From Xanthomarina arctica (GTDB lineage: Bacteria > Bacteroidota > Bacteroidia > Flavobacteriales > Flavobacteriaceae), in contig NZ_BMFQ01000001.1 of NCBI RefSeq assembly GCF_014638915.1, positions 62,001 to 126,000 on the forward strand: DNA of 64,000 nt, given 5' to 3'. Made by a program: the position numbers and the translations under genes. Positions 1 through 64,000 of this stretch are shown here, in pieces; position 1 is the first letter of the stretch, and every line of letters starts with the position of its first letter. The notes beneath the pieces are model-generated. The model did not search any database. It was not told the DNA's origin and was given only the letters and a program-made list of their open reading frames with translations.

Positions 1-78
1 AAGGCAAGATTAATGAAAAAACTACATGTAGAAAATATTGTAGATTTAATTAATAGAGCTAAATTAATGGAGTTTTAA
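1..78 (+). CDS. C-terminal end of a LuxR/NarL-type regulator (partial)
   Basis: Only the last 25 codons are in the window. The reading frame ends KARLMKKLHVENIVDLINRA followed by a few residues and TAA. This matches the last helices of a GerE/LuxR helix-turn-helix DNA-binding domain, where a lysine-rich recognition helix is followed by a 'V.N..DLI..A' helix. The protein is therefore probably a two-component response regulator, but its receiver domain is outside the window. Its stop codon overlaps the dnaG stop codon on the opposite strand, so the two genes converge with no spacer. Confidence 0.7.
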   Translation, partial: KARLMKKLHVENIVDLINRAKLMEF

Positions 79-2033
79 AGTGCTTTGTTTAATTTTCTAG
101 ACAGCAAATTATCCAACTTCTTATAACCAACTACTTCTTCAAGAATCTCTCTATATTGGACTTGAATATTAGCTTTTGTCTCTTGGCTTAACTCGTCAAT
201 TTTTTTACTTATTAAATAGCATCTTAAGCTTAAAATAGTTTCGTTAACCAATTGTGCAATGGTATCTGTTTTCTCTTTTGGGAAAATATTTTTTCTTTCC
301 CAGTCAGACAAAGCATAGCGTTCGTCTTCCATTAAAATGGTAGTCATTTCGGTAGCAACATCTGCATCCACATTGTTCACAAAATTCTCCAAGGCAAAAT
401 CCGGATTCTGATTTAAAGTATCAATAATCTTATAATAAAGTCCTTTAAATTTCAAATTGGTAAACTCCATCTCATCTTCTTGAAGGTCCAAATAAATTTT
501 TTCAAAAACTTTAGCTCTGTGTACAACTGGTTCTAAAATAAGTTCGTTTTTATCGTTCTCCTTCAGAATTAAATCTTCAAAATTCTCTGTTCTATTTCCG
601 TATAGAAGTAAAATTTGAATAATTTTTCGTTCTAATACATACTGCACATCCACTTTAATTTGTGGCTGTTGGCCTTTAACTACTTGAAATGCCTTTTGTT
701 CTTCTTTATGTTGTTTATTGGCTTCATCTAAATCTTTTTTCGAAGATTGTGCCAAAGTACTAAACAACACTTCTTCACTAATTTGCATGATTTTAGAACA
801 TTCTTGAATATATATTTCGCGTTTAATTCTATCTGGAATTTTAGAAATACTATTCACGATATCACGAACTGTATCCGCCTTTTTTATAGGATCGTTCTTA
901 GAATCTTCAAACAACATGGAAGCCTTAAATTGTATAAAATCTTGTGCCTTTTCTTCCAGATACAAAGTCAGTTCTTCCAGGGTGTTCTGTTTGGCAAAAC
1001 TATCAGGATCTTCCCCATTAGGAAAAGTACAAATCTTAACGTTCATGCCCTGCTCAAGAATTAAATCGATTCCTCTTAACGAGGCTCGAATTCCGGCAGC
1101 ATCACCATCAAAAAGCACAGTAATGTTTTTTGTTAGCCTATTTATAAGTCGGATTTGGTCTGAAGTCAATGCCGTTCCAGAAGAAGAAACCACATTTTTA
1201 ATTCCAGTTTGATGAAATTGAATGACATCTGTATAGCCTTCCACCAGATAGCAATTATCTTCTTTCGCAATACTTTGCTTGGCATGAAAAATCCCATAAA
1301 GCACTTTACTTTTATGATAGATATCACTCTCAGGAGAATTTAAATATTTGGCCGCTTTTTTATCGTTTGTAAGAATACGTCCGCCAAAACCCAAAACACG
1401 TCCACTCATACTTCTAATAGGAAACATGACACGCCCTTTAAATCTATCGAAACGCTTTTCTTCTTTAACAATGGTAACGCCAGCTTTTTCTAAATAATCT
1501 ATATTATAACCTTGTTTTAGAGCCTCATCTGTAAAGGCTTGCCATTCATCTAAGGAATAACCTAAGTGGTATTTTTTTATGGTTTCTTCTGTAAACCCGC
1601 GTTCTTTAAAATAACTTAGACCTATAGCTTTCCCTTGATTTGTTTTATGAAGTGTATTCTGAAAATATTTGCTAGCAAATTCACTGACTAGATATAAACT
1701 TTCACGTTCGTCTGCTTGCTCTTTTTGCTCGTTTGTTTGCTCCGTTTCTTCAATTTCAATATTGTATTTATTGGCTAAATACTTAATGGCTTCCGGATAA
1801 GTAAAATGCTCATGCTCCATTAAAAAAGCCACCACATTCCCACCTTTTCCACTAGAAAAATCTTTCCAAATCTGCTTAACAGGCGACACCATAAAACTTG
1901 GAGAACGTTCATCGCTAAACGGACTCAAACCTTTAAAACTACTTCCAGATTTTTTTAATTGGACAAAATCGCCAATAACCTCCTCTACACGAGAAGTTTC
2001 AAATACTTGGTCTATGGTGGATTTTGATATCAA
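75..2033 (-). CDS. dnaG: DNA primase DnaG
   Basis: Primase that makes RNA primers at the replication fork and acts with the replicative helicase. The 652-residue length is typical. The N-terminal domain aligns with the CHC2 zinc-ribbon region (GLSPFSDERSPSFMVSPVKQ, then KDFSSGKGG), but the zinc-ligand Cys/His positions are replaced by Ser, Asp and Phe, so no zinc site can form. The TOPRIM catalytic core is intact, with EGYTDVI near residue 265 and DGDAAG near residue 313. The C-terminal helicase-interaction region is helical and divergent. The start is a TTG giving MISKSTIDQVFE, the usual flavobacterial beginning as I recall it; no ATG lies at an equivalent place. The gene is transcribed alone and converges on the upstream regulator gene. 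Confidence 0.95.
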   Translation of the reverse strand: MISKSTIDQVFETSRVEEVIGDFVQLKKSGSSFKGLSPFSDERSPSFMVSPVKQIWKDFSSGKGGNVVAFLMEHEHFTYPEAIKYLANKYNIEIEETEQTNEQKEQADERESLYLVSEFASKYFQNTLHKTNQGKAIGLSYFKERGFTEETIKKYHLGYSLDEWQAFTDEALKQGYNIDYLEKAGVTIVKEEKRFDRFKGRVMFPIRSMSGRVLGFGGRILTNDKKAAKYLNSPESDIYHKSKVLYGIFHAKQSIAKEDNCYLVEGYTDVIQFHQTGIKNVVSSSGTALTSDQIRLINRLTKNITVLFDGDAAGIRASLRGIDLILEQGMNVKICTFPNGEDPDSFAKQNTLEELTLYLEEKAQDFIQFKASMLFEDSKNDPIKKADTVRDIVNSISKIPDRIKREIYIQECSKIMQISEEVLFSTLAQSSKKDLDEANKQHKEEQKAFQVVKGQQPQIKVDVQYVLERKIIQILLLYGNRTENFEDLILKENDKNELILEPVVHRAKVFEKIYLDLQEDEMEFTNLKFKGLYYKIIDTLNQNPDFALENFVNNVDADVATEMTTILMEDERYALSDWERKNIFPKEKTDTIAQLVNETILSLRCYLISKKIDELSQETKANIQVQYREILEEVVGYKKLDNLLSRKLNKAL

Positions 2034-2121
2034 ATTAAAGAATTAGTGGTTTGAGATGACAGATTTAACGAATGGTAAAAGTAATAAAACTTATTGTTTT
2101 TAAATTTTATTAAACATAAAT

Positions 2122-2155
2122 AAAAAGGGCTTCAATTTTATTAATTGAAGCCCTT
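2122..2155 (-). terminator. Rho-independent terminator after the sigma/anti-sigma/envelope module
   Basis: A perfect 13-bp stem (arms 2125-2137 and 2143-2155, loop 5 nt) reads as a hairpin followed by a U run on the minus strand, 24 nt beyond the stop of the outer-membrane-like gene. It ends the sigma operon before dnaG. Confidence 0.85.
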
Positions 2156-2178
2156 CTTATTCAAATTAACTACTTAAA

Positions 2179-3261
2179 CTAATCCATATCAAAACGCAAA
2201 CCCAATGAAATATTATTTTGATTTACTGCTTGGTCCTTAAAGATGGTTGATAAATCGTATTTAGCATAAACACCTACGTTTCCCAAAGAAATATAAGAAC
2301 TCACTCCATACACAAAACTGTTAGTATTAAAATCTTTAATTTTATCTTTCTGAAAATTGCCATTTTCATCATCGTATTTCAATTTTTGCAAGGACTGCAA
2401 TACAAATCCACCATAACCACCAACACCTATTTTAAACTTTTTATGTGTTGAATATCTGAAGTAATTTTCTTTATCAATTTTCTTGGAAGGACCAAATTCA
2501 AAATGAACAGGAAAAACTAAATTAGTAGATCTAAATTTCGATTTATCCACATTTAAAGGAAACTCTTCCAAAGTAACCACATCTCCTTCTTCAAGAAAAT
2601 ACTGATTGTCTTTAATATCTAATTTATTCCACTGAAAAGAGATTCCATATTTTAAACGAACGGCATTGCTGTTGTTTAATAACCTGGTTTTCCAAGCCCA
2701 CCCTAACTCTACAAACCCAGAACCTCCAAGTTTATATGGAGAATCGTTAAGCGATTGTCCTTCAATAATGGCATTATTAAAACCAATGGCGAAAACTAAA
2801 TCGCTAGTAGTACGTTTATCGAATTTTCTAGGCTCCTTCTTCGTTTTCGGACCTATATATAAGCTTTTTAGATCGAATTCATCAGAATCTTCACTTTTAC
2901 CAACAGTAATTATAAAGCCGTCTAAATTGGCTCCTGTATCATAAGGTACATTTTCATTTCGTTCTAATAATGAAATCCGATTGTCAATAATAGCCAACCT
3001 ATTTTCAATATTCATAGCATGCTTTATTGCTAATTCTTCTTTTAGAATATTGGCCTCTTCTTGAGTAACCTCCTCGTTATCTAATTGAACATTTACGGCT
3101 TCTACTTCGATTTTGAGCCAATCCTTTTCCTGAATAACCACTTGCTCCTTTTGAGCCTCTAAAACCTTAATTTCTTTACTATTTGATGTCTCTTGTGCAG
3201 AGATTAATTGCACAGAAAGCGTGAGCACTAAAAGTGCTAAATACTTGGTAATTGTTTGCAT
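2179..3261 (-). CDS. Secreted envelope protein with coiled coil and beta-barrel-like C-terminus
   Basis: I do not recognise a named family. The protein (360 aa) begins with a clear signal peptide (hydrophobic residues 5-20, cleavage after LISAQ). Residues 25-105 are charged and helical (repeated E/K/Q heptads) and probably form a coiled coil. From about residue 110 the sequence alternates short amphipathic strands rich in Gly, Phe and Tyr and ends LGLRFDMD, which looks like a small outer-membrane beta-barrel. It lies 27 bp after the anti-sigma-like gene on the same strand and shares its terminator. It is therefore likely a co-transcribed target or partner of the sigma/anti-sigma pair. Envelope function is inferred. 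Confidence 0.65.
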   Translation of the reverse strand: MQTITKYLALLVLTLSVQLISAQETSNSKEIKVLEAQKEQVVIQEKDWLKIEVEAVNVQLDNEEVTQEEANILKEELAIKHAMNIENRLAIIDNRISLLERNENVPYDTGANLDGFIITVGKSEDSDEFDLKSLYIGPKTKKEPRKFDKRTTSDLVFAIGFNNAIIEGQSLNDSPYKLGGSGFVELGWAWKTRLLNNSNAVRLKYGISFQWNKLDIKDNQYFLEEGDVVTLEEFPLNVDKSKFRSTNLVFPVHFEFGPSKKIDKENYFRYSTHKKFKIGVGGYGGFVLQSLQKLKYDDENGNFQKDKIKDFNTNSFVYGVSSYISLGNVGVYAKYDLSTIFKDQAVNQNNISLGLRFDMD

Positions 3262-3288
3262 AATTGTTTGTTTTTTAATTGATGAATG

Positions 3289-4020
3289 TTAATCGTTACG
3301 TTCGGCAACTGCAGTTTTTACCTTCTTGTAATTTGTTTTAATGGTTTCAAAAACTTTATCTCTAAACGATTCTTCCAAATCTTCTTCAACGTCTTGAAGT
3401 AAAGCCTTAGCATCTATAGCATAGGTATTGCTATTTGCGGTTTTTGAAATGTTTTGTTGTGCTTTTAGTAATAAAGCATCTATATCTGTTACTGTTTTAT
3501 TTGTTTTTTCTTGAGTCTCTAAGGTTACTAACGCTGTTCTATCTTTAGGAGATTCCATACTTAAATTATTTACCATTTCTTCAGCTTCACGATTGGTTTC
3601 AGCATGTACAACTTGTGTGTTTTTAACTGGATAATTTTTTAATTTCTTCCCAGTTCCATCTGAATTTATTTTTTCTTCTGAAAGATTATTAATGGTTGCA
3701 TTTAATCCTTCTTTTACAACCAAAGTTTCTTGAATATCTACCTTTTCATTATTTTTAAAAATGTCTACTTCATTTATTTCGGTATCCACTAAAACGGGAG
3801 TGAAATTATTTGTTTCTGGTGTATTTAGAAACATATTTATCATAAAAAGAATCCCCACCAAACTAGCGGCTATTCCAAACCACCAGATTGTTTTAATAGA
3901 TGACTTTTTTGGGGCTGTATCTAATTTTTTCGAAAGCCTATCCCAAGCTTGACTTGATGGCTGAAGTGTTCTTTTCTCAAGCTTTTCCTTAATATTCTCT
4001 TCAAATTTAATTGGAGCCAT
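3289..4020 (-). CDS. Anti-sigma-factor-like membrane protein
   Basis: A single-pass membrane protein of 243 residues with a cytoplasmic N-terminus that reads APIKFEENIKEKLEKRTLQP, then SSQAWDRLSKKLD. This pattern is usual for the short proteins that follow ECF sigma genes in Flavobacteriia. A transmembrane helix lies near residues 45-65 (IWWFGIAASLVGILFMI). The periplasmic part is hydrophilic and low in complexity. A longer reading frame extends upstream to 4131, but the Met at 4020 is preferred: it starts the conserved motif and overlaps the sigma stop by 14 nt, as expected for translational coupling. The role as a regulator of the adjacent sigma factor is inferred from order and topology. 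Confidence 0.65.
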   Translation of the reverse strand: MAPIKFEENIKEKLEKRTLQPSSQAWDRLSKKLDTAPKKSSIKTIWWFGIAASLVGILFMINMFLNTPETNNFTPVLVDTEINEVDIFKNNEKVDIQETLVVKEGLNATINNLSEEKINSDGTGKKLKNYPVKNTQVVHAETNREAEEMVNNLSMESPKDRTALVTLETQEKTNKTVTDIDALLLKAQQNISKTANSNTYAIDAKALLQDVEEDLEESFRDKVFETIKTNYKKVKTAVAERND

Positions 4021-4570
4021 AACTTGTTGTGTTTTGTTTTTTAATCTGCTCTTGCAACAATTTTCTTGCTTTAAATAATTGCGATTTGGAAGTCCCTTCC
4101 GAAATCTGTAATATGCTTGCAATTTCAGCATGTTTATACCCTTCTATGGCATACATTATAAAAACCATTTTGTATCCTTCTGGCAAAGCATCAATCAACT
4201 TTTGTAATTCTGCAACTTCAAATTCAGTATTCATCTGGTTTGATAAATCGGTTGTATCTTCAAAATATTCATCCGAAAATTCAATTCTTTTTTTTTGTCT
4301 TAGAAATGAAATAGATTCTCTAACCATAATTCGCCTTATCCAGCCTTCAAAGCTTCCTTCAGCCTTGTAACTTTTAAGATTGTTAAACACTTTGAAAAAA
4401 CCATTTAACATGGCTTCTTCTGCATGTTGCACATCTTTTATATAATACCTACAAACACTCAACATTTTAGGTGCATGCATCTCAAACAAAACGTGCTGTG
4501 CTTCACGATTGTTTTTAATGGCTTTTTTAATAAGCACCGATTCGTTTTTGTAGAGTTGTATAACTTTCAC
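4007..4570 (-). CDS. ECF-type RNA polymerase sigma factor
   Basis: A 187-residue sigma-70 family protein of the extracytoplasmic-function type. Region 2 spans about residues 25-95 (FEMHAPKMLSVCRYYIKDVQ, then GSFEGWIRRIMVRESISFLR) and region 4 about 120-175 (LPEGYKMVFIMYAIEGYKHA, then EIASILQISEGTSKSQLFKA), with a linker and no region 3. It heads a three-gene operon with an anti-sigma-like protein and a secreted protein. The usual logic is that a membrane partner holds the sigma factor until an envelope signal releases it. The inducing signal cannot be read from the sequence. Confidence 0.9.
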   Translation of the reverse strand: MKVIQLYKNESVLIKKAIKNNREAQHVLFEMHAPKMLSVCRYYIKDVQHAEEAMLNGFFKVFNNLKSYKAEGSFEGWIRRIMVRESISFLRQKKRIEFSDEYFEDTTDLSNQMNTEFEVAELQKLIDALPEGYKMVFIMYAIEGYKHAEIASILQISEGTSKSQLFKARKLLQEQIKKQNTTSYGSN

Positions 4571-4747
4571 TTAAAGAGTTTTGTACTGCTTCTATTTATA
4601 AAGACGCAATTATTATAAAAATAGTTGCCTGAAGTTTTAAAAATAAATATTAATTTTTAGATTGATTTAAAAATACAATTAATAAAAATAAAATAACACA
4701 CTTTAAACCAATTACTTAGGGGTTTTAATTTCTCATTTAAAAACAAA

Positions 4748-4779
4748 AATGCTAAAACCTATTACTAGGCTCTAGCATT
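4748..4779 (-). terminator. Possible terminator hairpin after the membrane-protein gene
   Basis: In the 281-bp gap between the sigma gene and the next gene, a 7-bp stem (4748-4754 with 4773-4779) encloses a smaller 4-bp stem. It lies about 75 nt past the stop of the minus-strand membrane gene. There is no convincing U run, so this is weak. The rest of the gap is AT-rich with nothing recognisable. Confidence 0.3.
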
Positions 4780-4851
4780 ATAAGACACTATATATCTTTA
4801 ATTAAAAATCAAATTATTTGTAATAATGACCTTTTCAGAAAATGACTTTAT

Positions 4852-5550
4852 TTATGATGTAGAAAATCTTTTTTGATAATAATAAATACCTATGTAAATA
4901 AATATAAAGTAGGCGTATAGCATTTCTCTGGTCTCAGCAAATGCCATTTTCACCAATCCTGGCGATAAAATAGCCAACACAAAGGATAAACTAAAAACAA
5001 CAAGCATGATAAGAAGGAAATTTAAACTTGGTTTTTGATACCCAATTTTTAAAAGTAATTTTTTAATTTTTTTATTTAACATTAGAAGTGGTATCATCAG
5101 GAAATAACCGAAAAAACCAATTCTAAACATATTTTGAGAAGATTTAAAAAAGTTTATAATACCAGCTTGACTTATCTTACCATCTACAAAGAGTTTCTCG
5201 CCTATAAAAATATCTAAATTATGAAAGTTAAATTCATTTTGAACATTTACTTTTTCTATTCCAGGAACTGAATACTCAAAAACTCTTTGAAACCAACTTG
5301 TTTCCTCGCCCATAAAAACAAAACATAAAATGGCCCAGATAATAGGGAATAGTAATTTATTCTTGCCTTTAAAAATAGTGATTAAACATAATATAAAACC
5401 TATCAAATAGAAGAAAGCAGTAAGATACTCTATAGGTCCATCTTCCCTATTAATTTCAGAGACATACTCTGGTTCTCCAAACCACATAAATAGAACAAAA
5501 ATTAATCCGAAGACTAATGAAAAGGGTAATAACCACTTATTTTTAAACAT
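4852..5550 (-). CDS. Conserved polytopic membrane protein of unknown function
   Basis: I recognise no functional family. The 232-residue protein has about six hydrophobic segments (near 8-25, 40-58, 66-84, 140-158, 175-198 and 208-224). Between the third and fourth is a polar loop with striking conserved-looking motifs: EETSWFQR, followed about 20 residues later by NVQNEFNFHNL. A preceding 'EDGPIEYLT' begins the second helix. Membrane proteins with an E-E-x-S-W-x-Q-R ... N-x-Q-x-E-x-N-x-H-N-L pattern occur in several bacterial phyla without known function (recollection, not checked). It stands alone, with its own promoter. Confidence 0.6.
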   Translation of the reverse strand: MFKNKWLLPFSLVFGLIFVLFMWFGEPEYVSEINREDGPIEYLTAFFYLIGFILCLITIFKGKNKLLFPIIWAILCFVFMGEETSWFQRVFEYSVPGIEKVNVQNEFNFHNLDIFIGEKLFVDGKISQAGIINFFKSSQNMFRIGFFGYFLMIPLLMLNKKIKKLLLKIGYQKPSLNFLLIMLVVFSLSFVLAILSPGLVKMAFAETREMLYAYFIFIYIGIYYYQKRFSTS

Positions 5551-5607
5551 AATAATTGAATTTAGGTTTTTTTAAATTACATGCTATTAACCAATTGTAG
5601 GATATAT

Positions 5608-5638
5608 CAAAGATATAAAGTAATCTCAAGTCTGCAAA
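5608..5638 (-). promoter_or_regulatory. Bacteroidota-type promoter for the membrane-protein gene
   Basis: The minus strand reads TTTG (complement of 5635-5638), a 19-bp spacer, then TATCTTTG (complement of 5608-5615). This fits the Bacteroidota -33/-7 consensus TTTG and TAnnTTTG. Predicted transcription start is near 5601, giving a leader of about 50 nt. Confidence 0.6.
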
Positions 5639-5677
5639 AACATTCGTTCAACTGAATATTTATCCCTATAAAGTAGA

Positions 5678-6655
5678 TTATTTTTTTCGGTCAATCACAT
5701 AATTAACCATAAGCTCTAAAGAATTCTTATAGGTAGATTCTGGATAGAATTGGAGAATTTGAAGTGCTTCTTCTTGAAACTCCTTCATTTTGGCAACTGC
5801 ATAATCTAAACCACCTTTTGCTTTTACGTAGCTTATTACTTCAGCGACCCGTTTTTTGTCTCTATTGTGGTTTTTAATAGAATTAATAAGCCAACGTTTG
5901 TCTTTTTTATCTGCTTGGTTTAGCACATAAATTAAGGGCAAAGTCATTTTTTGCTCTTTAATATCGATTCCTGTAGGTTTTCCAATAGCCTCATTACCAT
6001 AATCAAATAAATCGTCTTTTATTTGAAAAGCCATTCCTATTAACTCGCCAAATTTACGCATACGTTCTACATGATCCGATTCTGGTTTCACAGAAGCAGC
6101 ACCTAGACTACAACAAGCAGCAATAAGCGTTGCTGTTTTTTGACGTATAATTTCGTAATAAACGACTTCAGTAATATCTAATTTTCTGGCTTTTTCTATT
6201 TGAAGTAATTCGCCTTCACTCATTTCCCTAACCGCTATGGAAATAATTTTCAATAGGTCGAAGTCATTGTTATCTATGGAAAGTAAGAGTCCTTTTGACA
6301 ATAAATAATCACCAACTAAAACAGCAATTTTATTTTTCCAAAGGGCATTGATTGAGAAAAACCCACGACGTCTGTTACTTTCGTCAACCACATCGTCATG
6401 AACCAAAGTAGCTGTATGAATCAGCTCAATAACCGAAGCTCCTCTATAGGTACGCTCGCTAACTTCACCATTAGAAACCATTTTAGACACAAGAAAAACA
6501 AACATAGGTCGCATTTGCTTCCCTTTTCTGTTGACAATGTAATGTGTTATTCTATTTAGTAAAGCGACTTTAGAAGACATGGACAATTGAAACTTTTGTT
6601 CAAAAAGTTCCATTTCGTAATCTATTGGTTGTTTTATTTGTTCTACAATTTTCAA
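5678..6655 (-). CDS. Polyprenyl diphosphate synthase
   Basis: An all-helical trans-isoprenyl diphosphate synthase (325 aa) that condenses isopentenyl diphosphate onto an allylic primer, most likely for the menaquinone side chain. The first aspartate motif is at about residues 83-90 (HDDVVDES) followed by RRRG. The second is KDDLFDYG near residue 215. The preceding KGKQMRPMFVFLVSKM is the IPP-binding basic region. Length and motif spacing fit the long-chain (octaprenyl/heptaprenyl, IspB-like) group, but chain length cannot be assigned reliably. The gene is monocistronic, with a TAnnTTTG box just upstream. Confidence 0.9.
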   Translation of the reverse strand: MKIVEQIKQPIDYEMELFEQKFQLSMSSKVALLNRITHYIVNRKGKQMRPMFVFLVSKMVSNGEVSERTYRGASVIELIHTATLVHDDVVDESNRRRGFFSINALWKNKIAVLVGDYLLSKGLLLSIDNNDFDLLKIISIAVREMSEGELLQIEKARKLDITEVVYYEIIRQKTATLIAACCSLGAASVKPESDHVERMRKFGELIGMAFQIKDDLFDYGNEAIGKPTGIDIKEQKMTLPLIYVLNQADKKDKRWLINSIKNHNRDKKRVAEVISYVKAKGGLDYAVAKMKEFQEEALQILQFYPESTYKNSLELMVNYVIDRKK

Positions 6656-6662
6656 AAGAAAA

Positions 6663-6725
6663 AAGGTGTAAAATATATAATAACAAACGTACTAAAAATG
6701 CCTTTGATATGCTATTTTACACCTT
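6663..6725. repeat. 13-bp perfect inverted repeat spanning the prenyl synthase promoter
   Basis: Arms 6663-6675 (AAGGTGTAAAATA) and 6713-6725 (TATTTTACACCTT) are exact inverted copies 37 bp apart. Between them the minus strand carries TACGTTTG (6684-6691), a good -7 box for the polyprenyl synthase gene. The pair could be an operator or the ends of a small insertion. No convincing -33 box is visible. Confidence 0.6.
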
Positions 6726-6742
6726 ACAAATCAAACTTTGTT

Positions 6743-6910
6743 TCAATAAAGAGTAGTAACTACAAACGCTGCCAAGGCTTTTTTATCTAAATCTTGCCCT
6801 ACATAAGAAGTTATCTTTTCTAAAACTTGATCTGTTTTATAAAGCAGGTCCTTATAATCAACATAAATAAGTTCTACTCCAGGCTCTCTCTCTTTTGAAG
6901 TGGGAAACAA
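6743..6910 (-). pseudogene. Remnant of a sulfotransferase-like gene (C-terminal fragment)
   Basis: An open frame of 55 codons on the minus strand, with no ATG and an in-frame stop just before it. It contains PGVELIYVDYKDLLYKTDQV then LEKITSYVGQDLDKKAL and ends TTLY. This resembles the last part of sulfotransferase-family proteins, where a 'V.Y..L..nP..v..kI..FL...ld...m......LYR' pattern is common. The N-terminal PAPS-binding loop is absent, so it is read as a decayed fragment. The assignment rests on pattern memory only. The following 210 bases up to the next gene are AT-rich and show nothing further. Confidence 0.4.
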
Positions 6911-7122
6911 TTAAAATTTAATTTAAAATATAGCATTGCTTATTTTATGTGTCCCATAATTATTATGAAATAAAAGTGACAGAAGAGAGATCATAAACTT
7001 ATTTTAACCACAAGCGTTATTCTCTTTTTTATAGAGATAACAAAATTTCACAGTCGTAATAGAAAATAAATCCATTATTTATTCTTAACTTAACGGTCTC
7101 TAACTTTTTAAATATAAATATT

Positions 7123-8022
7123 ATGAAAAAAATTACTTTATTATTTATTCTATTAATTACTTTGAACGTTAGTTCTCAAACCATCTTGTTTGAAGACGGT
7201 TTTGAAACTTATACAGATTTTGCTATTACTGACGTTGGATCATGGACATTATTAGATGTCGATGGATTACCGACTTATGGTTTTACTGGTGTAACTTTTC
7301 TAAACTCTGGATCTGCTAAATCTTTTCAGGTTTTCAATGCCACTGCTACAGATCCAGCATTAGACCCTACTGCTACTAGCGATTGGACGGCTTACAATGG
7401 CATGAAAGGTATGGTTTGTTTTGCTGCTGTTCCTTCTGGAGCAAACTATAATAATGATTGGTTAATTTCTCCACAGATTACGCTTGCTGAGAGTGGAAAC
7501 TCACTATCGTTTTGGTATAAAGCTTGTGATGCTACTTATTCTCAAGAACGTTTTTCTGTATCAATTTCAACCACTGGAACGGCTGCAGCAGATTTTACTG
7601 TTATATCAGCTAATCCTGTAATAATTGCAGATGGCGATAACACGTGGCAACAATTCACTTATGATTTTCCTGTAACTTATGACAATACCTCTGTTTACGT
7701 GGGTATTCATTGTACATCTCAGGATCAATTTGGATTTATGATTGATGACTTTTCAGTTTCTACATCCCTTTTGAGTGTTGAAGATTTTGAAGCAAATCAA
7801 ATACACATTGCGTGTAAAGAAAGAGTGTTAACACTTTCTAATATTCATGGCAGTGCTGCCTATAGCATCTATTCCTTAACTGGTAAAAAAGTGCTTTCTG
7901 GACAAACTCAATTAGAGTCTCAAGAAATAAATTTAACTAATTTATCTTCTGGAATGTATGTTGTTGAGGTTGCGGATTCTAAAACGAATGCAGTAAATCG
8001 TAAGAAATTTGTTATTCAATAA
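7123..8022 (+). CDS. Secreted protein: choice-of-anchor/cleaved-adhesin domain plus T9SS type A sorting domain
   Basis: A 299-residue exported protein. The signal peptide covers residues 1-18 (MKKITLLFILLITLNVSSQ). Residues 22-215 form a jelly-roll of the cleaved adhesin / choice-of-anchor J type, recognisable from ILFEDGFETY, NDWLISPQITL, LSFWYKA and the final FMIDDFSVS. Residues 225-299 are a type IX secretion sorting domain: short strands with 'YSIYSLTGKKVLSGQ', 'LTNLSSGMYVVEV' and a basic end KKFVIQ. The protein is thus predicted to cross the outer membrane by the T9SS. No catalytic domain is seen, so an adhesive or binding role is likely. It is monocistronic. Confidence 0.85.
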   Translation: MKKITLLFILLITLNVSSQTILFEDGFETYTDFAITDVGSWTLLDVDGLPTYGFTGVTFLNSGSAKSFQVFNATATDPALDPTATSDWTAYNGMKGMVCFAAVPSGANYNNDWLISPQITLAESGNSLSFWYKACDATYSQERFSVSISTTGTAAADFTVISANPVIIADGDNTWQQFTYDFPVTYDNTSVYVGIHCTSQDQFGFMIDDFSVSTSLLSVEDFEANQIHIACKERVLTLSNIHGSAAYSIYSLTGKKVLSGQTQLESQEINLTNLSSGMYVVEVADSKTNAVNRKKFVIQ

Positions 8023-8041
8023 TTAAAAACGTGATACATTT

Positions 8042-8073
8042 AAAAAGGCTTTCAAAATTTTGAAAGCCTTTTT
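8042..8073. terminator. Bidirectional terminator between the T9SS protein gene and rlmN
   Basis: A perfect 32-bp palindrome (16-bp arms, A5GGCTTTCAAAA and its complement) lies between two convergent genes. A/T runs on both sides make it able to stop transcription from either direction. Confidence 0.9.
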
Positions 8074-8074
8074 T

Positions 8075-9115
8075 TTAACTCTTATTTGCTAATTGTCCAC
8101 AAGCCGCATCAATATCTTTACCTCTGGAACGTCTTACAGTAACCGTAATATTATTGGCTTCTAGCATGGAAACATACATATCAATAGCTTGAGAATTTGC
8201 TTGTTGAAACTCGCCATCATCAATAGGGTTGTATTCAATTAAATTTACCTTACTTGGGGCAAATTTGCAGAATGCGATTAAAGCATCCACATCTTTCTTT
8301 TTATCGTTGATATTATTCCAAACCACATATTCATAAGTAATTCGGTTCTTAGTTTTTTCGTACCAATACACTAAAGCTTCACGTAGATCTGCTAAAGGAA
8401 ATGTTGCATTAAAAGGCATGATGGATGTTCTAACCTCATCAATTGCGGAATGAAGTGACACGGCTAGTTTAAACTTCACCTCATCGTCTGCCATCTTTTT
8501 AATCATTTTTGGCACTCCAGACGTAGAAACTACAATCCGTTTTGGAGACATGCCTAAGCCTTCATCCGAAGTAATTTTATCGATAGCTTTTAGTACATTG
8601 TTATAATTCATGAGTGGCTCTCCCATTCCCATGAAAACAATGTTGCTTAAAGGTCTGTCATGATAAAGTCTACTTTCTCTATCTATAGCAACAACTTGGT
8701 CGAAAATTTCGTCTGGATTTAAATTCCGCATCCGTTTTAGTCTAGACGTTGCACAAAATCTACAATCTAAACTACACCCAACCTGACTTGAAACACAAGC
8801 TGTGGTTCTGGTTTTTGTAGGAATTAATACCGACTCGACAATCAAGCCATCATGTAATCGAACGGCGTTCTTAATAGTGCCATCGTTACTTTTTTGCATG
8901 GTATCCACATGAATGTGATTGATAACAAAGTTATCTTTCAACATCTGTCTGGTTTCAATGGAGATATTGGTCATATCTTCAAAAGTGTGAGCTCCTTTGC
9001 TCCACAACCATTCATAAACCTGATTCCCTCGAAAAGCTTGGTCGCCTTCCTTGACAAAGAATTCCCGAAGTTGCTCTTTAGTTAAAGCACGTATGTCTTT
9101 CTTTTTTGTTTCCAT
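8075..9115 (-). CDS. rlmN: Dual-specificity RNA methyltransferase RlmN
   Basis: Radical-SAM enzyme that methylates C2 of A2503 in 23S rRNA and A37 in some tRNAs. The 346-residue length is normal. The cluster motif CSLDCRFC lies near residue 115, GMGEPLMN near residue 163, and the C-terminal AACGQL carries the cysteine that forms the methylated intermediate. The N-terminal helical domain (LTKEQLREFFVKEGDQAFRG) is also typical. A TACTTTTG box (complement of 9123-9130) sits almost against the start codon, so any transcript from it would have almost no leader. The gene is monocistronic. Confidence 0.95.
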   Translation of the reverse strand: METKKKDIRALTKEQLREFFVKEGDQAFRGNQVYEWLWSKGAHTFEDMTNISIETRQMLKDNFVINHIHVDTMQKSNDGTIKNAVRLHDGLIVESVLIPTKTRTTACVSSQVGCSLDCRFCATSRLKRMRNLNPDEIFDQVVAIDRESRLYHDRPLSNIVFMGMGEPLMNYNNVLKAIDKITSDEGLGMSPKRIVVSTSGVPKMIKKMADDEVKFKLAVSLHSAIDEVRTSIMPFNATFPLADLREALVYWYEKTKNRITYEYVVWNNINDKKKDVDALIAFCKFAPSKVNLIEYNPIDDGEFQQANSQAIDMYVSMLEANNITVTVRRSRGKDIDAACGQLANKS

Positions 9116-9213
9116 GTATGTGCAAAAGTAGTGAAAGGGAATGGGATTGACGAATTACTCTTTTCAATTTGTTTATTGACCTTGAAAAATCGCGACCCTT
9201 TAAATAATGTCAT

Positions 9214-9245
9214 AAAAAAAGCCTTGTAGAAACAAGGCTTTTTTT
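9214..9245 (-). terminator. Terminator after queA
   Basis: Stem GCCTTGT/ACAAGGC (9221-9227 and 9232-9238) with loop AGAA, flanked by A and T runs that extend the pairing. It begins 17 nt past the queA stop codon. Confidence 0.9.
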
Positions 9246-9261
9246 AAAACTATAATTTTAA

Positions 9262-10311
9262 TTATATTATTAGCATGGCATCACCATAGCTATAAAAGTT
9301 ATATTTTTCTTTAATTGCCTCATCATAAGCCTTTTTAATGAAGTCGTAACCTCCAAAAGCTGAAGCCATCATTAATAAAGTAGATTTTGGTGTATGAAAA
9401 TTTGTAATCATACAATTTGCGATACTGAAATCGTATGGAGGGAAAATAAATTTATTAGACCACCCATCAAATTCATTTAAAGTCCCATTAGAAGACACAG
9501 AGCTCTCTATAGCTCGCATTGCTGTTGTACCGACAGCGCAAATACGTCTTTTTTCTTTGATGCCCGTATTTATCATTTCTACAGCATCTTTTTTAATAAT
9601 AATCTCTTCGCTATCCATTTTATGTTTAGACAAATCTTCTACCTCAACGGCATTAAAAGTCCCTAAACCAACATGTAATGTTACTTCTGCAAGTTTTACT
9701 CCTTTAATTTCTAAACGTTTTAATAAATGTTTAGAAAAATGCATTCCAGCAGTTGGGGCTGCAACAGCACCTTCATTTTTAGCGAAAATGGTTTGGTAAC
9801 GTTCTTCATCTTCTGGCTCTACCTCTCTTTTTATGTATTTTGGAAGTGGTGTTTCACCTAATTCCTTAAGTTTTACACGGAAATCTCTATAAGAACCATC
9901 GTATAAGAAACGTAAAGTTCTTCCTCTAGATGTTGTGTTATCAATTACCTCAGCAACTAACGAGTCTCCTTCGCCAAAATATAGTTTGTTCCCAATTCTT
10001 ATTTTTCTTGCTGGATCAACAAGCACGTCCCATAGACGTTGTTCTTCATTTAATTCTCTTAATAAAAACACTTCAATTCTAGCACCTGTTTTTTCCTTAT
10101 TTCCAAAAAGTCTGGCAGGAAAAACTTTGGTGTTATTAAGAATCATCACATCGTCCTTATCGAAATAATCAATAATGTCTTTAAACATTTTATGCTCAAT
10201 AGTTTGTTTCTCGCGATTCAAAACCATTAAACGAGCTTCATCTCTATTTTCAGATGGATACTCCGCTAATAATTCTTCTGGAAGTGTAAAACCAAAATGT
10301 GATAATTTCAT
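9262..10311 (-). CDS. queA: S-adenosylmethionine:tRNA ribosyltransferase-isomerase QueA
   Basis: Penultimate enzyme of queuosine synthesis: it transfers and isomerises the ribosyl part of SAM onto preQ1 in tRNA to give epoxyqueuosine. The 349-residue protein has the family signatures [32 protein letters not shown], the [10 protein letters not shown] motif and [16 protein letters not shown], and ends with the usual YSYGDAMLI. It is preceded by a strong promoter of its own and followed by a terminator, so it is probably transcribed alone. Confidence 0.95.
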
Positions 10312-10365
10312 ATGTGTCTATCGATTTTTATGTTAAAATGAAAGTGTTCTATCTTTGTCAAGATT

Positions 10366-10398
10366 GCAAATATACAACCTGAAAGTAGGCGTTGTCAA
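10366..10398 (-). promoter_or_regulatory. Promoter of queA
   Basis: The minus strand reads TTGACAA (complement of 10392-10398), a 17-bp spacer, then TATATTTG (inside the complement of 10366-10374). Both boxes fit the Bacteroidota consensus. Predicted start is near 10360, about 50 nt before the queA ATG. Confidence 0.65.
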
Positions 10399-10402
10399 GT
10401 AT

Positions 10403-10430
10403 TTAGGCAATTATTATTGTAATTACCTAA
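10403..10430 (-). terminator. Hairpin after aroA, possible terminator
   Basis: An 11-bp imperfect inverted repeat (10403-10413 with 10420-10430, one mismatch) lies 25 nt past the aroA stop, just upstream of the queA promoter. There is no clear U run, so termination activity is uncertain. Confidence 0.4.
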
Positions 10431-10454
10431 TAATCTTTATTAAAGTTGAATGGA

Positions 10455-11753
10455 TTAATCTGTTTTAATCTGAAATCCGATGCTTTTTAAATCTTCCCAA
10501 AAGCTTGGATAGGATTTTGAAACAACTTCGGCGTTGTTGATTTTAATTGAAGTTTTAAGCGCTAGTGGCGCAAAAGCTAATGCCATTCTGTGATCGTTAT
10601 AGGTATCGATTGCTATATTGCTTTTAATATTATTAGAAGAATCTAGCGTTAAGCTATCTTCCGTTATTGCTACTTGACCACCTAATTTTTCAATTTCCGT
10701 CTTAAGTGCAAAAAGTCTATCTGTTTCTTTAATTTTTAAGGTATGAAGTCCTGTAAGAACACATGAAATCCCTAATCCGAAACAAGTAACTGCAATGGTT
10801 TGAGCAATGTCTGGAGCATTCGATAAATCTAATGAGATTAACGACCCGCCCGAACCTACCTTTTCGGTACGGGCTGGTTTTTGATTTACGATTGTTGATT
10901 TTTGAAGTAGGATGCTATTATTTTCGAAAGTAGTTTCTACTCCAAAATCTTTATAAATTTCTGATAAAACAGAATCTCCTTGCAAACTATTTTGTTTATA
11001 TGAAGACAAGCTAATTTCTGTTCCAACAGCGCTTAAAGCCACAATACTATAAAAATAGGAAGCAGATGACCAATCACTTTCGATTAACGATTTTTGATTG
11101 TTGACCCGCCCGAACGTGCCTTTTCGGTACGGGCTGGTTGTTGATTGTTGATTGACTTCAACCACATTATTCTGAAAGTCTGTTTTTACTCCTATCTGAT
11201 TTAACAAATTTAAAGTCATGTTGATATATGGAACGGATGTGATTTTTCCTTCTAAAGTAAGTTCCAAACCATTTTCCAGTTTTGGAGCAATAAGTAATAA
11301 GGCTGAAATATACTGACTGCTTACATTGGCTTGTAAAGTAACCTTGTTTTTGGTTAGTTTTTTACCTGTAATTTTTAAAGGAGGAAGTCCATCAGATTCT
11401 AAATACGAGATTTCAGCACCCAGACTTTTAAGAGCATCGACCAAAATTTTAATTGGGCGTTGTTTCATTCTATCAGAACCCGTTAAAACCACTTCTCGTC
11501 CATCTTGCGTTGCAAAATATGCTGTTAAAAAACGCATAGCAGTTCCAGCATGATGCACGTCAATAACATTTGAAGAGGTTAACAAAGCTTCTGTCATGAC
11601 CTTACTATCGTCAGAATTTGATAGATTATCAATCTCTATGTTTGGAAATAAGGCTTGCAACAACAACAATCTGTTCGATTCGCTTTTAGAACCGGTTATG
11701 CTGATTGAAGATTGGAGATCGTGGATTTCTGATTTTTGAATTTGGATGTTCAT
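10455..11753 (-). CDS. aroA: 3-phosphoshikimate 1-carboxyvinyltransferase (EPSP synthase) with two in-frame repeat insertions
   Basis: Shikimate-pathway enzyme that joins shikimate-3-phosphate and phosphoenolpyruvate. Family motifs are present: GSKSESNRLLLLQA near residue 22, HAGTAMRFLTAYFA near 66, ESDWSSASYFYS near 225, LHTLKIKETDRL near 340 and DTYNDHRMALAFAPL near 384. At 432 residues it is longer than the roughly 405-415 I expect for the family. The excess matches two inserted stretches encoded by copies of one 37-bp repeat, read in different frames: PARTEKVGSGGS near residue 295 and SPYRKGTFGRV near residue 210. Both seem to fall between core motifs. The start lies 4 nt after the MazG-like gene, so the two are probably co-transcribed. 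Confidence 0.92.
   Translation of the reverse strand: MNIQIQKSEIHDLQSSISITGSKSESNRLLLLQALFPNIEIDNLSNSDDSKVMTEALLTSSNVIDVHHAGTAMRFLTAYFATQDGREVVLTGSDRMKQRPIKILVDALKSLGAEISYLESDGLPPLKITGKKLTKNKVTLQANVSSQYISALLLIAPKLENGLELTLEGKITSVPYINMTLNLLNQIGVKTDFQNNVVEVNQQSTTSPYRKGTFGRVNNQKSLIESDWSSASYFYSIVALSAVGTEISLSSYKQNSLQGDSVLSEIYKDFGVETTFENNSILLQKSTIVNQKPARTEKVGSGGSLISLDLSNAPDIAQTIAVTCFGLGISCVLTGLHTLKIKETDRLFALKTEIEKLGGQVAITEDSLTLDSSNNIKSNIAIDTYNDHRMALAFAPLALKTSIKINNAEVVSKSYPSFWEDLKSIGFQIKTD
10843..10879 (-). repeat. GC-rich palindromic repeat inside aroA, copy A
   Basis: A 37-bp GC-rich unit with CCCGCCCGAA at one end and TTCGGTACGGG near the other, able to form an imperfect hairpin (CCGAA/TTCGG core). 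It differs from copy B at 2 of 37 positions. On the coding strand it is read as PARTEKVGSGGS. Degenerate 7-bp units of AATCAAC type flank it on the 5' coding side. Confidence 0.8.
11103..11139 (-). repeat. GC-rich palindromic repeat inside aroA, copy B
   Basis: Second copy of the 37-bp unit, in the same orientation as copy A but in a shifted reading frame, giving SPYRKGTFGRV. It is flanked by AATCAAC heptamers that encode NQQSTT before it and NNQKS after it. Confidence 0.8.
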
Positions 11754-11757
11754 TAAC

Positions 11758-12084
11758 CTATTTAAGTTTTTTATTATTATGATGTCTGTCGTGATCGCGT
11801 TTGGTTTTTAGATCCAATTTCTTATCGAAAGCCACTTGTAAATCGATTCCTGTTTGATTGGCAAGACATAAGACCACAAACATAACATCTGCTAATTCTT
11901 CGCCTAAATCTTTATCCTTATCACTTTCTTTCTCACTTTGTTCGCCATAACGTCTGGCAATAATTCTAGCAACTTCGCCAACTTCTTCAGTAAGTTGAGC
12001 CATATTGGTTAATTCATTAAAATATCGAACACCATGTTCTTTTATCCATGTATCTACTTCTAACTGTGCGTTTTTTATATCCAT
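11758..12084 (-). CDS. MazG-like nucleotide pyrophosphohydrolase
   Basis: A small all-helical NTP pyrophosphohydrolase of the MazG/dUTPase-like superfamily (108 aa). The metal-binding signature is complete: EEVGE near residue 34 and EELADVMFVVLCLA near residue 63. A WIKEHGVRYFNELTNMAQLT helix precedes it, and the C-terminal tail is basic (KKLDLKTKRDHDRHHNNKKL). Its substrate is unknown; such proteins usually cleave non-canonical or excess (d)NTPs. It lies 2 nt after the DUF3857 gene stop and 4 nt before aroA, so it probably sits inside one operon. Confidence 0.85.
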   Translation of the reverse strand: MDIKNAQLEVDTWIKEHGVRYFNELTNMAQLTEEVGEVARIIARRYGEQSEKESDKDKDLGEELADVMFVVLCLANQTGIDLQVAFDKKLDLKTKRDHDRHHNNKKLK

Positions 12085-12086
12085 CG

Positions 12087-14102
12087 TTAAACTTTTTTAA
12101 GAACAATTGTCTCTGCTTGCTTTTTAACCACTAGCTCAAAAAACTGTTTGAACTGTTTGTAGTCTGCAGGCAAAATTAATGAATTATTTAAATCTAAAGT
12201 AATAACCAGTTGAAGCGTTGAGCCATTTTCTTTTATTAAATATGTAAACTCCCCTTCGGTATCATTATACTGTAATTTTTCGTTTGCCGGTAAAGATTCC
12301 ACTTCAAACCCTTCTGGCAACATAATGTTTACCACATATTTTCTAGAGGTAGGGAAATTTAAATCTAACGGATATTTTCTTGTTTCTAACTTAAAAGGAG
12401 TTTCATTTAATTTTAAAAACAATAAAGGTGAAAAATAATAGTTCCCCTTAATTTCTTCAACAGCATGATCCAACTGATATTGATAAGTTAAAAGCACGGG
12501 TTTTATTGATTTATCCTTAACCTCTAAATCTAAATTAGAAACTTGTAAATTTACATTTTTGGATTCAACTTCCTTGATTAAGTCTTCTTGAGAAGCACTT
12601 TTAAACCTATTTCTAAAAGTTAAAGCGCTATAATCTGTAAATTGGCTTCTAACTATTCCTGTAGCCGATAGATCTGGATTTAGCGTCATATTTAATGACA
12701 CAATTTCTTTTGAAACTTCTTTAACTAATAAGTTAATCCAGTCTGAACTTCCATCTTTCTGGATTATACGTCCTTGCCAATTTAAAACTTTAACAGGTAA
12801 AACATTCACACTAGTAAAAGGTTCAGAAGCATCCAAAAGTAATATCCCTTGTGCCGAATTGACGGCACAAATAACATAATTAAAACTACTTAGGCTAGGA
12901 AATAACGGCACCCCATTATTCTTGGTGCTTATTAAAACAGGATTCGCATCTAATCCAGCTTCCCGTAACATGGAAATTAAAATTAAGTTTATATCCGCTA
13001 CATTCCCAACACCCTGTTGATAGGCTTGCTTAACCCCTAAATCAGTATTATAGCCTTCAAGCCCATTCCATTTTACTTTTGTTTTCACAAAATCAAAAAC
13101 ACTATTTATTTGCTCAACTGGATCTGTTATACCTGCTGTAGCCTGACTTAAATCGTTTTTAAAATAATCTGACTCAATTAATTGATCACGGAAATAACTA
13201 CTTTCGTAAATGGTTTTTGTTACTTCTCCCCAGGTTGTGGATACATTTTTAAACGGCGTATCAGGTAATTGAATTGACTTCAATTCCATAATTAATTTTG
13301 CTTGATAGTTATTTATATTATCAACATAGTCCTCATTACTTAAAGATGGAATATTCTCCAGATTTGAGTTTAGTATATTATAAGAATAATTAACTACGGA
13401 ATCTTGTATGGTGGAAGTAAGATTTCCCGAACGAGCATTATGGTGTTTTTTACGCATTATAGTGTTTTTGGCTGGCTCGCTAGATTGAACAATTTTAGGA
13501 GTATAAATTGCTTTAGGATTAACAATAGTTGTGTAATTATAAAATTCGGGAGTTGATACTTTTACATCTAATTTATTAATTGGTATTTCTTTTTGAAAAG
13601 GAATGTCATTTATTGATAATAATTCTGATTGTATAACATATCTAATTTCTAGGATAGCATTCTCTTTTACATTTGGCATTTTAAAATGTACTGTCTTCCA
13701 ATCTCTGCTTATTTTTTCTTCAAATATGTCCGTCTTTTCAAGTTTAGTTTCAACAATTTTATTCTTTTCAAGAGTATAGGTATAGGCTTTTAAATTTCTC
13801 AATAAATCTTCAGAATAACCTTCTCCTGTATATAGTCTGATTTTTTTTGTGGCAAACTCAAAACCCTTTTTATTATAAATTTTGATTCTTTCAAATACAT
13901 GGTTTTCTTGAATAAAACCTAGATCTTCAATATAAACAAACTTGATATTTTGATTTCGATATAGAATAGCCGCATTTGTATTTCGTTCTAAAACATTCTC
14001 AGTCTCTAGCAATTCTGCTTTACTTACTTTTCCAAACTTAAAATCTTGGGCAAATGCGGTTTGTACAGTAAATAAACATGTTAGTAAAAAAACGAATTTC
14101 AT
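12087..14102 (-). CDS. DUF3857/transglutaminase-like secreted protein, paralog 1 (catalytic residues absent)
   Basis: A 671-residue exported protein with signal peptide 1-18 (LLTCLFTVQTAFAQ). Residues 40-250 fit the DUF3857 beta domain and residues 280-430 a transglutaminase-like fold. The segment where active enzymes have GxCxD reads GNVADINLILISMLREAG, and the usual catalytic His position reads FNYVICAV. The Cys and His are therefore missing, although the third position is kept in LLDASEPF. The C-terminal part is a DUF3858-like beta region. It is a tandem paralog of the next gene upstream, with long stretches of identical sequence. Role unknown; periplasmic or surface binding is a guess. 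Confidence 0.8.
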   Translation of the reverse strand: MKFVFLLTCLFTVQTAFAQDFKFGKVSKAELLETENVLERNTNAAILYRNQNIKFVYIEDLGFIQENHVFERIKIYNKKGFEFATKKIRLYTGEGYSEDLLRNLKAYTYTLEKNKIVETKLEKTDIFEEKISRDWKTVHFKMPNVKENAILEIRYVIQSELLSINDIPFQKEIPINKLDVKVSTPEFYNYTTIVNPKAIYTPKIVQSSEPAKNTIMRKKHHNARSGNLTSTIQDSVVNYSYNILNSNLENIPSLSNEDYVDNINNYQAKLIMELKSIQLPDTPFKNVSTTWGEVTKTIYESSYFRDQLIESDYFKNDLSQATAGITDPVEQINSVFDFVKTKVKWNGLEGYNTDLGVKQAYQQGVGNVADINLILISMLREAGLDANPVLISTKNNGVPLFPSLSSFNYVICAVNSAQGILLLDASEPFTSVNVLPVKVLNWQGRIIQKDGSSDWINLLVKEVSKEIVSLNMTLNPDLSATGIVRSQFTDYSALTFRNRFKSASQEDLIKEVESKNVNLQVSNLDLEVKDKSIKPVLLTYQYQLDHAVEEIKGNYYFSPLLFLKLNETPFKLETRKYPLDLNFPTSRKYVVNIMLPEGFEVESLPANEKLQYNDTEGEFTYLIKENGSTLQLVITLDLNNSLILPADYKQFKQFFELVVKKQAETIVLKKV

Positions 14103-14130
14103 AGGTTGGATTTTTAATTTAAATCAATTA

Positions 14131-16149
14131 TTATACTTTTCTAAGTATAATTTTCTCTGCTTGTTTGTTAACTAACAACTCGAAAAACTGTTTAAATTGT
14201 TCGTAGTTTGGTGGTAAAATCAAGGTGTTATTTAAATCTAAGGTTATAACTAATTGAAGCATGGCCCCATTTTCTTTTATTAGATATGTAAATTCACCCT
14301 CAGTATTGTTATACTGTAATTTTTCGTTTGCTGGCAAAGACTCTACTTCAAATCCCTCTGGCAACAATATGTTTACCATGTATTTTCTCGAGGTTGGAAA
14401 ATTTAAATCAATTGGATAATTTCTTGTTTGAAGTTTAAAAGGACTTTCTTTTAATTTTAAAAATAATAAAGGTGAAAAATAGTAATTCTCTCCTATTTCT
14501 TCTAAGGCATCATCTAATTCATACTCATAAGATACTTGCACAGGTTTTACTGGGGTTTTCATATCTGAGACTTCAATATTTGAAACCAGCAAATTCCCAT
14601 TTTTTGATTCTATATCTTTAATTAAATCATCTTGAGAAAAGCTTTCGAAGCTGTTTCTGTATTCTAAAGCTTTATAGTCTGTGTATTGGTTTCTAATTTT
14701 CCCTGTTGCAGACAAATCTGTATTAAGTTTAATATTTAATGAAATAACCTCTTTTGATGCTTTTTGAACTGAAAGGTCAATCCAATCGGAACTTCCATCA
14801 TTACGTACTAACCTCCCTCGCCAATTCAATACTTTAACAGGTAAAACATTTAAACTTGTGAAACTTTTAGAAGCATCTAAAAGTATGATACTTTGCCCTG
14901 AATTAACGGCACAAATAACATAGTTAAAACCATTTCTAGTTGGGAATACTGGAATACCATTGTCTTTTGTACTTACTAAAACTGGGTTAGCGTCTAATCC
15001 AGCATCACGTAACATGGCAATTAAAATTAAATTAATATCTGCAACATTTCCAACACCTTGTTTATAAGCTTGTCTAACACCTAAATCTGTGTAATAGCTA
15101 TGAATCCCATTCCATTTTACTTTAGTTTTTACAAAATTAAAAACATTATAAATTTGCTCTTCTGGATTTGTTGCTCCAGCAGTAGCTGTACTTAAATCGT
15201 CTCCAAAATAACCAGTCTTATTTAATTGATCGCCAAAATAACTGCTTTCATAAATAGTTTTTGTTACTACTTCCCAAGTTGTAGATAGATTTTCATATGG
15301 TGTATCAGGGTATTGGATAGAACTCAATTCCATTATCAATCTTGCTTGATAATTACTTAGGTTATCAACATAAATTTCATCTACTAATGAAGGTATATTA
15401 ACAGAATTAGATTCTACAACATTAAATTGAACATCTCTTTTAAAGGATACTAATTCTGATTTAGAGGTACCACGCATTCCTGGTTCTGGAAGTTTTCTGT
15501 AAGAAAAACTAACATTTTTATAATACTGACTCTCATTTAATTTAGGATAATAGCTCGCTTTAGAATTCAACAGCGTAGAATATCTAAAATATTCTGGAGT
15601 TTCCACTCTAAAATCAATCTTATTGATAGGTATTAATTCTTGAAATGGGATATCTTCAATAGCTAATCTAGGAGAAACTATGGTATATCTAAACTCTATT
15701 ATACTGCCATCTTTAATATTAGGCATCGTAAATTTGGTTTGCCTCCAATAACTACTTGTTTTCTCTTCAAAAATGCCATCTTTACTAAGTTTAGTATCAT
15801 CAATATCACCTTCAACTAAATTATAGGTATAAGCTTTAAAACCTGTTAAAGCATCTTTTGTATCACTACTTTCATCATACAATCTAACCTTTTTAGTAGC
15901 ATACTCGTAACCTTCTTTGTTATATATTTTAATACGTTGGTGTATTTCATTGTACTGTACAAAACCTTTATCCTGCTCAAAATTAAAAGAAATTTTTTGG
16001 CTACTATACAAAATAGCGGCATTTGCATTTGGTTCTAATTGGTGTTGCTTCTCTTCTAATTCTTCTTTACTAATTTTTCCAAATTTATAATCTTGTGCAA
16101 CTGTTATTTGCAATGTTAGCACAAGGGCGAATAAAAAAACGTATTTCAT
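14131..16149 (-). CDS. DUF3857/transglutaminase-like secreted protein, paralog 2 (catalytic residues absent)
   Basis: A 672-residue tandem duplicate of paralog 1, with the same signal peptide type (LFALVLTLQITVAQ), DUF3857 domain and transglutaminase-like core. Near residue 366 it again reads GNVADINLILIAMLRDAG in place of a catalytic Cys motif, and FNYVICAV in place of the His motif, so it is probably non-enzymatic. The two paralogs share a nearly identical C-terminal block (EGFEVESLPANEKLQYN and what follows), while the region around residues 200-240 differs most. The spacers within this three-gene cluster are only 23-28 bp, which suggests one transcript from the promoter at 18.1 kb. Confidence 0.8.
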   Translation of the reverse strand: MKYVFLFALVLTLQITVAQDYKFGKISKEELEEKQHQLEPNANAAILYSSQKISFNFEQDKGFVQYNEIHQRIKIYNKEGYEYATKKVRLYDESSDTKDALTGFKAYTYNLVEGDIDDTKLSKDGIFEEKTSSYWRQTKFTMPNIKDGSIIEFRYTIVSPRLAIEDIPFQELIPINKIDFRVETPEYFRYSTLLNSKASYYPKLNESQYYKNVSFSYRKLPEPGMRGTSKSELVSFKRDVQFNVVESNSVNIPSLVDEIYVDNLSNYQARLIMELSSIQYPDTPYENLSTTWEVVTKTIYESSYFGDQLNKTGYFGDDLSTATAGATNPEEQIYNVFNFVKTKVKWNGIHSYYTDLGVRQAYKQGVGNVADINLILIAMLRDAGLDANPVLVSTKDNGIPVFPTRNGFNYVICAVNSGQSIILLDASKSFTSLNVLPVKVLNWRGRLVRNDGSSDWIDLSVQKASKEVISLNIKLNTDLSATGKIRNQYTDYKALEYRNSFESFSQDDLIKDIESKNGNLLVSNIEVSDMKTPVKPVQVSYEYELDDALEEIGENYYFSPLLFLKLKESPFKLQTRNYPIDLNFPTSRKYMVNILLPEGFEVESLPANEKLQYNNTEGEFTYLIKENGAMLQLVITLDLNNTLILPPNYEQFKQFFELLVNKQAEKIILRKV

Positions 16150-16172
16150 AGGTTAGGTAGTTTTAGGTTAGG

Positions 16173-18074
16173 TTAGGTTTTTGAGATAAATACAATTTTG
16201 GAGTTATCATGCTTTTTAATACTTAAACAAAAATCTCTGAATTCCTGATAATCTTCATTAGAATAAGAGCCTTTATTAAGTACAAGTTCACGTTTATAAG
16301 TTATAATGTTGTTTGTAATAGATATGTTTAAACTATAGGATCCAAATTTATTTTGAATGGAAACGGGCTCTTTCATGGCTTCAATGCTTAGGGCATTTGA
16401 AAATGTAATTTGATAAGTCTCTTCCTTGGTATAGCCTCTTTCAATAACAAATGGCAATTTCCTAGTCTTATACCTTGGCGGTGTAACCGTAATTTTATTA
16501 AACACATTTGGTTGAAATAATAATCTATTACCAGCTTTTGAACCATATTTAGAGATTTCCACTTCCACGTCTTCAATAAAAACAATGCTATCTTTATTGT
16601 TAGTGAAGTTCATCTTTTGAATTTCCAGATTGTTTAGATCGCTCCAAAAGTCGTTTTTATAGTAAAGCTCTTGTTCTTTTACGGTACGATTTTGCAAACC
16701 TTCGTGCTCGCCATATTGAGAACCCCTTGACTGAATTTGAATGGCCCCAGAAATAGTTCCGTTTTCGTCCAAAACCAAATCTGCATCTATTTTTTGAGTG
16801 TTTTCAGAAGCAGAATACATTTTAGTACGAACAATTCTCCCACCTTCTGGAGTAATAATTAAGGCATCTCTATCGTCAGTAAAATTGGCATTATATCCAA
16901 AGGGATTGGTTTTACTAGTGCATTCAAGCCAAATATATTCGTCATTATTAGGTATGCATAAAATAGCATGGTTGCCTTGAGTTGCAGAAAAATCTTTATC
17001 TATATCAATTAGCTTATCATCTCCATAAATTATGGTGTAATAAGAAGGAACTCCTACTTCCTTTAATAAAGCTTGGGTGTAATTGGTTAAAGCTTTACAA
17101 TCTCCATAGGCTAATCTATCAACATCTTCCGCGTTCATAGGTTTCCAACCCCCAATACCAACTTGGACGCTTATGTAACGTGTTTTATTTTGCATAAATT
17201 CATAAACAATCTTAGCTTTTTCTACGTCTGAATTTGCGTTTTTAGTAAGTTGCTTAATGGTGGTTTTGACCGTAGGTGGTAATTCTTGGGTATCACTAAT
17301 AAGGCTATTGTTCATCCATAAACCAAAATCTTCCCAAGTATTGTTGACACCTTTTACACCTTCCATTTCAAATTCTGTTAAGGCAACCTTTAACATTGGC
17401 GCATAGGAATCAAAATTTGGACTAAAAGCCTCAGGCACAATAGATGATAAATTTTCAGCTTGATAGTGATTATCACTAATTTCTTTTATAGGATAGTCTT
17501 CAAAATTTGAAGTTTTAATCTTAATAGGAATTCCTGAAGTATTTGTAATTTTGTAAGTTGCCTTTTCAGTGCTTGTATAATAACCTTCTATGGGTTTCCA
17601 ACCTGGAATAAACGCCGTAGAATTGTAGATAACTTGCGTTTCAAAAACAAGCGTATAGGGATAATTTATTGGAGTATAATCTAAATATTTTACGCGACTA
17701 TCAGAATACAGTGTACCACCTGGTACCGCACTAACATCCTTAAAATCGTTTTTTCTAAACTTTTTAATTTCCTTTCCGAAGGAATTATAAATACGAGCTT
17801 CGAGAGCTTGAATATTTATATTCTCGTCGTAATGCTGGTAAGCTCCAAGCTTATAATCTCCTTCCTTATTAAAAACTGTGATAATTCGAGTATTGGTATA
17901 CACAAACCTGTCGAAATCTGAGATTTCAATATGGACATCGTCAAACCTGACAACGGCATTCGATTTTATTTTAAGCTCCAAAGGAATAGAATTTACAGAA
18001 AGTAAATTTTCATTTTGAGCGGCTATTTGCGTATTAATTAGGGAGGAGAGTACTAAAAGTATGATTAATTTCAT
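16173..18074 (-). CDS. DUF3857/transglutaminase-domain secreted protein
   Basis: First gene of the three-gene DUF3857 cluster (633 aa), more distant from the other two. It has a signal peptide (LVLSSLINTQIAAQ), a DUF3857 domain at about 30-240 and a transglutaminase core with plausible catalytic positions: GDCKALTNY (Cys near 325), GNHAILCI (His near 368) and WLECTSKTNPFG (acidic residue near 383). Unlike its neighbours it may therefore be active, cleaving or cross-linking peptide bonds in the periplasm or at the cell surface. The substrate is unknown. Confidence 0.85.
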   Translation of the reverse strand: MKLIILLVLSSLINTQIAAQNENLLSVNSIPLELKIKSNAVVRFDDVHIEISDFDRFVYTNTRIITVFNKEGDYKLGAYQHYDENINIQALEARIYNSFGKEIKKFRKNDFKDVSAVPGGTLYSDSRVKYLDYTPINYPYTLVFETQVIYNSTAFIPGWKPIEGYYTSTEKATYKITNTSGIPIKIKTSNFEDYPIKEISDNHYQAENLSSIVPEAFSPNFDSYAPMLKVALTEFEMEGVKGVNNTWEDFGLWMNNSLISDTQELPPTVKTTIKQLTKNANSDVEKAKIVYEFMQNKTRYISVQVGIGGWKPMNAEDVDRLAYGDCKALTNYTQALLKEVGVPSYYTIIYGDDKLIDIDKDFSATQGNHAILCIPNNDEYIWLECTSKTNPFGYNANFTDDRDALIITPEGGRIVRTKMYSASENTQKIDADLVLDENGTISGAIQIQSRGSQYGEHEGLQNRTVKEQELYYKNDFWSDLNNLEIQKMNFTNNKDSIVFIEDVEVEISKYGSKAGNRLLFQPNVFNKITVTPPRYKTRKLPFVIERGYTKEETYQITFSNALSIEAMKEPVSIQNKFGSYSLNISITNNIITYKRELVLNKGSYSNEDYQEFRDFCLSIKKHDNSKIVFISKT

Positions 18075-18097
18075 GTAGGTCCTTCTTTTCTCTATCT

Positions 18098-18127
18098 CAA
18101 AAATAGAATTTTTTGTGAAAAAACAAA
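18098..18127 (-). promoter_or_regulatory. Promoter of the DUF3857 cluster
   Basis: The minus strand carries TTTG (18124-18127), an 18-bp spacer and TATTTTTG (18098-18105), a close fit to the Bacteroidota consensus. The predicted start is about 17 nt before the first ATG. Confidence 0.65.
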
Positions 18128-18149
18128 GCTTTTAATAAAATTAATTCAC

Positions 18150-18601
18150 TTATTCTTTATTTTTAGAATCCATGATAATGGTTACTGGACCATCATTTAA
18201 AAGTTCTACTTTCATGTCTGCTCCAAATTCTCCCGTTTGAACGGACTTTCCTAAATCTGTTTCTAATTGTTTCACAAAAGCTTCATAAAGAGGAATGGCA
18301 ATATCTGATTTTGCCGCTTTAATATAGCTTGGCCTATGCCTTTTTTTGTGTTTGCGTGAAGTGTAAACTGACTAACAACAATGGCATCTCCTTTCATTTG
18401 AATCAGAGATTGATTCATGACACCATGTTCATCATTAAAAATTCTAAGATTGGCTGTTTTATTGGATAACCATACAATGTCTTCATTGGTATCTTCGTTT
18501 ACAATACCTATCAAAACAAGTAATCCATTAGTAATGGATGCTACTTTGGTATCTTCAATTGTGACACTAGCTTTTGAAACTCTTTGAATAACTACTTTCA
18601 T
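18150..18601 (-). pseudogene. dtd: D-aminoacyl-tRNA deacylase, frameshifted
   Basis: DTD removes D-amino acids mischarged on tRNA. The first frame gives a good N-terminus (KVVIQRVSKASVTI, then DAIVVSQFTLHANTKKG) but goes out of frame and stops at 18272. The other frame continues the family sequence without loss (RPSYIKAAKSDIAIPLYEAF, then TGEFGADMKVELLNDGPVTI) to a stop at 18150. The total of 452 nt is one base short of 150 codons plus stop, the normal length. The break is at 18331-18340, where GGCATAGG replaces an expected GGCAATAGG, directly after a run of seven A. It is either a one-base deletion, a sequencing error, or a -1 ribosomal slip on A-AAA-AAA. Confidence 0.85.
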
Positions 18602-18633
18602 GATTTACTTTAATTGCAAAGGAATATAAAAAC

Positions 18634-19593
18634 TTATTCTTGATCTTTTTCCCAAGTATCTGTTCGGTAATGCTCATCCTCATCTTCAATAATTTGCAAA
18701 TAACTTCTATATCTTGAATAAGCAATTTCGTCTTTATCTAAAGCGTCTTTTACGGCACATTTTGGTTCGTCCACATGAATGCAGTTATTAAACTTACAGT
18801 CTTGTTTTAGTTTAAAAAACTCAGGAAAGTAGTCTCCTACCTCCGTTTTATCCATATCTACTACCCCAAAACCTTTAATTCCTGGTGTATCTATAATTTT
18901 AGCACCAAAGCTTAAATCGTACATTTCTGCAAATGTTGTGGTATGCTGTCCTTGCATGTGCTGACTAGAAATAGCTTTAGTTTTTAAATCTAAATCTGCT
19001 TCTATGGCATTTACTAAGGTTGATTTTCCAACCCCAGAATGACCAGCAAACATGCTTACTTTATCTTTCATTAAAGCTTTTACCTTATCCAAATTTTTTC
19101 CAGTAGTTGCTGAAATTCCAATACATTCATACCCAATCTGTCTGTAAACATGGGCTAAATATCGAACCTCATCAAGGGTTTCTTCGGGATAGGTATCAAT
19201 TTTATTAAATAGCAAAATGGTTTTAATAGAATACGCTTCGGCAGTTACCAAAAACCTATCGATAAAACTTGTAAAAGTTGGAGGATTATCAATGGTTACT
19301 AATAGAAAAACCTGATCGATGTTTGAAGCAATAATGTGTGTTTGCTTTGAAAGATTCACAGATTTTCTAACAATGTAATTTTTTCTGTCGTGAATGTAGG
19401 TTACAACACCAACTGGTTCATCGTTATTCTCCGTATCTAAATCGAAGTCAACGCGATCTCCAACTGCAATTGGATTGGTACTTTTAATACCTTGCATTCG
19501 GAATTTCCCCTTAATTCGGCATTGATATGTGGCACCTAAATCTGTTTTTACAGTGTACCAACTTCCAGTAGATTTATATACTATTCCTGTCAT
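18634..19593 (-). CDS. rsgA: Ribosome small-subunit GTPase RsgA
   Basis: Circularly permuted GTPase that assists late 30S maturation and releases assembly factors. The 319-residue protein has an N-terminal OB fold (TGIVYKSTGSWYTVKTDLGA), then the permuted G motifs: NKID (G4, near 130), GHSGVGKST (G1, near 184) and DTPG (G3, near 228). A C-terminal zinc knuckle reads CKFNNCIHVDEPKC. It is followed 32 nt later by dtd, so the two are likely co-transcribed. Confidence 0.95.
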   Translation of the reverse strand: MTGIVYKSTGSWYTVKTDLGATYQCRIKGKFRMQGIKSTNPIAVGDRVDFDLDTENNDEPVGVVTYIHDRKNYIVRKSVNLSKQTHIIASNIDQVFLLVTIDNPPTFTSFIDRFLVTAEAYSIKTILLFNKIDTYPEETLDEVRYLAHVYRQIGYECIGISATTGKNLDKVKALMKDKVSMFAGHSGVGKSTLVNAIEADLDLKTKAISSQHMQGQHTTTFAEMYDLSFGAKIIDTPGIKGFGVVDMDKTEVGDYFPEFFKLKQDCKFNNCIHVDEPKCAVKDALDKDEIAYSRYRSYLQIIEDEDEHYRTDTWEKDQE

Positions 19594-19663
19594 TATTACA
19601 AAGATGCCATTATTAATTAATATTTAAAAGAGATTCGTTAATAATGGCATGATCTATTTGTAA

Positions 19664-20746
19664 TTAACTGTTGATAATTTTATCCTGGTGATTAATAGAC
19701 TCTTGATGAACAGCTTTAAAAACACGTAAAATAAATTCTTCACTTAGGTTCTTTTCTTCCCCTTGAAGAATCATTTTTCCAAGAATCTCATTCCAACGTT
19801 TGGTTTGTAAAACGGCTACGTTATGAGATTTTTTAAGAGACCCAATATCATCGGCTACTTTCATACGCTTACCCAACATATCTATTAATTGATGATCTAT
19901 AACATCAATTTGAGTACGCATGGTATTAATTTTATTTTTGAATTCGGCTGCTTCTCCAATTTCTTTTCTAATACGTAAATCTTTTGTGTACTGAATTAAA
20001 GTTTCTGGAGTAATTTGTTGAGAAGCATCGCTCCAAGCTTTATCTGGGTTGTGATGCGTTTCCACCATCAATCCATCGTAATTTAAATCTAGAGCAGTTT
20101 GACATAAGTCGAAAATAATATCTCTACGTCCTGCAATATGCGAAGGATCTAAAATAAGAGGTAAATCTGGAAAACGATTTTGCAAATCTATTGGCAATTG
20201 CCATTCCGGATTGTTTCTATATCTGGTTTTTTCGTAGGTTGAAAACCCTCTGTGAATAACACCCAGATTATTAATTCCTGATGTGTGAAGTCTCTCTACA
20301 GCACCTAACCACAAAGCTAAATCTGGATTCACCGGATTTTTAACTAACACAATTTTATCTGTTCCTTTTAAAGCTTCAGCAATTTCCTGAACAATAAACG
20401 GACTAACGGTAGTTCTTGCTCCAATCCATAAAACATCCACATCGTGTTGCATAGCTAAATCTACGTGATTTGCATTAGCAACTTCAGTAGAAATAAGCAT
20501 ACCTGTTTCTTCTTTCGCTTTCTGTAACCATTTTAAACCTAAGGCTCCAACACCTTCAAAATTTCCTGGTCTTGTTCTTGGTTTCCAAATTCCAGCACGT
20601 AAAACAGTGGCGTCACTATCTTTTAATTGATGTGCAATTGTTAATACCTGCTCTTCAGTTTCTGCACTGCAAGGTCCTGCTATCACTAAAGGGTGTTCTA
20701 AATTGAAAGCATTTAACCAGTTTCTAAGTTCTTTTTTGTTTTCCAT
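19664..20746 (-). CDS. Bifunctional DAHP synthase / chorismate mutase type II
   Basis: Fuses the first step of the shikimate pathway with the branch step to prephenate. Residues 1-260 are a type I-beta DAHP synthase (LVIAGPCSAET, LRAGIWKPRTRPG, DPSHIAGRRD). Residues 270-355 form an AroQ-type chorismate mutase (NTMRTQIDVIDHQLIDMLGK, then RMKVADDIGSLKK). The mutase domain probably gives feedback sensitivity to prephenate, as in related fusions. It is the last enzyme gene of the aromatic operon, 96 bp after tyrA, and a possible internal promoter lies in that gap. Confidence 0.93.
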   Translation of the reverse strand: MENKKELRNWLNAFNLEHPLVIAGPCSAETEEQVLTIAHQLKDSDATVLRAGIWKPRTRPGNFEGVGALGLKWLQKAKEETGMLISTEVANANHVDLAMQHDVDVLWIGARTTVSPFIVQEIAEALKGTDKIVLVKNPVNPDLALWLGAVERLHTSGINNLGVIHRGFSTYEKTRYRNNPEWQLPIDLQNRFPDLPLILDPSHIAGRRDIIFDLCQTALDLNYDGLMVETHHNPDKAWSDASQQITPETLIQYTKDLRIRKEIGEAAEFKNKINTMRTQIDVIDHQLIDMLGKRMKVADDIGSLKKSHNVAVLQTKRWNEILGKMILQGEEKNLSEEFILRVFKAVHQESINHQDKIINS

Positions 20747-20763
20747 AATTTGTTTTTAAAATC

Positions 20764-20796
20764 CAAATTTAAAATCCCAGATTCTAAGTTAATCAA
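20764..20796 (-). promoter_or_regulatory. Possible internal promoter before DAHP synthase-chorismate mutase
   Basis: TTG (complement of 20794-20796), a 22-bp spacer and TAAATTTG (complement of 20764-20771) lie in the tyrA-DAHP synthase gap. The same stretch contains degenerate 7-bp AAATCCA-like units, so the match could be incidental. Confidence 0.35.
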
Positions 20797-20842
20797 CTAC
20801 TTGACTAGTTTGGAATTTGTAATTTTATTTTTGGTGCTTTAT

Positions 20843-21694
20843 TTATTGTATTCCTTTTAATATGTCTTTAATATGATTTGTACTTTCCATTTCATTAAAA
20901 ATGTCTTCAAAATTATCTGCTTCCATAAACTCTTTAAACTTAGTCAGATTGTTTATATACTCGTTTAATGTTTCTATAACATTTGTTTTATTCTGTTTAA
21001 AGATAGGCGTCCACATGTGTGGAGAGCTTTTTGCCAACCTTACTGTAGAAGCAAAACCACTACCAGCTAAATCGAAAATATCGCGTTCATTTTTCTCTTT
21101 TTCAATAACTGTTTTCCCTAGCATAAATGCGCTGATATGTGATAAATGAGACACATAAGCAATGTGTTTATCGTGTGCATCAGGATTCATGTAACGCATA
21201 TTCATTCCCATAATCTTAAAAATGGTTAAAGCGCGTTCTTGCAATTTAAATGCTGTTTTTTCTACTTCGCAAATAATATTTGTTTTGCCCTTAAACAAGC
21301 CTTCCAAAGCTGCTTTTGGTCCAGAAAACTCTGTACCTGCAATAGGATGAGTCGCTAAAAAGTTTCTACGCTTTGGATGATTTTCCACTGCCTTGCAAAT
21401 ACTTGCCTTAGTCGAACCAGAATCGATTACTAAAGTCTCCTCTGAAACTTTATCTAAAATTTCTGGTAATAAAATTTCGGTTGCATCGACTGGAATAGAA
21501 ACAATTACTAAATCGGCTTTATGTAAATCTTCAAAAGTGGCTGTTTTATCAATTATTTTTAAAGATAAAGCGTCTTTTAAATGGATTTTATTTTTATCAA
21601 CTCCATAAATCATTATGTCTGGATTTAATTTCTTAATATCTTTTGCGATACTGCCTCCAATTAAACCAACTCCTATAATGTATATATTTTTCAT
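20843..21694 (-). CDS. tyrA: Prephenate dehydrogenase
   Basis: NAD(P)-dependent oxidative decarboxylation of prephenate to 4-hydroxyphenylpyruvate, the tyrosine branch. The Rossmann motif IIGVGLIGGSIAKDI opens the protein, followed by ATHPIAGTEFSG (catalytic His) near residue 118 and helical dimer segments with HDKHIAYVSHLSHISAFML. A longer frame begins at 21724, but the Met at 21694 is preferred. It puts the nucleotide-binding motif at the extreme N-terminus and starts 1 nt after the aminotransferase stop. The resulting 283 residues are typical. Confidence 0.92.
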   Translation of the reverse strand: MKNIYIIGVGLIGGSIAKDIKKLNPDIMIYGVDKNKIHLKDALSLKIIDKTATFEDLHKADLVIVSIPVDATEILLPEILDKVSEETLVIDSGSTKASICKAVENHPKRRNFLATHPIAGTEFSGPKAALEGLFKGKTNIICEVEKTAFKLQERALTIFKIMGMNMRYMNPDAHDKHIAYVSHLSHISAFMLGKTVIEKEKNERDIFDLAGSGFASTVRLAKSSPHMWTPIFKQNKTNVIETLNEYINNLTKFKEFMEADNFEDIFNEMESTNHIKDILKGIQ

Positions 21695-21695
21695 T

Positions 21696-22841
21696 TTATT
21701 TAATTCTTGATATAGCTTCTTCAATTACCTCTGTGGATGCGCATAGTGAAAACCTAACATATCCTTCACCTTGGCTTCCAAAAATAGTTCCTGGAGCAAT
21801 AAAAATATCGTGTTCTTTTAATAGTAAATCGACAAATTCTTCCGACTTTAAAAAAGCTGGGGTCTTTGCCCAAACAAACAATCCAGCGGCTCCTTTGTCG
21901 TAAGTACAATTTAAGCTATCGGCTAATTCCCAAACTAATTTGCGTCTTTCTTCATAGACGTTATTCAAGCTTACAAACCATAATTTCGAACATTTCAAGG
22001 CTTCAATTGCCCCTTTTTGGATTCCGTAAAACATTCCGGAATCCATGTTGCTTTTAACTTTTATAATATGGTTTATATAGTCTGATTTTCCTAAAACCAT
22101 TCCCACTCTCCAACCAGACATATTAAAGGTTTTACTTAAAGAATTCATTTCCAAACACACATCTTTTGCACCCGGAATACTTAAAAGACTTCTTGGAGCA
22201 TCATTCAAAATAAACGAATAAGGATTATCGTTTACAATAAGTATCTGATGTTTTTTAGCAAAGGCAACCAATCTTATAAAAAACCCTTCAGTTGCTTTCG
22301 CCCCTGTTGGCATGTTAGGATAATTGACCCACATAATTTTAACTTTGGATAAATCTTGCTTTTCCAGTAATTCTAAATCTGGCATCCAATTTTGTTCTTC
22401 AGTTAAATCGTATAAAACAAGTTCTGCGCCAAGCAATTTTGTAACAGAAGCATAGGTTGGATATCCCGGATTTGGAATTAGCACCTGATCTCCTGGATTT
22501 AAAAAAGCCATAGAAATATGCATAATCCCTTCCTTACTTCCCATTAACGGCAATACTTCTGTGGCAGGACTTAAAAAAACTTGAAACTGCTCTTTATAAA
22601 AAGACACCATAGCTTCACGTAATTCTGGTAACCCTTGATAACTTTGATACTGATTTGCAGACTCATCTTTTAAACTCTCGCACAAAGTAGATATTACTTT
22701 TTGTGGCGGTTGTAGGTCTGGGCTCCCAATACCTAAATTGATAATTGGTTTTCCATTTGCTTGCAACAATCTAACTTCTCGAAGTTTTTTCGAAAAGTAG
22801 TATTCTTCTACAGTTTGCAATCTTTGCGCTGCTTCAATCAT
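21696..22841 (-). CDS. Class I/II PLP aminotransferase of the aromatic operon
   Basis: Fold-type I aminotransferase of 381 residues. The PLP lysine lies in NSLSKTFNMSGWRVG near residue 235, the Asp/Tyr anchor in NDNPYSFIL, and the substrate-carboxylate Arg in YVRFSLCAS near the C-terminus. It is placed between prephenate dehydratase and prephenate dehydrogenase with an ATGA overlap at its start. It most likely carries out the final transamination to phenylalanine and tyrosine, or acts on prephenate. The sequence alone does not separate aromatic, aspartate and LL-diaminopimelate activities. Confidence 0.88.
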   Translation of the reverse strand: MIEAAQRLQTVEEYYFSKKLREVRLLQANGKPIINLGIGSPDLQPPQKVISTLCESLKDESANQYQSYQGLPELREAMVSFYKEQFQVFLSPATEVLPLMGSKEGIMHISMAFLNPGDQVLIPNPGYPTYASVTKLLGAELVLYDLTEEQNWMPDLELLEKQDLSKVKIMWVNYPNMPTGAKATEGFFIRLVAFAKKHQILIVNDNPYSFILNDAPRSLLSIPGAKDVCLEMNSLSKTFNMSGWRVGMVLGKSDYINHIIKVKSNMDSGMFYGIQKGAIEALKCSKLWFVSLNNVYEERRKLVWELADSLNCTYDKGAAGLFVWAKTPAFLKSEEFVDLLLKEHDIFIAPGTIFGSQGEGYVRFSLCASTEVIEEAISRIK

Positions 22842-23665
22842 AATTTTGCGTCTTTAAATTCGCCTAATATTTTAAATTTTTCTGTCATGATTTCCATAAT
22901 AGAAATAGCTTTTTTATAATCTCCGTAATCGTTAAAGGTAACATCCACAAAAAAGGCATATTTCCAAGGCGTTTCAATTTTTGGCATGGATTGTATTTTA
23001 GTTAAATTCAGCTTACAATCGCTCATCACATTTAACATGGCGGCCAAACTCCCTCTTTTGTGTTCCAACTCGAATTTTATAGACGCTTTGCTTATGTCCG
23101 ATTCTGATACCTCATGATTCTCTTTTTTTACAATTACAAATCGAGTCTCGTTCTGTTTTATAGTTTGAATACTTTCAGAAATGATATTTAATTCAAACAA
23201 TTCAGATGCTAATTTACTAGCAATAGCGGCAACTCCTTTTAAGTTTTTGGTTCGAATTCGCTGTGCTACTTCGGCCGTATCTTTATCTTCAACCAACTTA
23301 ATATGTGGGTATTTTTTAAAAAACTCCTTGCATTGCAATAAAGCCATAGGATGTGAATACACCTCAACAATATCGTTAATATCCTGATTTGGCAATGCCA
23401 TTAAATGGTGTTGCACATCTAAATAATGCTCTCCAACCATGTGCAAATTATGGTTATCTATCAGGGCGTAATTTGGAATAATAGATCCCGCAATCGAATT
23501 TTCTAAAGCCATAACAACAGCATCAGATTCTCCTGTAAGTAAGCTTTGTACAACTTCATCAAAAGTCAAACACTCCTTTAAAGTAATTTCATCTCCAAAA
23601 TACTGCTGAGATACAATATGGTGGAAAGATCCTTTTACTCCTTGAATGGCTACTGTTTTTATCAT
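22838..23665 (-). CDS. pheA: Prephenate dehydratase
   Basis: Converts prephenate to phenylpyruvate. The 275-residue protein has the periplasmic-binding-like catalytic domain with VAIQGVKGSFHH at the start, AVVMALENSIAGSI near residue 52 and the catalytic NETRFVIV motif near residue 175. A C-terminal ACT domain (residues 195-270, SIKFELEHKRGSLAAMLNVM, then LTKIQSMP) is the expected phenylalanine sensor. There is no fused chorismate mutase; that activity is at the end of the operon. It is the first structural gene after the leader attenuator. Confidence 0.93.
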   Translation of the reverse strand: MIKTVAIQGVKGSFHHIVSQQYFGDEITLKECLTFDEVVQSLLTGESDAVVMALENSIAGSIIPNYALIDNHNLHMVGEHYLDVQHHLMALPNQDINDIVEVYSHPMALLQCKEFFKKYPHIKLVEDKDTAEVAQRIRTKNLKGVAAIASKLASELFELNIISESIQTIKQNETRFVIVKKENHEVSESDISKASIKFELEHKRGSLAAMLNVMSDCKLNLTKIQSMPKIETPWKYAFFVDVTFNDYGDYKKAISIMEIMTEKFKILGEFKDAKL

Positions 23666-23716
23666 CTTTATTATCTTAATAATCTTTGTTTTATGACTTC
23701 CAAAACTTTCTTAAAC

Positions 23717-23746
23717 AAAAAAAGTCCCGATTTTCATCGAGACTTT
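23717..23746 (-). terminator. Attenuator terminator of the aromatic operon
   Basis: On the minus strand AAAGTCTCGAT pairs with ATCGGGACTTT (11 bp with one G-U, loop GAAA) and is followed by seven U. It stands between the leader peptide and pheA. The 5' arm AGTCTCG can instead pair with CGAGACT inside the leader reading frame (complement of 23787-23793), forming an antiterminator. Confidence 0.85.
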
Positions 23747-23774
23747 TATAACATGTATTATTTTTATATTTAAA

Positions 23775-23855
23775 TTACATATACAGAGTCTCGTTTCCTT
23801 TGCTAAAAAAGAAATAATTCCAGTTGTAATATGCAAAACTCAATGTTGTTTTCAT
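23775..23855 (-). CDS. Leader peptide of the aromatic amino acid operon
   Basis: A 26-residue open frame with ATG and TAA. Nine residues are aromatic (4 Phe, 4 Tyr, 1 Trp), concentrated in the block YYNWNYFFF. It is placed just before a terminator hairpin and 110 nt upstream of pheA. In the classical attenuation model, a ribosome stalled at the aromatic codons leaves CGAGACT (codons 21-23) free to pair with the terminator's 5' arm and transcription continues. A ribosome that reaches the stop covers it and the terminator forms. The pathway of the downstream genes matches the codons. Confidence 0.85.
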   Translation of the reverse strand: MKTTLSFAYYNWNYFFFSKGNETLYM

Positions 23856-23865
23856 AATCAGACTG

Positions 23866-23894
23866 CTAATGTAATTAATTAATTGAAAAAACAA
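23866..23894 (-). promoter_or_regulatory. Candidate promoter of the aromatic operon
   Basis: TTG (complement of 23892-23894), an 18-bp spacer and TACATTAG (complement of 23866-23873), one base from the TAnnTTTG consensus. The leader peptide ATG is only about 10 nt downstream, so the transcript would have a very short 5' end. Confidence 0.4.
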
Positions 23895-23964
23895 CATGTA
23901 TCCATGATTTTTTAATTGAAATGGTTTGATAATTAGTTATTTTTACCAAAAATTTAAGAGTTTT

Positions 23965-24858
23965 ATGTCTATTGAAGTTGAAAATATCTCAAAAGTTTAC
24001 GGGTCTCAAAAAGTATTAAACAATATTTCCTTCAAGGTAAACAAACCTGAAATTGTTGGATTTTTAGGTCCGAATGGCGCTGGAAAATCAACGATGATGA
24101 AAATTTTAACCACCTATATTGATGCTTCTGAAGGTCAGGCTAAAGTGAATGACTTTAATGTAAACACCAATAAAAAGCAAGTACAACAAAGTGTTGGGTA
24201 TTTACCAGAACACAATCCGTTGTATTTAGAACAATATGTTAGAGAATATTTAGATTTCAACGCCCAAGTATATGGTGTTGAAAAACAACGCATAGAAGAA
24301 GTCATTCAGCTTACAGGATTAACACCTGAAGCACATAAAAAAATTGGTCAACTCTCTAAAGGTTATAGACAACGTGTAGGATTAGCTAATGCCCTTTTAC
24401 ATAATCCGGATGTTTTAATATTAGATGAACCTACAACCGGATTAGATCCAAATCAATTAGTAGAAATCAGAAATTTGATTAAAGATATAGGAAAAGAAAA
24501 AACGGTTTTCCTTTCTACACATATCATGCAAGAGGTTGAAGCCATGTGCGACCGAGTTATAATTATAAATAAAGGTGAAATTGTAGCAGATAAAAAATTG
24601 AAAGAACTTCGTGATGGGCAAGAGCAAATTGTTATTGTAGAATTTGATTACAGAGTTGAAGATGCTTTTTTATTGAAACTACCAAAAGCGAAACATGTTG
24701 TAAATACGCACGATTTTATATATGAAATTACTTTTTCAACTTCAGAAGATATGCGTTCTCATGTATTTGATTTTGCACATGACAATCAATTAAAGATTCT
24801 TCAGTTAAATCAGAAAAATATGAGCCTGGAAAGTTTGTTTCGGGAACTTACGAAATGA
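23965..24858 (+). CDS. gldA: Gliding-motility ABC transporter ATP-binding protein GldA
   Basis: ATPase subunit of the Gld ABC transporter, which in Flavobacterium works with GldF and GldG in gliding. The 297-residue protein has Walker A GPNGAGKST near residue 36, a Q-loop in SVGYLPEHNPLY, signature LSKGYRQRVGLA near residue 133, Walker B VLILDEPTTGLD and the H-loop in FLSTHIMQE. The C-terminal 80 residues form the extra domain of this subgroup. An upstream in-frame Met at 23926 exists, but MSIEVENISKVYG is the normal start. The partner genes gldF and gldG are not in the window. Confidence 0.85.
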   Translation: MSIEVENISKVYGSQKVLNNISFKVNKPEIVGFLGPNGAGKSTMMKILTTYIDASEGQAKVNDFNVNTNKKQVQQSVGYLPEHNPLYLEQYVREYLDFNAQVYGVEKQRIEEVIQLTGLTPEAHKKIGQLSKGYRQRVGLANALLHNPDVLILDEPTTGLDPNQLVEIRNLIKDIGKEKTVFLSTHIMQEVEAMCDRVIIINKGEIVADKKLKELRDGQEQIVIVEFDYRVEDAFLLKLPKAKHVVNTHDFIYEITFSTSEDMRSHVFDFAHDNQLKILQLNQKNMSLESLFRELTK

Positions 24859-24924
24859 TTTTGATATTTGTGCTATGACACAGAGTCCCACTTAGAAAAC
24901 GCTGAGTTTCAAAGAGAATTTTTT

Positions 24925-25671
24925 CTATTCAAGAATAAGTTTCCCAGTATAAAACTGCTCTACTTCAACAATTGGTGGCTGATTTTTAGAAATTAAATCT
25001 CCCGTACTTCGTAATTCTCCTTTTAAAGACACTTGCGGATTTACAATCATATCGTTGCTTCCTCTATGGAAAACAGTTACTTCTTGAGCTATAAGGTCTG
25101 CACCTTCAAAACGTCCAATTCCTGAATAAAAGCCAACTGTTAGTTTATTGGTTTCTCCAGAAATATAAAAGGAAGATAAATTATTTGAAGTTATTCTTAA
25201 TTCGTTTGAGTTGACTTGAAGTCTAAAATCGCCCATGGTAAATCCTGCCTCAATATTAAAATCTTCAGAATAAAGCTTGAGGTTATTATAGTTTAAAACA
25301 CCATCGGACGAAATATCAAATTGTGTAGAGCTTCTAATATCTGTAATATTTGGAGCTGATACATAAATTTTTGTTGGTTCGTAATCCCGGACGTAATTAC
25401 AGGTGTTATTGTCTGTTAATCGCAGTTGATTATCAATGACAACTACTTCAACATCGTTTAATAAATTTTCACCTGTTTCAATTAAAACCTTGGTTTCTGG
25501 AGCTTCTTTTAAAATTAATTCAATATTTCTATTTACAAATATCTTATTGAAATCGGCAACAGACACCTCTAATTGCACTATGTTTCCTGATTTCTGAAAA
25601 CAATCGTTAGCATCTTCACTATCGCAAGCAAAAAGAAGTCCTAAAACAAATATGAATACTAGTTTTTTCAT
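24925..25671 (-). CDS. Lipoprotein with GIN (DUF2807, auto-transporter adhesin head) domain
   Basis: A 248-residue lipoprotein. The signal peptide MKKLVFIFVLGLLFAC ends in a lipobox cysteine at residue 16. The remainder is a right-handed beta-helix of the DUF2807 type, recognised by 'FNKIFVNRNIELILKEAPET', 'VVVIDNQLRLTDN', 'IYVSAPNITDIRSSTQFDI' and a repeating S/N-rich strand pattern. Its role in the envelope is unknown. The start chosen gives the signal peptide directly; ATGs at 25677 and 25716 would only add residues. A 7-bp hairpin with GAAA loop ends exactly 6 nt before this ATG. Confidence 0.85.
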   Translation of the reverse strand: MKKLVFIFVLGLLFACDSEDANDCFQKSGNIVQLEVSVADFNKIFVNRNIELILKEAPETKVLIETGENLLNDVEVVVIDNQLRLTDNNTCNYVRDYEPTKIYVSAPNITDIRSSTQFDISSDGVLNYNNLKLYSEDFNIEAGFTMGDFRLQVNSNELRITSNNLSSFYISGETNKLTVGFYSGIGRFEGADLIAQEVTVFHRGSNDMIVNPQVSLKGELRSTGDLISKNQPPIVEVEQFYTGKLILE

Positions 25672-25677
25672 ATTCAT

Positions 25678-25695
25678 TTTTCGTGAAAACGGAAA
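25678..25695 (-). repeat. Start-codon hairpin repeat before the GIN-domain lipoprotein
   Basis: Stem TTTTCGT/ACGGAAA with loop GAAA (7 bp including one G-U), then the 6-nt spacer ATGAAT on the coding strand, then ATG. Same layout as the hairpins before metF and leuD and the decayed copy before ilvA. Confidence 0.65.
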
Positions 25696-25728
25696 TCTAT
25701 CTCTTTTCTTATTCATTCTAAATTCAAA

Positions 25729-26820
25729 TTATAATCTAATTCCAACCCCAAATTCCACTGCTTCAGCTTTAGCTCCATGAGATTTTAATGTAACGGCTCC
25801 AAACCATTTTTCGCCAAAATAGCGTTTCAAACCAATCCTAAAATAGGTTCTTCCTTCAAAATCGTAAGGATAATAAACATAATAGCCAATTTGTGTAAGT
25901 AAAGACAATTTATTAATAAACAATTCGTGTCCTGCTGTAATTCCAACGCGTTTAAAATCTTCGTCGCCGGAAACATTCTCTTCTGGAAACGCAACCGATT
26001 TATAATAAATCAATTCTTTTAAAAACATAGAAAAGAAAACATCTGTTCCTAATTGCACAGCGCTTTTTCGGGATAAACGCTTATCTGCATAAGCCGAAAG
26101 AACATAAAATGGATATTGCTTAGTACCAACCACATCACTTTGATTAATACCACTTCTAAAAACAAAATTGTATTTTATGGGTTGGGTAAACTTTTCTTTG
26201 GTAACTGTTTTAATATATTCGGGATCTGTATCATCCAAATTATAGGTTACACCAACATTAACCGCTACCGTATTGGCACTAGTATTTGGTGCCTTTACAT
26301 TCCCGTTGGAATAATGTAATAAAGTAAACCCTCCTTGAACACCAAATTTACCAAATAGGCGTTCCTTTTTATAATTTAGCATTACATAGGTAGCACTTAA
26401 AAATTTGGAACCAAAAGCAATGTTTTTATGATTATCTATTTTATCGTAAGGATTCGTATTATATGCCAAACCTTGACCAATACGCAACATTAAATTGCGT
26501 TTTAAAAAATAGAAATTATAATGTCCATAAACTGAATAATTATTCCCTAAAACATCGTTTTTAAAATCTTGATAAGAAACTGAAACTCCCCAATCTGGAT
26601 AATTATAGCGTTGTTCCCAGTCTTTTTCGCCAAAAGTTTTTTTGTTCCAGCTTAAAATAACACCGTAGGGGTGTTCATTAATTAAATGAAGAATATCGTT
26701 ATTATGTAACGCAATATTTCCACTAAAATAGTTGAGATCGAAATACGATTTAGTTTGTTTTTCTTGTGAAAAAACCAATCCGAAACTTAAACATAAAACG
26801 TAGGTTAGTATTTGCTTCAT
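25729..26820 (-). CDS. Outer-membrane acyloxyacyl hydrolase (PagL-like lipid A deacylase)
   Basis: A 363-residue outer-membrane beta-barrel with signal peptide (YVLCLSFGLVFSQ). The motif LLHYSNGNVKAPN near residue 170 matches the His-x-Ser active-site segment of PagL lipid A 3-O-deacylases (HYSNxG). Alternating amphipathic strands with aromatic girdles run to the C-terminus, which ends EFGVGIRL. The length exceeds PagL of Pseudomonas, as is usual for Bacteroidota 'acyloxyacyl hydrolase' proteins. A TATTTTTG box (complement of 26837-26844) lies in the 33-bp gap to metF. Enzymatic activity is inferred from the motif. Confidence 0.75.
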   Translation of the reverse strand: MKQILTYVLCLSFGLVFSQEKQTKSYFDLNYFSGNIALHNNDILHLINEHPYGVILSWNKKTFGEKDWEQRYNYPDWGVSVSYQDFKNDVLGNNYSVYGHYNFYFLKRNLMLRIGQGLAYNTNPYDKIDNHKNIAFGSKFLSATYVMLNYKKERLFGKFGVQGGFTLLHYSNGNVKAPNTSANTVAVNVGVTYNLDDTDPEYIKTVTKEKFTQPIKYNFVFRSGINQSDVVGTKQYPFYVLSAYADKRLSRKSAVQLGTDVFFSMFLKELIYYKSVAFPEENVSGDEDFKRVGITAGHELFINKLSLLTQIGYYVYYPYDFEGRTYFRIGLKRYFGEKWFGAVTLKSHGAKAEAVEFGVGIRL

Positions 26821-26853
26821 TATATTAATTATGAAGCAAAAATAACAGAATAA

Positions 26854-27810
26854 TTAAAATACTTGCGATGCAATGGCTTTTATATTATCACTTTTTCCCA
26901 TGGAATAATAATGGAGCACTGGAATTCCAGCTTTTTGAAGCTCTCTAGATTGCTGGATGCACCATTCAATCCCCAATTTTTTTACCTGATCGTTGTCTTT
27001 ACATTTTACAACTTCCAATATTAATTCTTCGGGTAAATCCACATGAAAACGATGAGGGATTAAATTGAGTTGCTTTTTTGTTGCTATGGGTTTCAATCCT
27101 GGAATAATTGGCACAGTAATTCCTTCTTTTCTGCATTTTTGCACAAAATCAAAATACTTCTTATTATCGAAAAACATTTGTGTGACAATATATTCGGCGC
27201 CATTTATAATTTTCTTTTTCAAGAATTTAATATCACTATCTAAACTCGGAGCTTCCATATGTTTTTCTGGATAGGCCGCAACGCCAACACAGAAATTGGT
27301 GGCTGAAGTATTTAGAAGTTCTTCATCTAAATAGGTTCCTTTATTCAATTCAGAAATTTGAGAAACCAAATCGCTTGCATAATTATGTCCTTCTTTTTCT
27401 GGTCTAAAATAGGTTTCGGTTTTCACCGCATCACCACGTAAAGCCATGACATTATTGATACCTAAAAAATCTAAATCGATTAGAAAATTCTCGGTATCCT
27501 CTTTTGTAAATCCGCCACACAAAATATGTGGAATGGCATCTAAGTGGTACTTATTTTGAATTGCAGCACAAATACCAACGGTTCCAGGTCTTTTTTTAAC
27601 CACTTTTTTCTTGAGCAATCCGTTTTCTTGTTCCTGATAAACATATTCTTCACGATGGTAAGTAACATCAATAAAAGGCGGTTTAAATTCCATTAATGGG
27701 TCGATATTATCAAAAATAGATTGCACATTTTGTCCTTTTAAAGGTGGTAAAATCTCAAATGAAAACTGCGTTTTCCCGTTTGCGTTATTTATGTGTTCTG
27801 TTACTTTCAT
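26854..27810 (-). CDS. metF: Methylenetetrahydrofolate reductase
   Basis: Flavoenzyme that reduces 5,10-methylene-THF to 5-methyl-THF, the methyl donor for MetH. The 318-residue TIM barrel has FSFEILPPLKG with the catalytic Glu near residue 17, FIDVTYHREEY, NVMALRGD near residue 120, and the FAD-binding region EYIVTQMFFD near residue 200, then PIIPGLKPI. The reading frame extends upstream to 27849, but those 13 residues are encoded by a palindromic repeat; the Met at 27810 gives the standard N-terminus. It follows metH on the same strand after a 255-bp repeat-filled gap. Confidence 0.93.
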   Translation of the reverse strand: MKVTEHINNANGKTQFSFEILPPLKGQNVQSIFDNIDPLMEFKPPFIDVTYHREEYVYQEQENGLLKKKVVKKRPGTVGICAAIQNKYHLDAIPHILCGGFTKEDTENFLIDLDFLGINNVMALRGDAVKTETYFRPEKEGHNYASDLVSQISELNKGTYLDEELLNTSATNFCVGVAAYPEKHMEAPSLDSDIKFLKKKIINGAEYIVTQMFFDNKKYFDFVQKCRKEGITVPIIPGLKPIATKKQLNLIPHRFHVDLPEELILEVVKCKDNDQVKKLGIEWCIQQSRELQKAGIPVLHYYSMGKSDNIKAIASQVF

Positions 27811-27816
27811 GTTCAC

Positions 27817-27834
27817 TTCCCACGAAAGTGGGAA
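27817..27834 (-). repeat. Start-codon hairpin repeat before metF
   Basis: Perfect 7-bp stem TTCCCAC/GTGGGAA with a 4-nt loop, then GTGAAC, then the metF ATG. The closest copy to the consensus in this window. Confidence 0.75.
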
Positions 27835-27894
27835 CCTCTTTTTTGTCACGAATACATGAATGATTATGTATCGCTTTATTAATATTCATTTTTT

Positions 27895-27972
27895 GTGCGT
27901 TACCTAAAGGTCGGGCTTTCACTACTCGCTCTCTTCGAGGAGCTCACACAGGCCGTTCAATCCCTAACGCAA
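27895..27972. repeat. Intergenic repeat with GCGTTA/TAACGC ends, copy 1
   Basis: A 78-bp element in the metH-metF gap. It starts GTGCGTTACC and ends CAATCCCTAACGCAA, so its ends are inverted. Internal blocks GGCTTTCA, ACTCGCT, GAGCTCA and TTCAATCC recur in the same order in the copy at 58564-58672 (opposite strand). No open frame. Confidence 0.7.
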
Positions 27973-27984
27973 CTCAGCCGTAGA

Positions 27985-28011
27985 CCTACAAGGTTTTAAA
28001 AACCTTGCAGG
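27985..28011. repeat. Palindromic repeat (AAGGTTTT/AAAACCTT core), copy 1
   Basis: Arms of 12 bp with one mismatch around TAA; the minus strand reads CCTGCAAGGTTTTTAAAACC and on. A degenerate relative is at 47002-47027, also in a gap between two biosynthetic genes. Confidence 0.65.
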
Positions 28012-28046
28012 AGAATCGAAGCTAATCACCCCAAATTCATTAGGAG

Positions 28047-28066
28047 ATTCCTGCTTTCGCAGGAAT
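28047..28066. repeat. Short hairpin repeat overlapping the metH stop
   Basis: Perfect 8-bp stem ATTCCTGC/GCAGGAAT with loop TTTC. It is related to the start-codon hairpins, but here it overlaps the stop codon of metH and no ATG follows. Confidence 0.7.
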
Positions 28067-30762
28067 TAATCAACTAAATTAGGACTCAACCATTTTTCTG
28101 CTTCTTCTTGTGTAGTGTCTCTTCGTTTCGCGTAATCTGCTACTTGATCTAGGTTTATTTTCCCCAATCCGAAATATTTAGCATCCGGATTTGCAAAATA
28201 ATAACCACTTACACTTGCTGCTGGCCACATGGCCAAACTTTCGGTAAGCTCAACACCAATACGTTCCTTAACGCTCAATATTTCCCAAATAGTCCTTTTC
28301 TCTAAGTGATCTGGACATGCAGGATAACCAGGAGCTGGACGAATGCCTTTATAATTTTCTTTTATTAAATCTTCGTTTGTTAAACTTTCGTCTTGAGTAT
28401 AATTCCAGTGGTTCACTCTGACTTCTTTGTGCAAATATTCGGCAAAAGCTTCTGCCAAACGATCTGCCAAAGCTTTAACCATAATCGCATTATAATCGTC
28501 ATGATCTTCTTCAAACTGCTTTGCTAATTCTGCCGTTCCAAAACCTGTTGACACACAAAAACAGCCCATATAATCCTGTTTTCCAGTTTCTTTTGGTGCA
28601 ATAAAATCAGCCAAGGCTAAATTGGGTTTTCCTGATGCTTTTTTGGATTGCTGACGAAGGGTTAGGAATTTAAATTGGTTGTTAGTTGTTGGTTGTTGGT
28701 TGTTGGTTATTTGTATTTCAATATCATCATCATTAACCGTGTTTGCTGGAAATAATCCGAAAATAGCTTTGGCTGTCAGGAGTTTTTCATTGATAATACG
28801 GTTTAATAATTCCTTAGCATCTTTAAATAACTCGACTGCTTGTTCGCCAACAACATCATCTTCCAGAATATTCGGGTAACGCCCATGTAAATCCCAACTT
28901 CTAAAAAAAGGACTCCAATCGATAAATTCTTCTAATTTTTTTAAATCGAAATCTTCAATGACTTGAATTCCTAGTTGCTTTGGCTTTACAATTTCAGACG
29001 TATTCCAATCGATTTTAAATCTATTTTTTCGAGCGTCTTCTATTGTCAGGTATTCTTTTTCTTTAGTTCGCTTTAAAAACTGCTCTCTAAATTTATCGTA
29101 CTCCTCCCTAATTTGTTCTTTAAAAATAGCGTTGTCTTTTTTCAATAGATTTCCAACAACCGTAACTGCTCTAGACGCATCGTTAATATGAACTACCGTA
29201 TGATTATAATTTGGTGCAATCTTAACAGAGGTATGAGCTCTTGAAGTTGTAGCTCCTCCAATAATCAATGGAATATTTAAATTTTTCTTTTCCATTTCTT
29301 TAGACACGTAAGTCATTTCATCTAAAGAAGGTGTAATCAAGCCACTCAAGCCAATAATATCAACATTCTCTTTTATGGCCATTTCAATAATTTTTTCTGG
29401 AGGAACCATAACACCTAAATCGACAATCTCGTAATTATTACATCCTAGAACAACGCTTACAATATTTTTACCAATATCATGAACATCACCTTTAACTGTT
29501 GCCATCAAAATTTTACCCGCAAATTCCTGTTTCCCACCTTTTTCAGCTTCTATAAATGGTTGCAAATAAGCAACAGCCTTTTTCATTACCCTTGCCGATT
29601 TAACCACTTGTGGCAAGAACATTTTTCCACTTCCAAATAAATCGCCAACCACATTCATACCTATCATTAAATGACCTTCAATAACTTCTATAGGTCTTTC
29701 CGAAGCTAAACGCGCTTCTTCAACATCTTCAATAATAAAAGCATCGATTCCTTTAACTAAAGCATGCGTGATACGTTCTTGCAACGGTTTATCTCGCCAT
29801 TCCAAAACGGCAACTTCAATATCTTTTTTATTTCCTTTTACGGTCTCGGCATAATCTAATAAGCGTTCTGTGGCATCGTCTCTTCTATCGAAAAACACAT
29901 CTTCAACCAATGCCATTAATTCCTTGTCGACTTCATCATAAACTTCTAGCATGGCAGGGTTTACGATCCCTAAATTCATTCCATGTTGAATGGCATGGTA
30001 TAAAAAAGATGCATGCATGGCTTCACGAACGGTATCATTTCCTCTAAAAGAAAAAGACACATTACTCACGCCTCCAGAAACATTGGCATAAGGGAGGTTT
30101 TCGCGAATCCATTTAGTAGCATTAAAATAATCCATAGCATTTTTTCGATGCTCCTCCATGCCTGTTGCCACCGGAAAAATATTGGGATCGAAAATAATAT
30201 CTTGTGGAGGAAAACGAACAATATCTACTAATAATCTATAAGAACGTTCGCAAATTTCTATTCTACGCTCGTAAGTATCAGCCTGACCATCTTCATCAAA
30301 AGCCATGACAATAACGGCGGCACCATAACGTTTTACCAATTTAGCGTGATGAATAAATTCGGCTTCACCTTCTTTTAAACTGATAGAATTAACGACTGAT
30401 TTCCCTTGAACTACTTTTAAACCAGCTTCAATAATCTCCCATTTGGAACTATCTATCATAATAGGAATTCGTGAAATATCAGGTTCTGAAGCAATTAAAT
30501 TCAGGAATTTAGTCATGGCATAAACACCATCCAACATCCCTTCGTCCATATTGACATCCAAAATTTGCGCGCCACCATCCACTTGATGCCTGGCAACTTC
30601 TAGAGCTTCGGAGTAATTTCCATCCTTAATTAATCGAAGAAATTTTCTAGAACCTGTAACGTTAGTTCTTTCCCCAACGTTAATGAAGTTGCTTTCTGGT
30701 GTTACCACAAGGGGTTCTAAACCTGATAAAGTCAAATACTTTTTACAATCACTTTCAGCCAT
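28066..30762 (-). CDS. metH: Methionine synthase, cobalamin/folate/activation subunit (split MetH)
   Basis: B12-dependent methionine synthase lacking the N-terminal homocysteine module, which is encoded by the preceding gene. In order: pterin-binding barrel (about 15-270, [26 protein letters not shown]), cap and cobalamin-binding domain (about 310-550, [11 protein letters not shown] near 425 with the axial His), and the AdoMet activation domain (about 570-898, [20 protein letters not shown]). Near residues 683-696 the sequence [11 protein letters not shown] is encoded by a 7-bp tandem repeat and looks like an insertion in the activation domain. Overlaps the homocysteine-module gene at the start codon. 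Confidence 0.93.
28676..28713 (-). repeat. Heptanucleotide tandem repeat inside metH
   Basis: About five units of AACCAAC (one reads AACTAAC) on the coding strand, giving [11 protein letters not shown]. The unit is 7 bp, so a gain or loss of one unit would shift the reading frame. Confidence 0.8.
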
Positions 30763-31763
30763 TAGATTTTTATTTTTAATTGTCTTGGTTTGTAATTCTC
30801 TGCAACCTCGGCAATCGCTTTAATATGTTCTGGGTTTGTACCACAACACCCTCCAATAATATTGATAAGTCCATCTTTTAGATAGTCTTCAATTAAAGCT
30901 TGCATTTGTTTAGCCGTTTGGTCGTACTCACCAAAAGCATTTGGTAATCCAGCGTTTGGATGAGCCGATGTATAAAATTCTGTTTCGTTAGACAAGCGTT
31001 GTAAATAAGGTTGTAACTGTTCGGCTCCTAGCGCGCAATTAAATCCGACACTTAATAATGGAATATGAGAAATAGACGCTAAAAAAGCTTCAACCGTTTG
31101 CCCAGAAAGTGTACGTCCGGATGCATCGGTTATTGTTCCTGAAACCATAATAGGGATATCCATGTCACGTTCTTCTTTTACTTCTTCAATAGCAAATAAA
31201 CAGGCTTTCGCATTAAGAGTATCGAAAATGGTTTCAACTAAAAGCACGTCAACGCCTCCATCAATTAACGCTTCAACTTGTTGTTTGTAGGCTATTCTAA
31301 GTTCATCGAAAGTAATTGCTCGAAATTCTGGTCTGTTAACATCTGGAGATAAACTTGCTGTTTTATTAGTCGGACCAATACTTCCAGCTACAAATCGCGG
31401 CTTTTCAGGATTTGATTTTGTGAATTCATCAGCAACTTTTCTAGCTATTCGAGCCGATTCAAAATTAAGTTCATAGACCAAATCTTCCATATCATAATCG
31501 GCCATAGCAATGGTAGTTCCTGAGAAGGTATTAGTTTCTACTATGTCTGCCCCAGCTTCAAAGTATTGTCTATGAATTTCTGCAATAGCTTCTGGTTGCG
31601 TAAGCGTTAACAAATCATTGTTTCCTTTTAAAGACGTTGGATAATCTTTAAAACGCTCGCCTCTAAAATCTTCTTCAGAAAATTTATAGCGTTGCAACAT
31701 GGTTCCCATAGCGCCATCGAGAACTAAAATGCGTTTTTGTATTTCGTTTTTAATGTTTGCCAT
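30762..31763 (-). CDS. metH: Homocysteine methyltransferase module of methionine synthase (split MetH)
   Basis: A zinc-dependent homocysteine-binding barrel of 333 residues, equal to the first domain of E. coli MetH. It opens [20 protein letters not shown], has the first zinc Cys in SVGFNCALG near residue 243 and the paired zinc cysteines in [10 protein letters not shown] near residue 307. It overlaps the start of the larger metH gene by one base, so the two chains are made together and presumably assemble. The split arrangement is common in Bacteroidota as I recall. Confidence 0.92.
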
Positions 31764-32926
31764 TAGCTTAATGCTTGTTTTAAATCTTCAATTATATCTT
31801 CTATATGTTCTAGTCCAACAGACACACGAATTAGACCATCTGAAATCCCAGTTTCTAAACGTTCTTCTGTAGATAATTTGCTATGTGTTGTCGATGCGGG
31901 ATGTGTTACAATGGTTCGGGTATCTCCAAGATTTGCAGATAACGAACAGTGTTTTATTTTATTCAAAAAATGTCGTCCTGCTTCAATCCCACCATGAACT
32001 TCGAAAGCCACAATATTTCCACCTTGACGCATTTGTTTCTTAGCAATTTCATATTGTGGATGCGATTTCAGAAAAGGATATCTTACCTGTTTCACCACAT
32101 CTAAAGTCTCCAAAAACTGAGCTAATTTTAGCGCATTTTCGCAATGTCTATCTACTCTTACCGCTAAAGTCTCTAGACTTTTAGACAAAACCCAAGCGTT
32201 AAATGGAGACATGGCAGGTCCTGTATTTCTAGAAAACAAATAAATATCGCGAATAATATCCGAACGACCAACAGCAATGCCACCTAATACACGTCCCTGA
32301 CCGTCAATAAGTTTCGTTGCCGAATGTATTACTAAGTCCGCTCCAAAAGCAATAGGGTTTTGAAGGTAAGGAGTGGCAAAGCAATTATCAATCACTAAAA
32401 TAAGCTTGTGTTTTTTTGCAATCTTCCCCAAAAGTTCTAAATCCAAAATATCTACTGCCGGATTTGTAGGTGTTTCGGCGTATAGAATTTTAGTTTTAGG
32501 TGTAATTAAATCTTCGATGGTATGACAAGCATCGGCCTTAAAATACGTGGTTTCTATTTGCCATTTTGGAAAATACTTGGTAAACAAACCATGTGTGGAA
32601 CCAAAAACTGAATTACAGGATACAATATGATCTCCAGCATTTAATAAAGCTGCTAACGAACCAAATACAGCGGCCATGCCAGTTGCAAAAGCATAACCTG
32701 CTTCTGCACCTTCTAATGCGACCATTTTATCTACAAATTCGGTTGTATTGGGATTTGTAAATCGGCTGTATAAATTTTTCTCTTTTTCTTCTGCAAACGA
32801 AGCACGCATATCTTCGGCATCATCAAACACAAAACTAGATGTTAGATATAAAGGTGTTGAATGTTCTGAAAACTGAGAACGTTCTGTTTGAATTCTTATC
32901 GCTTCCGTTTCGAAGTGTTTTTTCAT
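31763..32926 (-). CDS. Trans-sulfuration PLP enzyme (O-acyl-homoserine sulfhydrylase / cystathionine gamma-synthase type)
   Basis: Cys/Met metabolism PLP enzyme of 387 residues. Motifs: YSRFTNPNTTEFVDKMVALE, GMAAVFGSLAALL, VIDNCFATPYLQNP, and the PLP lysine in HSATKLIDGQGR near residue 205, then THPASTTHSKLS near the end. It is closest in pattern to O-succinyl-homoserine sulfhydrylase (MetZ). Activity as MetB cannot be excluded. Its placement after the MetX fusion and with a second sulfhydrylase supports a role in homocysteine formation. Spacing to its neighbours is 1 bp or an overlap. Confidence 0.85.
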   Translation of the reverse strand: MKKHFETEAIRIQTERSQFSEHSTPLYLTSSFVFDDAEDMRASFAEEKEKNLYSRFTNPNTTEFVDKMVALEGAEAGYAFATGMAAVFGSLAALLNAGDHIVSCNSVFGSTHGLFTKYFPKWQIETTYFKADACHTIEDLITPKTKILYAETPTNPAVDILDLELLGKIAKKHKLILVIDNCFATPYLQNPIAFGADLVIHSATKLIDGQGRVLGGIAVGRSDIIRDIYLFSRNTGPAMSPFNAWVLSKSLETLAVRVDRHCENALKLAQFLETLDVVKQVRYPFLKSHPQYEIAKKQMRQGGNIVAFEVHGGIEAGRHFLNKIKHCSLSANLGDTRTIVTHPASTTHSKLSTEERLETGISDGLIRVSVGLEHIEDIIEDLKQALS

Positions 32927-32927
32927 T

Positions 32928-35900
32928 TTAATTGGTGTTTTTTGCTAATCTTAAAATGTCACCAAATACGCCTCTGGCAGTGACTTCTTTTCCAGCTCCA
33001 GCACCTTGAATAACCAAAGGTCTTTCGCCGTAAGACTCTGTAAATATTTCAAAAATAGCATCCGATCCTTTTAAAGAACCTAATGATGAATTTTTAGGAA
33101 CTGAAACTAATTGGACATCTAACTGACCTTTACTTTGAAATAAGTCTCCCGATAAATCGCCAATATATCTCAACACATGATCTGGTTTTTGAGTATCTTT
33201 TTTAGTCTGAAACGTATCGTTTAGAGCATCTAAATCTTCTAAAAAGGTGGAAGCAGAAATATCTCTAAATGCTTCAGGAATTAAATTTTCAATGTGAATG
33301 TCCTCAAACTCATTTTCTAAATCTAGCTCACGCGCCAGAATCAATAATTTTCTGGCCACATCGTTTCCATATAAATCTTCTCTTGGATCTGGTTCTGTAT
33401 AACCCTGATTTATTGCTTCCTGTAAAATTTCTGAGAAGGGTCTGTTTTCCGAAGAAAAGGTATTAAACAAATAGCTTAAAGATCCCGAAAAAACACCTCT
33501 AATTCTTGTGATGTTTTCTCCCGATTCGTGTAATAATTTAATAGTATCAATTAAAGGTAATCCTGCACCAACATTCGTTTCATACAGATATTCTTTTTTA
33601 TTTTCTGCAAGCTTTTCTCTTAAAGTTTTATAAAAGCTATGAGAAACCGTATTGGCAATTTTATTTGAAGAAACTAAATCAAATCCAGCTTCTACTAGTG
33701 GAATATAATTATCAATAAACGTTGCATTTGCCGTATTATCCACAGCAATTAAATTTTCTAAATGATGTTTTTTCGCAAAGGCAATAACAGCCTCAGCCGA
33801 ATTACTTTCAATACCATCAATTTCTAAATCATGTCTCCAATTGTTTTTAATTCCAGAAGCATTTAAAAGAACTTGCTTTGAATTTTGAATGGCAAATACA
33901 CGAAGTTGGATATGTCTGCGCGACAGAATAGCTTCTGTATTTTCTATAATTTGATTGATTAAAGTCCCTCCAACCAAACCTTTTCCAAAAATGGCAATAT
34001 TCACTTTTTTTGCCATTCCGAATACTTGTCCGTGAATAACATTTAGTGCTTTATGCAACTGCGCTTTTTTCACCACCAAACTCACATTTTTACCCGAGAT
34101 GGTATTATTAAACAGTAGTGGCACAATTTGGTTTTTAATAAGCGCGTTGTATGGTTGATGGAACTTACTTAAATCTAAACCAATGATAGAAATAACAGAA
34201 ACATCATCAATAATGGATATTTTATGAACATCTTTAGTGTAAAAATCGTTTTCAAACTCACGTTCTAGAGCAATTATAGCATCGTTTGCTTTATTGGCAT
34301 CCACTATAAAACCAATCCCACGTTCCGACGAACCTTGAGAAATAATACTAACACTTATATTATGGATACTTAAGGTTTTAAAAATCCTAGCATCAATTCC
34401 TGCTTTTCCTAAAAGACCGCGTCCTTCAAAATTAATTAAAGAAACATTTTCTAAAACCGAAAGTGATTTGATGCCTTCCACAGGTGTTTTTGAGGTAATC
34501 AAAGTCCCATTATCTTCCGGATTAAAGGTGTTTAATATACGCAGATTTATGTTTTTTTCTATTAAAGGAACAATTGTTTTTGCATGTAAAATGGTGGCGC
34601 CAAAATTGGCGATTTCATTCGCTTCGCTGTAAGATAATTGGTCTATTTTTTTAGCATCGGCAACTAAATCTGGGTTTGCTGTATAAATACCGTTTACATG
34701 TGTGTAACTTTCAAGCTCTTCAGCATCTAAATAATTTGCTAATAAAGAAGCTGTATAGTTACTTCCATTACGACCTAAAGTCGTGGTTTGATTTTTTAAG
34801 TTCGATGCAATAAACCCTGAAACGATGTTCACTGTATCTCCATTATATTTTTGAAAATGAGCTTTCACATTCTTTTCAGAAACAGCTAAAAGGGGCTGGG
34901 CATCTCCAAAATTCTCATCGGTTTTTATTAAAATCCTGGCATCGGTGGCATGTGCTTTTATGGAGCGCTCACTTAATAATTGCGTCACAATTTTTGTTGC
35001 TAGCAATTCGCCTTGAGATAAAACCTCGTCTTTTATTTTTTCACTGTAATCATTTAACAAACTAACACCTTCTAAAAGGGTGTCCAATCTGGAAAATTCA
35101 TCCGAAAAATTGATGTTTTTTAACGGCTCTGTTTGATATACTTTAAAAGCATTTAATTCCGTTTTATAATCTTGACCTGTTGATGCTTTGTTAAGAATAG
35201 CTTCCAATTCGTTAGTGGCATTTCCTCTAGCGGACACCACAATTGCAATATTCTGTTTAGCTTTTACTTTAGCTTCTATAATGGAAAGAACCGATTGAAG
35301 CCCTATTCCGTTTGCTAAAGATTTACCCCCGAATTTTAATATTTTCATTCTATTTTCTTTAGCTTCAGGTTTAAAAATTCCTGAAATTATTTTTTCTAAT
35401 TGTTCAAATTCTATCAAAAATGCATCATGTCCGTGAATGGAATGAATTTCATTATAAGTAACATTAGAATGTGTTAATGCGAGTTGTTTTTGGGTTTCGC
35501 GATTCTCTTCAGCAGTAAAAAACAAATCTGAATCGACACCTATTATATGTATGTTGGCTTGAATTTTATCTAAAACACTTAAATTTTGCTCATTACCACC
35601 AGTAACATCAATTGTTTTAAGCAATTGATTCATTAATTTATAGGACGATAACTGATATCTTTCTTGCAATTTTTTACCATGATGAAGCAACCAACTTTCT
35701 ACATTAAAAATCTTTAAATCGCTGTTTTTTGTGCGCTGAAATCTATTATTAAATGATGCTGGCGTTCTATAACACAACATGGCATGCATGCGAGCATCGT
35801 GAACTGGATTACTAGAATTGACTAAAAACTGTTCTTGAATTTGGCAGTTAGCAATAAGCCAATCAGTTGCTTTCCAATCTGTAGCAACAGGAATAAAATG

Positions 35901-36326
35901 TGTTGCTAAATTTGGTTTTAGGGCTAACATTTCCCAAGCAATACCACCACCTAGAGAACCTCCAATAACAGCAAACACTGTATCAATTTGAAGTTCCTTT
36001 AATCCTAATAAAAAGAGAACTGCGATATCTTTTGCTATGAAGTTTTTATAGTCTTCAATTATAAAATCGTCGTATCCATTTCCTGGAATATTAAAAGCAA
36101 TAACAGTATACGTTTTGGTATCTATCACTTTATCTTTTCCAATAAGATCTTTCCACCAACCTTCAACTCCAGATACATTACTATTCCCGGTTAACGCATG
36201 ATTAACAAGTACAATTGGCGCAGTACCTAAGGACTTACCAAACAGTTGGTAAGACAATTTTAGAGGAATTGTCTTACCGCTAACTGTGGTAAAATTTGAT
36301 ATAGGTATGTACTTTAAATCTTTCAT
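32928..36326 (-). CDS. Trifunctional fusion: homoserine O-acetyltransferase - aspartokinase - homoserine dehydrogenase
   Basis: An 1132-residue fusion covering the aspartate-to-O-acetylhomoserine route. Residues about 1-320 are an alpha/beta hydrolase of MetX type: NHALTGNSNV (oxyanion region), nucleophile Ser in IGGSLGGGIAWE, Asp in GVDSDLFFTAEEN and His in HSIHGHDAFLI. After a short linker, MKILKFGGKSLANG opens an aspartokinase (about 327-770, with GRNGSNYTASLLA and two ACT repeats, FEGRGLLGKAGI and the SSERGIGFIVD region). Residues about 775-1132 are a homoserine dehydrogenase (VNIAIFGKGLVGGTLI, YETNVGAGLPLIDTI, GVFSGSLSYLFN, EPDPREDLYGNDVARKLLIL). The start at 36326 follows the upstream stop by 1 nt; an in-frame Met at 36341 is less likely. 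Confidence 0.92.
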   Translation of the reverse strand: MKDLKYIPISNFTTVSGKTIPLKLSYQLFGKSLGTAPIVLVNHALTGNSNVSGVEGWWKDLIGKDKVIDTKTYTVIAFNIPGNGYDDFIIEDYKNFIAKDIAVLFLLGLKELQIDTVFAVIGGSLGGGIAWEMLALKPNLATHFIPVATDWKATDWLIANCQIQEQFLVNSSNPVHDARMHAMLCYRTPASFNNRFQRTKNSDLKIFNVESWLLHHGKKLQERYQLSSYKLMNQLLKTIDVTGGNEQNLSVLDKIQANIHIIGVDSDLFFTAEENRETQKQLALTHSNVTYNEIHSIHGHDAFLIEFEQLEKIISGIFKPEAKENRMKILKFGGKSLANGIGLQSVLSIIEAKVKAKQNIAIVVSARGNATNELEAILNKASTGQDYKTELNAFKVYQTEPLKNINFSDEFSRLDTLLEGVSLLNDYSEKIKDEVLSQGELLATKIVTQLLSERSIKAHATDARILIKTDENFGDAQPLLAVSEKNVKAHFQKYNGDTVNIVSGFIASNLKNQTTTLGRNGSNYTASLLANYLDAEELESYTHVNGIYTANPDLVADAKKIDQLSYSEANEIANFGATILHAKTIVPLIEKNINLRILNTFNPEDNGTLITSKTPVEGIKSLSVLENVSLINFEGRGLLGKAGIDARIFKTLSIHNISVSIISQGSSERGIGFIVDANKANDAIIALEREFENDFYTKDVHKISIIDDVSVISIIGLDLSKFHQPYNALIKNQIVPLLFNNTISGKNVSLVVKKAQLHKALNVIHGQVFGMAKKVNIAIFGKGLVGGTLINQIIENTEAILSRRHIQLRVFAIQNSKQVLLNASGIKNNWRHDLEIDGIESNSAEAVIAFAKKHHLENLIAVDNTANATFIDNYIPLVEAGFDLVSSNKIANTVSHSFYKTLREKLAENKKEYLYETNVGAGLPLIDTIKLLHESGENITRIRGVFSGSLSYLFNTFSSENRPFSEILQEAINQGYTEPDPREDLYGNDVARKLLILARELDLENEFEDIHIENLIPEAFRDISASTFLEDLDALNDTFQTKKDTQKPDHVLRYIGDLSGDLFQSKGQLDVQLVSVPKNSSLGSLKGSDAIFEIFTESYGERPLVIQGAGAGKEVTARGVFGDILRLAKNTN

Positions 36327-36327
36327 T

Positions 36328-37626
36328 TTAGTGAGTTTCAAGCTCTGATTTTTTTATAAGCGCAAAAGTGGTTTTCAAATCGGCTTTTAAATCTTCGATA
36401 TCTTCAATCCCAACAGACAGTCTGATTAAATCTTGAGAAACACCCGCACTTGCTTGGGATGCTTCATCTAATTGTTGATGTGTGGTACTTGCAGGATGAA
36501 TAATTAGCGATTTTGTGTCGCCTATATTAGCGAGTAAGGAAAATATTTTGGTGTTATCTACTATCGTTTTGGCAGCTTCAAAACCGCCTTCAACTCCAAA
36601 AGTAACCAAACCACTTTGTCCTTTAGGTAAGTATTTTTTCGCCAATTCATGGTATTCACTAGTTTCTAAACCCGGATAATTTACCCATTTAACTTCCGGT
36701 TGTTCTTGTAACCACTTTGCTAATTCCAAGGCATTTTGGCTATGTTGTTTTATTCTAACCGTTAAAGTTTCCAAACCTTGAATAATATTGAAGGCATTTG
36801 TTGGACTAATTGCGCCACCAAAATCGCGTAATCCTTCTAGAATTAATTTAAAAGTGAAGGAAGCTGCACCTAAAACTTCATGATAAACTAGACCATGATA
36901 ACCTGCTGAAGGCTCTGTAAATTCTGGAAACTTCCCACTTGACCAATCAAATGTTCCTGCATCAATAATGGCACCACCTAAAGATGTTCCTTGTCCGCCT
37001 ATATATTTTGTTAAAGAGTGAATAACAATATTTGCACCGTGTTCAATTGGATTCAATAAGGCTGGAGTCGCAACTGTATTATCGACAATAAACGGAACTC
37101 TTGCTGCTTTTGAATGTTTTGCAATGGCTTCCAAATCCAACACATCTAACTTCGGGTTCCCTAAAGATTCTACAAAAAATGCTCTTGTATTATCTTGAAC
37201 GGCCTCTGCAAAATTATCTGGGTTTGAGGGATCAACAAATGTTGTTGTAATTCCCAGTCTTGGTAAGGTAATATTTAATAAATTATAGGTCCCTCCGTAT
37301 AAACTACTTGATGCTACAATGTGATCTCCTGCTCTTAAAAGTGTTAATAATCCTGTAGAAATGGCAGACATTCCAGAAGCAAATACCACTGCGCCAATAC
37401 CACCTTCCACAGCGGCTAAGCGATCTTGTAAAATCTGATTCGTTGGATTGTTTAATCTGGTGTAAATAAACCCTAATTCTTTTAAAGAAAAGAGATTCGT
37501 TGCATGTTCTGAGTTGTTAAAAACGTAAGATGTAGATTGATAAATTGGAACAGCACGTGTGCCTCCATTTTTTGTGACATCGTGACCTGCATGCAACGCT
37601 TTGGTTGCGAAATTTTGTGTACTCAT
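36328..37626 (-). CDS. metY: O-acetylhomoserine aminocarboxypropyltransferase (sulfhydrylase)
   Basis: PLP enzyme of 432 residues that forms homocysteine from O-acetylhomoserine and sulfide. The long form is typical of MetY: FATKALHAGHDVTKNGGTRA, VPIYQSTSYVF, YTRLNNPTNQILQDRLAAVE, FASGMSAIS, the PLP lysine in HSLTKYIGGQGTSLGG near residue 208, and LIIHPASTTHQQL near residue 380. It is the first gene of the methionine/threonine operon and lies directly downstream of the SAM-I riboswitch, which fits feedback of SAM on homocysteine synthesis. Confidence 0.93.
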   Translation of the reverse strand: MSTQNFATKALHAGHDVTKNGGTRAVPIYQSTSYVFNNSEHATNLFSLKELGFIYTRLNNPTNQILQDRLAAVEGGIGAVVFASGMSAISTGLLTLLRAGDHIVASSSLYGGTYNLLNITLPRLGITTTFVDPSNPDNFAEAVQDNTRAFFVESLGNPKLDVLDLEAIAKHSKAARVPFIVDNTVATPALLNPIEHGANIVIHSLTKYIGGQGTSLGGAIIDAGTFDWSSGKFPEFTEPSAGYHGLVYHEVLGAASFTFKLILEGLRDFGGAISPTNAFNIIQGLETLTVRIKQHSQNALELAKWLQEQPEVKWVNYPGLETSEYHELAKKYLPKGQSGLVTFGVEGGFEAAKTIVDNTKIFSLLANIGDTKSLIIHPASTTHQQLDEASQASAGVSQDLIRLSVGIEDIEDLKADLKTTFALIKKSELETH

Positions 37627-37745
37627 TTTTCTAGTTTTTTTGAGTTAATAAATAAATTAAACCAAAAGCCAAATAAGCCTCTTGAGAAGCGTACCTAATA
37701 GAAAAATGTTAAAAAGAAAATAGAAATCACAGATGAGTAATTTCG

Positions 37746-37873
37746 TTTAGTTATCTATCCAACATTCGATAAATGAATCGAAAATTAAGTAGAATTTAGC
37801 ACCTTCTTAATTGCTTAAGGGTTGCTAAGGCTTCAATGGGTCTAATCCCTCCGCCTTTCTTGATAACACTTCA
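37746..37873 (-). ncRNA. SAM-I (S-box) riboswitch
   Basis: On the minus strand the conserved S-box core is present in order: GTTATCAAG at the 5' side, AGGCGGAGGGA, then GACCC, GAAGCCTTAGCAACC, AAGGTGCTAAATTC, a P4-like hairpin TTCGATTCATTTATCGAA and the closing GATAAC that pairs with the initial GTTATC. It sits in the 350-bp gap before metY, in sense with the whole met/thr operon. SAM binding is expected to reduce expression. No strong terminator is seen between it and metY, so control may be of translation. The rest of the gap holds only a promoter. Confidence 0.93.
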
Positions 37874-37897
37874 GTAAGTTTTTGAACTTTGTGAGGA

Positions 37898-37930
37898 CAA
37901 ATATTGCAACACAAATGTTAGAATTCCAAA
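37898..37930 (-). promoter_or_regulatory. Candidate promoter of the met/thr operon
   Basis: TTTG (complement of 37927-37930), a 21-bp spacer and AATATTTG (complement of 37898-37905), one base off the TAnnTTTG consensus. The start would fall near 37891, about 20 nt before the riboswitch. Confidence 0.4.
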
Positions 37931-37976
37931 TTTTAAAGAGCTTTTTATTTTAATTTCAAAAATAAATCTTAAAAAA

Positions 37977-39524
37977 TTAGTTATTTTTTAGTAAATATTT
38001 ATCATTAATTACCTGGGCAACAGGCACATTATCAATTTTACTTTCCAACCATGAAATAATATCCAAATATAAAAAGGCTCTTCTTTCATATGGATGCTTT
38101 TCAAATGGTTTCAGTTTTTCAAGAAGATTTTTGAAAGCATTTTTTAAATCGGTTGGATAAATATCTTGCAAGCCTCTAATGAATTTTATCATTTCTTTTT
38201 GAACCTCATGCAAATCATTCATTTTGATTAAAAACTTATAGGTACTTCTTAAAAGCGAATCTAAATGATAATCTAGTCCAGCTTCATAATGTGCCACTAA
38301 ATTCAAAACTCTGGCAAAACACAATAAGTCTTCACGCATTGCAAGCGTTTTATTTGAAATGATTTTATCCAGATAAAAAATACATTTTTTATTATCGCCT
38401 GCACCAAAATGTAAACTTGCAAACTTGTAATAAAATATCATTTTGTGGTGCTCGTCTATGCGATTATTAAATTTCTTAAGATTACTTTCAATTTTAGGTA
38501 TCAATACCAAGCCTTCTTCAAAACTTCCATCTATAAAATGTTGATTGATATGGTGAAAATTTAAATATAAAAACACTAAAGATTCTACATTTTCATTTTT
38601 AGGAAAACTTGGTTGAGAGACCACATTTTCGAATTGTTTTAAGGCTTCTTGAAACTTAGGTTTATTCTGAAGAAAAAATATAGCTTCTAGTAAATAATTA
38701 TTTCCTTTTAGGAAAAATACAGGGTTTAAGCCTATCATATTTGGTTGGTTAGAAAATAAATCTACCCATTTTGAAGCATATCTATAACAATTTAAAAAAT
38801 CCTGAAGTAGAAAACTATACCATAAATGTGCTTTGAAAAGCCATAATTTTTCTCGAAATCCTAAACTACTAAATTCAAACTTTGGTAAGCTTTTCTTAAA
38901 ATATGCCTGAACTTGTTCACTCTCATCCAAGTTTTTAACATATCCAGATTTTAGAATAATACTATATAATTGAAGCGAAAGGTTAGACAATTTGCTAGCA
39001 ATAACATTAAGCTGACTTAAATCCTTAGCTTGAATAGACAACTCGTCTGCACGTGTTGCAATACTTCTTGTAATATACTGCGACTCAATAATTTTCTCCA
39101 GTTCGACTATTTCAAAAGCTAGGTTTTTTTCTTCGTTTTGTATGGCTAACTCCTTTGCTTTATCAAGTATTTTTAAACTTTGTTTGTAAAGTCCTTTGTG
39201 GTATAAAATGGAAGCAAAATCTAATTGTTCTCTAATTTGCGAGCGTATATTTTGATGTGAAGGGTTTAATTTTAAACTAATTAAAATTTGCTTGTACAAA
39301 TGTGCTTTTACATTTGCTAATTGTTGCTTTTTAACGATCCCACTTTTTACAATAGCGACTTCATCGTATACTTTTGATTTATCCAAAAAATTAAACAAAT
39401 TCAAAAATATAGAGTCTGAATTCACATCTAATCGGCCAACATACAATTTGAATTGTCGTTTTTCAGATTTAGTAAGTGATTTCAATAATAAAAATAAATT
39501 ATCTTTTTGGTCTTTAGTTATCAC
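37977..39524 (-). CDS. Helical-repeat cytoplasmic protein of unknown function
   Basis: I recognise no functional family. The protein has 515 residues, no signal peptide and no membrane segment. It is almost wholly alpha-helical, with a TPR-like pattern of paired amphipathic helices (for example LYHKGLYKQSLKILDKAKEL and FHHINQHFIDGSFEEGLVLI). The N-terminus, LFLLLKSLTKSEKRQFKLYV, recurs in many Bacteroidota proteins of similar size as I recall, so this is a conserved lineage family. It diverges from leuA, with its own promoter. A scaffold or regulatory role is only a guess. Confidence 0.65.
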   Translation of the reverse strand: MITKDQKDNLFLLLKSLTKSEKRQFKLYVGRLDVNSDSIFLNLFNFLDKSKVYDEVAIVKSGIVKKQQLANVKAHLYKQILISLKLNPSHQNIRSQIREQLDFASILYHKGLYKQSLKILDKAKELAIQNEEKNLAFEIVELEKIIESQYITRSIATRADELSIQAKDLSQLNVIASKLSNLSLQLYSIILKSGYVKNLDESEQVQAYFKKSLPKFEFSSLGFREKLWLFKAHLWYSFLLQDFLNCYRYASKWVDLFSNQPNMIGLNPVFFLKGNNYLLEAIFFLQNKPKFQEALKQFENVVSQPSFPKNENVESLVFLYLNFHHINQHFIDGSFEEGLVLIPKIESNLKKFNNRIDEHHKMIFYYKFASLHFGAGDNKKCIFYLDKIISNKTLAMREDLLCFARVLNLVAHYEAGLDYHLDSLLRSTYKFLIKMNDLHEVQKEMIKFIRGLQDIYPTDLKNAFKNLLEKLKPFEKHPYERRAFLYLDIISWLESKIDNVPVAQVINDKYLLKNN

Positions 39525-39567
39525 AGAAAATTTAATTTAAATCTCTAATTATTAGTTATTTAAAATA

Positions 39568-39598
39568 CAAAAATAAAGTTGAACATCGTAAATAACAA
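39568..39598 (-). promoter_or_regulatory. Promoter of the helical-repeat gene
   Basis: TTG (complement of 39596-39598), a 20-bp spacer and TATTTTTG (complement of 39568-39575), a good Bacteroidota match. It lies in the divergent gap with leuA, where no comparably good box was found on the plus strand. Confidence 0.55.
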
Positions 39599-39667
39599 GG
39601 ATTATGTCCACCAAATATTAATCCAAAATATAACTTAGCATTACAATACAAAAATTTATTTAAATAA

Positions 39668-40843
39668 ATGTCAAATTCACAAATACAAATATTTGATACG
39701 ACACTACGAGATGGCGAGCAAGTTCCTGGTTGTAAACTAAATACGAATCAAAAACTAATTATTGCTAAACAGCTCGATTTACTTGGAGTTGATATTATTG
39801 AAGCAGGTTTCCCCGTCTCCAGTCCGGGAGATTTTAAATCTGTTGAAGAAATTTCAAAAATCGTAAAAAATGCTACTGTTTGTGGGTTAACTAGGTCTGT
39901 AAAAAATGATATTAAAGTTGCGGCAGAAGCATTAAAATATGCAAAAAAACCTAGAATTCATACCGGAATAGGAACATCAGATTCACATATAAAATACAAA
40001 TTCAAATCCAATAGAGAAGACATTTTATTAAGAGCTTTTGAAGCTGTAAAATATGCAAAATCATTTGTGGAAGATGTTGAGTTTTATGCTGAAGATGCAG
40101 GAAGAACAGACAACGAATATCTTGCAAGAGTCTGTGAAATGGCGATTAAAGCTGGTGCAACTGTTTTAAATATTCCAGACACTACAGGATATTGCTTACC
40201 TAGTGAATATGGAGCTAAAATTAAATACTTAAAAGAAAATGTAAAAGGCATTGAAAAAGCCATTTTATCTTGTCATTGCCATAACGACTTAGGTTTAGCT
40301 ACAGCCAATTCTATTGAAGGCGTTATTAATGGAGCCCGACAAATTGAGTGCACCATTAACGGGATTGGTGAACGAGCAGGAAATACAGCACTAGAGGAAG
40401 TCGTTATGATTTTAAAACAACATCCCTATTTAAACTTAGATACAAATATTAATACAAAACACTTATACGCTATTAGCCAATTAGTTTCAGAAAGTATGGG
40501 TATTTACACCCAACCAAATAAAGCTATTGTTGGCGCGAATGCTTTTGCTCATAGTTCAGGAATACATCAAGATGGTGTTATAAAAAATCGTGAAACTTAC
40601 GAAATCATGAACCCTAAAGATGTTGGTGTAACCGATTCCGCCATTGTTTTAACAGCCAGAAGTGGTAGAGCCGCTTTAGCTTATAGAGCAAAAAATGTAG
40701 GTTATGAATTAACTAAACTTCAATTGGATGATGTTTATGCTAATTTTTTAAATTTTGCCGATAGAAAGAAAGAGATTAATGATAATGATATTCATGAAAT
40801 TATTGAAACAAGTAGAGTCTATCAACAAATAATTAGCGCATAA
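39668..40843 (+). CDS. leuA: 2-isopropylmalate synthase (short form, no regulatory domain)
   Basis: Condenses 2-ketoisovalerate with acetyl-CoA, the first committed leucine step. Motifs: [15 protein letters not shown] at the start, [12 protein letters not shown], the metal site in [15 protein letters not shown] near residue 202, and the [20 protein letters not shown] segment near 295. At 391 residues it lacks the roughly 120-residue C-terminal LeuA dimer domain that binds leucine in long forms, so classical feedback inhibition by that domain is not possible. The close homologs homocitrate synthase and citramalate synthase are less likely because leuCDB follows with a 1-nt overlap. Confidence 0.9.
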
Positions 40844-42225
40844 TGGGAAAAACATTATTTGATAAAGTTTGGGATGCACATGTTGTAGATGCTATTGAAA
40901 ATGGACCACAGGTGCTTTATATTGATAAGCATTTGATTCATGAGGTAACGAGTCCGCAAGCTTTTAATGAATTAAAAGAAAGAGATATTCCTGTTTTTAG
41001 ACCAGATCAAATTGTGGCGACTGCAGACCACAATACGCCTACCATAAACCAACATTTACCAATTAAAGATTTGTTATCTAAAAACCAATTAGAACAACTG
41101 TCTGATAATTGCAAAAAAAATAATATTACACTTTATGAGCTAGGACATAAATACAATGGCATTGTTCACGTTATGGCTCCCGAACTGGGTTTTACACAAC
41201 CCGGAATGACTATTGTCTGTGGCGACAGTCATACGTCAACACATGGCGCATTTGGAACTATTGCATTCGGCATTGGAACTAGTCAAGTAGCACAAGTTTT
41301 TGCAAGTCAATGTTTATTATTATCCAAACCCAAAAGTTTACGAGTTACTATTAATGGTAAGTTAAGGGCTGGCGTCTTACCTAAAGACGTTATTCTTTAC
41401 ATCATTTCAAAACTAGGCACCAATTCTGGAACAGGATATTTCTGTGAATATGCTGGTGATGTATTTAAAAACATGTCCATGGAAGGCCGCATGACCATTT
41501 GCAACATGAGTATTGAAATGGGAGCTCGTGGTGGCATGATAGCGCCCGATCAAACAACTTTTGATTATGTTGAAGGCCGTGAATATGCTCCAAAAGGAGA
41601 AGCTTTCGACAAAAAAGTAGCTTATTGGAAAACACTTCCTACGGATGTAGATGCGACTTTCGATAAAGAATACTTTTTTGATGCCGAAGATATCGAACCC
41701 ATGATAACTTATGGAACAAACCCAGGCATGGGAATAAAAATAACAGAGAACATTCCAAATATAAATGATGCATCCTTTGAGAAATCCTTAGAATACATGG
41801 ATTTCAAAAAAGGAGAATCATTAATAAATAAACCTATCAACTTTGTATTTATAGGTAGTTGCACCAATTCACGTATTGAAGATTTTAGAGTCGCTGCAGA
41901 TTATATAAAAGGAAAACAAAAAGCACAAAACGTTACTGCTTGGTTGGTTCCTGGAAGCAAACAAGTAGAATCACAAATTATAGACGAAGGTTTAAAAGAC
42001 ATTTTTGTAAATGCTGGTTTTGAATTACGTCAACCTGGTTGTTCTGCATGTTTGGCAATGAATGATGATAAAATTCCGCAAGGAGAATATTGTGTTTCCA
42101 CTTCTAATAGAAATTTTGAAGGTCGACAAGGACAAGGTTCCCGAACTATTTTGGCAAGTCCGTTAGTAGCGGCTGCCGTTGCCATAGAAGGTAAAATCAT
42201 AGATATCACGAAACAACTAAATTAA
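40843..42225 (+). CDS. leuC: 3-isopropylmalate dehydratase large subunit
   Basis: Aconitase-family large subunit of 460 residues that isomerises 2- to 3-isopropylmalate with LeuD. The [4Fe-4S] ligands are visible: [14 protein letters not shown] near 125, [14 protein letters not shown] near 340, and [11 protein letters not shown] near 405, with [10 protein letters not shown] following. It overlaps the leuA stop by one base, so the two are translationally coupled. Confidence 0.95.
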
Positions 42226-42234
42226 AAAATGAGA

Positions 42235-42252
42235 TTCCTGTTGAAACGGGAA
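42235..42252 (+). repeat. Start-codon hairpin repeat before leuD
   Basis: Stem TTCCTGT/ACGGGAA (7 bp with one G-U, 4-nt loop) in the leuC-leuD gap, then ATGACT, then the leuD ATG. It creates an apparent longer reading frame starting at 42229. Confidence 0.7.
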
Positions 42253-42258
42253 ATGACT

Positions 42259-42849
42259 ATGGAAAAATTTACAACACTATCCTCAACCGCAATCCCATTA
42301 GATATCGAAAATGTAGATACTGATCAGATAATTCCTGCTCGCTTTTTAAAAGCTACAGACAGAGAAGGCTTTGGAAATAATGTTTTTAGAGATTGGAGAT
42401 TTGATAAAAATGGAAATGAAAACCCTGATTTCATTTTAAATAATAAAACCTATTCAGGAAACATCCTTGTAGCTGGAAATAATTTTGGTTGTGGCTCTAG
42501 TCGTGAGCATGCCGCTTGGGCACTAACAGACTATGGTTTTAAAGTTATTGTCTCTAGTTTTTTTGCTGATATTTTTAAAGGAAACGCGCTTAATAACGGG
42601 CTGTTACCAGTACAAGTTCCCGCTGATTTTTTAAAAGTTTTATTATCAGAAATTAAAAATAAACCAGATACGCAGTTAATTGTAAATCTAGAATTGCAAA
42701 CCATTTCAATTAAAGGCACGTCTTTTAAAGCATCTTTTGATATTGATGCTTATAAAAAAACCTGTATGATAAACGGTTATGATGACATTGATTATTTATT
42801 AAGTAAAAAACAAACGATAGAGGCTTTCGAAGCCAAAAAAACATATTAA
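42259..42849 (+). CDS. leuD: 3-isopropylmalate dehydratase small subunit
   Basis: Small (swivel) subunit that completes the isopropylmalate isomerase. The 196-residue protein starts [20 protein letters not shown], includes [10 protein letters not shown], the active-site loop [14 protein letters not shown] near residue 80 and [17 protein letters not shown]. Met at 42259 is chosen because homologs begin with MEKFTTL; two upstream in-frame ATGs at 42229 and 42253 lie in or next to the hairpin repeat. The leuC stop is 33 nt upstream. Confidence 0.93.
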
Positions 42850-42858
42850 AATCAACCT

Positions 42859-43977
42859 ATGAAATTAAATATAGCTGTTTTATCAGGAGACGGAATTGGC
42901 CCCGAAGTTACTAATCAGGCCGTTAAAGTGCTAAAAGCAATTGCACAAGAGTTTGACCATTCATTTGTATTTAGATCAGCTGATGTTGGTGCTATTGCAA
43001 TTGAAGAAACAGGGAGTCCCTTTCCAGACGCTACTTTAAAACTTTGCAAAGCAAGTGATGCCATCTTATTTGGAGCTATTGGAGATCCAAAATATGATAA
43101 TGATCCATCTGCAAAAGTAAGACCAGAACAAGGTCTTTTAAAGCTTCGAAAAGAATTAGGATTATATGCAAACATAAGACCTGTTAAGGCTTACGATGAA
43201 TTATTAGACGCTTCACCTTTAAAACCAGAGAACATTAAAGGCACAGATATCTGTATTTATAGAGAATTAACTGGAGGAATATATTTTGGAGAGAAAACAT
43301 TAAGTAAGGATGGCGATTCGGCTACAGATTTATGTGCTTATTCTCGTGTTGAAATAGAACGCGTAGCACATTTAGCATTTAAGGCGGCTCAAGGCCGACG
43401 TAAAAAATTAACTTTAGTTGATAAAGCGAATGTTTTAGAAACATCTCGATTATGGCGAAAAGTAGTTACAGAAATGGCTAGTCAATATTCAGATGTCACT
43501 TTAGAGTTTTTATTTGTGGATAATGCGGCCATGCAAATAATTTTAAACCCAAAACAGTTTGATGTTATCTTAACTGAAAATATGTTTGGAGATATTATTA
43601 GCGACGAAGCCAGTGTTATTGGTGGTAGTATTGGCCTATTGGCATCTGCTTCTATAGGTGATAAACACGCTATGTTTGAACCAATTCATGGATCCTACCC
43701 TGAAGCAAAAGATAAAGGTATTGCAAACCCAATAGCTTCTATTTTATCTGCCGCCATGCTTTTAGAGCATTTTAATTTAATAGATGAAGCTGCTATGATA
43801 AGAAAAGCAATCGAAAAATCTTTACACTTAGAAATTACTACTCCGGATTTAAATTCAAAATACGAATCCATAAGCACGAGCAAAGTTGGCGATTTTATTG
43901 AAGATTTCATTAACCACCCTAAGGATACAAACTTAAATTTTACAAATATCCACGTGGGACAATCAACAATTATTTAA
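42859..43977 (+). CDS. leuB: 3-isopropylmalate dehydrogenase
   Basis: NAD-dependent oxidative decarboxylase of 372 residues that finishes the leucine-specific pathway. Motifs: LSGDGIGPEVTNQAVKVLKA, the substrate-binding RPEQGLLKLRKELGLYANIR region, RELTGGIYFGEK, the metal-binding FGDIISDEASVIGGSIGLLA near residue 240 and FEPIHGSYPEAKDKGIANPI near residue 275. It lies 9 nt after leuD and is followed by a terminator, ending the leuACDB operon. Confidence 0.95.
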   Translation: MKLNIAVLSGDGIGPEVTNQAVKVLKAIAQEFDHSFVFRSADVGAIAIEETGSPFPDATLKLCKASDAILFGAIGDPKYDNDPSAKVRPEQGLLKLRKELGLYANIRPVKAYDELLDASPLKPENIKGTDICIYRELTGGIYFGEKTLSKDGDSATDLCAYSRVEIERVAHLAFKAAQGRRKKLTLVDKANVLETSRLWRKVVTEMASQYSDVTLEFLFVDNAAMQIILNPKQFDVILTENMFGDIISDEASVIGGSIGLLASASIGDKHAMFEPIHGSYPEAKDKGIANPIASILSAAMLLEHFNLIDEAAMIRKAIEKSLHLEITTPDLNSKYESISTSKVGDFIEDFINHPKDTNLNFTNIHVGQSTII

Positions 43978-44010
43978 ATAATTATTTTATATATTTTTAG
44001 ATTAAATCCG

Positions 44011-44040
44011 AAGAAGCACCTTGGAAAAGGTGCTTCTTTT
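44011..44040. terminator. Bidirectional terminator between leuB and gapN
   Basis: Stem GAAGCACCTT/AAGGTGCTTC (44013-44022 with 44027-44036, loop GGAA) followed by a T-rich tract, 35 nt past the leuB stop. It can also serve the minus-strand ilv operon. Confidence 0.9.
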
Positions 44041-44096
44041 TATTTTGGAAACCTCATTATAAACTCCAAAAACTTTTATTTTACAACATATTATAA

Positions 44097-45674
44097 TTAT
44101 AAAATATAATCTGTGCTCACAAAATTTGAAGCTTTAGAATCTAATAATTCTTTTAAAATAGCATTATTATATGCGTTGTCCTTAGATGCTACAAAAGTTC
44201 TAATTGAAAAAGAACGTAAAGCATCGTGAACACTTAATGTTGCAACAGCAGAATCTTTTCTTCCTGTAAAAGGATAGACATCTGGTCCACGCTGACAAGA
44301 ACTATTTAAATTAACACGACATACCAAGTTAACTAAGGTGTCTATTAAAGGTGCTAGAGTTTTAACATCAGCCCCAAACAAGCTTACTTGTTGCCCGTAA
44401 TTTGAAGCGGCCATATCATCTAAAGGCTCTTCAATATCACTAAAAGAAACCACTGGAATGACTGGACCGAATTGTTCCTCTTGAAATACACGCATATCTT
44501 TGGTTACAGGATATAAAACTGCTGGAAAAATGTAATTCTCTGTGGTTTCACCTCCTTTTTTATTAATGACTTTTGCTCCTTTTGCAACGGCATCATCTAT
44601 TAATTCTTGAATATATGCTGGTTTATCAGGTTCTGGTAATGGTGTTAATTTGGCTCCATCTTCCCAAGGATTTCCAAATTTTAGTGCATCTACTTTTGCT
44701 GAAAAGCGTTTATTAAACTCTTCAACTATAGCTTCATGCACATACAATACCTTTAAAGCTGTACAACGTTGACCATTAAAGGAAGTTGCTCCTGCAATAC
44801 ATTCTTCTATAGCCAAATCTAAATCGGCATCTTTTAAAACGATAGCTGGGTTTTTAGCTTCCAAACCTAAAACCAAACGCAATCTATTACTTTTTGGGTG
44901 TTGGTTTTGCAAGGCATTTGCAGATTTACTATTGCCAATTAAAGCCAACACATCAACCTTTCCAGATTGCATGATTGGAGTTGCAACGGTTCTTCCTCTT
45001 CCGTATATAATATTTACAACGCCGTTTGGAAAACTAGTTTGAAAGGCTTCTAATAAAGGTGAAATTAATAAAACACCATGTTTTGCTGGTTTAAAAATGG
45101 CTGTATTCCCCATAATTAATGCGGGAATTAAAAGCGCAAATGTTTCATTTAAAGGATAATTATAAGGTCCTAAACAAAGAACAACTCCTAGTGGGCCACG
45201 ACGAATATGGGCATTGACACCAGAATTTTTTTCAAATTTGGCGCTATTACGATCCATTTGTTTGTAATCTTCAATGGTATCATAAATGTATTCAACAGTT
45301 CTATCGAATTCCTTTTGAGAATCTCCTAAATTTTTACCAATCTCCCACATTAATAATTTAACAATTTCTTCGCGCTTGGTTTTCATCTGTGTTACAAACT
45401 TTTCCATGCACGCAATACGGTCAACCACCTTCATGGTTGGCCATAAACCTTGTCCTTTATTATAAGCTAAAGTTGCTGCGTTTAATGCGTCTAAAGCTTC
45501 CTTTTCTCCTAATACTGGAATGGTTCCTAGAAGTGTTGGTTTATAATCTGGAGTAGAAGATATTGTTGAATAAACGTCGGAAGTTTCTCCTGCCCAAGGT
45601 TTCAATTCTCCTCCTACTAAATAAGTTTGTTGGTTTAAAATGTTTTTAATTTGATACTGTTCAGGAATATTCAT
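44097..45674 (-). CDS. gapN: NADP-dependent glyceraldehyde-3-phosphate dehydrogenase (GapN-type aldehyde dehydrogenase)
   Basis: Non-phosphorylating aldehyde dehydrogenase of 525 residues. The general base Glu is in [16 protein letters not shown] near residue 267 and the catalytic Cys in [13 protein letters not shown] near residue 301. The [20 protein letters not shown] segment and the C-terminal block [20 protein letters not shown], then [16 protein letters not shown], are hallmarks of the plant-like GapN group. The product would be 3-phosphoglycerate plus NADPH. It lies 14 nt after ilvA at the end of the ilv operon, an unexpected position that suggests NADPH supply for IlvC, though this is inference. 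Confidence 0.88.
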
Positions 45675-45688
45675 AAAATGTATTTTGT

Positions 45689-46957
45689 TTAAACTAAAAA
45701 TTGAAATAAATCGGGTTTATCGTTAAGGTAATCTCCATAAAAATCATGAAGTTTCATTTTGGTAATAAGAGGTTGTAAATCTGAAGGCGATTTAAGTTCT
45801 AAGCCTACAACAGCAACCTCATTTTCTCTGTTTGCTTTTTTTGTGTATTCAAAATGTGTAATATCGTCGGTTGGACCTAAAATATCCACCACAAAATCTC
45901 GTAAAGCTCCTGCACGTTGCGGGAATTTAATAATAAAATAATGCTTTAGATTCGCATAAATTAAGGCGCGTTCTTTTATTTCAGCCATTCGGGTAATATC
46001 ATTATTACTTCCGCTAATAACACAGACCACATTTTTTCCTTTTATCTCTTCGGCATATTGTTCTAAAGCAGAAATACTCAAAGCACCAGCTGGTTCTACA
46101 ACAATAGCATCTTTATTGTAAAGATCTAAAATAATTTGACAAATATGACCTTCATCCACAGTAATAACATTTGATAAATTTTCTTTACAAATTGCAAAAT
46201 TTAGGTCTCCAACACGTTTTACAGCTGCTCCATCTACAAAGCTTGTAATCGTTTTTAATTCTGTATTTCTATTGTTTTTTATCGAGGTTAACATGGATGG
46301 TGCGCCATTTGGTTCCACACCAATAATTTTTGTTTGCGGTGATAATATCTTAAACACCGAAGATAAGCCTGCGGAAAGTCCGCCACCTCCAATAGGTACA
46401 AATACATAATGTATGGGATGAGATTTGGCTTGGTCTATAATCTCTAAGCCAACCGTAGCTTGACCTTCAATCACTTTTTCATCATTAAAAGGATGTATAA
46501 AAGTTTTGTTCAGGCGTTCACATTCTTCCATTGCTGCATGGTAAGCATCATCAAAAGTATCACCAATTAAAATAACATCCACATAAGCTTCCCCAAACAT
46601 TTTCACTTGTTCAACTTTTTGATTAGGTGTTGGCGCAGGCATAAAAATAGTTCCTTTTATCTTTAACAGCTTACAAGAAATGGCCACACCTTGTGCATGG
46701 TTACCAGCACTTGCGCATACTATTTCATTCTCAATTTGAGAGGTGTTTAAAGAAGAAATTTTATTATAAGCGCCACGAATTTTATAGGAGCGTACTTCTT
46801 GCAAATCCTCTCGTTTAAAATACACATTTGCATCGTACTTTTTAGAGTAATGTGCGTTCTTAGTTAAAGGCGTTATAGAAGCAATGCCTTTTAGTTTTTC
46901 TGCTGCTAATTCAACAGCTTTTAAGGTTGGCTTATATATTGTTGTCATATTTTCCAT
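45689..46957 (-). CDS. ilvA: Threonine ammonia-lyase
   Basis: PLP enzyme that deaminates threonine to 2-ketobutyrate, the entry to isoleucine. The PLP lysine is in [19 protein letters not shown] near residue 57; [10 protein letters not shown], the glycine loop [13 protein letters not shown] near residue 185 and [13 protein letters not shown] follow. Residues 330-422 form a single ACT-like domain ([20 protein letters not shown]), the short type rather than the double-ACT E. coli form. The frame is open to a GTG at 46963, but the ATG at 46957 fits the hairpin-spacer-ATG layout; ATG 46948 is another option. It lies in the ilv operon after ilvC. Confidence 0.92.
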
Positions 46958-46965
46958 AGTCACTT

Positions 46966-46979
46966 CCCATAAAAGTGGG
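46966..46979 (-). repeat. Start-codon hairpin repeat before ilvA (degenerate)
   Basis: A 5-bp stem CCCAT/GTGGG with loop AAAA, followed on the coding strand by GGGAA-type sequence, GTGACT and ATG. It has decayed compared with the metF copy but keeps the spacer. Confidence 0.5.
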
Positions 46980-47001
46980 CATTTTTTTCTTATATAAAAT
47001 A

Positions 47002-47027
47002 CCTGAAAGGTTTTAAAATCTTGCAGG
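47002..47027. repeat. Palindromic repeat (AAGGTTTT core), copy 2
   Basis: A degenerate relative of the palindrome at 27985-28011, with CCTG at one end, CAGG at the other and a GGTTTTAAAATC centre. It fills most of the ilvC-ilvA gap together with the ilvA start-codon hairpin. Confidence 0.5.
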
Positions 47028-47036
47028 ATAATTAGA

Positions 47037-48539
47037 TTATGCTAATACTGAAGCTTCAGTTTCTATATCTGATTTTATAATTTTCATTGCTGTCATTGCC
47101 GCTCTTAAACGTTTTCCAACAGCTTCAATTGGGTGATTTCTAATGGCATCATTGACTTCAATTAATTCCACATTATCAACTCCGTTTACTGTTGAAAAGG
47201 ATTCTCCAATAATATCCGTTTTTACTGTTTTCATAAAATCGCTTAATAATGGTTTGCAAGCATGATCAAATAAATAGCAACCATATTCTGCCGTATCAGA
47301 AATGACATTATTCATTTCAAATAATTTCTTTCTAGCAATGGTGTTTGCTATTAATGGTAATTCATGCAAGGATTCGTAGTATGCAGAATCTTCTATTATT
47401 CCGGCACTTACCATAGTCTCGAATGCTAATTCCACGCCAGATTTCACGAATGCTACTAAAAGCACGCCATGGTCAAAATATTCTTGTTCAGAAATATGAT
47501 TGGAGGTTAAAACTGTTTTTTCGAAGGCAGTTTCACCAGTTGCAGCTCTCCAGGATAGCAGGTTTATATCGTCGTTTGCCCAATCTTCCATCATGGTTGT
47601 AGAAAAATGACCTGAAATGATATCGTCCATATGTTTTTCAAATAACGGACGCATGATGTCTTTTAATTCTTCAGATAATTGGTAAGCTTTTATTTTTGCA
47701 GGATTAGACAATCTGTCCATCATGTTTGTTATGCCTCCATGTTTTAAAGCTTCTGTAATGGTTTCCCATCCATATTGAATTAATTTTGCTGCATAACCTG
47801 GCTCAATGCCTTCTTCTACCATTTTATCAAACGATAAGATGGCTCCAGTTTGTAATAAACCACATAAAATGGTTTGTTCTCCCATTAAATCACTTTTCAC
47901 CTCAGCAATAAAAGAGGATTGTAAAACGCCTGCTTTATGTCCACCTGTTGCTGTCGCATATGCTTTTGCTTGAGTCCACCCTTTATGTTCTGGATCGTTT
48001 TCTGGATGCACAGCAATTAATGTTGGCACTCCAAATCCACGCTTATATTCTTCTCTAACTTCGGTTCCTGGACATTTTGGTGCCACCATAATAACCGTTA
48101 AATCTTCACGAACTTTGGTGCCTTCTTCAACAATATTAAAACCGTGAGAATAACTTAAAGTGGCTCCTTTTTTCATTAAAGGCATCACTGCTTTTACCAC
48201 ACTTGTATGTTGCTTGTCTGGTGTTAAATTCAAAACCAAATCTGCCGTAGGAATTAATTCTTCATAAGTTCCAACCTGAAATCCGTTAGAAGTTGCTTTT
48301 TTATAAGAATCGCGTTTTTCATCTATAGCAACTTGCCTTAACGTATACGAAATGTCTAATCCAGAATCACGCATATTCAAGCCTTGATTTAGGCCTTGAG
48401 CCCCACAACCAACAATAACGATTTTCTTTCCTTTTAAAGCGTTTACGCCATCTTCAAATTCTGAAGCGTCCATAAAACGACATTTTCCTAATTGATCTAA
48501 CTGATTTCTTAATGATAAGGTGTTAAAATAATTTGACAT
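47037..48539 (-). CDS. ilvC: Ketol-acid reductoisomerase, class II (long form)
   Basis: Converts 2-acetolactate and 2-aceto-2-hydroxybutyrate to dihydroxy acids using NADPH. The Rossmann motif [20 protein letters not shown] is near residue 42, followed by [20 protein letters not shown] near residue 152. At 500 residues with a duplicated C-terminal knotted domain ([20 protein letters not shown] and the second copy around 360-480), it is the class II type seen in E. coli. It is 11 nt after ilvN. Confidence 0.94.
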
Positions 48540-48550
48540 GGTTTTTGTTT

Positions 48551-49081
48551 TTAATGTTGAAATGCTTTAAGCATTGTTGATATTTTCATTTCATCTTTTG
48601 TAACAGACACACGTCCAGAACGTGTAAATTGCATAATCCCAAAGACACTTAATTCTCTATATAATAATTCTATTTCTTCTTTTTTTCCAGACTTTTCAAT
48701 GACGAAAAACTCTTTATTAACTATTACTATTCTTGCGTTACTATCTTTGATGATATTTTGAACTTCTGGTTCGTCAAATAATAATTCTGATTTGATTTTG
48801 AACAAGCAAGATTCTTGATAAATAATTTGATCTTCTGTATGATAATACGCTTTTATTACTTCCACTTGTTTTTCAATTTGACCTTGAATTTTTTTCATTC
48901 TTTCTTCTGAAAGTTGCACCACAATGGTCCATTTAGAAACACCTTCAATTTCAGAAACCGATGAATTAATGCTCTCGATATTTATATGACGACGTTGAAA
49001 AATTGCCGAAATTCTATTCAGTAATCCGATGTTGTTTTCTGTATAAATTGATACCGTAAATTGTTTTATTTCGCTTTCCAT
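48551..49081 (-). CDS. ilvN: Acetolactate synthase small (regulatory) subunit
   Basis: Regulatory subunit that confers valine feedback on IlvB. Residues 1-80 are an ACT domain ([34 protein letters not shown]). Residues 90-176 form the C-terminal ALS small-subunit domain. The 176-residue length is normal. It begins 2 nt after the ilvB stop, so the two are coupled. Confidence 0.9.
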
Positions 49082-49083
49082 AA

Positions 49084-50820
49084 TTATTCTAATCTTATAT
49101 CTGATACACTTGCTCCTGTTGGAATCATTGGAAATACATTTCCTTCTTTCTCAACACATACTTCTAAAAAATAAGGCCCTTTGGAATCTATCATTTCCTT
49201 AACTGATGCTTTTAAATCTTTTCTTTCTGTTACTTTTTTTGCATCAATAAAATAACCTTTTGCAATGGCTACAAAATCTGGGTTTGTCATTTCTGTAGAT
49301 GCATATCGTTTATCAAAAAACATCTGTTGCCATTGACGCACCATTCCAAGGAATTCATTGTTTAAAACCACAATCTTCACGGGTACTTTTTGCTGAAAAA
49401 TTGTCCCTAATTCTTGAATTGTCATTTGGTAACCACCATCCCCAGCAATCATCACCACTTCTCTTTCTGGAGCTGCCATTTTTGCACCAATGGCTGCGGG
49501 CAGAGCAAAACCCATAGTCCCTAAACCTCCAGAAGTAATATTACTTTTGGTAGTAGTAAATTCTGCATATCTACAAGCTATCATTTGATGTTGCCCAACA
49601 TCACTCACAATTGCGGCATCTCCTTTGGTTTGGATGTTGATTTCTTTCAACACTTCTGCCATGGTTAAACCTTCTTTGGTAGGATATAATTCATTTTTAA
49701 TGACTTTTTCATATTCAATTTCATATAAATCTTTAAATTTCTGATGCCATTCGGGATGTGAATTGGCTTTCAATAAGGGTAATAAGGCTTCTAAACTTGC
49801 TTTTGCATCACCAAGAACAGCCACATCTGTTTTCACATTTTTATCCACTTCTGCAGGATCAATTTCAAAATGAATGACTTTAGCCTGTTTTGCATAAGAT
49901 TCTAAATTTCCTGTTACACGATCGTCAAAACGCATTCCAATAGCTATTAAAACATCGCAATCGTTGGTTAAAACATTTGGCGCATAATTACCATGCATTC
50001 CAACCATTCCAACATTTAGCGGATGTTTTGTAGGGATTGCTGAAGCACCTAAAATAGTCCAAGCTGAAGGAATTCCAGCTTTTTCAATCACCGCTTTAAA
50101 GGCTTCTTCGGCTTTCCCTAAAATAACGCCTTGTCCCCAAACTACTAATGGTTTTTTGGCATTATTAATAAGCTCTGCTGCGGCTTTTAAGGAATTTTTA
50201 TCTGTATCAGGAATTGGCTTATAGCTTCTTATACCTTTGCATTTTTCGTATTTGAAATCAAATTCTTCAAATTGCGCATCCTTAGTAATATCCACTAAAA
50301 CTGGTCCTGGACGACCACTTTTTGCTATATAAAATGCCTTAGCTATCACTTCAGGAATCTGTGACGCTGTGGTAATTTGACAATTCCATTTGGTTACAGG
50401 AGTAGAAATCCCGATGATATCTGTTTCCTGAAAAGCATCGCTTCCTAATAAGTGAGATCCAACCTGCCCAGTAATACAAACCATGGGAGTAGAATCTATT
50501 TGAGCATCTGCAATCCCTGTAATTAAATTAGTTGCTCCCGGGCCAGAGGTTGCAATGGCAACTCCCACTTTACCTGATATTCTTGCATAGCCTTGAGCGG
50601 CATGGGTAGCGCCTTGCTCATGACGGGTTAACACATGATGAATTTTATCTTGATACTTGTATAGCTCGTCATAAACTGGCATAATGGCTCCTCCAGGATA
50701 TCCATAAAGGATTTCTACACCTTCGGCTAAAAGACATTTTATTACCGCTTCGCTACCAGAAATTCGCTCGGTTGCTTCCTTGCTTGTTGCTTTTTCTTGT
50801 AAAGTTTGAGTTTCTTTCAT
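49084..50820 (-). CDS. ilvB: Acetolactate synthase large (catalytic) subunit
   Basis: Thiamine-diphosphate enzyme of 578 residues making 2-acetolactate or 2-aceto-2-hydroxybutyrate. Domains in order: Pyr (LLAEGVEILYGYPGGAIMPV, catalytic Glu in LTRHEQGATHAAQGYAR), FAD/central (WGQGVILGKAEEA) and PP (GDGGYQMTIQELGTIFQQKV, then NNEFLGMVRQWQQMFFDKRY). The full set of catalytic motifs is present. It lies 86 bp after ilvD in the same operon. Confidence 0.94.
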   Translation of the reverse strand: MKETQTLQEKATSKEATERISGSEAVIKCLLAEGVEILYGYPGGAIMPVYDELYKYQDKIHHVLTRHEQGATHAAQGYARISGKVGVAIATSGPGATNLITGIADAQIDSTPMVCITGQVGSHLLGSDAFQETDIIGISTPVTKWNCQITTASQIPEVIAKAFYIAKSGRPGPVLVDITKDAQFEEFDFKYEKCKGIRSYKPIPDTDKNSLKAAAELINNAKKPLVVWGQGVILGKAEEAFKAVIEKAGIPSAWTILGASAIPTKHPLNVGMVGMHGNYAPNVLTNDCDVLIAIGMRFDDRVTGNLESYAKQAKVIHFEIDPAEVDKNVKTDVAVLGDAKASLEALLPLLKANSHPEWHQKFKDLYEIEYEKVIKNELYPTKEGLTMAEVLKEINIQTKGDAAIVSDVGQHQMIACRYAEFTTTKSNITSGGLGTMGFALPAAIGAKMAAPEREVVMIAGDGGYQMTIQELGTIFQQKVPVKIVVLNNEFLGMVRQWQQMFFDKRYASTEMTNPDFVAIAKGYFIDAKKVTERKDLKASVKEMIDSKGPYFLEVCVEKEGNVFPMIPTGASVSDIRLE

Positions 50821-50906
50821 CTCCTCTTATTTTGTTGTTCTATCGGCTTTTTTAAACCAACTTAATCTTTGTTTTTTTATCATATTATTCCTTCTTCCGT
50901 AGGAAT

Positions 50907-52586
50907 TTAAAACTCATCTGTTACACATCCCATAGATGCTGACGATACTGTTTTAGCATATTTATAGAGCACACCTCTTTTAAATTTTAATTCTGGTGCT
51001 TTCCATTGTTTTCTTCTTTCTTCTAATTCTGCTTCTGAAACTTCTAATGAAATGGCGTTTGATTCGGCATCAATCGTAATTAAATCGCCATCTTTCACTA
51101 AAGCTATGGCACCACCAACCTGAGCTTCTGGTGTAATATGTCCAACAACAAATCCATGAGTTCCTCCAGAAAATCGTCCATCTGTAATTAAGGCGACATC
51201 TTGACCTAGACCTGCACCAATAATTGCTGCTGTAGGCTTTAACATTTCTGGCATTCCAGGACCACCTTTCGGGCCTTCGTAACGGATTACAACCACGTCT
51301 CCTTTTTCTACCTTACCATCTCTAATTCCATCGTTCGCAGCGTATTCACCTTCAAATACTTTTGCTTTTCCAACAAAACGCAAACCTTCTTTTCCAGTGA
51401 TTTTTGCAACACTTCCTTCGGTAGCTAAATTGCCATAAAGCATTCTTAGATGTCCAGATATTTTTATTGGATTTTCAATAGGTTTAATAACATCTTGACC
51501 TTCTTTTAAATCTGCTACATCTAACAAATTCTCAGCAATTGTTTTTCCAGTAACGGTTAAACAATCCCCGTGTAGCAATCCTTTTTTAAGAAGATATTTC
51601 ATAACTGCAGGAATCCCTCCTACGGCATGTACATCTTCCATTAAATATTTTCCACTTGGTTTTAAGTCGGCTAAAAACGGAGTTGTATCACTTATTTTTT
51701 GAAAATCTTGTAATGTGAAATCAATTTGAGCTGCTCTAGCAATTGCTAAAAAGTGTAATACGGCATTTGTAGAACCTCCTAAAATGGTTACCAATCTTAC
51801 AGCATTTTCTAAAGATTTACGCGTAATAACATCTGAAGGTTTGATATCTTTTTCCAATAACAATCTTAAAGCTTCCCCAGCTTTTACAGACTCTTCTTTT
51901 TTAGCATCGCTTAATGCTGGATTAGAAGAGTTAAAAGGCAAGGTCATACCTAATGCTTCAATAGCTGATGCCATGGTATTGGCTGTATACATGCCACCGC
52001 AAGCACCAGCTCCAGGACATGCCTTTTCAACAATATTTTGGTATTCAGTTTCAGACATAGTACCAGCAACTTTGCTTCCCCATGCTTCAAAAGCTGAAAC
52101 AACATCTAATTTTTTTCCGTTATGGCAACCAGAATCAATAGTTCCACCATAAACCAGAATACTAGGTCTATTTAAGCGAATCATGGCTATTAGTGCTCCA
52201 GGCATATTTTTATCGCAACCTACAACAGTAATTAATCCGTCGTAACTCATGGCTTGAACCACCGTTTCCATGGAATCTGCAATAATATCGCGAGAAGGCA
52301 AAGAATACCTCATTCCAGGAGTACCCATTGAAATTCCGTCACTAACACCAATGGTGTTAAAAATTAATCCAATAACATCTTCATTACTAGTTCCTTTCTT
52401 GACTAATTTTGCCAAATCGTTAAGGTGCATGTTACACGGATTCCCTTCATAACCCGTACTTGCAATTCCAACCATAGGTTTAAAAAAATCTTCGTTTGTT
52501 AACCCAATAGCGTGCAACATAGCTTGTGCGGCTGGTTGCGTAGGATCTTGCGTAACTGTTTTACTATATTTATTTAATTGATTCAT
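50907..52586 (-). CDS. ilvD: Dihydroxy-acid dehydratase
   Basis: Fe-S dehydratase of 559 residues that forms 2-keto acids for valine and isoleucine. Cluster cysteines are in [11 protein letters not shown] (near 50), [14 protein letters not shown] (near 123) and [20 protein letters not shown] (near 195). The later [18 protein letters not shown] and ending CVTDEF are typical. It is the first structural gene of the ilv operon, about 320 nt downstream of the second attenuator terminator's leader. The 255 bp between that terminator and the ATG show no further structure that I can support. Confidence 0.95.
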
Positions 52587-52842
52587 AATGCTTTTGACAT
52601 TTTTTTAATTAGAAAACGTATCCTTAGTTATTACAAACTTATTGTTATGAGAAACTAAACTGCTTTCATTAAAATATGTATTCATAATTTTTAAAAGATC
52701 GAAATTAATAATTTGTGTTTTTCTTATTGTTATTGTATTACCTAATCGACTAAATTCACATACCTACAATTTATTATAAACCACTATTAATCAATTATTT
52801 GCATTCTTATTAATATGATGCTCAATCATGTCGATTCTCAAT

Positions 52843-52873
52843 AAAAAAAGCCTGTATCTAAATGGATACAGGC
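52843..52873 (-). terminator. Attenuator terminator 2 of the ilv operon
   Basis: On the minus strand GCCTGTATC pairs with GATACAGGC (complement of 52865-52873 and 52850-52858, loop 6 nt), followed by seven U. The 5' arm CCTGTATC can pair instead with GATATAGG (complement of 52891-52898), which begins 3 nt after the leader 2 stop codon. This is the arrangement expected of an antiterminator masked by a terminating ribosome. Confidence 0.9.
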
Positions 52874-52901
52874 TTTTTTATATATAAGGACCTATATCAA
52901 C

Positions 52902-52955
52902 TCAACATGAGTTAATAATGACAATAATGTTTATGATAACTGACAATGTGTTCAT
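52902..52955 (-). CDS. Ilv leader peptide 2
   Basis: A 17-residue open frame reading MNTLSVIINIIVIINSC: 6 Ile, 2 Val and 1 Leu. ATG and TGA are present. It is followed at once by the antiterminator segment and attenuator terminator 2. Stalling at Ile or Val codons would free the antiterminator and allow transcription into ilvDBNCA. Confidence 0.85.
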   Translation of the reverse strand: MNTLSVIINIIVIINSC

Positions 52956-52967
52956 TTTATATATACT

Positions 52968-52998
52968 AAAAAAGCCTTCCCAAATAGGGAAGGCTTTT
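52968..52998 (-). terminator. Attenuator terminator 1 of the ilv operon
   Basis: A perfect 12-bp palindrome, AAAAGCCTTCCC/GGGAAGGCTTTT (arms 52970-52981 and 52987-52998, 5-nt loop), with a U run on the minus strand. A segment just after the leader 1 stop (AGGGAG) can pair with the 5' arm's CUUCCCU, a 6-bp alternative pairing with one G-U. Confidence 0.9.
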
Positions 52999-53030
52999 AA
53001 AACGTTTTATGTTTATTAAATACCACTCCC

Positions 53031-53093
53031 TTACCGTTGTGAAATAATCACGACGCTAATAATAGAAATGATATTGATAATTTGCTTGTTCAT
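53031..53093 (-). CDS. Ilv leader peptide 1
   Basis: A 20-residue open frame, MNKQIINIISIISVVIISQR: 8 Ile and 2 Val. It ends in TAA directly before the candidate antiterminator and terminator 1. Together with leader 2 it forms two complete leader-terminator units in series before ilvD. Confidence 0.87.
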   Translation of the reverse strand: MNKQIINIISIISVVIISQR

Positions 53094-53102
53094 TTATTAC
53101 TT

Positions 53103-53110
53103 CAAATATT
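53103..53110 (-). promoter_or_regulatory. Weak candidate -7 box of the ilv operon
   Basis: The minus strand reads AATATTTG, one base from TAnnTTTG and the same variant as before the SAM-I riboswitch. It is about 10 nt upstream of the leader 1 ATG, as in the aromatic operon. No convincing -33 box is seen. Confidence 0.3.
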
Positions 53111-53144
53111 AAAACTTTTTATTTTAAATCTAAAGAATCTTTAT

Positions 53145-53330
53145 TTAATTTTCTATTAATGGAAACTCATTTGCTGAAATCATTTTTTCAAAATCTGCTT
53201 TTATAGTTTCAAACTGTACATTTCCCAACACATGGCATTGGGTTTTTAATACAATTACTTCTTCTTTTAAACCTTTATTAGAAGTCTAGCCATAATCTAT
53301 TTGTTTTCTATATTCAATCCCAAAAACCAT
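53145..53330 (-). pseudogene. Short open frame interrupted by one TAG; unrecognised gene remnant
   Basis: Read on the minus strand, ATG opens VFGIEYRKQIDYG, then a TAG at codon 15, then the same frame continues for 46 codons (TSNKGLKEEVIVLKTQCHVL and on) to TAA. The composition looks protein-like (GNVQFETIKADFEKMISANE) but I recognise no family. It may be a decayed gene or a chance frame. It lies between the ilv leader region and the metK promoter. Confidence 0.35.
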
Positions 53331-53371
53331 TAAATTAATTTTTATTGGTTTTTAACTAATTGCTAAACTCT

Positions 53372-53401
53372 TTTGTAGTTATAATTTAATGTGTACTTTT
53401 G
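53372..53401 (+). promoter_or_regulatory. Promoter of metK
   Basis: TTTG (53372-53375), an 18-bp spacer and TACTTTTG (53394-53401), a full match to the Bacteroidota consensus. The start would be near 53408, only a few bases before the predicted SAM-II aptamer. Confidence 0.7.
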
Positions 53402-53414
53402 CCTAATAATTACT

Positions 53415-53466
53415 AAGAGGAAAAATTTGTCTGATTGCAACCTCTCAAAAAAAATGCTAAAGCAGT
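53415..53466 (+). ncRNA. SAM-II-like riboswitch before metK
   Basis: A compact H-type pseudoknot is predicted. P1 is AGAGG (53416-53420) with CCTCT (53441-53445). The loop holds ATTTG...CTGATTGCAA, matching the conserved SAM-II loop pattern (ATTT...ATTGCAA in the reference as I recall it). The A-rich linker ends AAATGCTAAAG, and P2 forms between CTG (53431-53433) and CAG (53463-53465), and GC (53437-53438) with GC (53456-53457). It is about 50 nt long, starts at the predicted transcript 5' end and precedes the SAM synthetase gene, all expected for SAM-II. Confidence 0.75.
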
Positions 53467-53540
53467 AAAATTCTACTCCTCTAGCAAATAGCAATCCTAT
53501 TTAATTTTTGTATTTTAACACCTATTAAAACAGATATAAT

Positions 53541-54830
53541 ATGTCATATTTATTTACTTCTGAAAGTGTTTCTGAAGGACATCCAGATAAAGTAGCAGAT
53601 CAAATTAGCGATGCTTTAATTGATAATTTTTTAGCATTCGATAAAGATTCTAAAGTAGCTTGTGAAACCCTTGTTACAACCGGACAAGTAGTACTTGCTG
53701 GCGAAGTGAAATCGAACACCTATTTAGACGTCCAGAAAATTGCCAGAGATACCATAAACAAAATTGGGTACACAAAAAGTGCTTATATGTTTGACGGGAA
53801 TTCTTGTGGTGTATTTTCTGCTATTCACGAACAGTCTGACGATATCAATCGCGGCGTGGATAAAACCAATAAAGAAGAGCAAGGAGCTGGAGACCAAGGA
53901 ATGATGTTTGGTTATGCTACCAATGAAACTGAAAACTATATGCCTTTGGCTTTAGACCTGTCTCATAAGATTATGATTGAGCTTGCCAATTTACGAAGAG
54001 AAAATAAAGACATCACTTATTTACGTCCAGATTCTAAAAGTCAAGTAACTATTGAATATAGCGACGACAATGTTCCTCAACGTATTGAAGCCATTGTAGT
54101 TTCTACACAGCATGACGATTTTATTACACCGAAATCGAATTCTAAAAAGGATATGCTTGCCGCAGACGAAGCCATGCTGACTAAAATTAGAAAAGATATT
54201 GTAGATATTGTTATTGCAAGGGTGATTGCTAAATTACCAGAAAACTTAAAAGCATTATTTACAGATAGTATTAAATATCATATCAATCCTACTGGAAAAT
54301 TTGTAATAGGTGGACCACATGGAGATACGGGATTAACAGGACGTAAAATTATTGTGGATACTTATGGAGGAAAAGGTGCACATGGTGGTGGTGCTTTTTC
54401 TGGAAAAGATCCAAGTAAAGTAGATAGAAGTGCGGCTTATGCTACTAGGCATATTGCAAAAAACTTAGTTGCCGCGGGTGTATGTACCGAAGTTTTAGTT
54501 CAAGTAAGTTATGCTATTGGCGTTGTAGAACCTATGGGGATTTTTGTAGATACTTATGGTACTTGTCCGTTTAATATGACAGATGGAGAGATTGCTAAAA
54601 AAGTAACCGAAATTTTCGACATGCGTCCAGCTGCCATTGAAGAGCGTTTAAAATTACGAAACCCTATCTATAGCGAAACAGCTGCTTACGGACACATGGG
54701 AAGAAAAAATGAAATCGTTACTAAAACTTTCCAACAGATTAACGGTAGAAAGAAAAAGGTAGAAGTGGAACTTTTTACTTGGGAAAAATTAGACTATGTA
54801 GATAAAGTGAAAGCTGCTTTTGAGTTGTAA
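53541..54830 (+). CDS. metK: S-adenosylmethionine synthetase
   Basis: Makes SAM from methionine and ATP. The 429-residue protein has [20 protein letters not shown] at the start, [12 protein letters not shown], the signature [16 protein letters not shown] near residue 116, [20 protein letters not shown] near residue 258 and the P-loop [19 protein letters not shown] near residue 282. It is preceded by a strong promoter and a SAM-II-like aptamer and followed by a terminator, so it is a feedback-controlled single gene. Confidence 0.96.
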
Positions 54831-54851
54831 GACTTATAATTAAATATATTT

Positions 54852-54886
54852 AAAAGCCTTTAAACTTCTGTTTAGAGGCTTTTTTC
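54852..54886 (+). terminator. Terminator after metK
   Basis: Stem AAGCCTTTAAAC/GTTTAGAGGCTT (one G-U, loop TTCT) followed by a run of T, about 22 nt past the metK stop. Confidence 0.88.
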
Positions 54887-54924
54887 TTTTTGAATTTGTC
54901 ATAAAAAAACGCGAACTTCGTTCC

Positions 54925-54985
54925 TGTCTGTCTACAGACAAGTACACCTGATATAAAATAACTCGTACTGAGTCTAGTCGAAGTA
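54925..54985. repeat. Repeat-like intergenic sequence before a small gene pair
   Basis: Contains the palindrome TGTCTGTCTACAGACA (54925-54940) and TACTGAGTCTAGTCGAAGTA (54966-54985). The second resembles the CTTCGACTnnnCTCAGTA-type palindromes that I recall as common interspersed repeats in Bacteroidota. No open frame of its own. Confidence 0.4.
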
Positions 54986-55021
54986 TTGAAACGATTCCAT
55001 AACAGATTGTTGTACTCAATT

Positions 55022-55444
55022 ATGAAGAAACTTTTAGCTTTAATAATAATGTTTACACTTTTAGCCTTTTCACAGGAAAAAAATGAATGTGATGAGCACT
55101 CTATCCCATATTGGGCAAATGGAATTAATAGCCGAATTTCAGGAGAAAATCCGACTTTGAGAAATGTCTTCAAAGAGATTCAATTAACCGAAACCAATAT
55201 CACACCAAATAGCGGATTTATAACATTGAGACTGAATATTTCTAAAACAGGAAAATTATGCGACATTGAAATATTCCAAATTGACGAAAACTACCAAAAA
55301 ACGGAATTTAATAATGGAGCTTTAATACAGCAACTTGAAAGAACTGTTACGGAACTCCCAGATTGGGAACGAGACAAAGCCTATAAGACTTATAACCTAA
55401 TCAGATTTAAAATTAAAAACGGAAAAATTGAGGAAATTTTTTAA
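55022..55444 (+). CDS. Small exported protein, possibly TonB-C-like
   Basis: A 140-residue protein with signal peptide KKLLALIIMFTLLAFSQ. The mature part resembles the C-terminal fold of TonB-family proteins: a strand-turn pattern ITLRLNISKTGKLCDIEIFQ, a helix LIQQLERTVTELPDW, then LIRFKIKNGKIEEI. That match is to general pattern only and no membrane anchor remains after cleavage. Met at 55022 is chosen because it begins the signal peptide; an in-frame ATG lies 36 nt upstream. It overlaps the next gene by 17 nt. Function unknown. Confidence 0.6.
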   Translation: MKKLLALIIMFTLLAFSQEKNECDEHSIPYWANGINSRISGENPTLRNVFKEIQLTETNITPNSGFITLRLNISKTGKLCDIEIFQIDENYQKTEFNNGALIQQLERTVTELPDWERDKAYKTYNLIRFKIKNGKIEEIF

Positions 55445-56195
55445 GATAATTGGAATTGCAATTGGTGCAATCCTAATTATAATTATTGGCATTGAAATTT
55501 ACATTTATTTCTTCACTCAAAAGAGAATTGAAAAAGAACAAGCAATAGCTCAAAGAGTGGAGAGTTTCGAATCCAAAGACAGCGATGAGTACATGGAATA
55601 TTCGGTTCTTTTAAATAAATCTGGAGATTTCGAAAAAGGCTTTAAATATTTAGACAAAGCAGTTGAATTGAGTCCTTCTTCGCATTTAGGTTATAGAGGT
55701 TGGATAAGGTTAAGAAAAATGCGAGACTACGACAAAGCTCTAATTGATTTTGACAGACTTGACAGCCTAACACCGAATTTTGTCGATTCACCTTGGGGAG
55801 AAGATATTGACTTTTTGCGAGGAGAATGTTATTTCGGAAAAAAGAACTATCTAAAAGCTATTGAATTATTTAATCGCAATATCAAAAACCAAAAAGAGGA
55901 TTGGGCAGATATTCACTCTTTTGTTTATCTCGGACTTTCCGAATACGCACTTGGGAATTATAACAAATCCATTGTCGAGTTTCAACGAGCCTTAAAACAA
56001 TCAGAAAGTGTGCCTGAATCCTATTTTGGAATGGCAAAAGCTTATCTAATTCAAGGGAAAATTAATAAAGCGAAAGAGAATATTTTGAAAGCTGAAGAAT
56101 ATATTGTTTATAAACGAGAAGATATTTACAATGAATTTTTGAACGAAATATATCTTTCTGAAATAGTAGATTTCAAAGAACAACTGAATAAATAA
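55428..56195 (+). CDS. Membrane-anchored TPR protein
   Basis: A 255-residue protein with one N-terminal transmembrane helix (IIGIAIGAILIIIIGIEIYI) and four or five tetratricopeptide repeats from about residue 50 (DFEKGFKYLDKAVELSPSSH, KNYLKAIELFNRNI, GNYNKSIVEFQRALKQ, GKINKAKENILKAEEY). The start codon is TTG at 55428 inside the preceding gene; no ATG would keep the membrane helix. The overlap suggests translational coupling with the small exported protein. A scaffolding role at the inner membrane is likely. The partner is unknown. Confidence 0.65.
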   Translation: MRKFFKIIGIAIGAILIIIIGIEIYIYFFTQKRIEKEQAIAQRVESFESKDSDEYMEYSVLLNKSGDFEKGFKYLDKAVELSPSSHLGYRGWIRLRKMRDYDKALIDFDRLDSLTPNFVDSPWGEDIDFLRGECYFGKKNYLKAIELFNRNIKNQKEDWADIHSFVYLGLSEYALGNYNKSIVEFQRALKQSESVPESYFGMAKAYLIQGKINKAKENILKAEEYIVYKREDIYNEFLNEIYLSEIVDFKEQLNK

Positions 56196-56203
56196 ATATA
56201 TAT

Positions 56204-56231
56204 ACAACCCTATTTATAAAAAACGGGTTGT
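56204..56231 (+). terminator. Possible terminator after the TPR gene
   Basis: ACAACCC (56204-56210) pairs with GGGTTGT (56225-56231) around an AT-rich 14-nt loop, 8 nt past the stop codon. The T run is weak. The following 130 bases up to the tandem repeat contain no gene that I can support. Confidence 0.4.
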
Positions 56232-56362
56232 TTAGTGCTAAACCAAAAGAAAGTGGGTACTTGCCTTTATCCGATTTTCGGGCCGAAAATCCTTTGACAT
56301 AAGCTCGCACTTTTCACACACAAAACCGTAAACATCCCTTCTCAAATAATAAATATTAGGTA

Positions 56363-56582
56363 CAGGATTAACTCCGTTGATCCTGCAAACCAATTCGTGA
56401 AATTGAAAAATCTAACCGCTATCGCAGTTTATTTTTTTGTTTTATAAAATATGCTTGTGAGTAAACTCACGCAGGATTAACTCCGTTGATCCTGCATACC
56501 ACTTCGTGAAATTGAAAAATCAAACGGCTATCGCAGTTTATTTTTTTTGTTTTATAAAATATGCATGTGAGTGAACTCACGC
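56363..56582. repeat. Tandem 109-bp direct repeat (two copies)
   Basis: Copy 1 is 56363-56471 and copy 2 is 56472-56582 (one extra T). They differ at a few positions. Each opens with a near-perfect palindrome (CAGGATTAAC...GTTGATCCTG), has a middle part with TTCGTGAAATTGAAAAATC, a T run and TTTATAAAATATGC, and closes with GTGAG...CTCAC. No open frame. It lies directly downstream of the tRNA-Tyr terminator. Confidence 0.85.
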
Positions 56583-56605
56583 ATATTTTATAAAACAAAA
56601 AAAAT
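56540..56605. repeat. 25-bp perfect hairpin at the end of the tandem repeat
   Basis: Arms 56540-56564 and 56581-56605 are exact inverted copies. Inside, after a 2-nt bulge, GTGAG pairs with CTCAC around TGAA. Only the second tandem copy has the 3' arm. It overlaps the start of the tRNA-Tyr terminator. Confidence 0.85.
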
Positions 56606-56628
56606 CCACACTTACGTGTGGATTTTTC
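56599..56628 (-). terminator. Terminator of tRNA-Tyr
   Basis: Stem ATCCACAC/GTGTGGAT (56604-56611 with 56616-56623, loop 4 nt) with flanking A/T runs extending the pairing, 10-15 nt beyond the tRNA 3' end on the minus strand. Confidence 0.88.
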
Positions 56629-56637
56629 GAGTTAAAG

Positions 56638-56719
<82 letters not shown>

Positions 56720-56793
56720 AAAACCGAATGCAAATATATTACAGTTTTTAAAGTTTTTTACAAATTATTTCATCTTTTTTTAAATATAAATGC

Positions 56794-56838
56794 AAAAAAC
56801 TCATAATGACATATTTATAGCATCATTATGAGTTTTTT
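56794..56838 (-). terminator. Terminator after the M28 peptidase gene
   Basis: A perfect 16-bp stem (56794-56809 with 56823-56838; AAAAAACTCATAATGA and its complement), 55 nt past the stop codon, with a U run. Confidence 0.88.
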
Positions 56839-56893
56839 ACAAACTGTTTCTTTTAAAAAGCCTTCGAACTTATATTCAAAAAACAGGATCTGT

Positions 56894-58450
56894 TTAGTCT
56901 AAACCTCCTTTTCTCTGTGGAGATTTTGGCTCAGGCCATGTACGTTGTTCTCCGGTTCTAGGATTTATTGGTAAAACTATTTTTTCTGTGGACGTTCTAT
57001 TCGGATCTTCACAAGCCATATACACTAAAATAGCTGTTAAAATGGCATTACTTCTAACGTCGTCGAAAACAATCTTATCGTAGGTATCTCTATTGGTATG
57101 CCATGTGTAATTCCAATAAGACCAACTTAAAGAACTTAAATTAAAAGCTGGAGCTCCTGCTGCCAAAAACGATGCATTATCTGAACCTCCTCCACTTGGC
57201 GAACCTGGAAAAGTAGTTTCTATATGTTTTGTTATGTCGTCTGGTACAGCCGCTAACCATTTAGAAAGATAGTCGTAAGAATGTAAAAAACCTGCTCCTG
57301 AAATCTTAACCACACGTCCGGTACCATTGTCTTGGTTGAACATTGCTTGCGTGTTTTGCACAATTTCTGGATGATCTTCCACAAAGGCTCTAGAACCATT
57401 TAAACCTTGCTCTTCACTTCCCCAATGACCAACTAAAATAGTACGCTTCGGGTTAGGATATACTTTTTTAAGGATTCGCATGGCTTCCATCATGACTATA
57501 GTCCCTGTACCATTATCTGTAGCTCCTGTACCACCATCCCAAGAATCGAAATGTGCAGAAAGAATAACATATTCTTCAGGCTTTTCAGTTCCTTTAATTT
57601 CTGCAATGGTATTTAATGTTGGTGCAACGCCTAAATCTTTGGATTCCGCAACAATTTTAATTACTGGTTTGTTACCATATTCTACCAATCTATAAAGCAT
57701 GCTATAATCTTCAAGTTCTAAGTCGACCGTTGGAATCTTTTTAGTTCTAGAACTAAATATTTTATTGGATCCAAAAGCTTTAGACCAATAGGAGGTTACA
57801 ATCCCAACTGCTCCTGCTTCTTCCAAAGCTTGGTTAATTTCTCGAGAACTATAACCTGTGCGTTTCATATTATCTCTCCATTCTGTTTCAAGAGAATCTC
57901 TCTCTTTTTTCATTTTTGCAAAAGATTCTTCGGTTGCAAATTCTTCCCAGTTGTAATCTGGACGCCCGGTTGTTTGATACATGGAAGTCATAACTAATTT
58001 GCCTTTTACGTTTTTCATCCATTTTTGAAATTCTAAAGAATCTTTAACTGTAGGAAGGGTAATTAGTTCTGCCGTTACTCCTTTTGGTCCTGTACTAGGG
58101 CTCCAAGCTAGTTGCATGCCGTCTAAAGTTTGAAGGCGTGGCTCTAACATATCGATATGTGTGATGCCTCTCTCCCAAGCTTTCCATTCTCCCCATTGTT
58201 CGTTTTTGGCTGAAATGCCCCATTTAGAATATTTAGCTACAGCCCAATTATTGGCTTGTGTCATTTGTGGTGTTCCCACCAGTCGTGGTCCAATAACATC
58301 TAATAACTCGTGAGCTAAAATCTCTAATTGTGAATTGTTATTTGCTTCTTGAATAATACTATTTACAACAGGATCTGTTGATTCTTGTGCCTGTAAATTG
58401 TAATTTATTAGTAAAAAAACTGCGAGGAATAATTTAAATACCTTTTTCAT
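56894..58450 (-). CDS. Exported M28-family zinc metallopeptidase
   Basis: A 518-residue secreted aminopeptidase or carboxypeptidase. Signal peptide 1-22 (LAVFLLINYNLQAQ). Residues about 110-270 are the inserted PA-like domain. The M28 catalytic domain carries metal ligands and bases in order: HFDSWDGGTGATDNGTG (His, bridging Asp), WGSEEQGLNGSRAF (catalytic and ligand Glu), FNQDNGTGRV (Asp) and TWHTNRDTYDKI (His). All expected residues are present. The C-terminal 30 residues are Pro/Arg/Lys-rich with no sorting domain. It is monocistronic; the substrate is unknown. Confidence 0.92.
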   Translation of the reverse strand: MKKVFKLFLAVFLLINYNLQAQESTDPVVNSIIQEANNNSQLEILAHELLDVIGPRLVGTPQMTQANNWAVAKYSKWGISAKNEQWGEWKAWERGITHIDMLEPRLQTLDGMQLAWSPSTGPKGVTAELITLPTVKDSLEFQKWMKNVKGKLVMTSMYQTTGRPDYNWEEFATEESFAKMKKERDSLETEWRDNMKRTGYSSREINQALEEAGAVGIVTSYWSKAFGSNKIFSSRTKKIPTVDLELEDYSMLYRLVEYGNKPVIKIVAESKDLGVAPTLNTIAEIKGTEKPEEYVILSAHFDSWDGGTGATDNGTGTIVMMEAMRILKKVYPNPKRTILVGHWGSEEQGLNGSRAFVEDHPEIVQNTQAMFNQDNGTGRVVKISGAGFLHSYDYLSKWLAAVPDDITKHIETTFPGSPSGGGSDNASFLAAGAPAFNLSSLSWSYWNYTWHTNRDTYDKIVFDDVRSNAILTAILVYMACEDPNRTSTEKIVLPINPRTGEQRTWPEPKSPQRKGGLD

Positions 58451-58503
58451 ATCTAATTGGTTTGGATTAATTTTTATGATTATACAAAATACAACTTATT
58501 CTA

Positions 58504-58565
58504 TCAAAAAAAAACTGTCTAAAAATGAGATTCTTCATTTCATTCTGAATGACAGTTTTTTTTTG
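58504..58565 (-). terminator. Terminator-like repeat after the TonB-dependent receptor gene
   Basis: AAACTGTC and GACAGTTT pair around 30 nt containing CATTCTGAATGA and GAGATTCTTCAT. On the minus strand this reads CATTCAGAATGAAATGAAGA, similar to the 'GTCATTCTGA...GAAGAATCTC' repeats that I recall in Bacteroidota. T runs on both sides allow termination. Confidence 0.55.
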
Positions 58566-58672
58566 CGTTAAGGATTGAAGCATTTGTTTGAGCTCTTTTT
58601 GTGACGACAGGAACAAAAAAGCGAGTGCTGAAAGCCTGCCTTTTGGGCTTTTTAGACCAAAAGGAACGCCCA
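58564..58672. repeat. Intergenic repeat with GCGTTA/TAACGC ends, copy 2
   Basis: Read on the minus strand it begins GGGCGTTCC next to the receptor gene stop and ends CAATCCTTAACGCA. The blocks GGCTTTCA, ACTCGCT, GAGCTCA and TTCAATCC match copy 1 at 27895-27972 in order. This copy is longer in the middle. Confidence 0.7.
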
Positions 58673-58676
58673 AATT

Positions 58677-61385
58677 TTAAAGAGAATAAATAACTCTAAA
58701 AGTTACAAATCTTGGTTGTATAAAATATTCTCTGGTGCTTACAGATAAAGATCCAACATTAGATTGTACTTCTGATTGTGTGTTTAATAGATTTGTTGCT
58801 TTAAGCTCAAATTCCCATTTGGCATCTTCATTTTTTCTATATGCCAAGGATGCATTCCACATATCGAAACTATTTAATGTCTCTGTTTCATTTTTTAAAT
58901 TCGTATATTCATAATCCGTTTTAAAGGTAAATGTTTTCCAAATTAGAGCATCGAAGGACAATTGAGGAGAGCTTGTGAAAAATTTAGAACGACTAGCACC
59001 TAGATCATTATTCTGAATACCGTAATCGTAACTCACTTCAAAATTTGGAGCGGTTTTAAAATTTGAACGTAACTCCACACCATAGCTTTGATCGTAACTT
59101 TCGTTAACAGACTGCAAATTATTTATAAACTGGTTATATTTACTATAACTCCAACTACCATTTGCTGATGCTCTTAATTTTCCAAATGCGCGTTGAAAAC
59201 GGCCTCTTGCGCTAACACTTTCGTCTGCAAAATCTGAATTAAAAGGCGTTCCTACATTTATAACACTGCCAGGTTCGAAATTAGATGCTGTACGAATGCC
59301 ATCGACGTTTTTAGTATAAGATATGTTTCCAAAAACATTGGTGTAATTAAACATGTTAAAGCTAAAATAACTAAGACTCACCACATGAGATAAGGCACTT
59401 TCTAATTCTGGATTTCCGGAAAAGAATGAATTATAACTATTTAACTCCATTCCTTCTGCTAATTTATTGACATCTGTAAACTGGGTTTGCATGCGGTAAT
59501 TAAAAGTAATTTGTTCGCTTTTCTTTAATTGTAACCTCACGTTTAAATCGGGTAACACACGAAAGAAGTTGTCTGTATAAGTTACATCGAACTGAGTGTT
59601 TTTTGAACTATATGAATGTGCGGATAATCCAGGAGTAATAGTAAAAAGCCCTGCTTTTAATCGATAGTGAACTCCTAGATACAAATCTGTAAAAGTATAA
59701 CTTACATCATTTATAGGGTCGTAATTTACAGGTTGGTTATTAAATATAGAACCATTATCTAAGGTTTGAAAAATTTCTGAATTAAATTTCTGATTACTTA
59801 AGATGGTCCCTAGGGTGAAATTGATATTACTCTTGTCATTTAACACATTCCAATAATCGACTTTAGCATCTAGTTGATTTGTTTTTACGCGCTTATCCTG
59901 ACTGATATTATAATCTGATTGAGTTTGATCTAATCCCAATCCATCTGCGGCATCTTGATATGTTGCTTTATCTTCGATAATAGCATTATAAAACGGATCT
60001 TCATCTTGCCATAAATGCTGTGCTTCTACAGAAAAAATATTTTTCTCGTCTAGCGTATAATAGTAGTTAAAACGTTGATTGATACTAAATGGGTTTGTTT
60101 CTTCGTCCTGTTCTGTTGCTCCTAAGACAGATGACAATTCATTTTGTTCTTGAGTTTCTTGAGACGTTCGACCTAAAATTTCATAATCCAACTGATTATT
60201 GGCATTTTGCTTGTATTTAACAGCTAATTTTAAGGCAGCCAAATCACTACGTTGGGTGGTATTTGTTTGTGTTTGTTCATCTGGAATTCCTAATTCGGGA
60301 TCTGTATAAACCAAATCATTATTCTCTTGTAATTGAATTTTATTACCTGTATAAATACCAAAACCACTAAAATCTAATTTTTCATTTGGCGAATAACTAA
60401 AATTAGCAGCCCCAAATCGCGAATTAATTTCTTTAGCGCGGTTGTTCTGAAGACTTAAAAAGCCTAAGCTATTATCGCCTAAATTTATATTTGTACCACT
60501 TGTTTGACTAGGCTGACTAAATCCGCCAGCAAAATTGAAATAGTCACGTCTGGAAAACGCAACTTCGCCAATATTGTTTAAATCGGCAATAACATTGACA
60601 CTCAAATCCGGACTATAATAAAATAGTTTAGGTTGTGCAATATATAAGGCCTGATCATCTGCCGAATACCCACCACCGGCCGTAACAGTTCCAAACCAGA
60701 AACTATCTTTTCCTTCTTTCAATTTAATGTTGATGGCGATATTGTCCTGGTTATTTTGAACCCCACTTAATTGGCCAACCTCAGCATAATTTTTTAAAAC
60801 CTGAATTTTATCAACGGCACTTGCAGGTATATTTTGAGTAGCTAATTTAGAATCGCCATCAAAAAACTCCTTTCCTTCAACCATCACTTTCGATACGACT
60901 TTACCTTCTACTTCAATTTGGCCATCTGCATTTATTTCAACGCCTGGTAATTTTTTTAAGACGTCTTCTAGTTTTCGTTCGGTTCCCGATTTAAAGGAGT
61001 CGGCATTGTAAATAAGCGTATCTCCTTTAATGGTAACTGGCATTTCATAAGTTAATTCTATCTCATTTAATGCATTGTCATTTTGTAAAACAAAGTTTTT
61101 ATCAATATTAGTATCTGTAGTTAAAACGTTTTCTTCAGACGTTTTCATACCAATATAACTTACTTGAATTTTATAATTCGAGTTTTTTTCTAACGTAAGC
61201 TTGTAACGTCCAGCATCATTCGTAATTCCATAAGATTCTAATTTATTAGTTTCTTGATTGATAGCGATAACATTGGCTAATTCTAAAGGACTACCAATAC
61301 TATCCTTTACGACACCTTCTATTTTAATTTGGGAAAAAGAGGTACTTACTACTAATAAAAGTAGTATTGTAAAAATATTTTTCAT
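58677..61385 (-). CDS. TonB-dependent receptor with N-terminal carboxypeptidase-regulatory-like domain
   Basis: Outer-membrane receptor of 902 residues. Signal peptide 1-18 (LLLLVVSTSFSQ). Residues 20-105 form a CarboxypepD_reg-like beta sandwich (IEGVVKDSIGSPLELANVIA, then GRYKLTLEKNSNYKIQVSYI). Residues about 110-225 form the plug (LEDVLKKLPGVEINADGQIE, then VDKIQVLKNYAEVGQLSG). The rest is a long beta-barrel with a terminal strand ending VTFRVIYSL. The substrate is unknown; there is no SusD partner, so it is not a SusCD glycan system. It follows a GLPGLI gene 39 nt upstream, a recurrent pairing. Confidence 0.87.
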   Translation of the reverse strand: MKNIFTILLLLVVSTSFSQIKIEGVVKDSIGSPLELANVIAINQETNKLESYGITNDAGRYKLTLEKNSNYKIQVSYIGMKTSEENVLTTDTNIDKNFVLQNDNALNEIELTYEMPVTIKGDTLIYNADSFKSGTERKLEDVLKKLPGVEINADGQIEVEGKVVSKVMVEGKEFFDGDSKLATQNIPASAVDKIQVLKNYAEVGQLSGVQNNQDNIAINIKLKEGKDSFWFGTVTAGGGYSADDQALYIAQPKLFYYSPDLSVNVIADLNNIGEVAFSRRDYFNFAGGFSQPSQTSGTNINLGDNSLGFLSLQNNRAKEINSRFGAANFSYSPNEKLDFSGFGIYTGNKIQLQENNDLVYTDPELGIPDEQTQTNTTQRSDLAALKLAVKYKQNANNQLDYEILGRTSQETQEQNELSSVLGATEQDEETNPFSINQRFNYYYTLDEKNIFSVEAQHLWQDEDPFYNAIIEDKATYQDAADGLGLDQTQSDYNISQDKRVKTNQLDAKVDYWNVLNDKSNINFTLGTILSNQKFNSEIFQTLDNGSIFNNQPVNYDPINDVSYTFTDLYLGVHYRLKAGLFTITPGLSAHSYSSKNTQFDVTYTDNFFRVLPDLNVRLQLKKSEQITFNYRMQTQFTDVNKLAEGMELNSYNSFFSGNPELESALSHVVSLSYFSFNMFNYTNVFGNISYTKNVDGIRTASNFEPGSVINVGTPFNSDFADESVSARGRFQRAFGKLRASANGSWSYSKYNQFINNLQSVNESYDQSYGVELRSNFKTAPNFEVSYDYGIQNNDLGASRSKFFTSSPQLSFDALIWKTFTFKTDYEYTNLKNETETLNSFDMWNASLAYRKNEDAKWEFELKATNLLNTQSEVQSNVGSLSVSTREYFIQPRFVTFRVIYSL

Positions 61386-61424
61386 GTTTAGTTTCGATTT
61401 TAGTTAAAAAGTTGAATATGTAAA

Positions 61425-62327
61425 TTAATTTCCACGACCTCCGCCACCACGACCGCCTCGACCTCCATACATTTCGCTCATTTCTTCCATTTTTTCTTTT
61501 ACTATCTTGTTATATTCTGCACGAGTAACCTCTTTCCCTTTTGATGGTTTTTTAATTTCTTCTTTTTCCGCTGGGTTCAAAACAATTTTTGTACATAAAA
61601 TAACTGTTTTCCCTGCACTCACTTCCAATATTAAACCCGGTAGTCCCCAATATTCTCCAGGACCATTGTTAACTGGAATTTGCGGTGTGTACCAAGCCGT
61701 AACAATAATTTCTTTAGGAATTTCAATTTCTGCTATGGAATCTTTTGATTTATCTGCAGTAGCCGTAGAATCTGTTTTCTTTTCATCTTCTCTACCTCCA
61801 GGTCTTCGCATATTAGTCCAATCGAATTCATCAACCTTTTTGACTGCTGTAGCTTTGAAGCACATATATTGCCCTATTTGTCTGGTTTCTGTTCCCATTT
61901 CCCAATCCAAATTAGATAGTGAATCCTTAACAAGAAATTGCTTACCAAAAAACTCCTGATCTTCTAATATTTGCTTGTCTTTGATGTTTTTGTATTGATC
62001 GCCTCCAGAGAAACTACTCATCATACCAAATCCACGTCCTCCGCCTCCTGTTCCTGGGGCTTCCAATTTATCTTCCTCCTTATACATAGATTCAGTTTGG
62101 GTAAAGGTTAGCGTATATTTTTTTTCTAAAAAGCCTTTCATACGTTCCTGAATTTGCTTTTTCTGTTGCTCACTCATTTGCCTGCCTCCAAAATCACTCA
62201 TATCCATAGAGGTCTTGGTTTGATAATAGGCTTTCCCTTGAAAATCTTGCTGTGCAAAAGTACTTGTGGAAATTAGAATAACGAACAAAGCAGAAATTAC
62301 TTTGAGTGGATTAGATGTAAAGGTCAT
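61425..62327 (-). CDS. GLPGLI-family exported protein with Gly/Arg-rich tail
   Basis: A 300-residue exported protein with signal peptide (LFVILISTSTFAQ). The family motif reads GPGEYWGLPGLILEVS near residue 228, giving it its name; the preceding AWYTPQIPVNNG segment is also typical. A Gly-rich stretch GTGGGGRGFGMM lies near residue 95 and the C-terminus ends GGRGGRGGGGRGN. The region 35-70 is a charged helix rich in Gln and Lys. It lies upstream of a TonB-dependent receptor on the same strand. The biochemical role of the family is unknown. Confidence 0.87.
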   Translation of the reverse strand: MTFTSNPLKVISALFVILISTSTFAQQDFQGKAYYQTKTSMDMSDFGGRQMSEQQKKQIQERMKGFLEKKYTLTFTQTESMYKEEDKLEAPGTGGGGRGFGMMSSFSGGDQYKNIKDKQILEDQEFFGKQFLVKDSLSNLDWEMGTETRQIGQYMCFKATAVKKVDEFDWTNMRRPGGREDEKKTDSTATADKSKDSIAEIEIPKEIIVTAWYTPQIPVNNGPGEYWGLPGLILEVSAGKTVILCTKIVLNPAEKEEIKKPSKGKEVTRAEYNKIVKEKMEEMSEMYGGRGGRGGGGRGN

Positions 62328-62485
62328 TTTATAGTTTCTTTTAATTAAAATTCACTGTTAAGACTCTAAAAATGGCATTTAGTTTAAATAGCTTATCTAA
62401 TATTTTATTAAAGAAATAATTATTAACGCTCTAACAAGGAATTTAACTTTAAAACTAAATGGAATTTCGTACTTTTCAGTTCTCA

Positions 62486-63259
62486 ATGAAAACAGCCTTA
62501 TACTTTATATTTTTTATCTCTTTGTCCATTTTTGGACAAGAACCTATAGAACCAACATTTATTTCCAAAATACCTTTTGAAGCAGATGCCGTTACAGGTA
62601 TTGACAATTTTGGATTGATATATTATATTAAAAACAATACCCTTTATAAAACTGAAGACAGTAAAAATTACTCCTATAGCAATGTACAATTAGGAAGAAT
62701 TACTACAGCAAACAGCTTTAATCCTTTAAAAGTGACTGTTTTTTATGCAGATTTTAATTCTGTCATTTTACTAGACAATAGGTTTACCGAAATCCTTAAA
62801 GTAGATTTTAGTAGTATTGAGTATTACAAAAACGTGTCGCTAACCTCAACGGCAAACGACAATGCTCTTTGGATTTACAATCAAGATCTGCAACAACTGG
62901 AATTATTCGATTATAAAACAAATCGATCTAAAGCCACTACTCTGCCATTACAATCGAAAGCCTTAGATTTAGAGAGCAATTATAATTATGCGTGGTTACT
63001 AACGGAAAAATTTCTTTCAAAATATAATTACTTTGGAAGCTTGATCTACAAGGTGAAAAATGATGGTTTCACATCCATTGTTGAAAGCAATGAAAAGATA
63101 TATTTAATTAAAGAAAAATCGATTTATTTTTATAACGAAACGGAAGATTATTTTCAATTAATTAAAACCCCAGAATTGTTAACAAAACAGTTTTTAGTAA
63201 CCAATGAAACCTTGTATATTTACGATTCGAAAAATTTACATAAATTTCAACTAAACTAA
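62486..63259 (+). CDS. Exported beta-propeller-like protein
   Basis: A 257-residue protein with signal peptide KTALYFIFFISLSIFGQ from the Met at 62486; an upstream ATG at 62459 would add nine polar residues and is less likely. The mature part repeats a strand pattern with ITTANSFNPLKVTVFYADFN, LWIYNQDLQQLELFDYKTN, WLLTEKFLSKYNYFGSLIYK and LYIYDSKNLHKFQL, which suggests a WD40/NHL-like propeller. No catalytic motif is visible. It precedes the deoxynucleoside kinase gene by 7 bp, so the two are likely co-transcribed, but a functional link is not evident. Confidence 0.6.
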   Translation: MKTALYFIFFISLSIFGQEPIEPTFISKIPFEADAVTGIDNFGLIYYIKNNTLYKTEDSKNYSYSNVQLGRITTANSFNPLKVTVFYADFNSVILLDNRFTEILKVDFSSIEYYKNVSLTSTANDNALWIYNQDLQQLELFDYKTNRSKATTLPLQSKALDLESNYNYAWLLTEKFLSKYNYFGSLIYKVKNDGFTSIVESNEKIYLIKEKSIYFYNETEDYFQLIKTPELLTKQFLVTNETLYIYDSKNLHKFQLN

Positions 63260-63266
63260 AATAATT

Positions 63267-63881
63267 ATGCACGTTGCAATAGCTGGAAACATTGGTGCGG
63301 GTAAAACGACACTTACTACTTTACTTGCTAAACATTATCATTGGGAATCTCAATTAGAAGATGTTGTAGACAATCCTTATTTAGATGATTTTTACAACCA
63401 GATGGAGCGTTGGAGTTTTAATTTGCAGGTTTATTTTTTAAATAGCAGGTTTCGTCAGATATCTCAAATTCGCGAAAGTGGGAAAGATATTATTCAAGAC
63501 AGAACCATTTATGAAGATGCCCATATTTTTGCGCCAAACCTTCATGCTATGGGATTAATGACTAATCGTGATTTTGAAAATTACCGTTCGCTTTTCGATT
63601 TAATGGAATCTTTTGTACAAGGACCAGATTTATTAATTTATTTACGTAGTTCTATTTCTAATTTGGTTTCTCAAATCCACAAAAGAGGACGTGATTACGA
63701 AAACTCTATAAGTATTGATTATTTAAGTAGATTGAACGAACGCTACGAAGCGTGGATTACTGGTTACGACAAAGGGAACCTTCTAATTATTGATGTAGAC
63801 AATTTAGATTTCGTGGCTAATCCTGAAGACTTAGGAAGCATTATTAACAGAATTGATGCTGAAATAAATGGCTTGTTCTAA
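63267..63881 (+). CDS. Deoxynucleoside kinase
   Basis: A dNK-family kinase of 204 residues that phosphorylates deoxynucleosides in salvage. P-loop GNIGAGKTTLTTLLAK near residue 8, the ERW-like region around NPYLDDFYNQMERWSFNLQV, the DRTIYEDAHIFAPNLHAMGL motif near residue 75, and the LID RIHKRGRDYENSI-type segment near 145 (here SQIHKRGRDYENS). The substrate (deoxyadenosine/deoxyguanosine or deoxycytidine) cannot be fixed from the motifs. Confidence 0.9.
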   Translation: MHVAIAGNIGAGKTTLTTLLAKHYHWESQLEDVVDNPYLDDFYNQMERWSFNLQVYFLNSRFRQISQIRESGKDIIQDRTIYEDAHIFAPNLHAMGLMTNRDFENYRSLFDLMESFVQGPDLLIYLRSSISNLVSQIHKRGRDYENSISIDYLSRLNERYEAWITGYDKGNLLIIDVDNLDFVANPEDLGSIINRIDAEINGLF

Positions 63882-63886
63882 CCAGA

Positions 63887-64000
63887 TTATTTTATAAAAC
63901 CATTTTCTCTAGCGTGTTCCTCTGCTTGCTCACTGCTATCTACCAATAAAACAGGCGTAGATTTGTAGTTTTCAAACAAGCCTTTAATACGCAACATTTT
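63887..64000 (-). CDS. C-terminal end of an unidentified gene (partial)
   Basis: Only the last 37 codons are in the window; the frame reads KMLRIKGLFENYKSTPVLLV, then DSSEQAEEHARENGFIK and TAA. It converges on the kinase gene with 5 nt between the stops. I do not recognise the family from this fragment. Confidence 0.5.
   Translation of the reverse strand, partial: KMLRIKGLFENYKSTPVLLVDSSEQAEEHARENGFIK

Follow-up and report, generated by a model that had tools for sequence, protein, structure and literature searches.

The region considered here lies on the minus strand of the window, by which we mean the whole 64-kb stretch of DNA that was analysed, and is flanked by ilvD and the divergent metK gene. 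The label metK comes from the riboswitch upstream of that gene and from reading by eye, and the gene order ilvD-ilvB-ilvN-ilvC-ilvA on the other side was confirmed by NCBIfam. Read 5' to 3' from the sequence, leader 1, terminator 1, leader 2, terminator 2 and a stretch of about 250 nt precede ilvD. The individual features are the following:

53103..53111, minus strand: putative promoter P1 with the -7-like box TAATATTTG, which begins 18 nt upstream of the leader 1 ATG
53031..53093, minus strand: putative leader 1 ORF MNKQIINIISIISVVIISQR, type A, 20 codons with 8 Ile and 2 Val; ATG at 53093, stop codon 53033-53031
53022..53031, minus strand: predicted antiterminator arm (segment 2) of unit 1, AGGGAGTGGT, which starts on the last base of the stop codon and pairs with 52994-52986
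52970..52998, minus strand: predicted intrinsic terminator 1, AAAAGCCTTCCC...GGGAAGGCTTTT, with a T run to 52968; hairpin -19.4 kcal/mol
52902..52955, minus strand: putative leader 2 ORF MNTLSVIINIIVIINSC, type B, 17 codons with 6 Ile and 2 Val; ATG at 52955, stop codon 52904-52902
52890..52898, minus strand: predicted antiterminator arm (segment 2) of unit 2, GATATAGGT, 3 nt past the stop codon, which pairs with 52873-52865
52844..52879, minus strand: predicted intrinsic terminator 2, AAAAAAGCCTGTATC...GATACAGGCTTTTTT; hairpin -20.1 kcal/mol
52700..52825, minus strand: conserved downstream element, possibly a promoter P2 with operator, from 69 aligned regions including that of the window
52825-52814, minus strand: first box of the element, TTGAGCATCATA
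around 52800-52777, minus strand: dyad of the element
52757-52750, minus strand: further box of the element, GAATTTAG
52707-52700, minus strand: -7-like box of the element, TAATTTCG
50907..52586, minus strand: ilvD, dihydroxy-acid dehydratase, first gene of the operon proposed to be controlled (TIGR00110, 740.7 bits, above the cut-off)
44097..50820, minus strand: ilvB, ilvN, ilvC, ilvA and an aldehyde dehydrogenase gene (family search)

The aldehyde dehydrogenase gene (44097-45674, minus strand) directly follows ilvA on its 3' side; it matched at least 38 models, and the 25 of them that were listed are all aldehyde dehydrogenases, each below its cut-off. The window also holds two classes of SAM riboswitch, a SAM-II at 53411-53470 on the plus strand (73.2 bits) before the metK-like gene and an S-box SAM aptamer at 37748-37869 on the minus strand (72.8 bits).

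The first-pass annotation of this DNA had proposed two complete leader-peptide attenuators in series before ilvDBNCA, and both leaders and both terminators were indeed found, with leader lengths and Ile and Val counts exactly as it had given them. Ile or Val codons make up 10 of the 20 codons of leader 1 and 8 of the 17 of leader 2, so that the putative leaders have the make-up expected at an attenuator, a short ORF rich in codons for the products of the pathway, and between each of them and the first structural gene an intrinsic terminator is predicted. The 260-nt stretch as a whole has a folding energy of -73.6 kcal/mol (z = -7.8 against 200 shuffles). A simple, generic scan for sigma-70 promoters and terminators was uninformative at this region; it reported no terminator, in our reading because it demands T residues after the paired stem and the T run pairs here with the leading A run. 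Alternative pairings that begin close to the stop codons had been claimed as well, and they are present and longer than described, with 9 bp in each unit: AGGGAG(U)GGU pairs with GCCUUCCCU in unit 1 (one bulge, -12.4 kcal/mol), and GAUAUAGGU with GCCUGUAUC in unit 2 (-11.4 kcal/mol). As both terminators are more stable than the corresponding antiterminators, antitermination would have to be kinetic.

How a translating ribosome could act on these pairings was modelled by folding the RNA that lies outside the ribosome at each codon, while the right arm of the terminator is still unmade, under the assumption of a 13-nt footprint that starts with the first base of the A-site codon. In unit 1 of the window the probability of the antiterminator stays at 0.9-1.0 up to the fourth codon ahead of the stop and is down to 0.0 at the stop itself, and in unit 2 it falls from 1.0 to 0.3 at the stop codon. 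Across 114 units the mean drops from 0.79 nine codons before the stop to 0.11 at the stop. Folding with the stop region masked, a check that the first pass had called for, thus predicts antitermination as long as the ribosome stands on Ile codons; close to the stop, where the ribosome is predicted to cover the antiterminator arm, antitermination would be lost. The protector helix between segments 1 and 2 has a probability of 0.24 and 0.23 in the two units of the window and values anywhere between 0.00 and 0.93 in the 40 units that make up the 20 double loci, and with no ribosome at all the antiterminator is predicted to form with a probability of 0.93 in unit 1 and 0.98 in unit 2. With protection this weak and an antiterminator predicted even without a ribosome, the untranslated state would not be expected to terminate strongly.

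The recurrence of such units was followed in 225 ilvD upstream regions of up to 700 nt (those of L078, L132 and L142 are shorter), from which five exact duplicates had been dropped and in which near duplicates remain. The sample is not a random draw, since loci L004-L083 are the best 80 of at least 596 candidates and the remaining genomes, which belong to the same family, are those with the best scores among the matches listed by a search that found IlvD in 317 of 395 family genomes. A first finder looked for a hairpin with a T run and, ahead of it, a short ORF in which Ile/Val codons number at least 4 and account for at least 30%; it detected units in 94 of the 225 regions, 20 of them double and 74 single, leaving 131 with none. 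On the opposite strand it found 12 single and no double units among the same 225 regions, and in five dinucleotide shuffles 1-3 single and no double ones, which rules out a chance origin of the units. In the 64-kb window the same finder gave eight matches on both strands, two of which are the units described here, and no other two adjoin. The comparison of relatives that the first-pass annotation had asked for thus turned out in its favour.

These first counts understate the feature. In 48 of the 131 loci without a unit an ORF on the same strand ends no more than 150 nt from ilvD, and units are often present in the flank on the far side of this ORF, so that the 131 cannot simply be read as losses. 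The ORF was identified as ilvE in L003 by a family search and in L012, L085, L100 and L105 by eye; in L042 the longest ORF that was pulled out is not ilvE. A strict finder (at least 5 Ile/Val codons and 35%, with longer flanks for part of the loci) returned 34 double, one triple and 86 single loci and 104 with none, against seven singles and no double on the opposite strand of the 225 loci. Two loci that were double under the first finder (L122, L152) and one that was double in a laxer run (L041) are absent from the strict list, and the third "unit" that the laxer run gave at L100 was rejected, its ORF being poor in Ile and gone under the strict finder. Inspection by eye showed a terminator and a likely unit missed by the first finder at L006, L015, L177, L184, L187 and L226, to name examples. 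The first-pass annotation was therefore right that a tandem pair exists and wrong to call it unusual, as 35 of the 225 loci of this non-random sample have units in series under the strict finder. Double loci occur in the Flavobacteriaceae (among them Gaetbulibacter, Aquimarina, Lutibacter and Tenacibaculum) and also in a Cyclobacteriaceae MAG, in Chryseobacterium and in an Ignavibacteriae MAG. A genome of the window's own genus (G007, locus L003) has three Ile-rich units in series. They lie upstream of ilvE-ilvD, at about 1310 to 930 nt from ilvD, and units 2 and 3 are close copies of one another.

The two units of a pair are mostly of different kinds. In 16 of the 20 double loci a type A unit (CCTTCC-like) is followed by a type B unit (CCTGTATC-like), the order B then A was found in none, and of the remaining four, two have A followed by A and two an unclassed first unit. 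In a comparison of 16 equally long type A leaders, the window's included, the distance per site is 0.18 within the leader, compared with 0.58 in the 30 nt on the 5' side and 0.54 in the 20 nt on the 3' side, and pN/pS is 0.51 in the leader frame and 0.91 and 2.10 in the shifted frames. These 16 were picked by length and a loose pattern, which favours conservation; with this reservation, the conserved leader frames that the first pass expected in relatives are seen. The position of the arm recurs as well, since the best-pairing arm begins between -3 and +9 nt of the first stop-codon base in all 40 units of the double loci, the stretch near the stop being the one searched. Examples of such arm pairs are TGATACAG with CTGTATCA, AAAGGG with CCCTTT, and GGAATGGT with GCCATTCC. 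At some loci, such as L003 unit 1, the arm seems by eye to overlap the last leader codons, and the stretch searched for segment 2 would score such loci low.

Segment 2 is matched in sequence to the terminator arm of its own unit. Scored as the best contiguous helix over 114 units, the mean is 14.26 for the own arm and 11.02 (sd 0.27) when arms are exchanged, a value that 0 of 2000 permutations reach, and a repeat on a deeper set, which 154 of the 157 units of the series set entered, gave 13.21 against 10.46 (sd 0.22). Taken by type, 0 of 5000 permutations reach the matched value for type A and 0 of 5000 for the mixed rest; type B alone is not above permutation (1403 of 5000), because its arms are nearly identical. 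Within the series loci, 72 comparisons set the own terminator arm against that of the neighbour: the own arm fits better in 58 of them, the neighbour's in 8, and 6 are ties. All of these counts take related loci as independent and are not to be read as probabilities. That each leader could switch its own terminator, as the first-pass annotation had suggested, agrees with these comparisons and with the predicted folding.

The history of the pair can be outlined from a tree of 126 IlvD sequences. It takes 13 changes on this tree to account for which loci are single and which are double, and well supported branches force at least 6 of these. This holds for 56 labelled rows, the 70 rows without units being left out of the change count, and the change counts are rough, as the labels are those of the first finder and some "none" rows are double under the strict one. 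The closest sequence (L084, 94% identity) has one unit and L004, a close relative, has none within 700 nt of ilvD by the first finder, so that the pair is not essential. The pattern suggests an ancient A-B pair that was lost repeatedly, with local duplications in addition (Aquimarina L016 and the triple of L003). The exact type B terminator pattern, GCCTGTATC-N3..14-GATACAGGCTTT, has a single site in the genome, which is terminator 2. It is present in 11 of 149 family genomes; in eight of these it sits upstream of ilvD at a distance of 345 nt or less, in G019 it lies about 1.1 kb upstream, and G052 and G107 carry it with the position of ilvD absent from the listing.

An IlvD match at E <= 1e-100 was obtained in only two of the eight genomes of the window's genus, one genome being 75% complete, and the pathway looks patchy within the genus. 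Two of the loci are filed outside the Bacteroidota, L067 as an actinobacterial MAG (Candidatus Planktophila) and L045 as Thalassovita, while their IlvD is Bacteroidota-like; both are probably mis-binned, as judged for L067 from its place in the IlvD tree and for L045 from its row in the match list only. In the window's own genome, a His-rich ORF, MTFIQSHHHHFHSGIQAS, and a terminator precede hisG (L252), which is likely a single histidine attenuator and speaks for attenuation at the ilv genes too.

It is of importance for the function of the pair whether the second unit can be reached independently of the first. The hairpin of terminator 1 and the ATG of leader 2 are separated by 14 nt in the window and by 9-45 nt in the 20 double loci, 15 of which have gaps of only 13-17 nt, and a motif scan, which a weak promoter could escape, found all 20 gaps to be free of TAnn(n)TTTG boxes. 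A promoter between the units that makes them independent was rejected on these grounds, and leader 2 would most simply be read only on transcripts that have passed terminator 1. A further suggestion of the first-pass annotation, that the two gates respond to two signals, did not hold, since over the 20 double loci the first leader and the second have the same content of Ile (0.35 and 0.38), Val (0.12 and 0.11) and Leu (0.06 and 0.06). This composition favours a single Ile/Val shortage that is read twice.

Two candidate promoters frame the units. A TAnn(n)TTTG box like that of P1 lies within 60 nt of the ATG of the first leader in 30 of the 94 loci with units, and it begins 16-18 nt upstream in 12 of the roughly 30 boxes; TAnnTTTG is the -7 consensus of the flavobacterial sigma-A (PMC9723704). 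Between terminator 2 and ilvD, the conserved element, which the first-pass annotation does not mention, follows the pattern TTGAACATCATA, a dyad around TGATAATCA flanked by TTTAAA-like stretches, TTGAATTTAG and, about 45 nt further on, TAATTT(C/T/A)G. Its first box is found with at most two mismatches in 85 of the 225 regions, compared with 19 of 225 in one letter shuffle; 16 of the 85 matches were left out of the alignment by eye, as chance or off-position matches, and TAnnTTnG is present in 67 of the 69 regions aligned, a count without shuffle control. No Rfam family matched the element at the gathering score. It occurs with and without detected attenuators upstream, the latter at L004, L086 and L103 as far as the 700 nt reach, and it may be a regulated second promoter P2. 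If so, P2 may bypass both gates, the operon would have an attenuated and an unattenuated input, and the gates need not set the total expression of ilvD.

The anatomy of the two units, their recurrence in relatives and the matched complementarity of their arms are established here, and from sequence, folding and comparison, on which all statements on regulation rest, we infer the roles of P1, translation, stalling and termination and the logic of the series. We regard it as highly probable that two classical ribosome-mediated transcription attenuators stand in series between P1 and ilvD and respond to one Ile/Val shortage. RNA polymerase would start at P1 and transcribe leader 1 first. When charged tRNA-Ile (and tRNA-Val) is ample, the ribosome would reach the stop codon and cover segment 2, terminator 1 would form and transcription would end. 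When Ile is short, the ribosome would stall on the Ile/Val codons, segment 2 would pair with the left arm of the terminator, and the polymerase would pass. Beyond terminator 1, leader 2 would be transcribed and a second, newly loaded ribosome would decide again with a different complementary pair, so that transcripts from P1 would reach ilvDBNCA only with both gates open, and P2 may add a second, unattenuated input further downstream. With two gates that must both open, read-through would multiply, which would lower the leak and steepen the response to the same shortage. A steeper response is therefore plausible, and by way of illustration a gate with 10% read-through in the fed and 80% in the starved state would give 1% and 64% for the pair, a range of 64 instead of 8, if read-through multiplies.

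As alternative to this series of gates, a regulator-bound P2 in the element at 52825-52700 could make most of the ilvD mRNA, with the gates merely trimming the read-through from P1. The alignment of the element in so many regions, the near-universal TAnnTTnG and the presence of the element at the three loci that have no detected attenuator within 700 nt speak for such a promoter, and the boxes of the element lie some three helical turns apart, a spacing that Lrp-type sites can show. Its promoter nature is itself an inference, however, and gates that are irrelevant would hardly be kept, let alone multiplied. In the Flavobacterium loci L065, L066, L070 and L076, moreover, only about 40 nt separate the end of the terminator hairpin from ilvD, which leaves no room for the element, so that attenuation could act alone there, and we think that a dominant P2 is rather unlikely. 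Another possibility is that one gate suffices and that the second unit is a copy, redundant or in decay, that has no function of its own; the 86 single loci of the strict finder and the 13 changes on the IlvD tree are in line with this. A decaying copy is not what the double loci look like, though, as both units have a frame, a terminator and mostly a matching arm, and the order of A before B recurs in 16 of 20 loci; we consider this explanation improbable.

That the two gates sense different signals, Ile in one case and Val or Leu in the other, and thus form an AND gate of two amino acids, would fit the differences between type A and type B leaders in their sequences and arms; it is made quite improbable by the leader composition, as Ile, Val and Leu are equally frequent in the first leader and in the second. 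It is very improbable that the terminators are controlled by a riboswitch, a T-box or a protein and that the ORFs are incidental. Such control would be compatible with the anatomy, but not easily with the conserved leader frame or with arms placed so regularly at the stop codons, where they were searched for. Besides, only SAM-II, SAM and tRNA families reach the Rfam gathering score in the window. No T-box reaches this score in the window and none is among the 50 weak matches at 52580-53120; for want of an Rfam match at the gathering score, a T-box or known riboswitch was rejected for this region.

Two ribosome-read gates in series may represent a more general design, recurrent in Bacteroidota, in which amino-acid leader-peptide attenuators are multiplied in series (two, and three in one relative of the same genus), mostly carry different complementary sequences that prevent cross-pairing, answer a single starvation signal in a multiplicative, switch-like manner with little leak and are supplemented by a separately regulated downstream promoter. 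We are evenly divided on whether this generalization holds as a whole. The different pairing sequences of the two gates in most double loci suggest selection for insulation, and related genomes with zero, one, two and once three detected units provide a natural test of what a repeated gate buys in terms of leak, steepness and noise. For the annotation of Bacteroidota genomes it would follow that tiny leader ORFs deserve attention, which gene finders probably tend to miss.

Leader-peptide attenuation is a textbook mechanism that is usually described as one unit, and a single ilv leader-peptide attenuator precedes the ilvGMEDA operon of Escherichia coli. A single one is likewise described for ilvBNC of Corynebacterium (PMC11857589), and the ilvD operon of Listeria has the leader-peptide attenuator Rli60, which is supported by mutants and has computed energies of -10.3 kcal/mol for the antiterminator and -17.1 kcal/mol for the terminator, similar to those in the window (PMC5864092). 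With these three systems the units described here share a leader rich in branched-chain amino acids, the competition of an antiterminator with a terminator and the same pathway, but in contrast to the one unit described in each of them, there are two, and in one relative three, complete units, and they are found in Bacteroidota. Within this phylum, amino-acid leader attenuators are represented by the Bacteroid-trp family of Rfam (RF01692), which scores 26.6 bits here, below its gathering score of 49, and by Flavobacterium psychrophilum, for which leader-peptide attenuation is briefly noted; the main text of that paper contains no word beginning with ilv, and the passages considered here mention no tandem arrangement (PMC9723704).

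Attenuators in tandem are known from other contexts. The mgtCBR leader of Salmonella has two short ORFs that each control elongation, as would be the case here, but it senses ATP and proline, acts additively and forms structures unlike intrinsic terminators (PMC3641672), whereas the pair in the window has the same amino acids in both leaders and two intrinsic terminators. Judged by leader composition, the two units thus do not appear to answer different signals in the manner of mgtCBR. The macrolide operon mefA/msrD likewise has two attenuators, a "double-lock" against basal expression, of which the second is ribosome-mediated with an intrinsic terminator; there, however, the second attenuator governs the downstream msrD only and both answer to the drug (PMC10314930). 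The same logic is expected of the tandem T-boxes before branched-chain amino acid operons, which also place two complete sensor-plus-terminator units in series, respond to tRNA charging and are expected to give a digital-like response, with the difference that T-boxes bind the tRNA directly and that the translating ribosome would be the sensor here (PMC12452182). Searches of the open-access PMC literature, which mostly does not extend to subscription papers, found no report of tandem Ile/Val leader-peptide attenuators, so that the mechanism of the single unit is known already and its putative tandem use before ilv genes appears to be new. If the multiplied design is real, it would be the ribosome-read counterpart of the tandem T-boxes.
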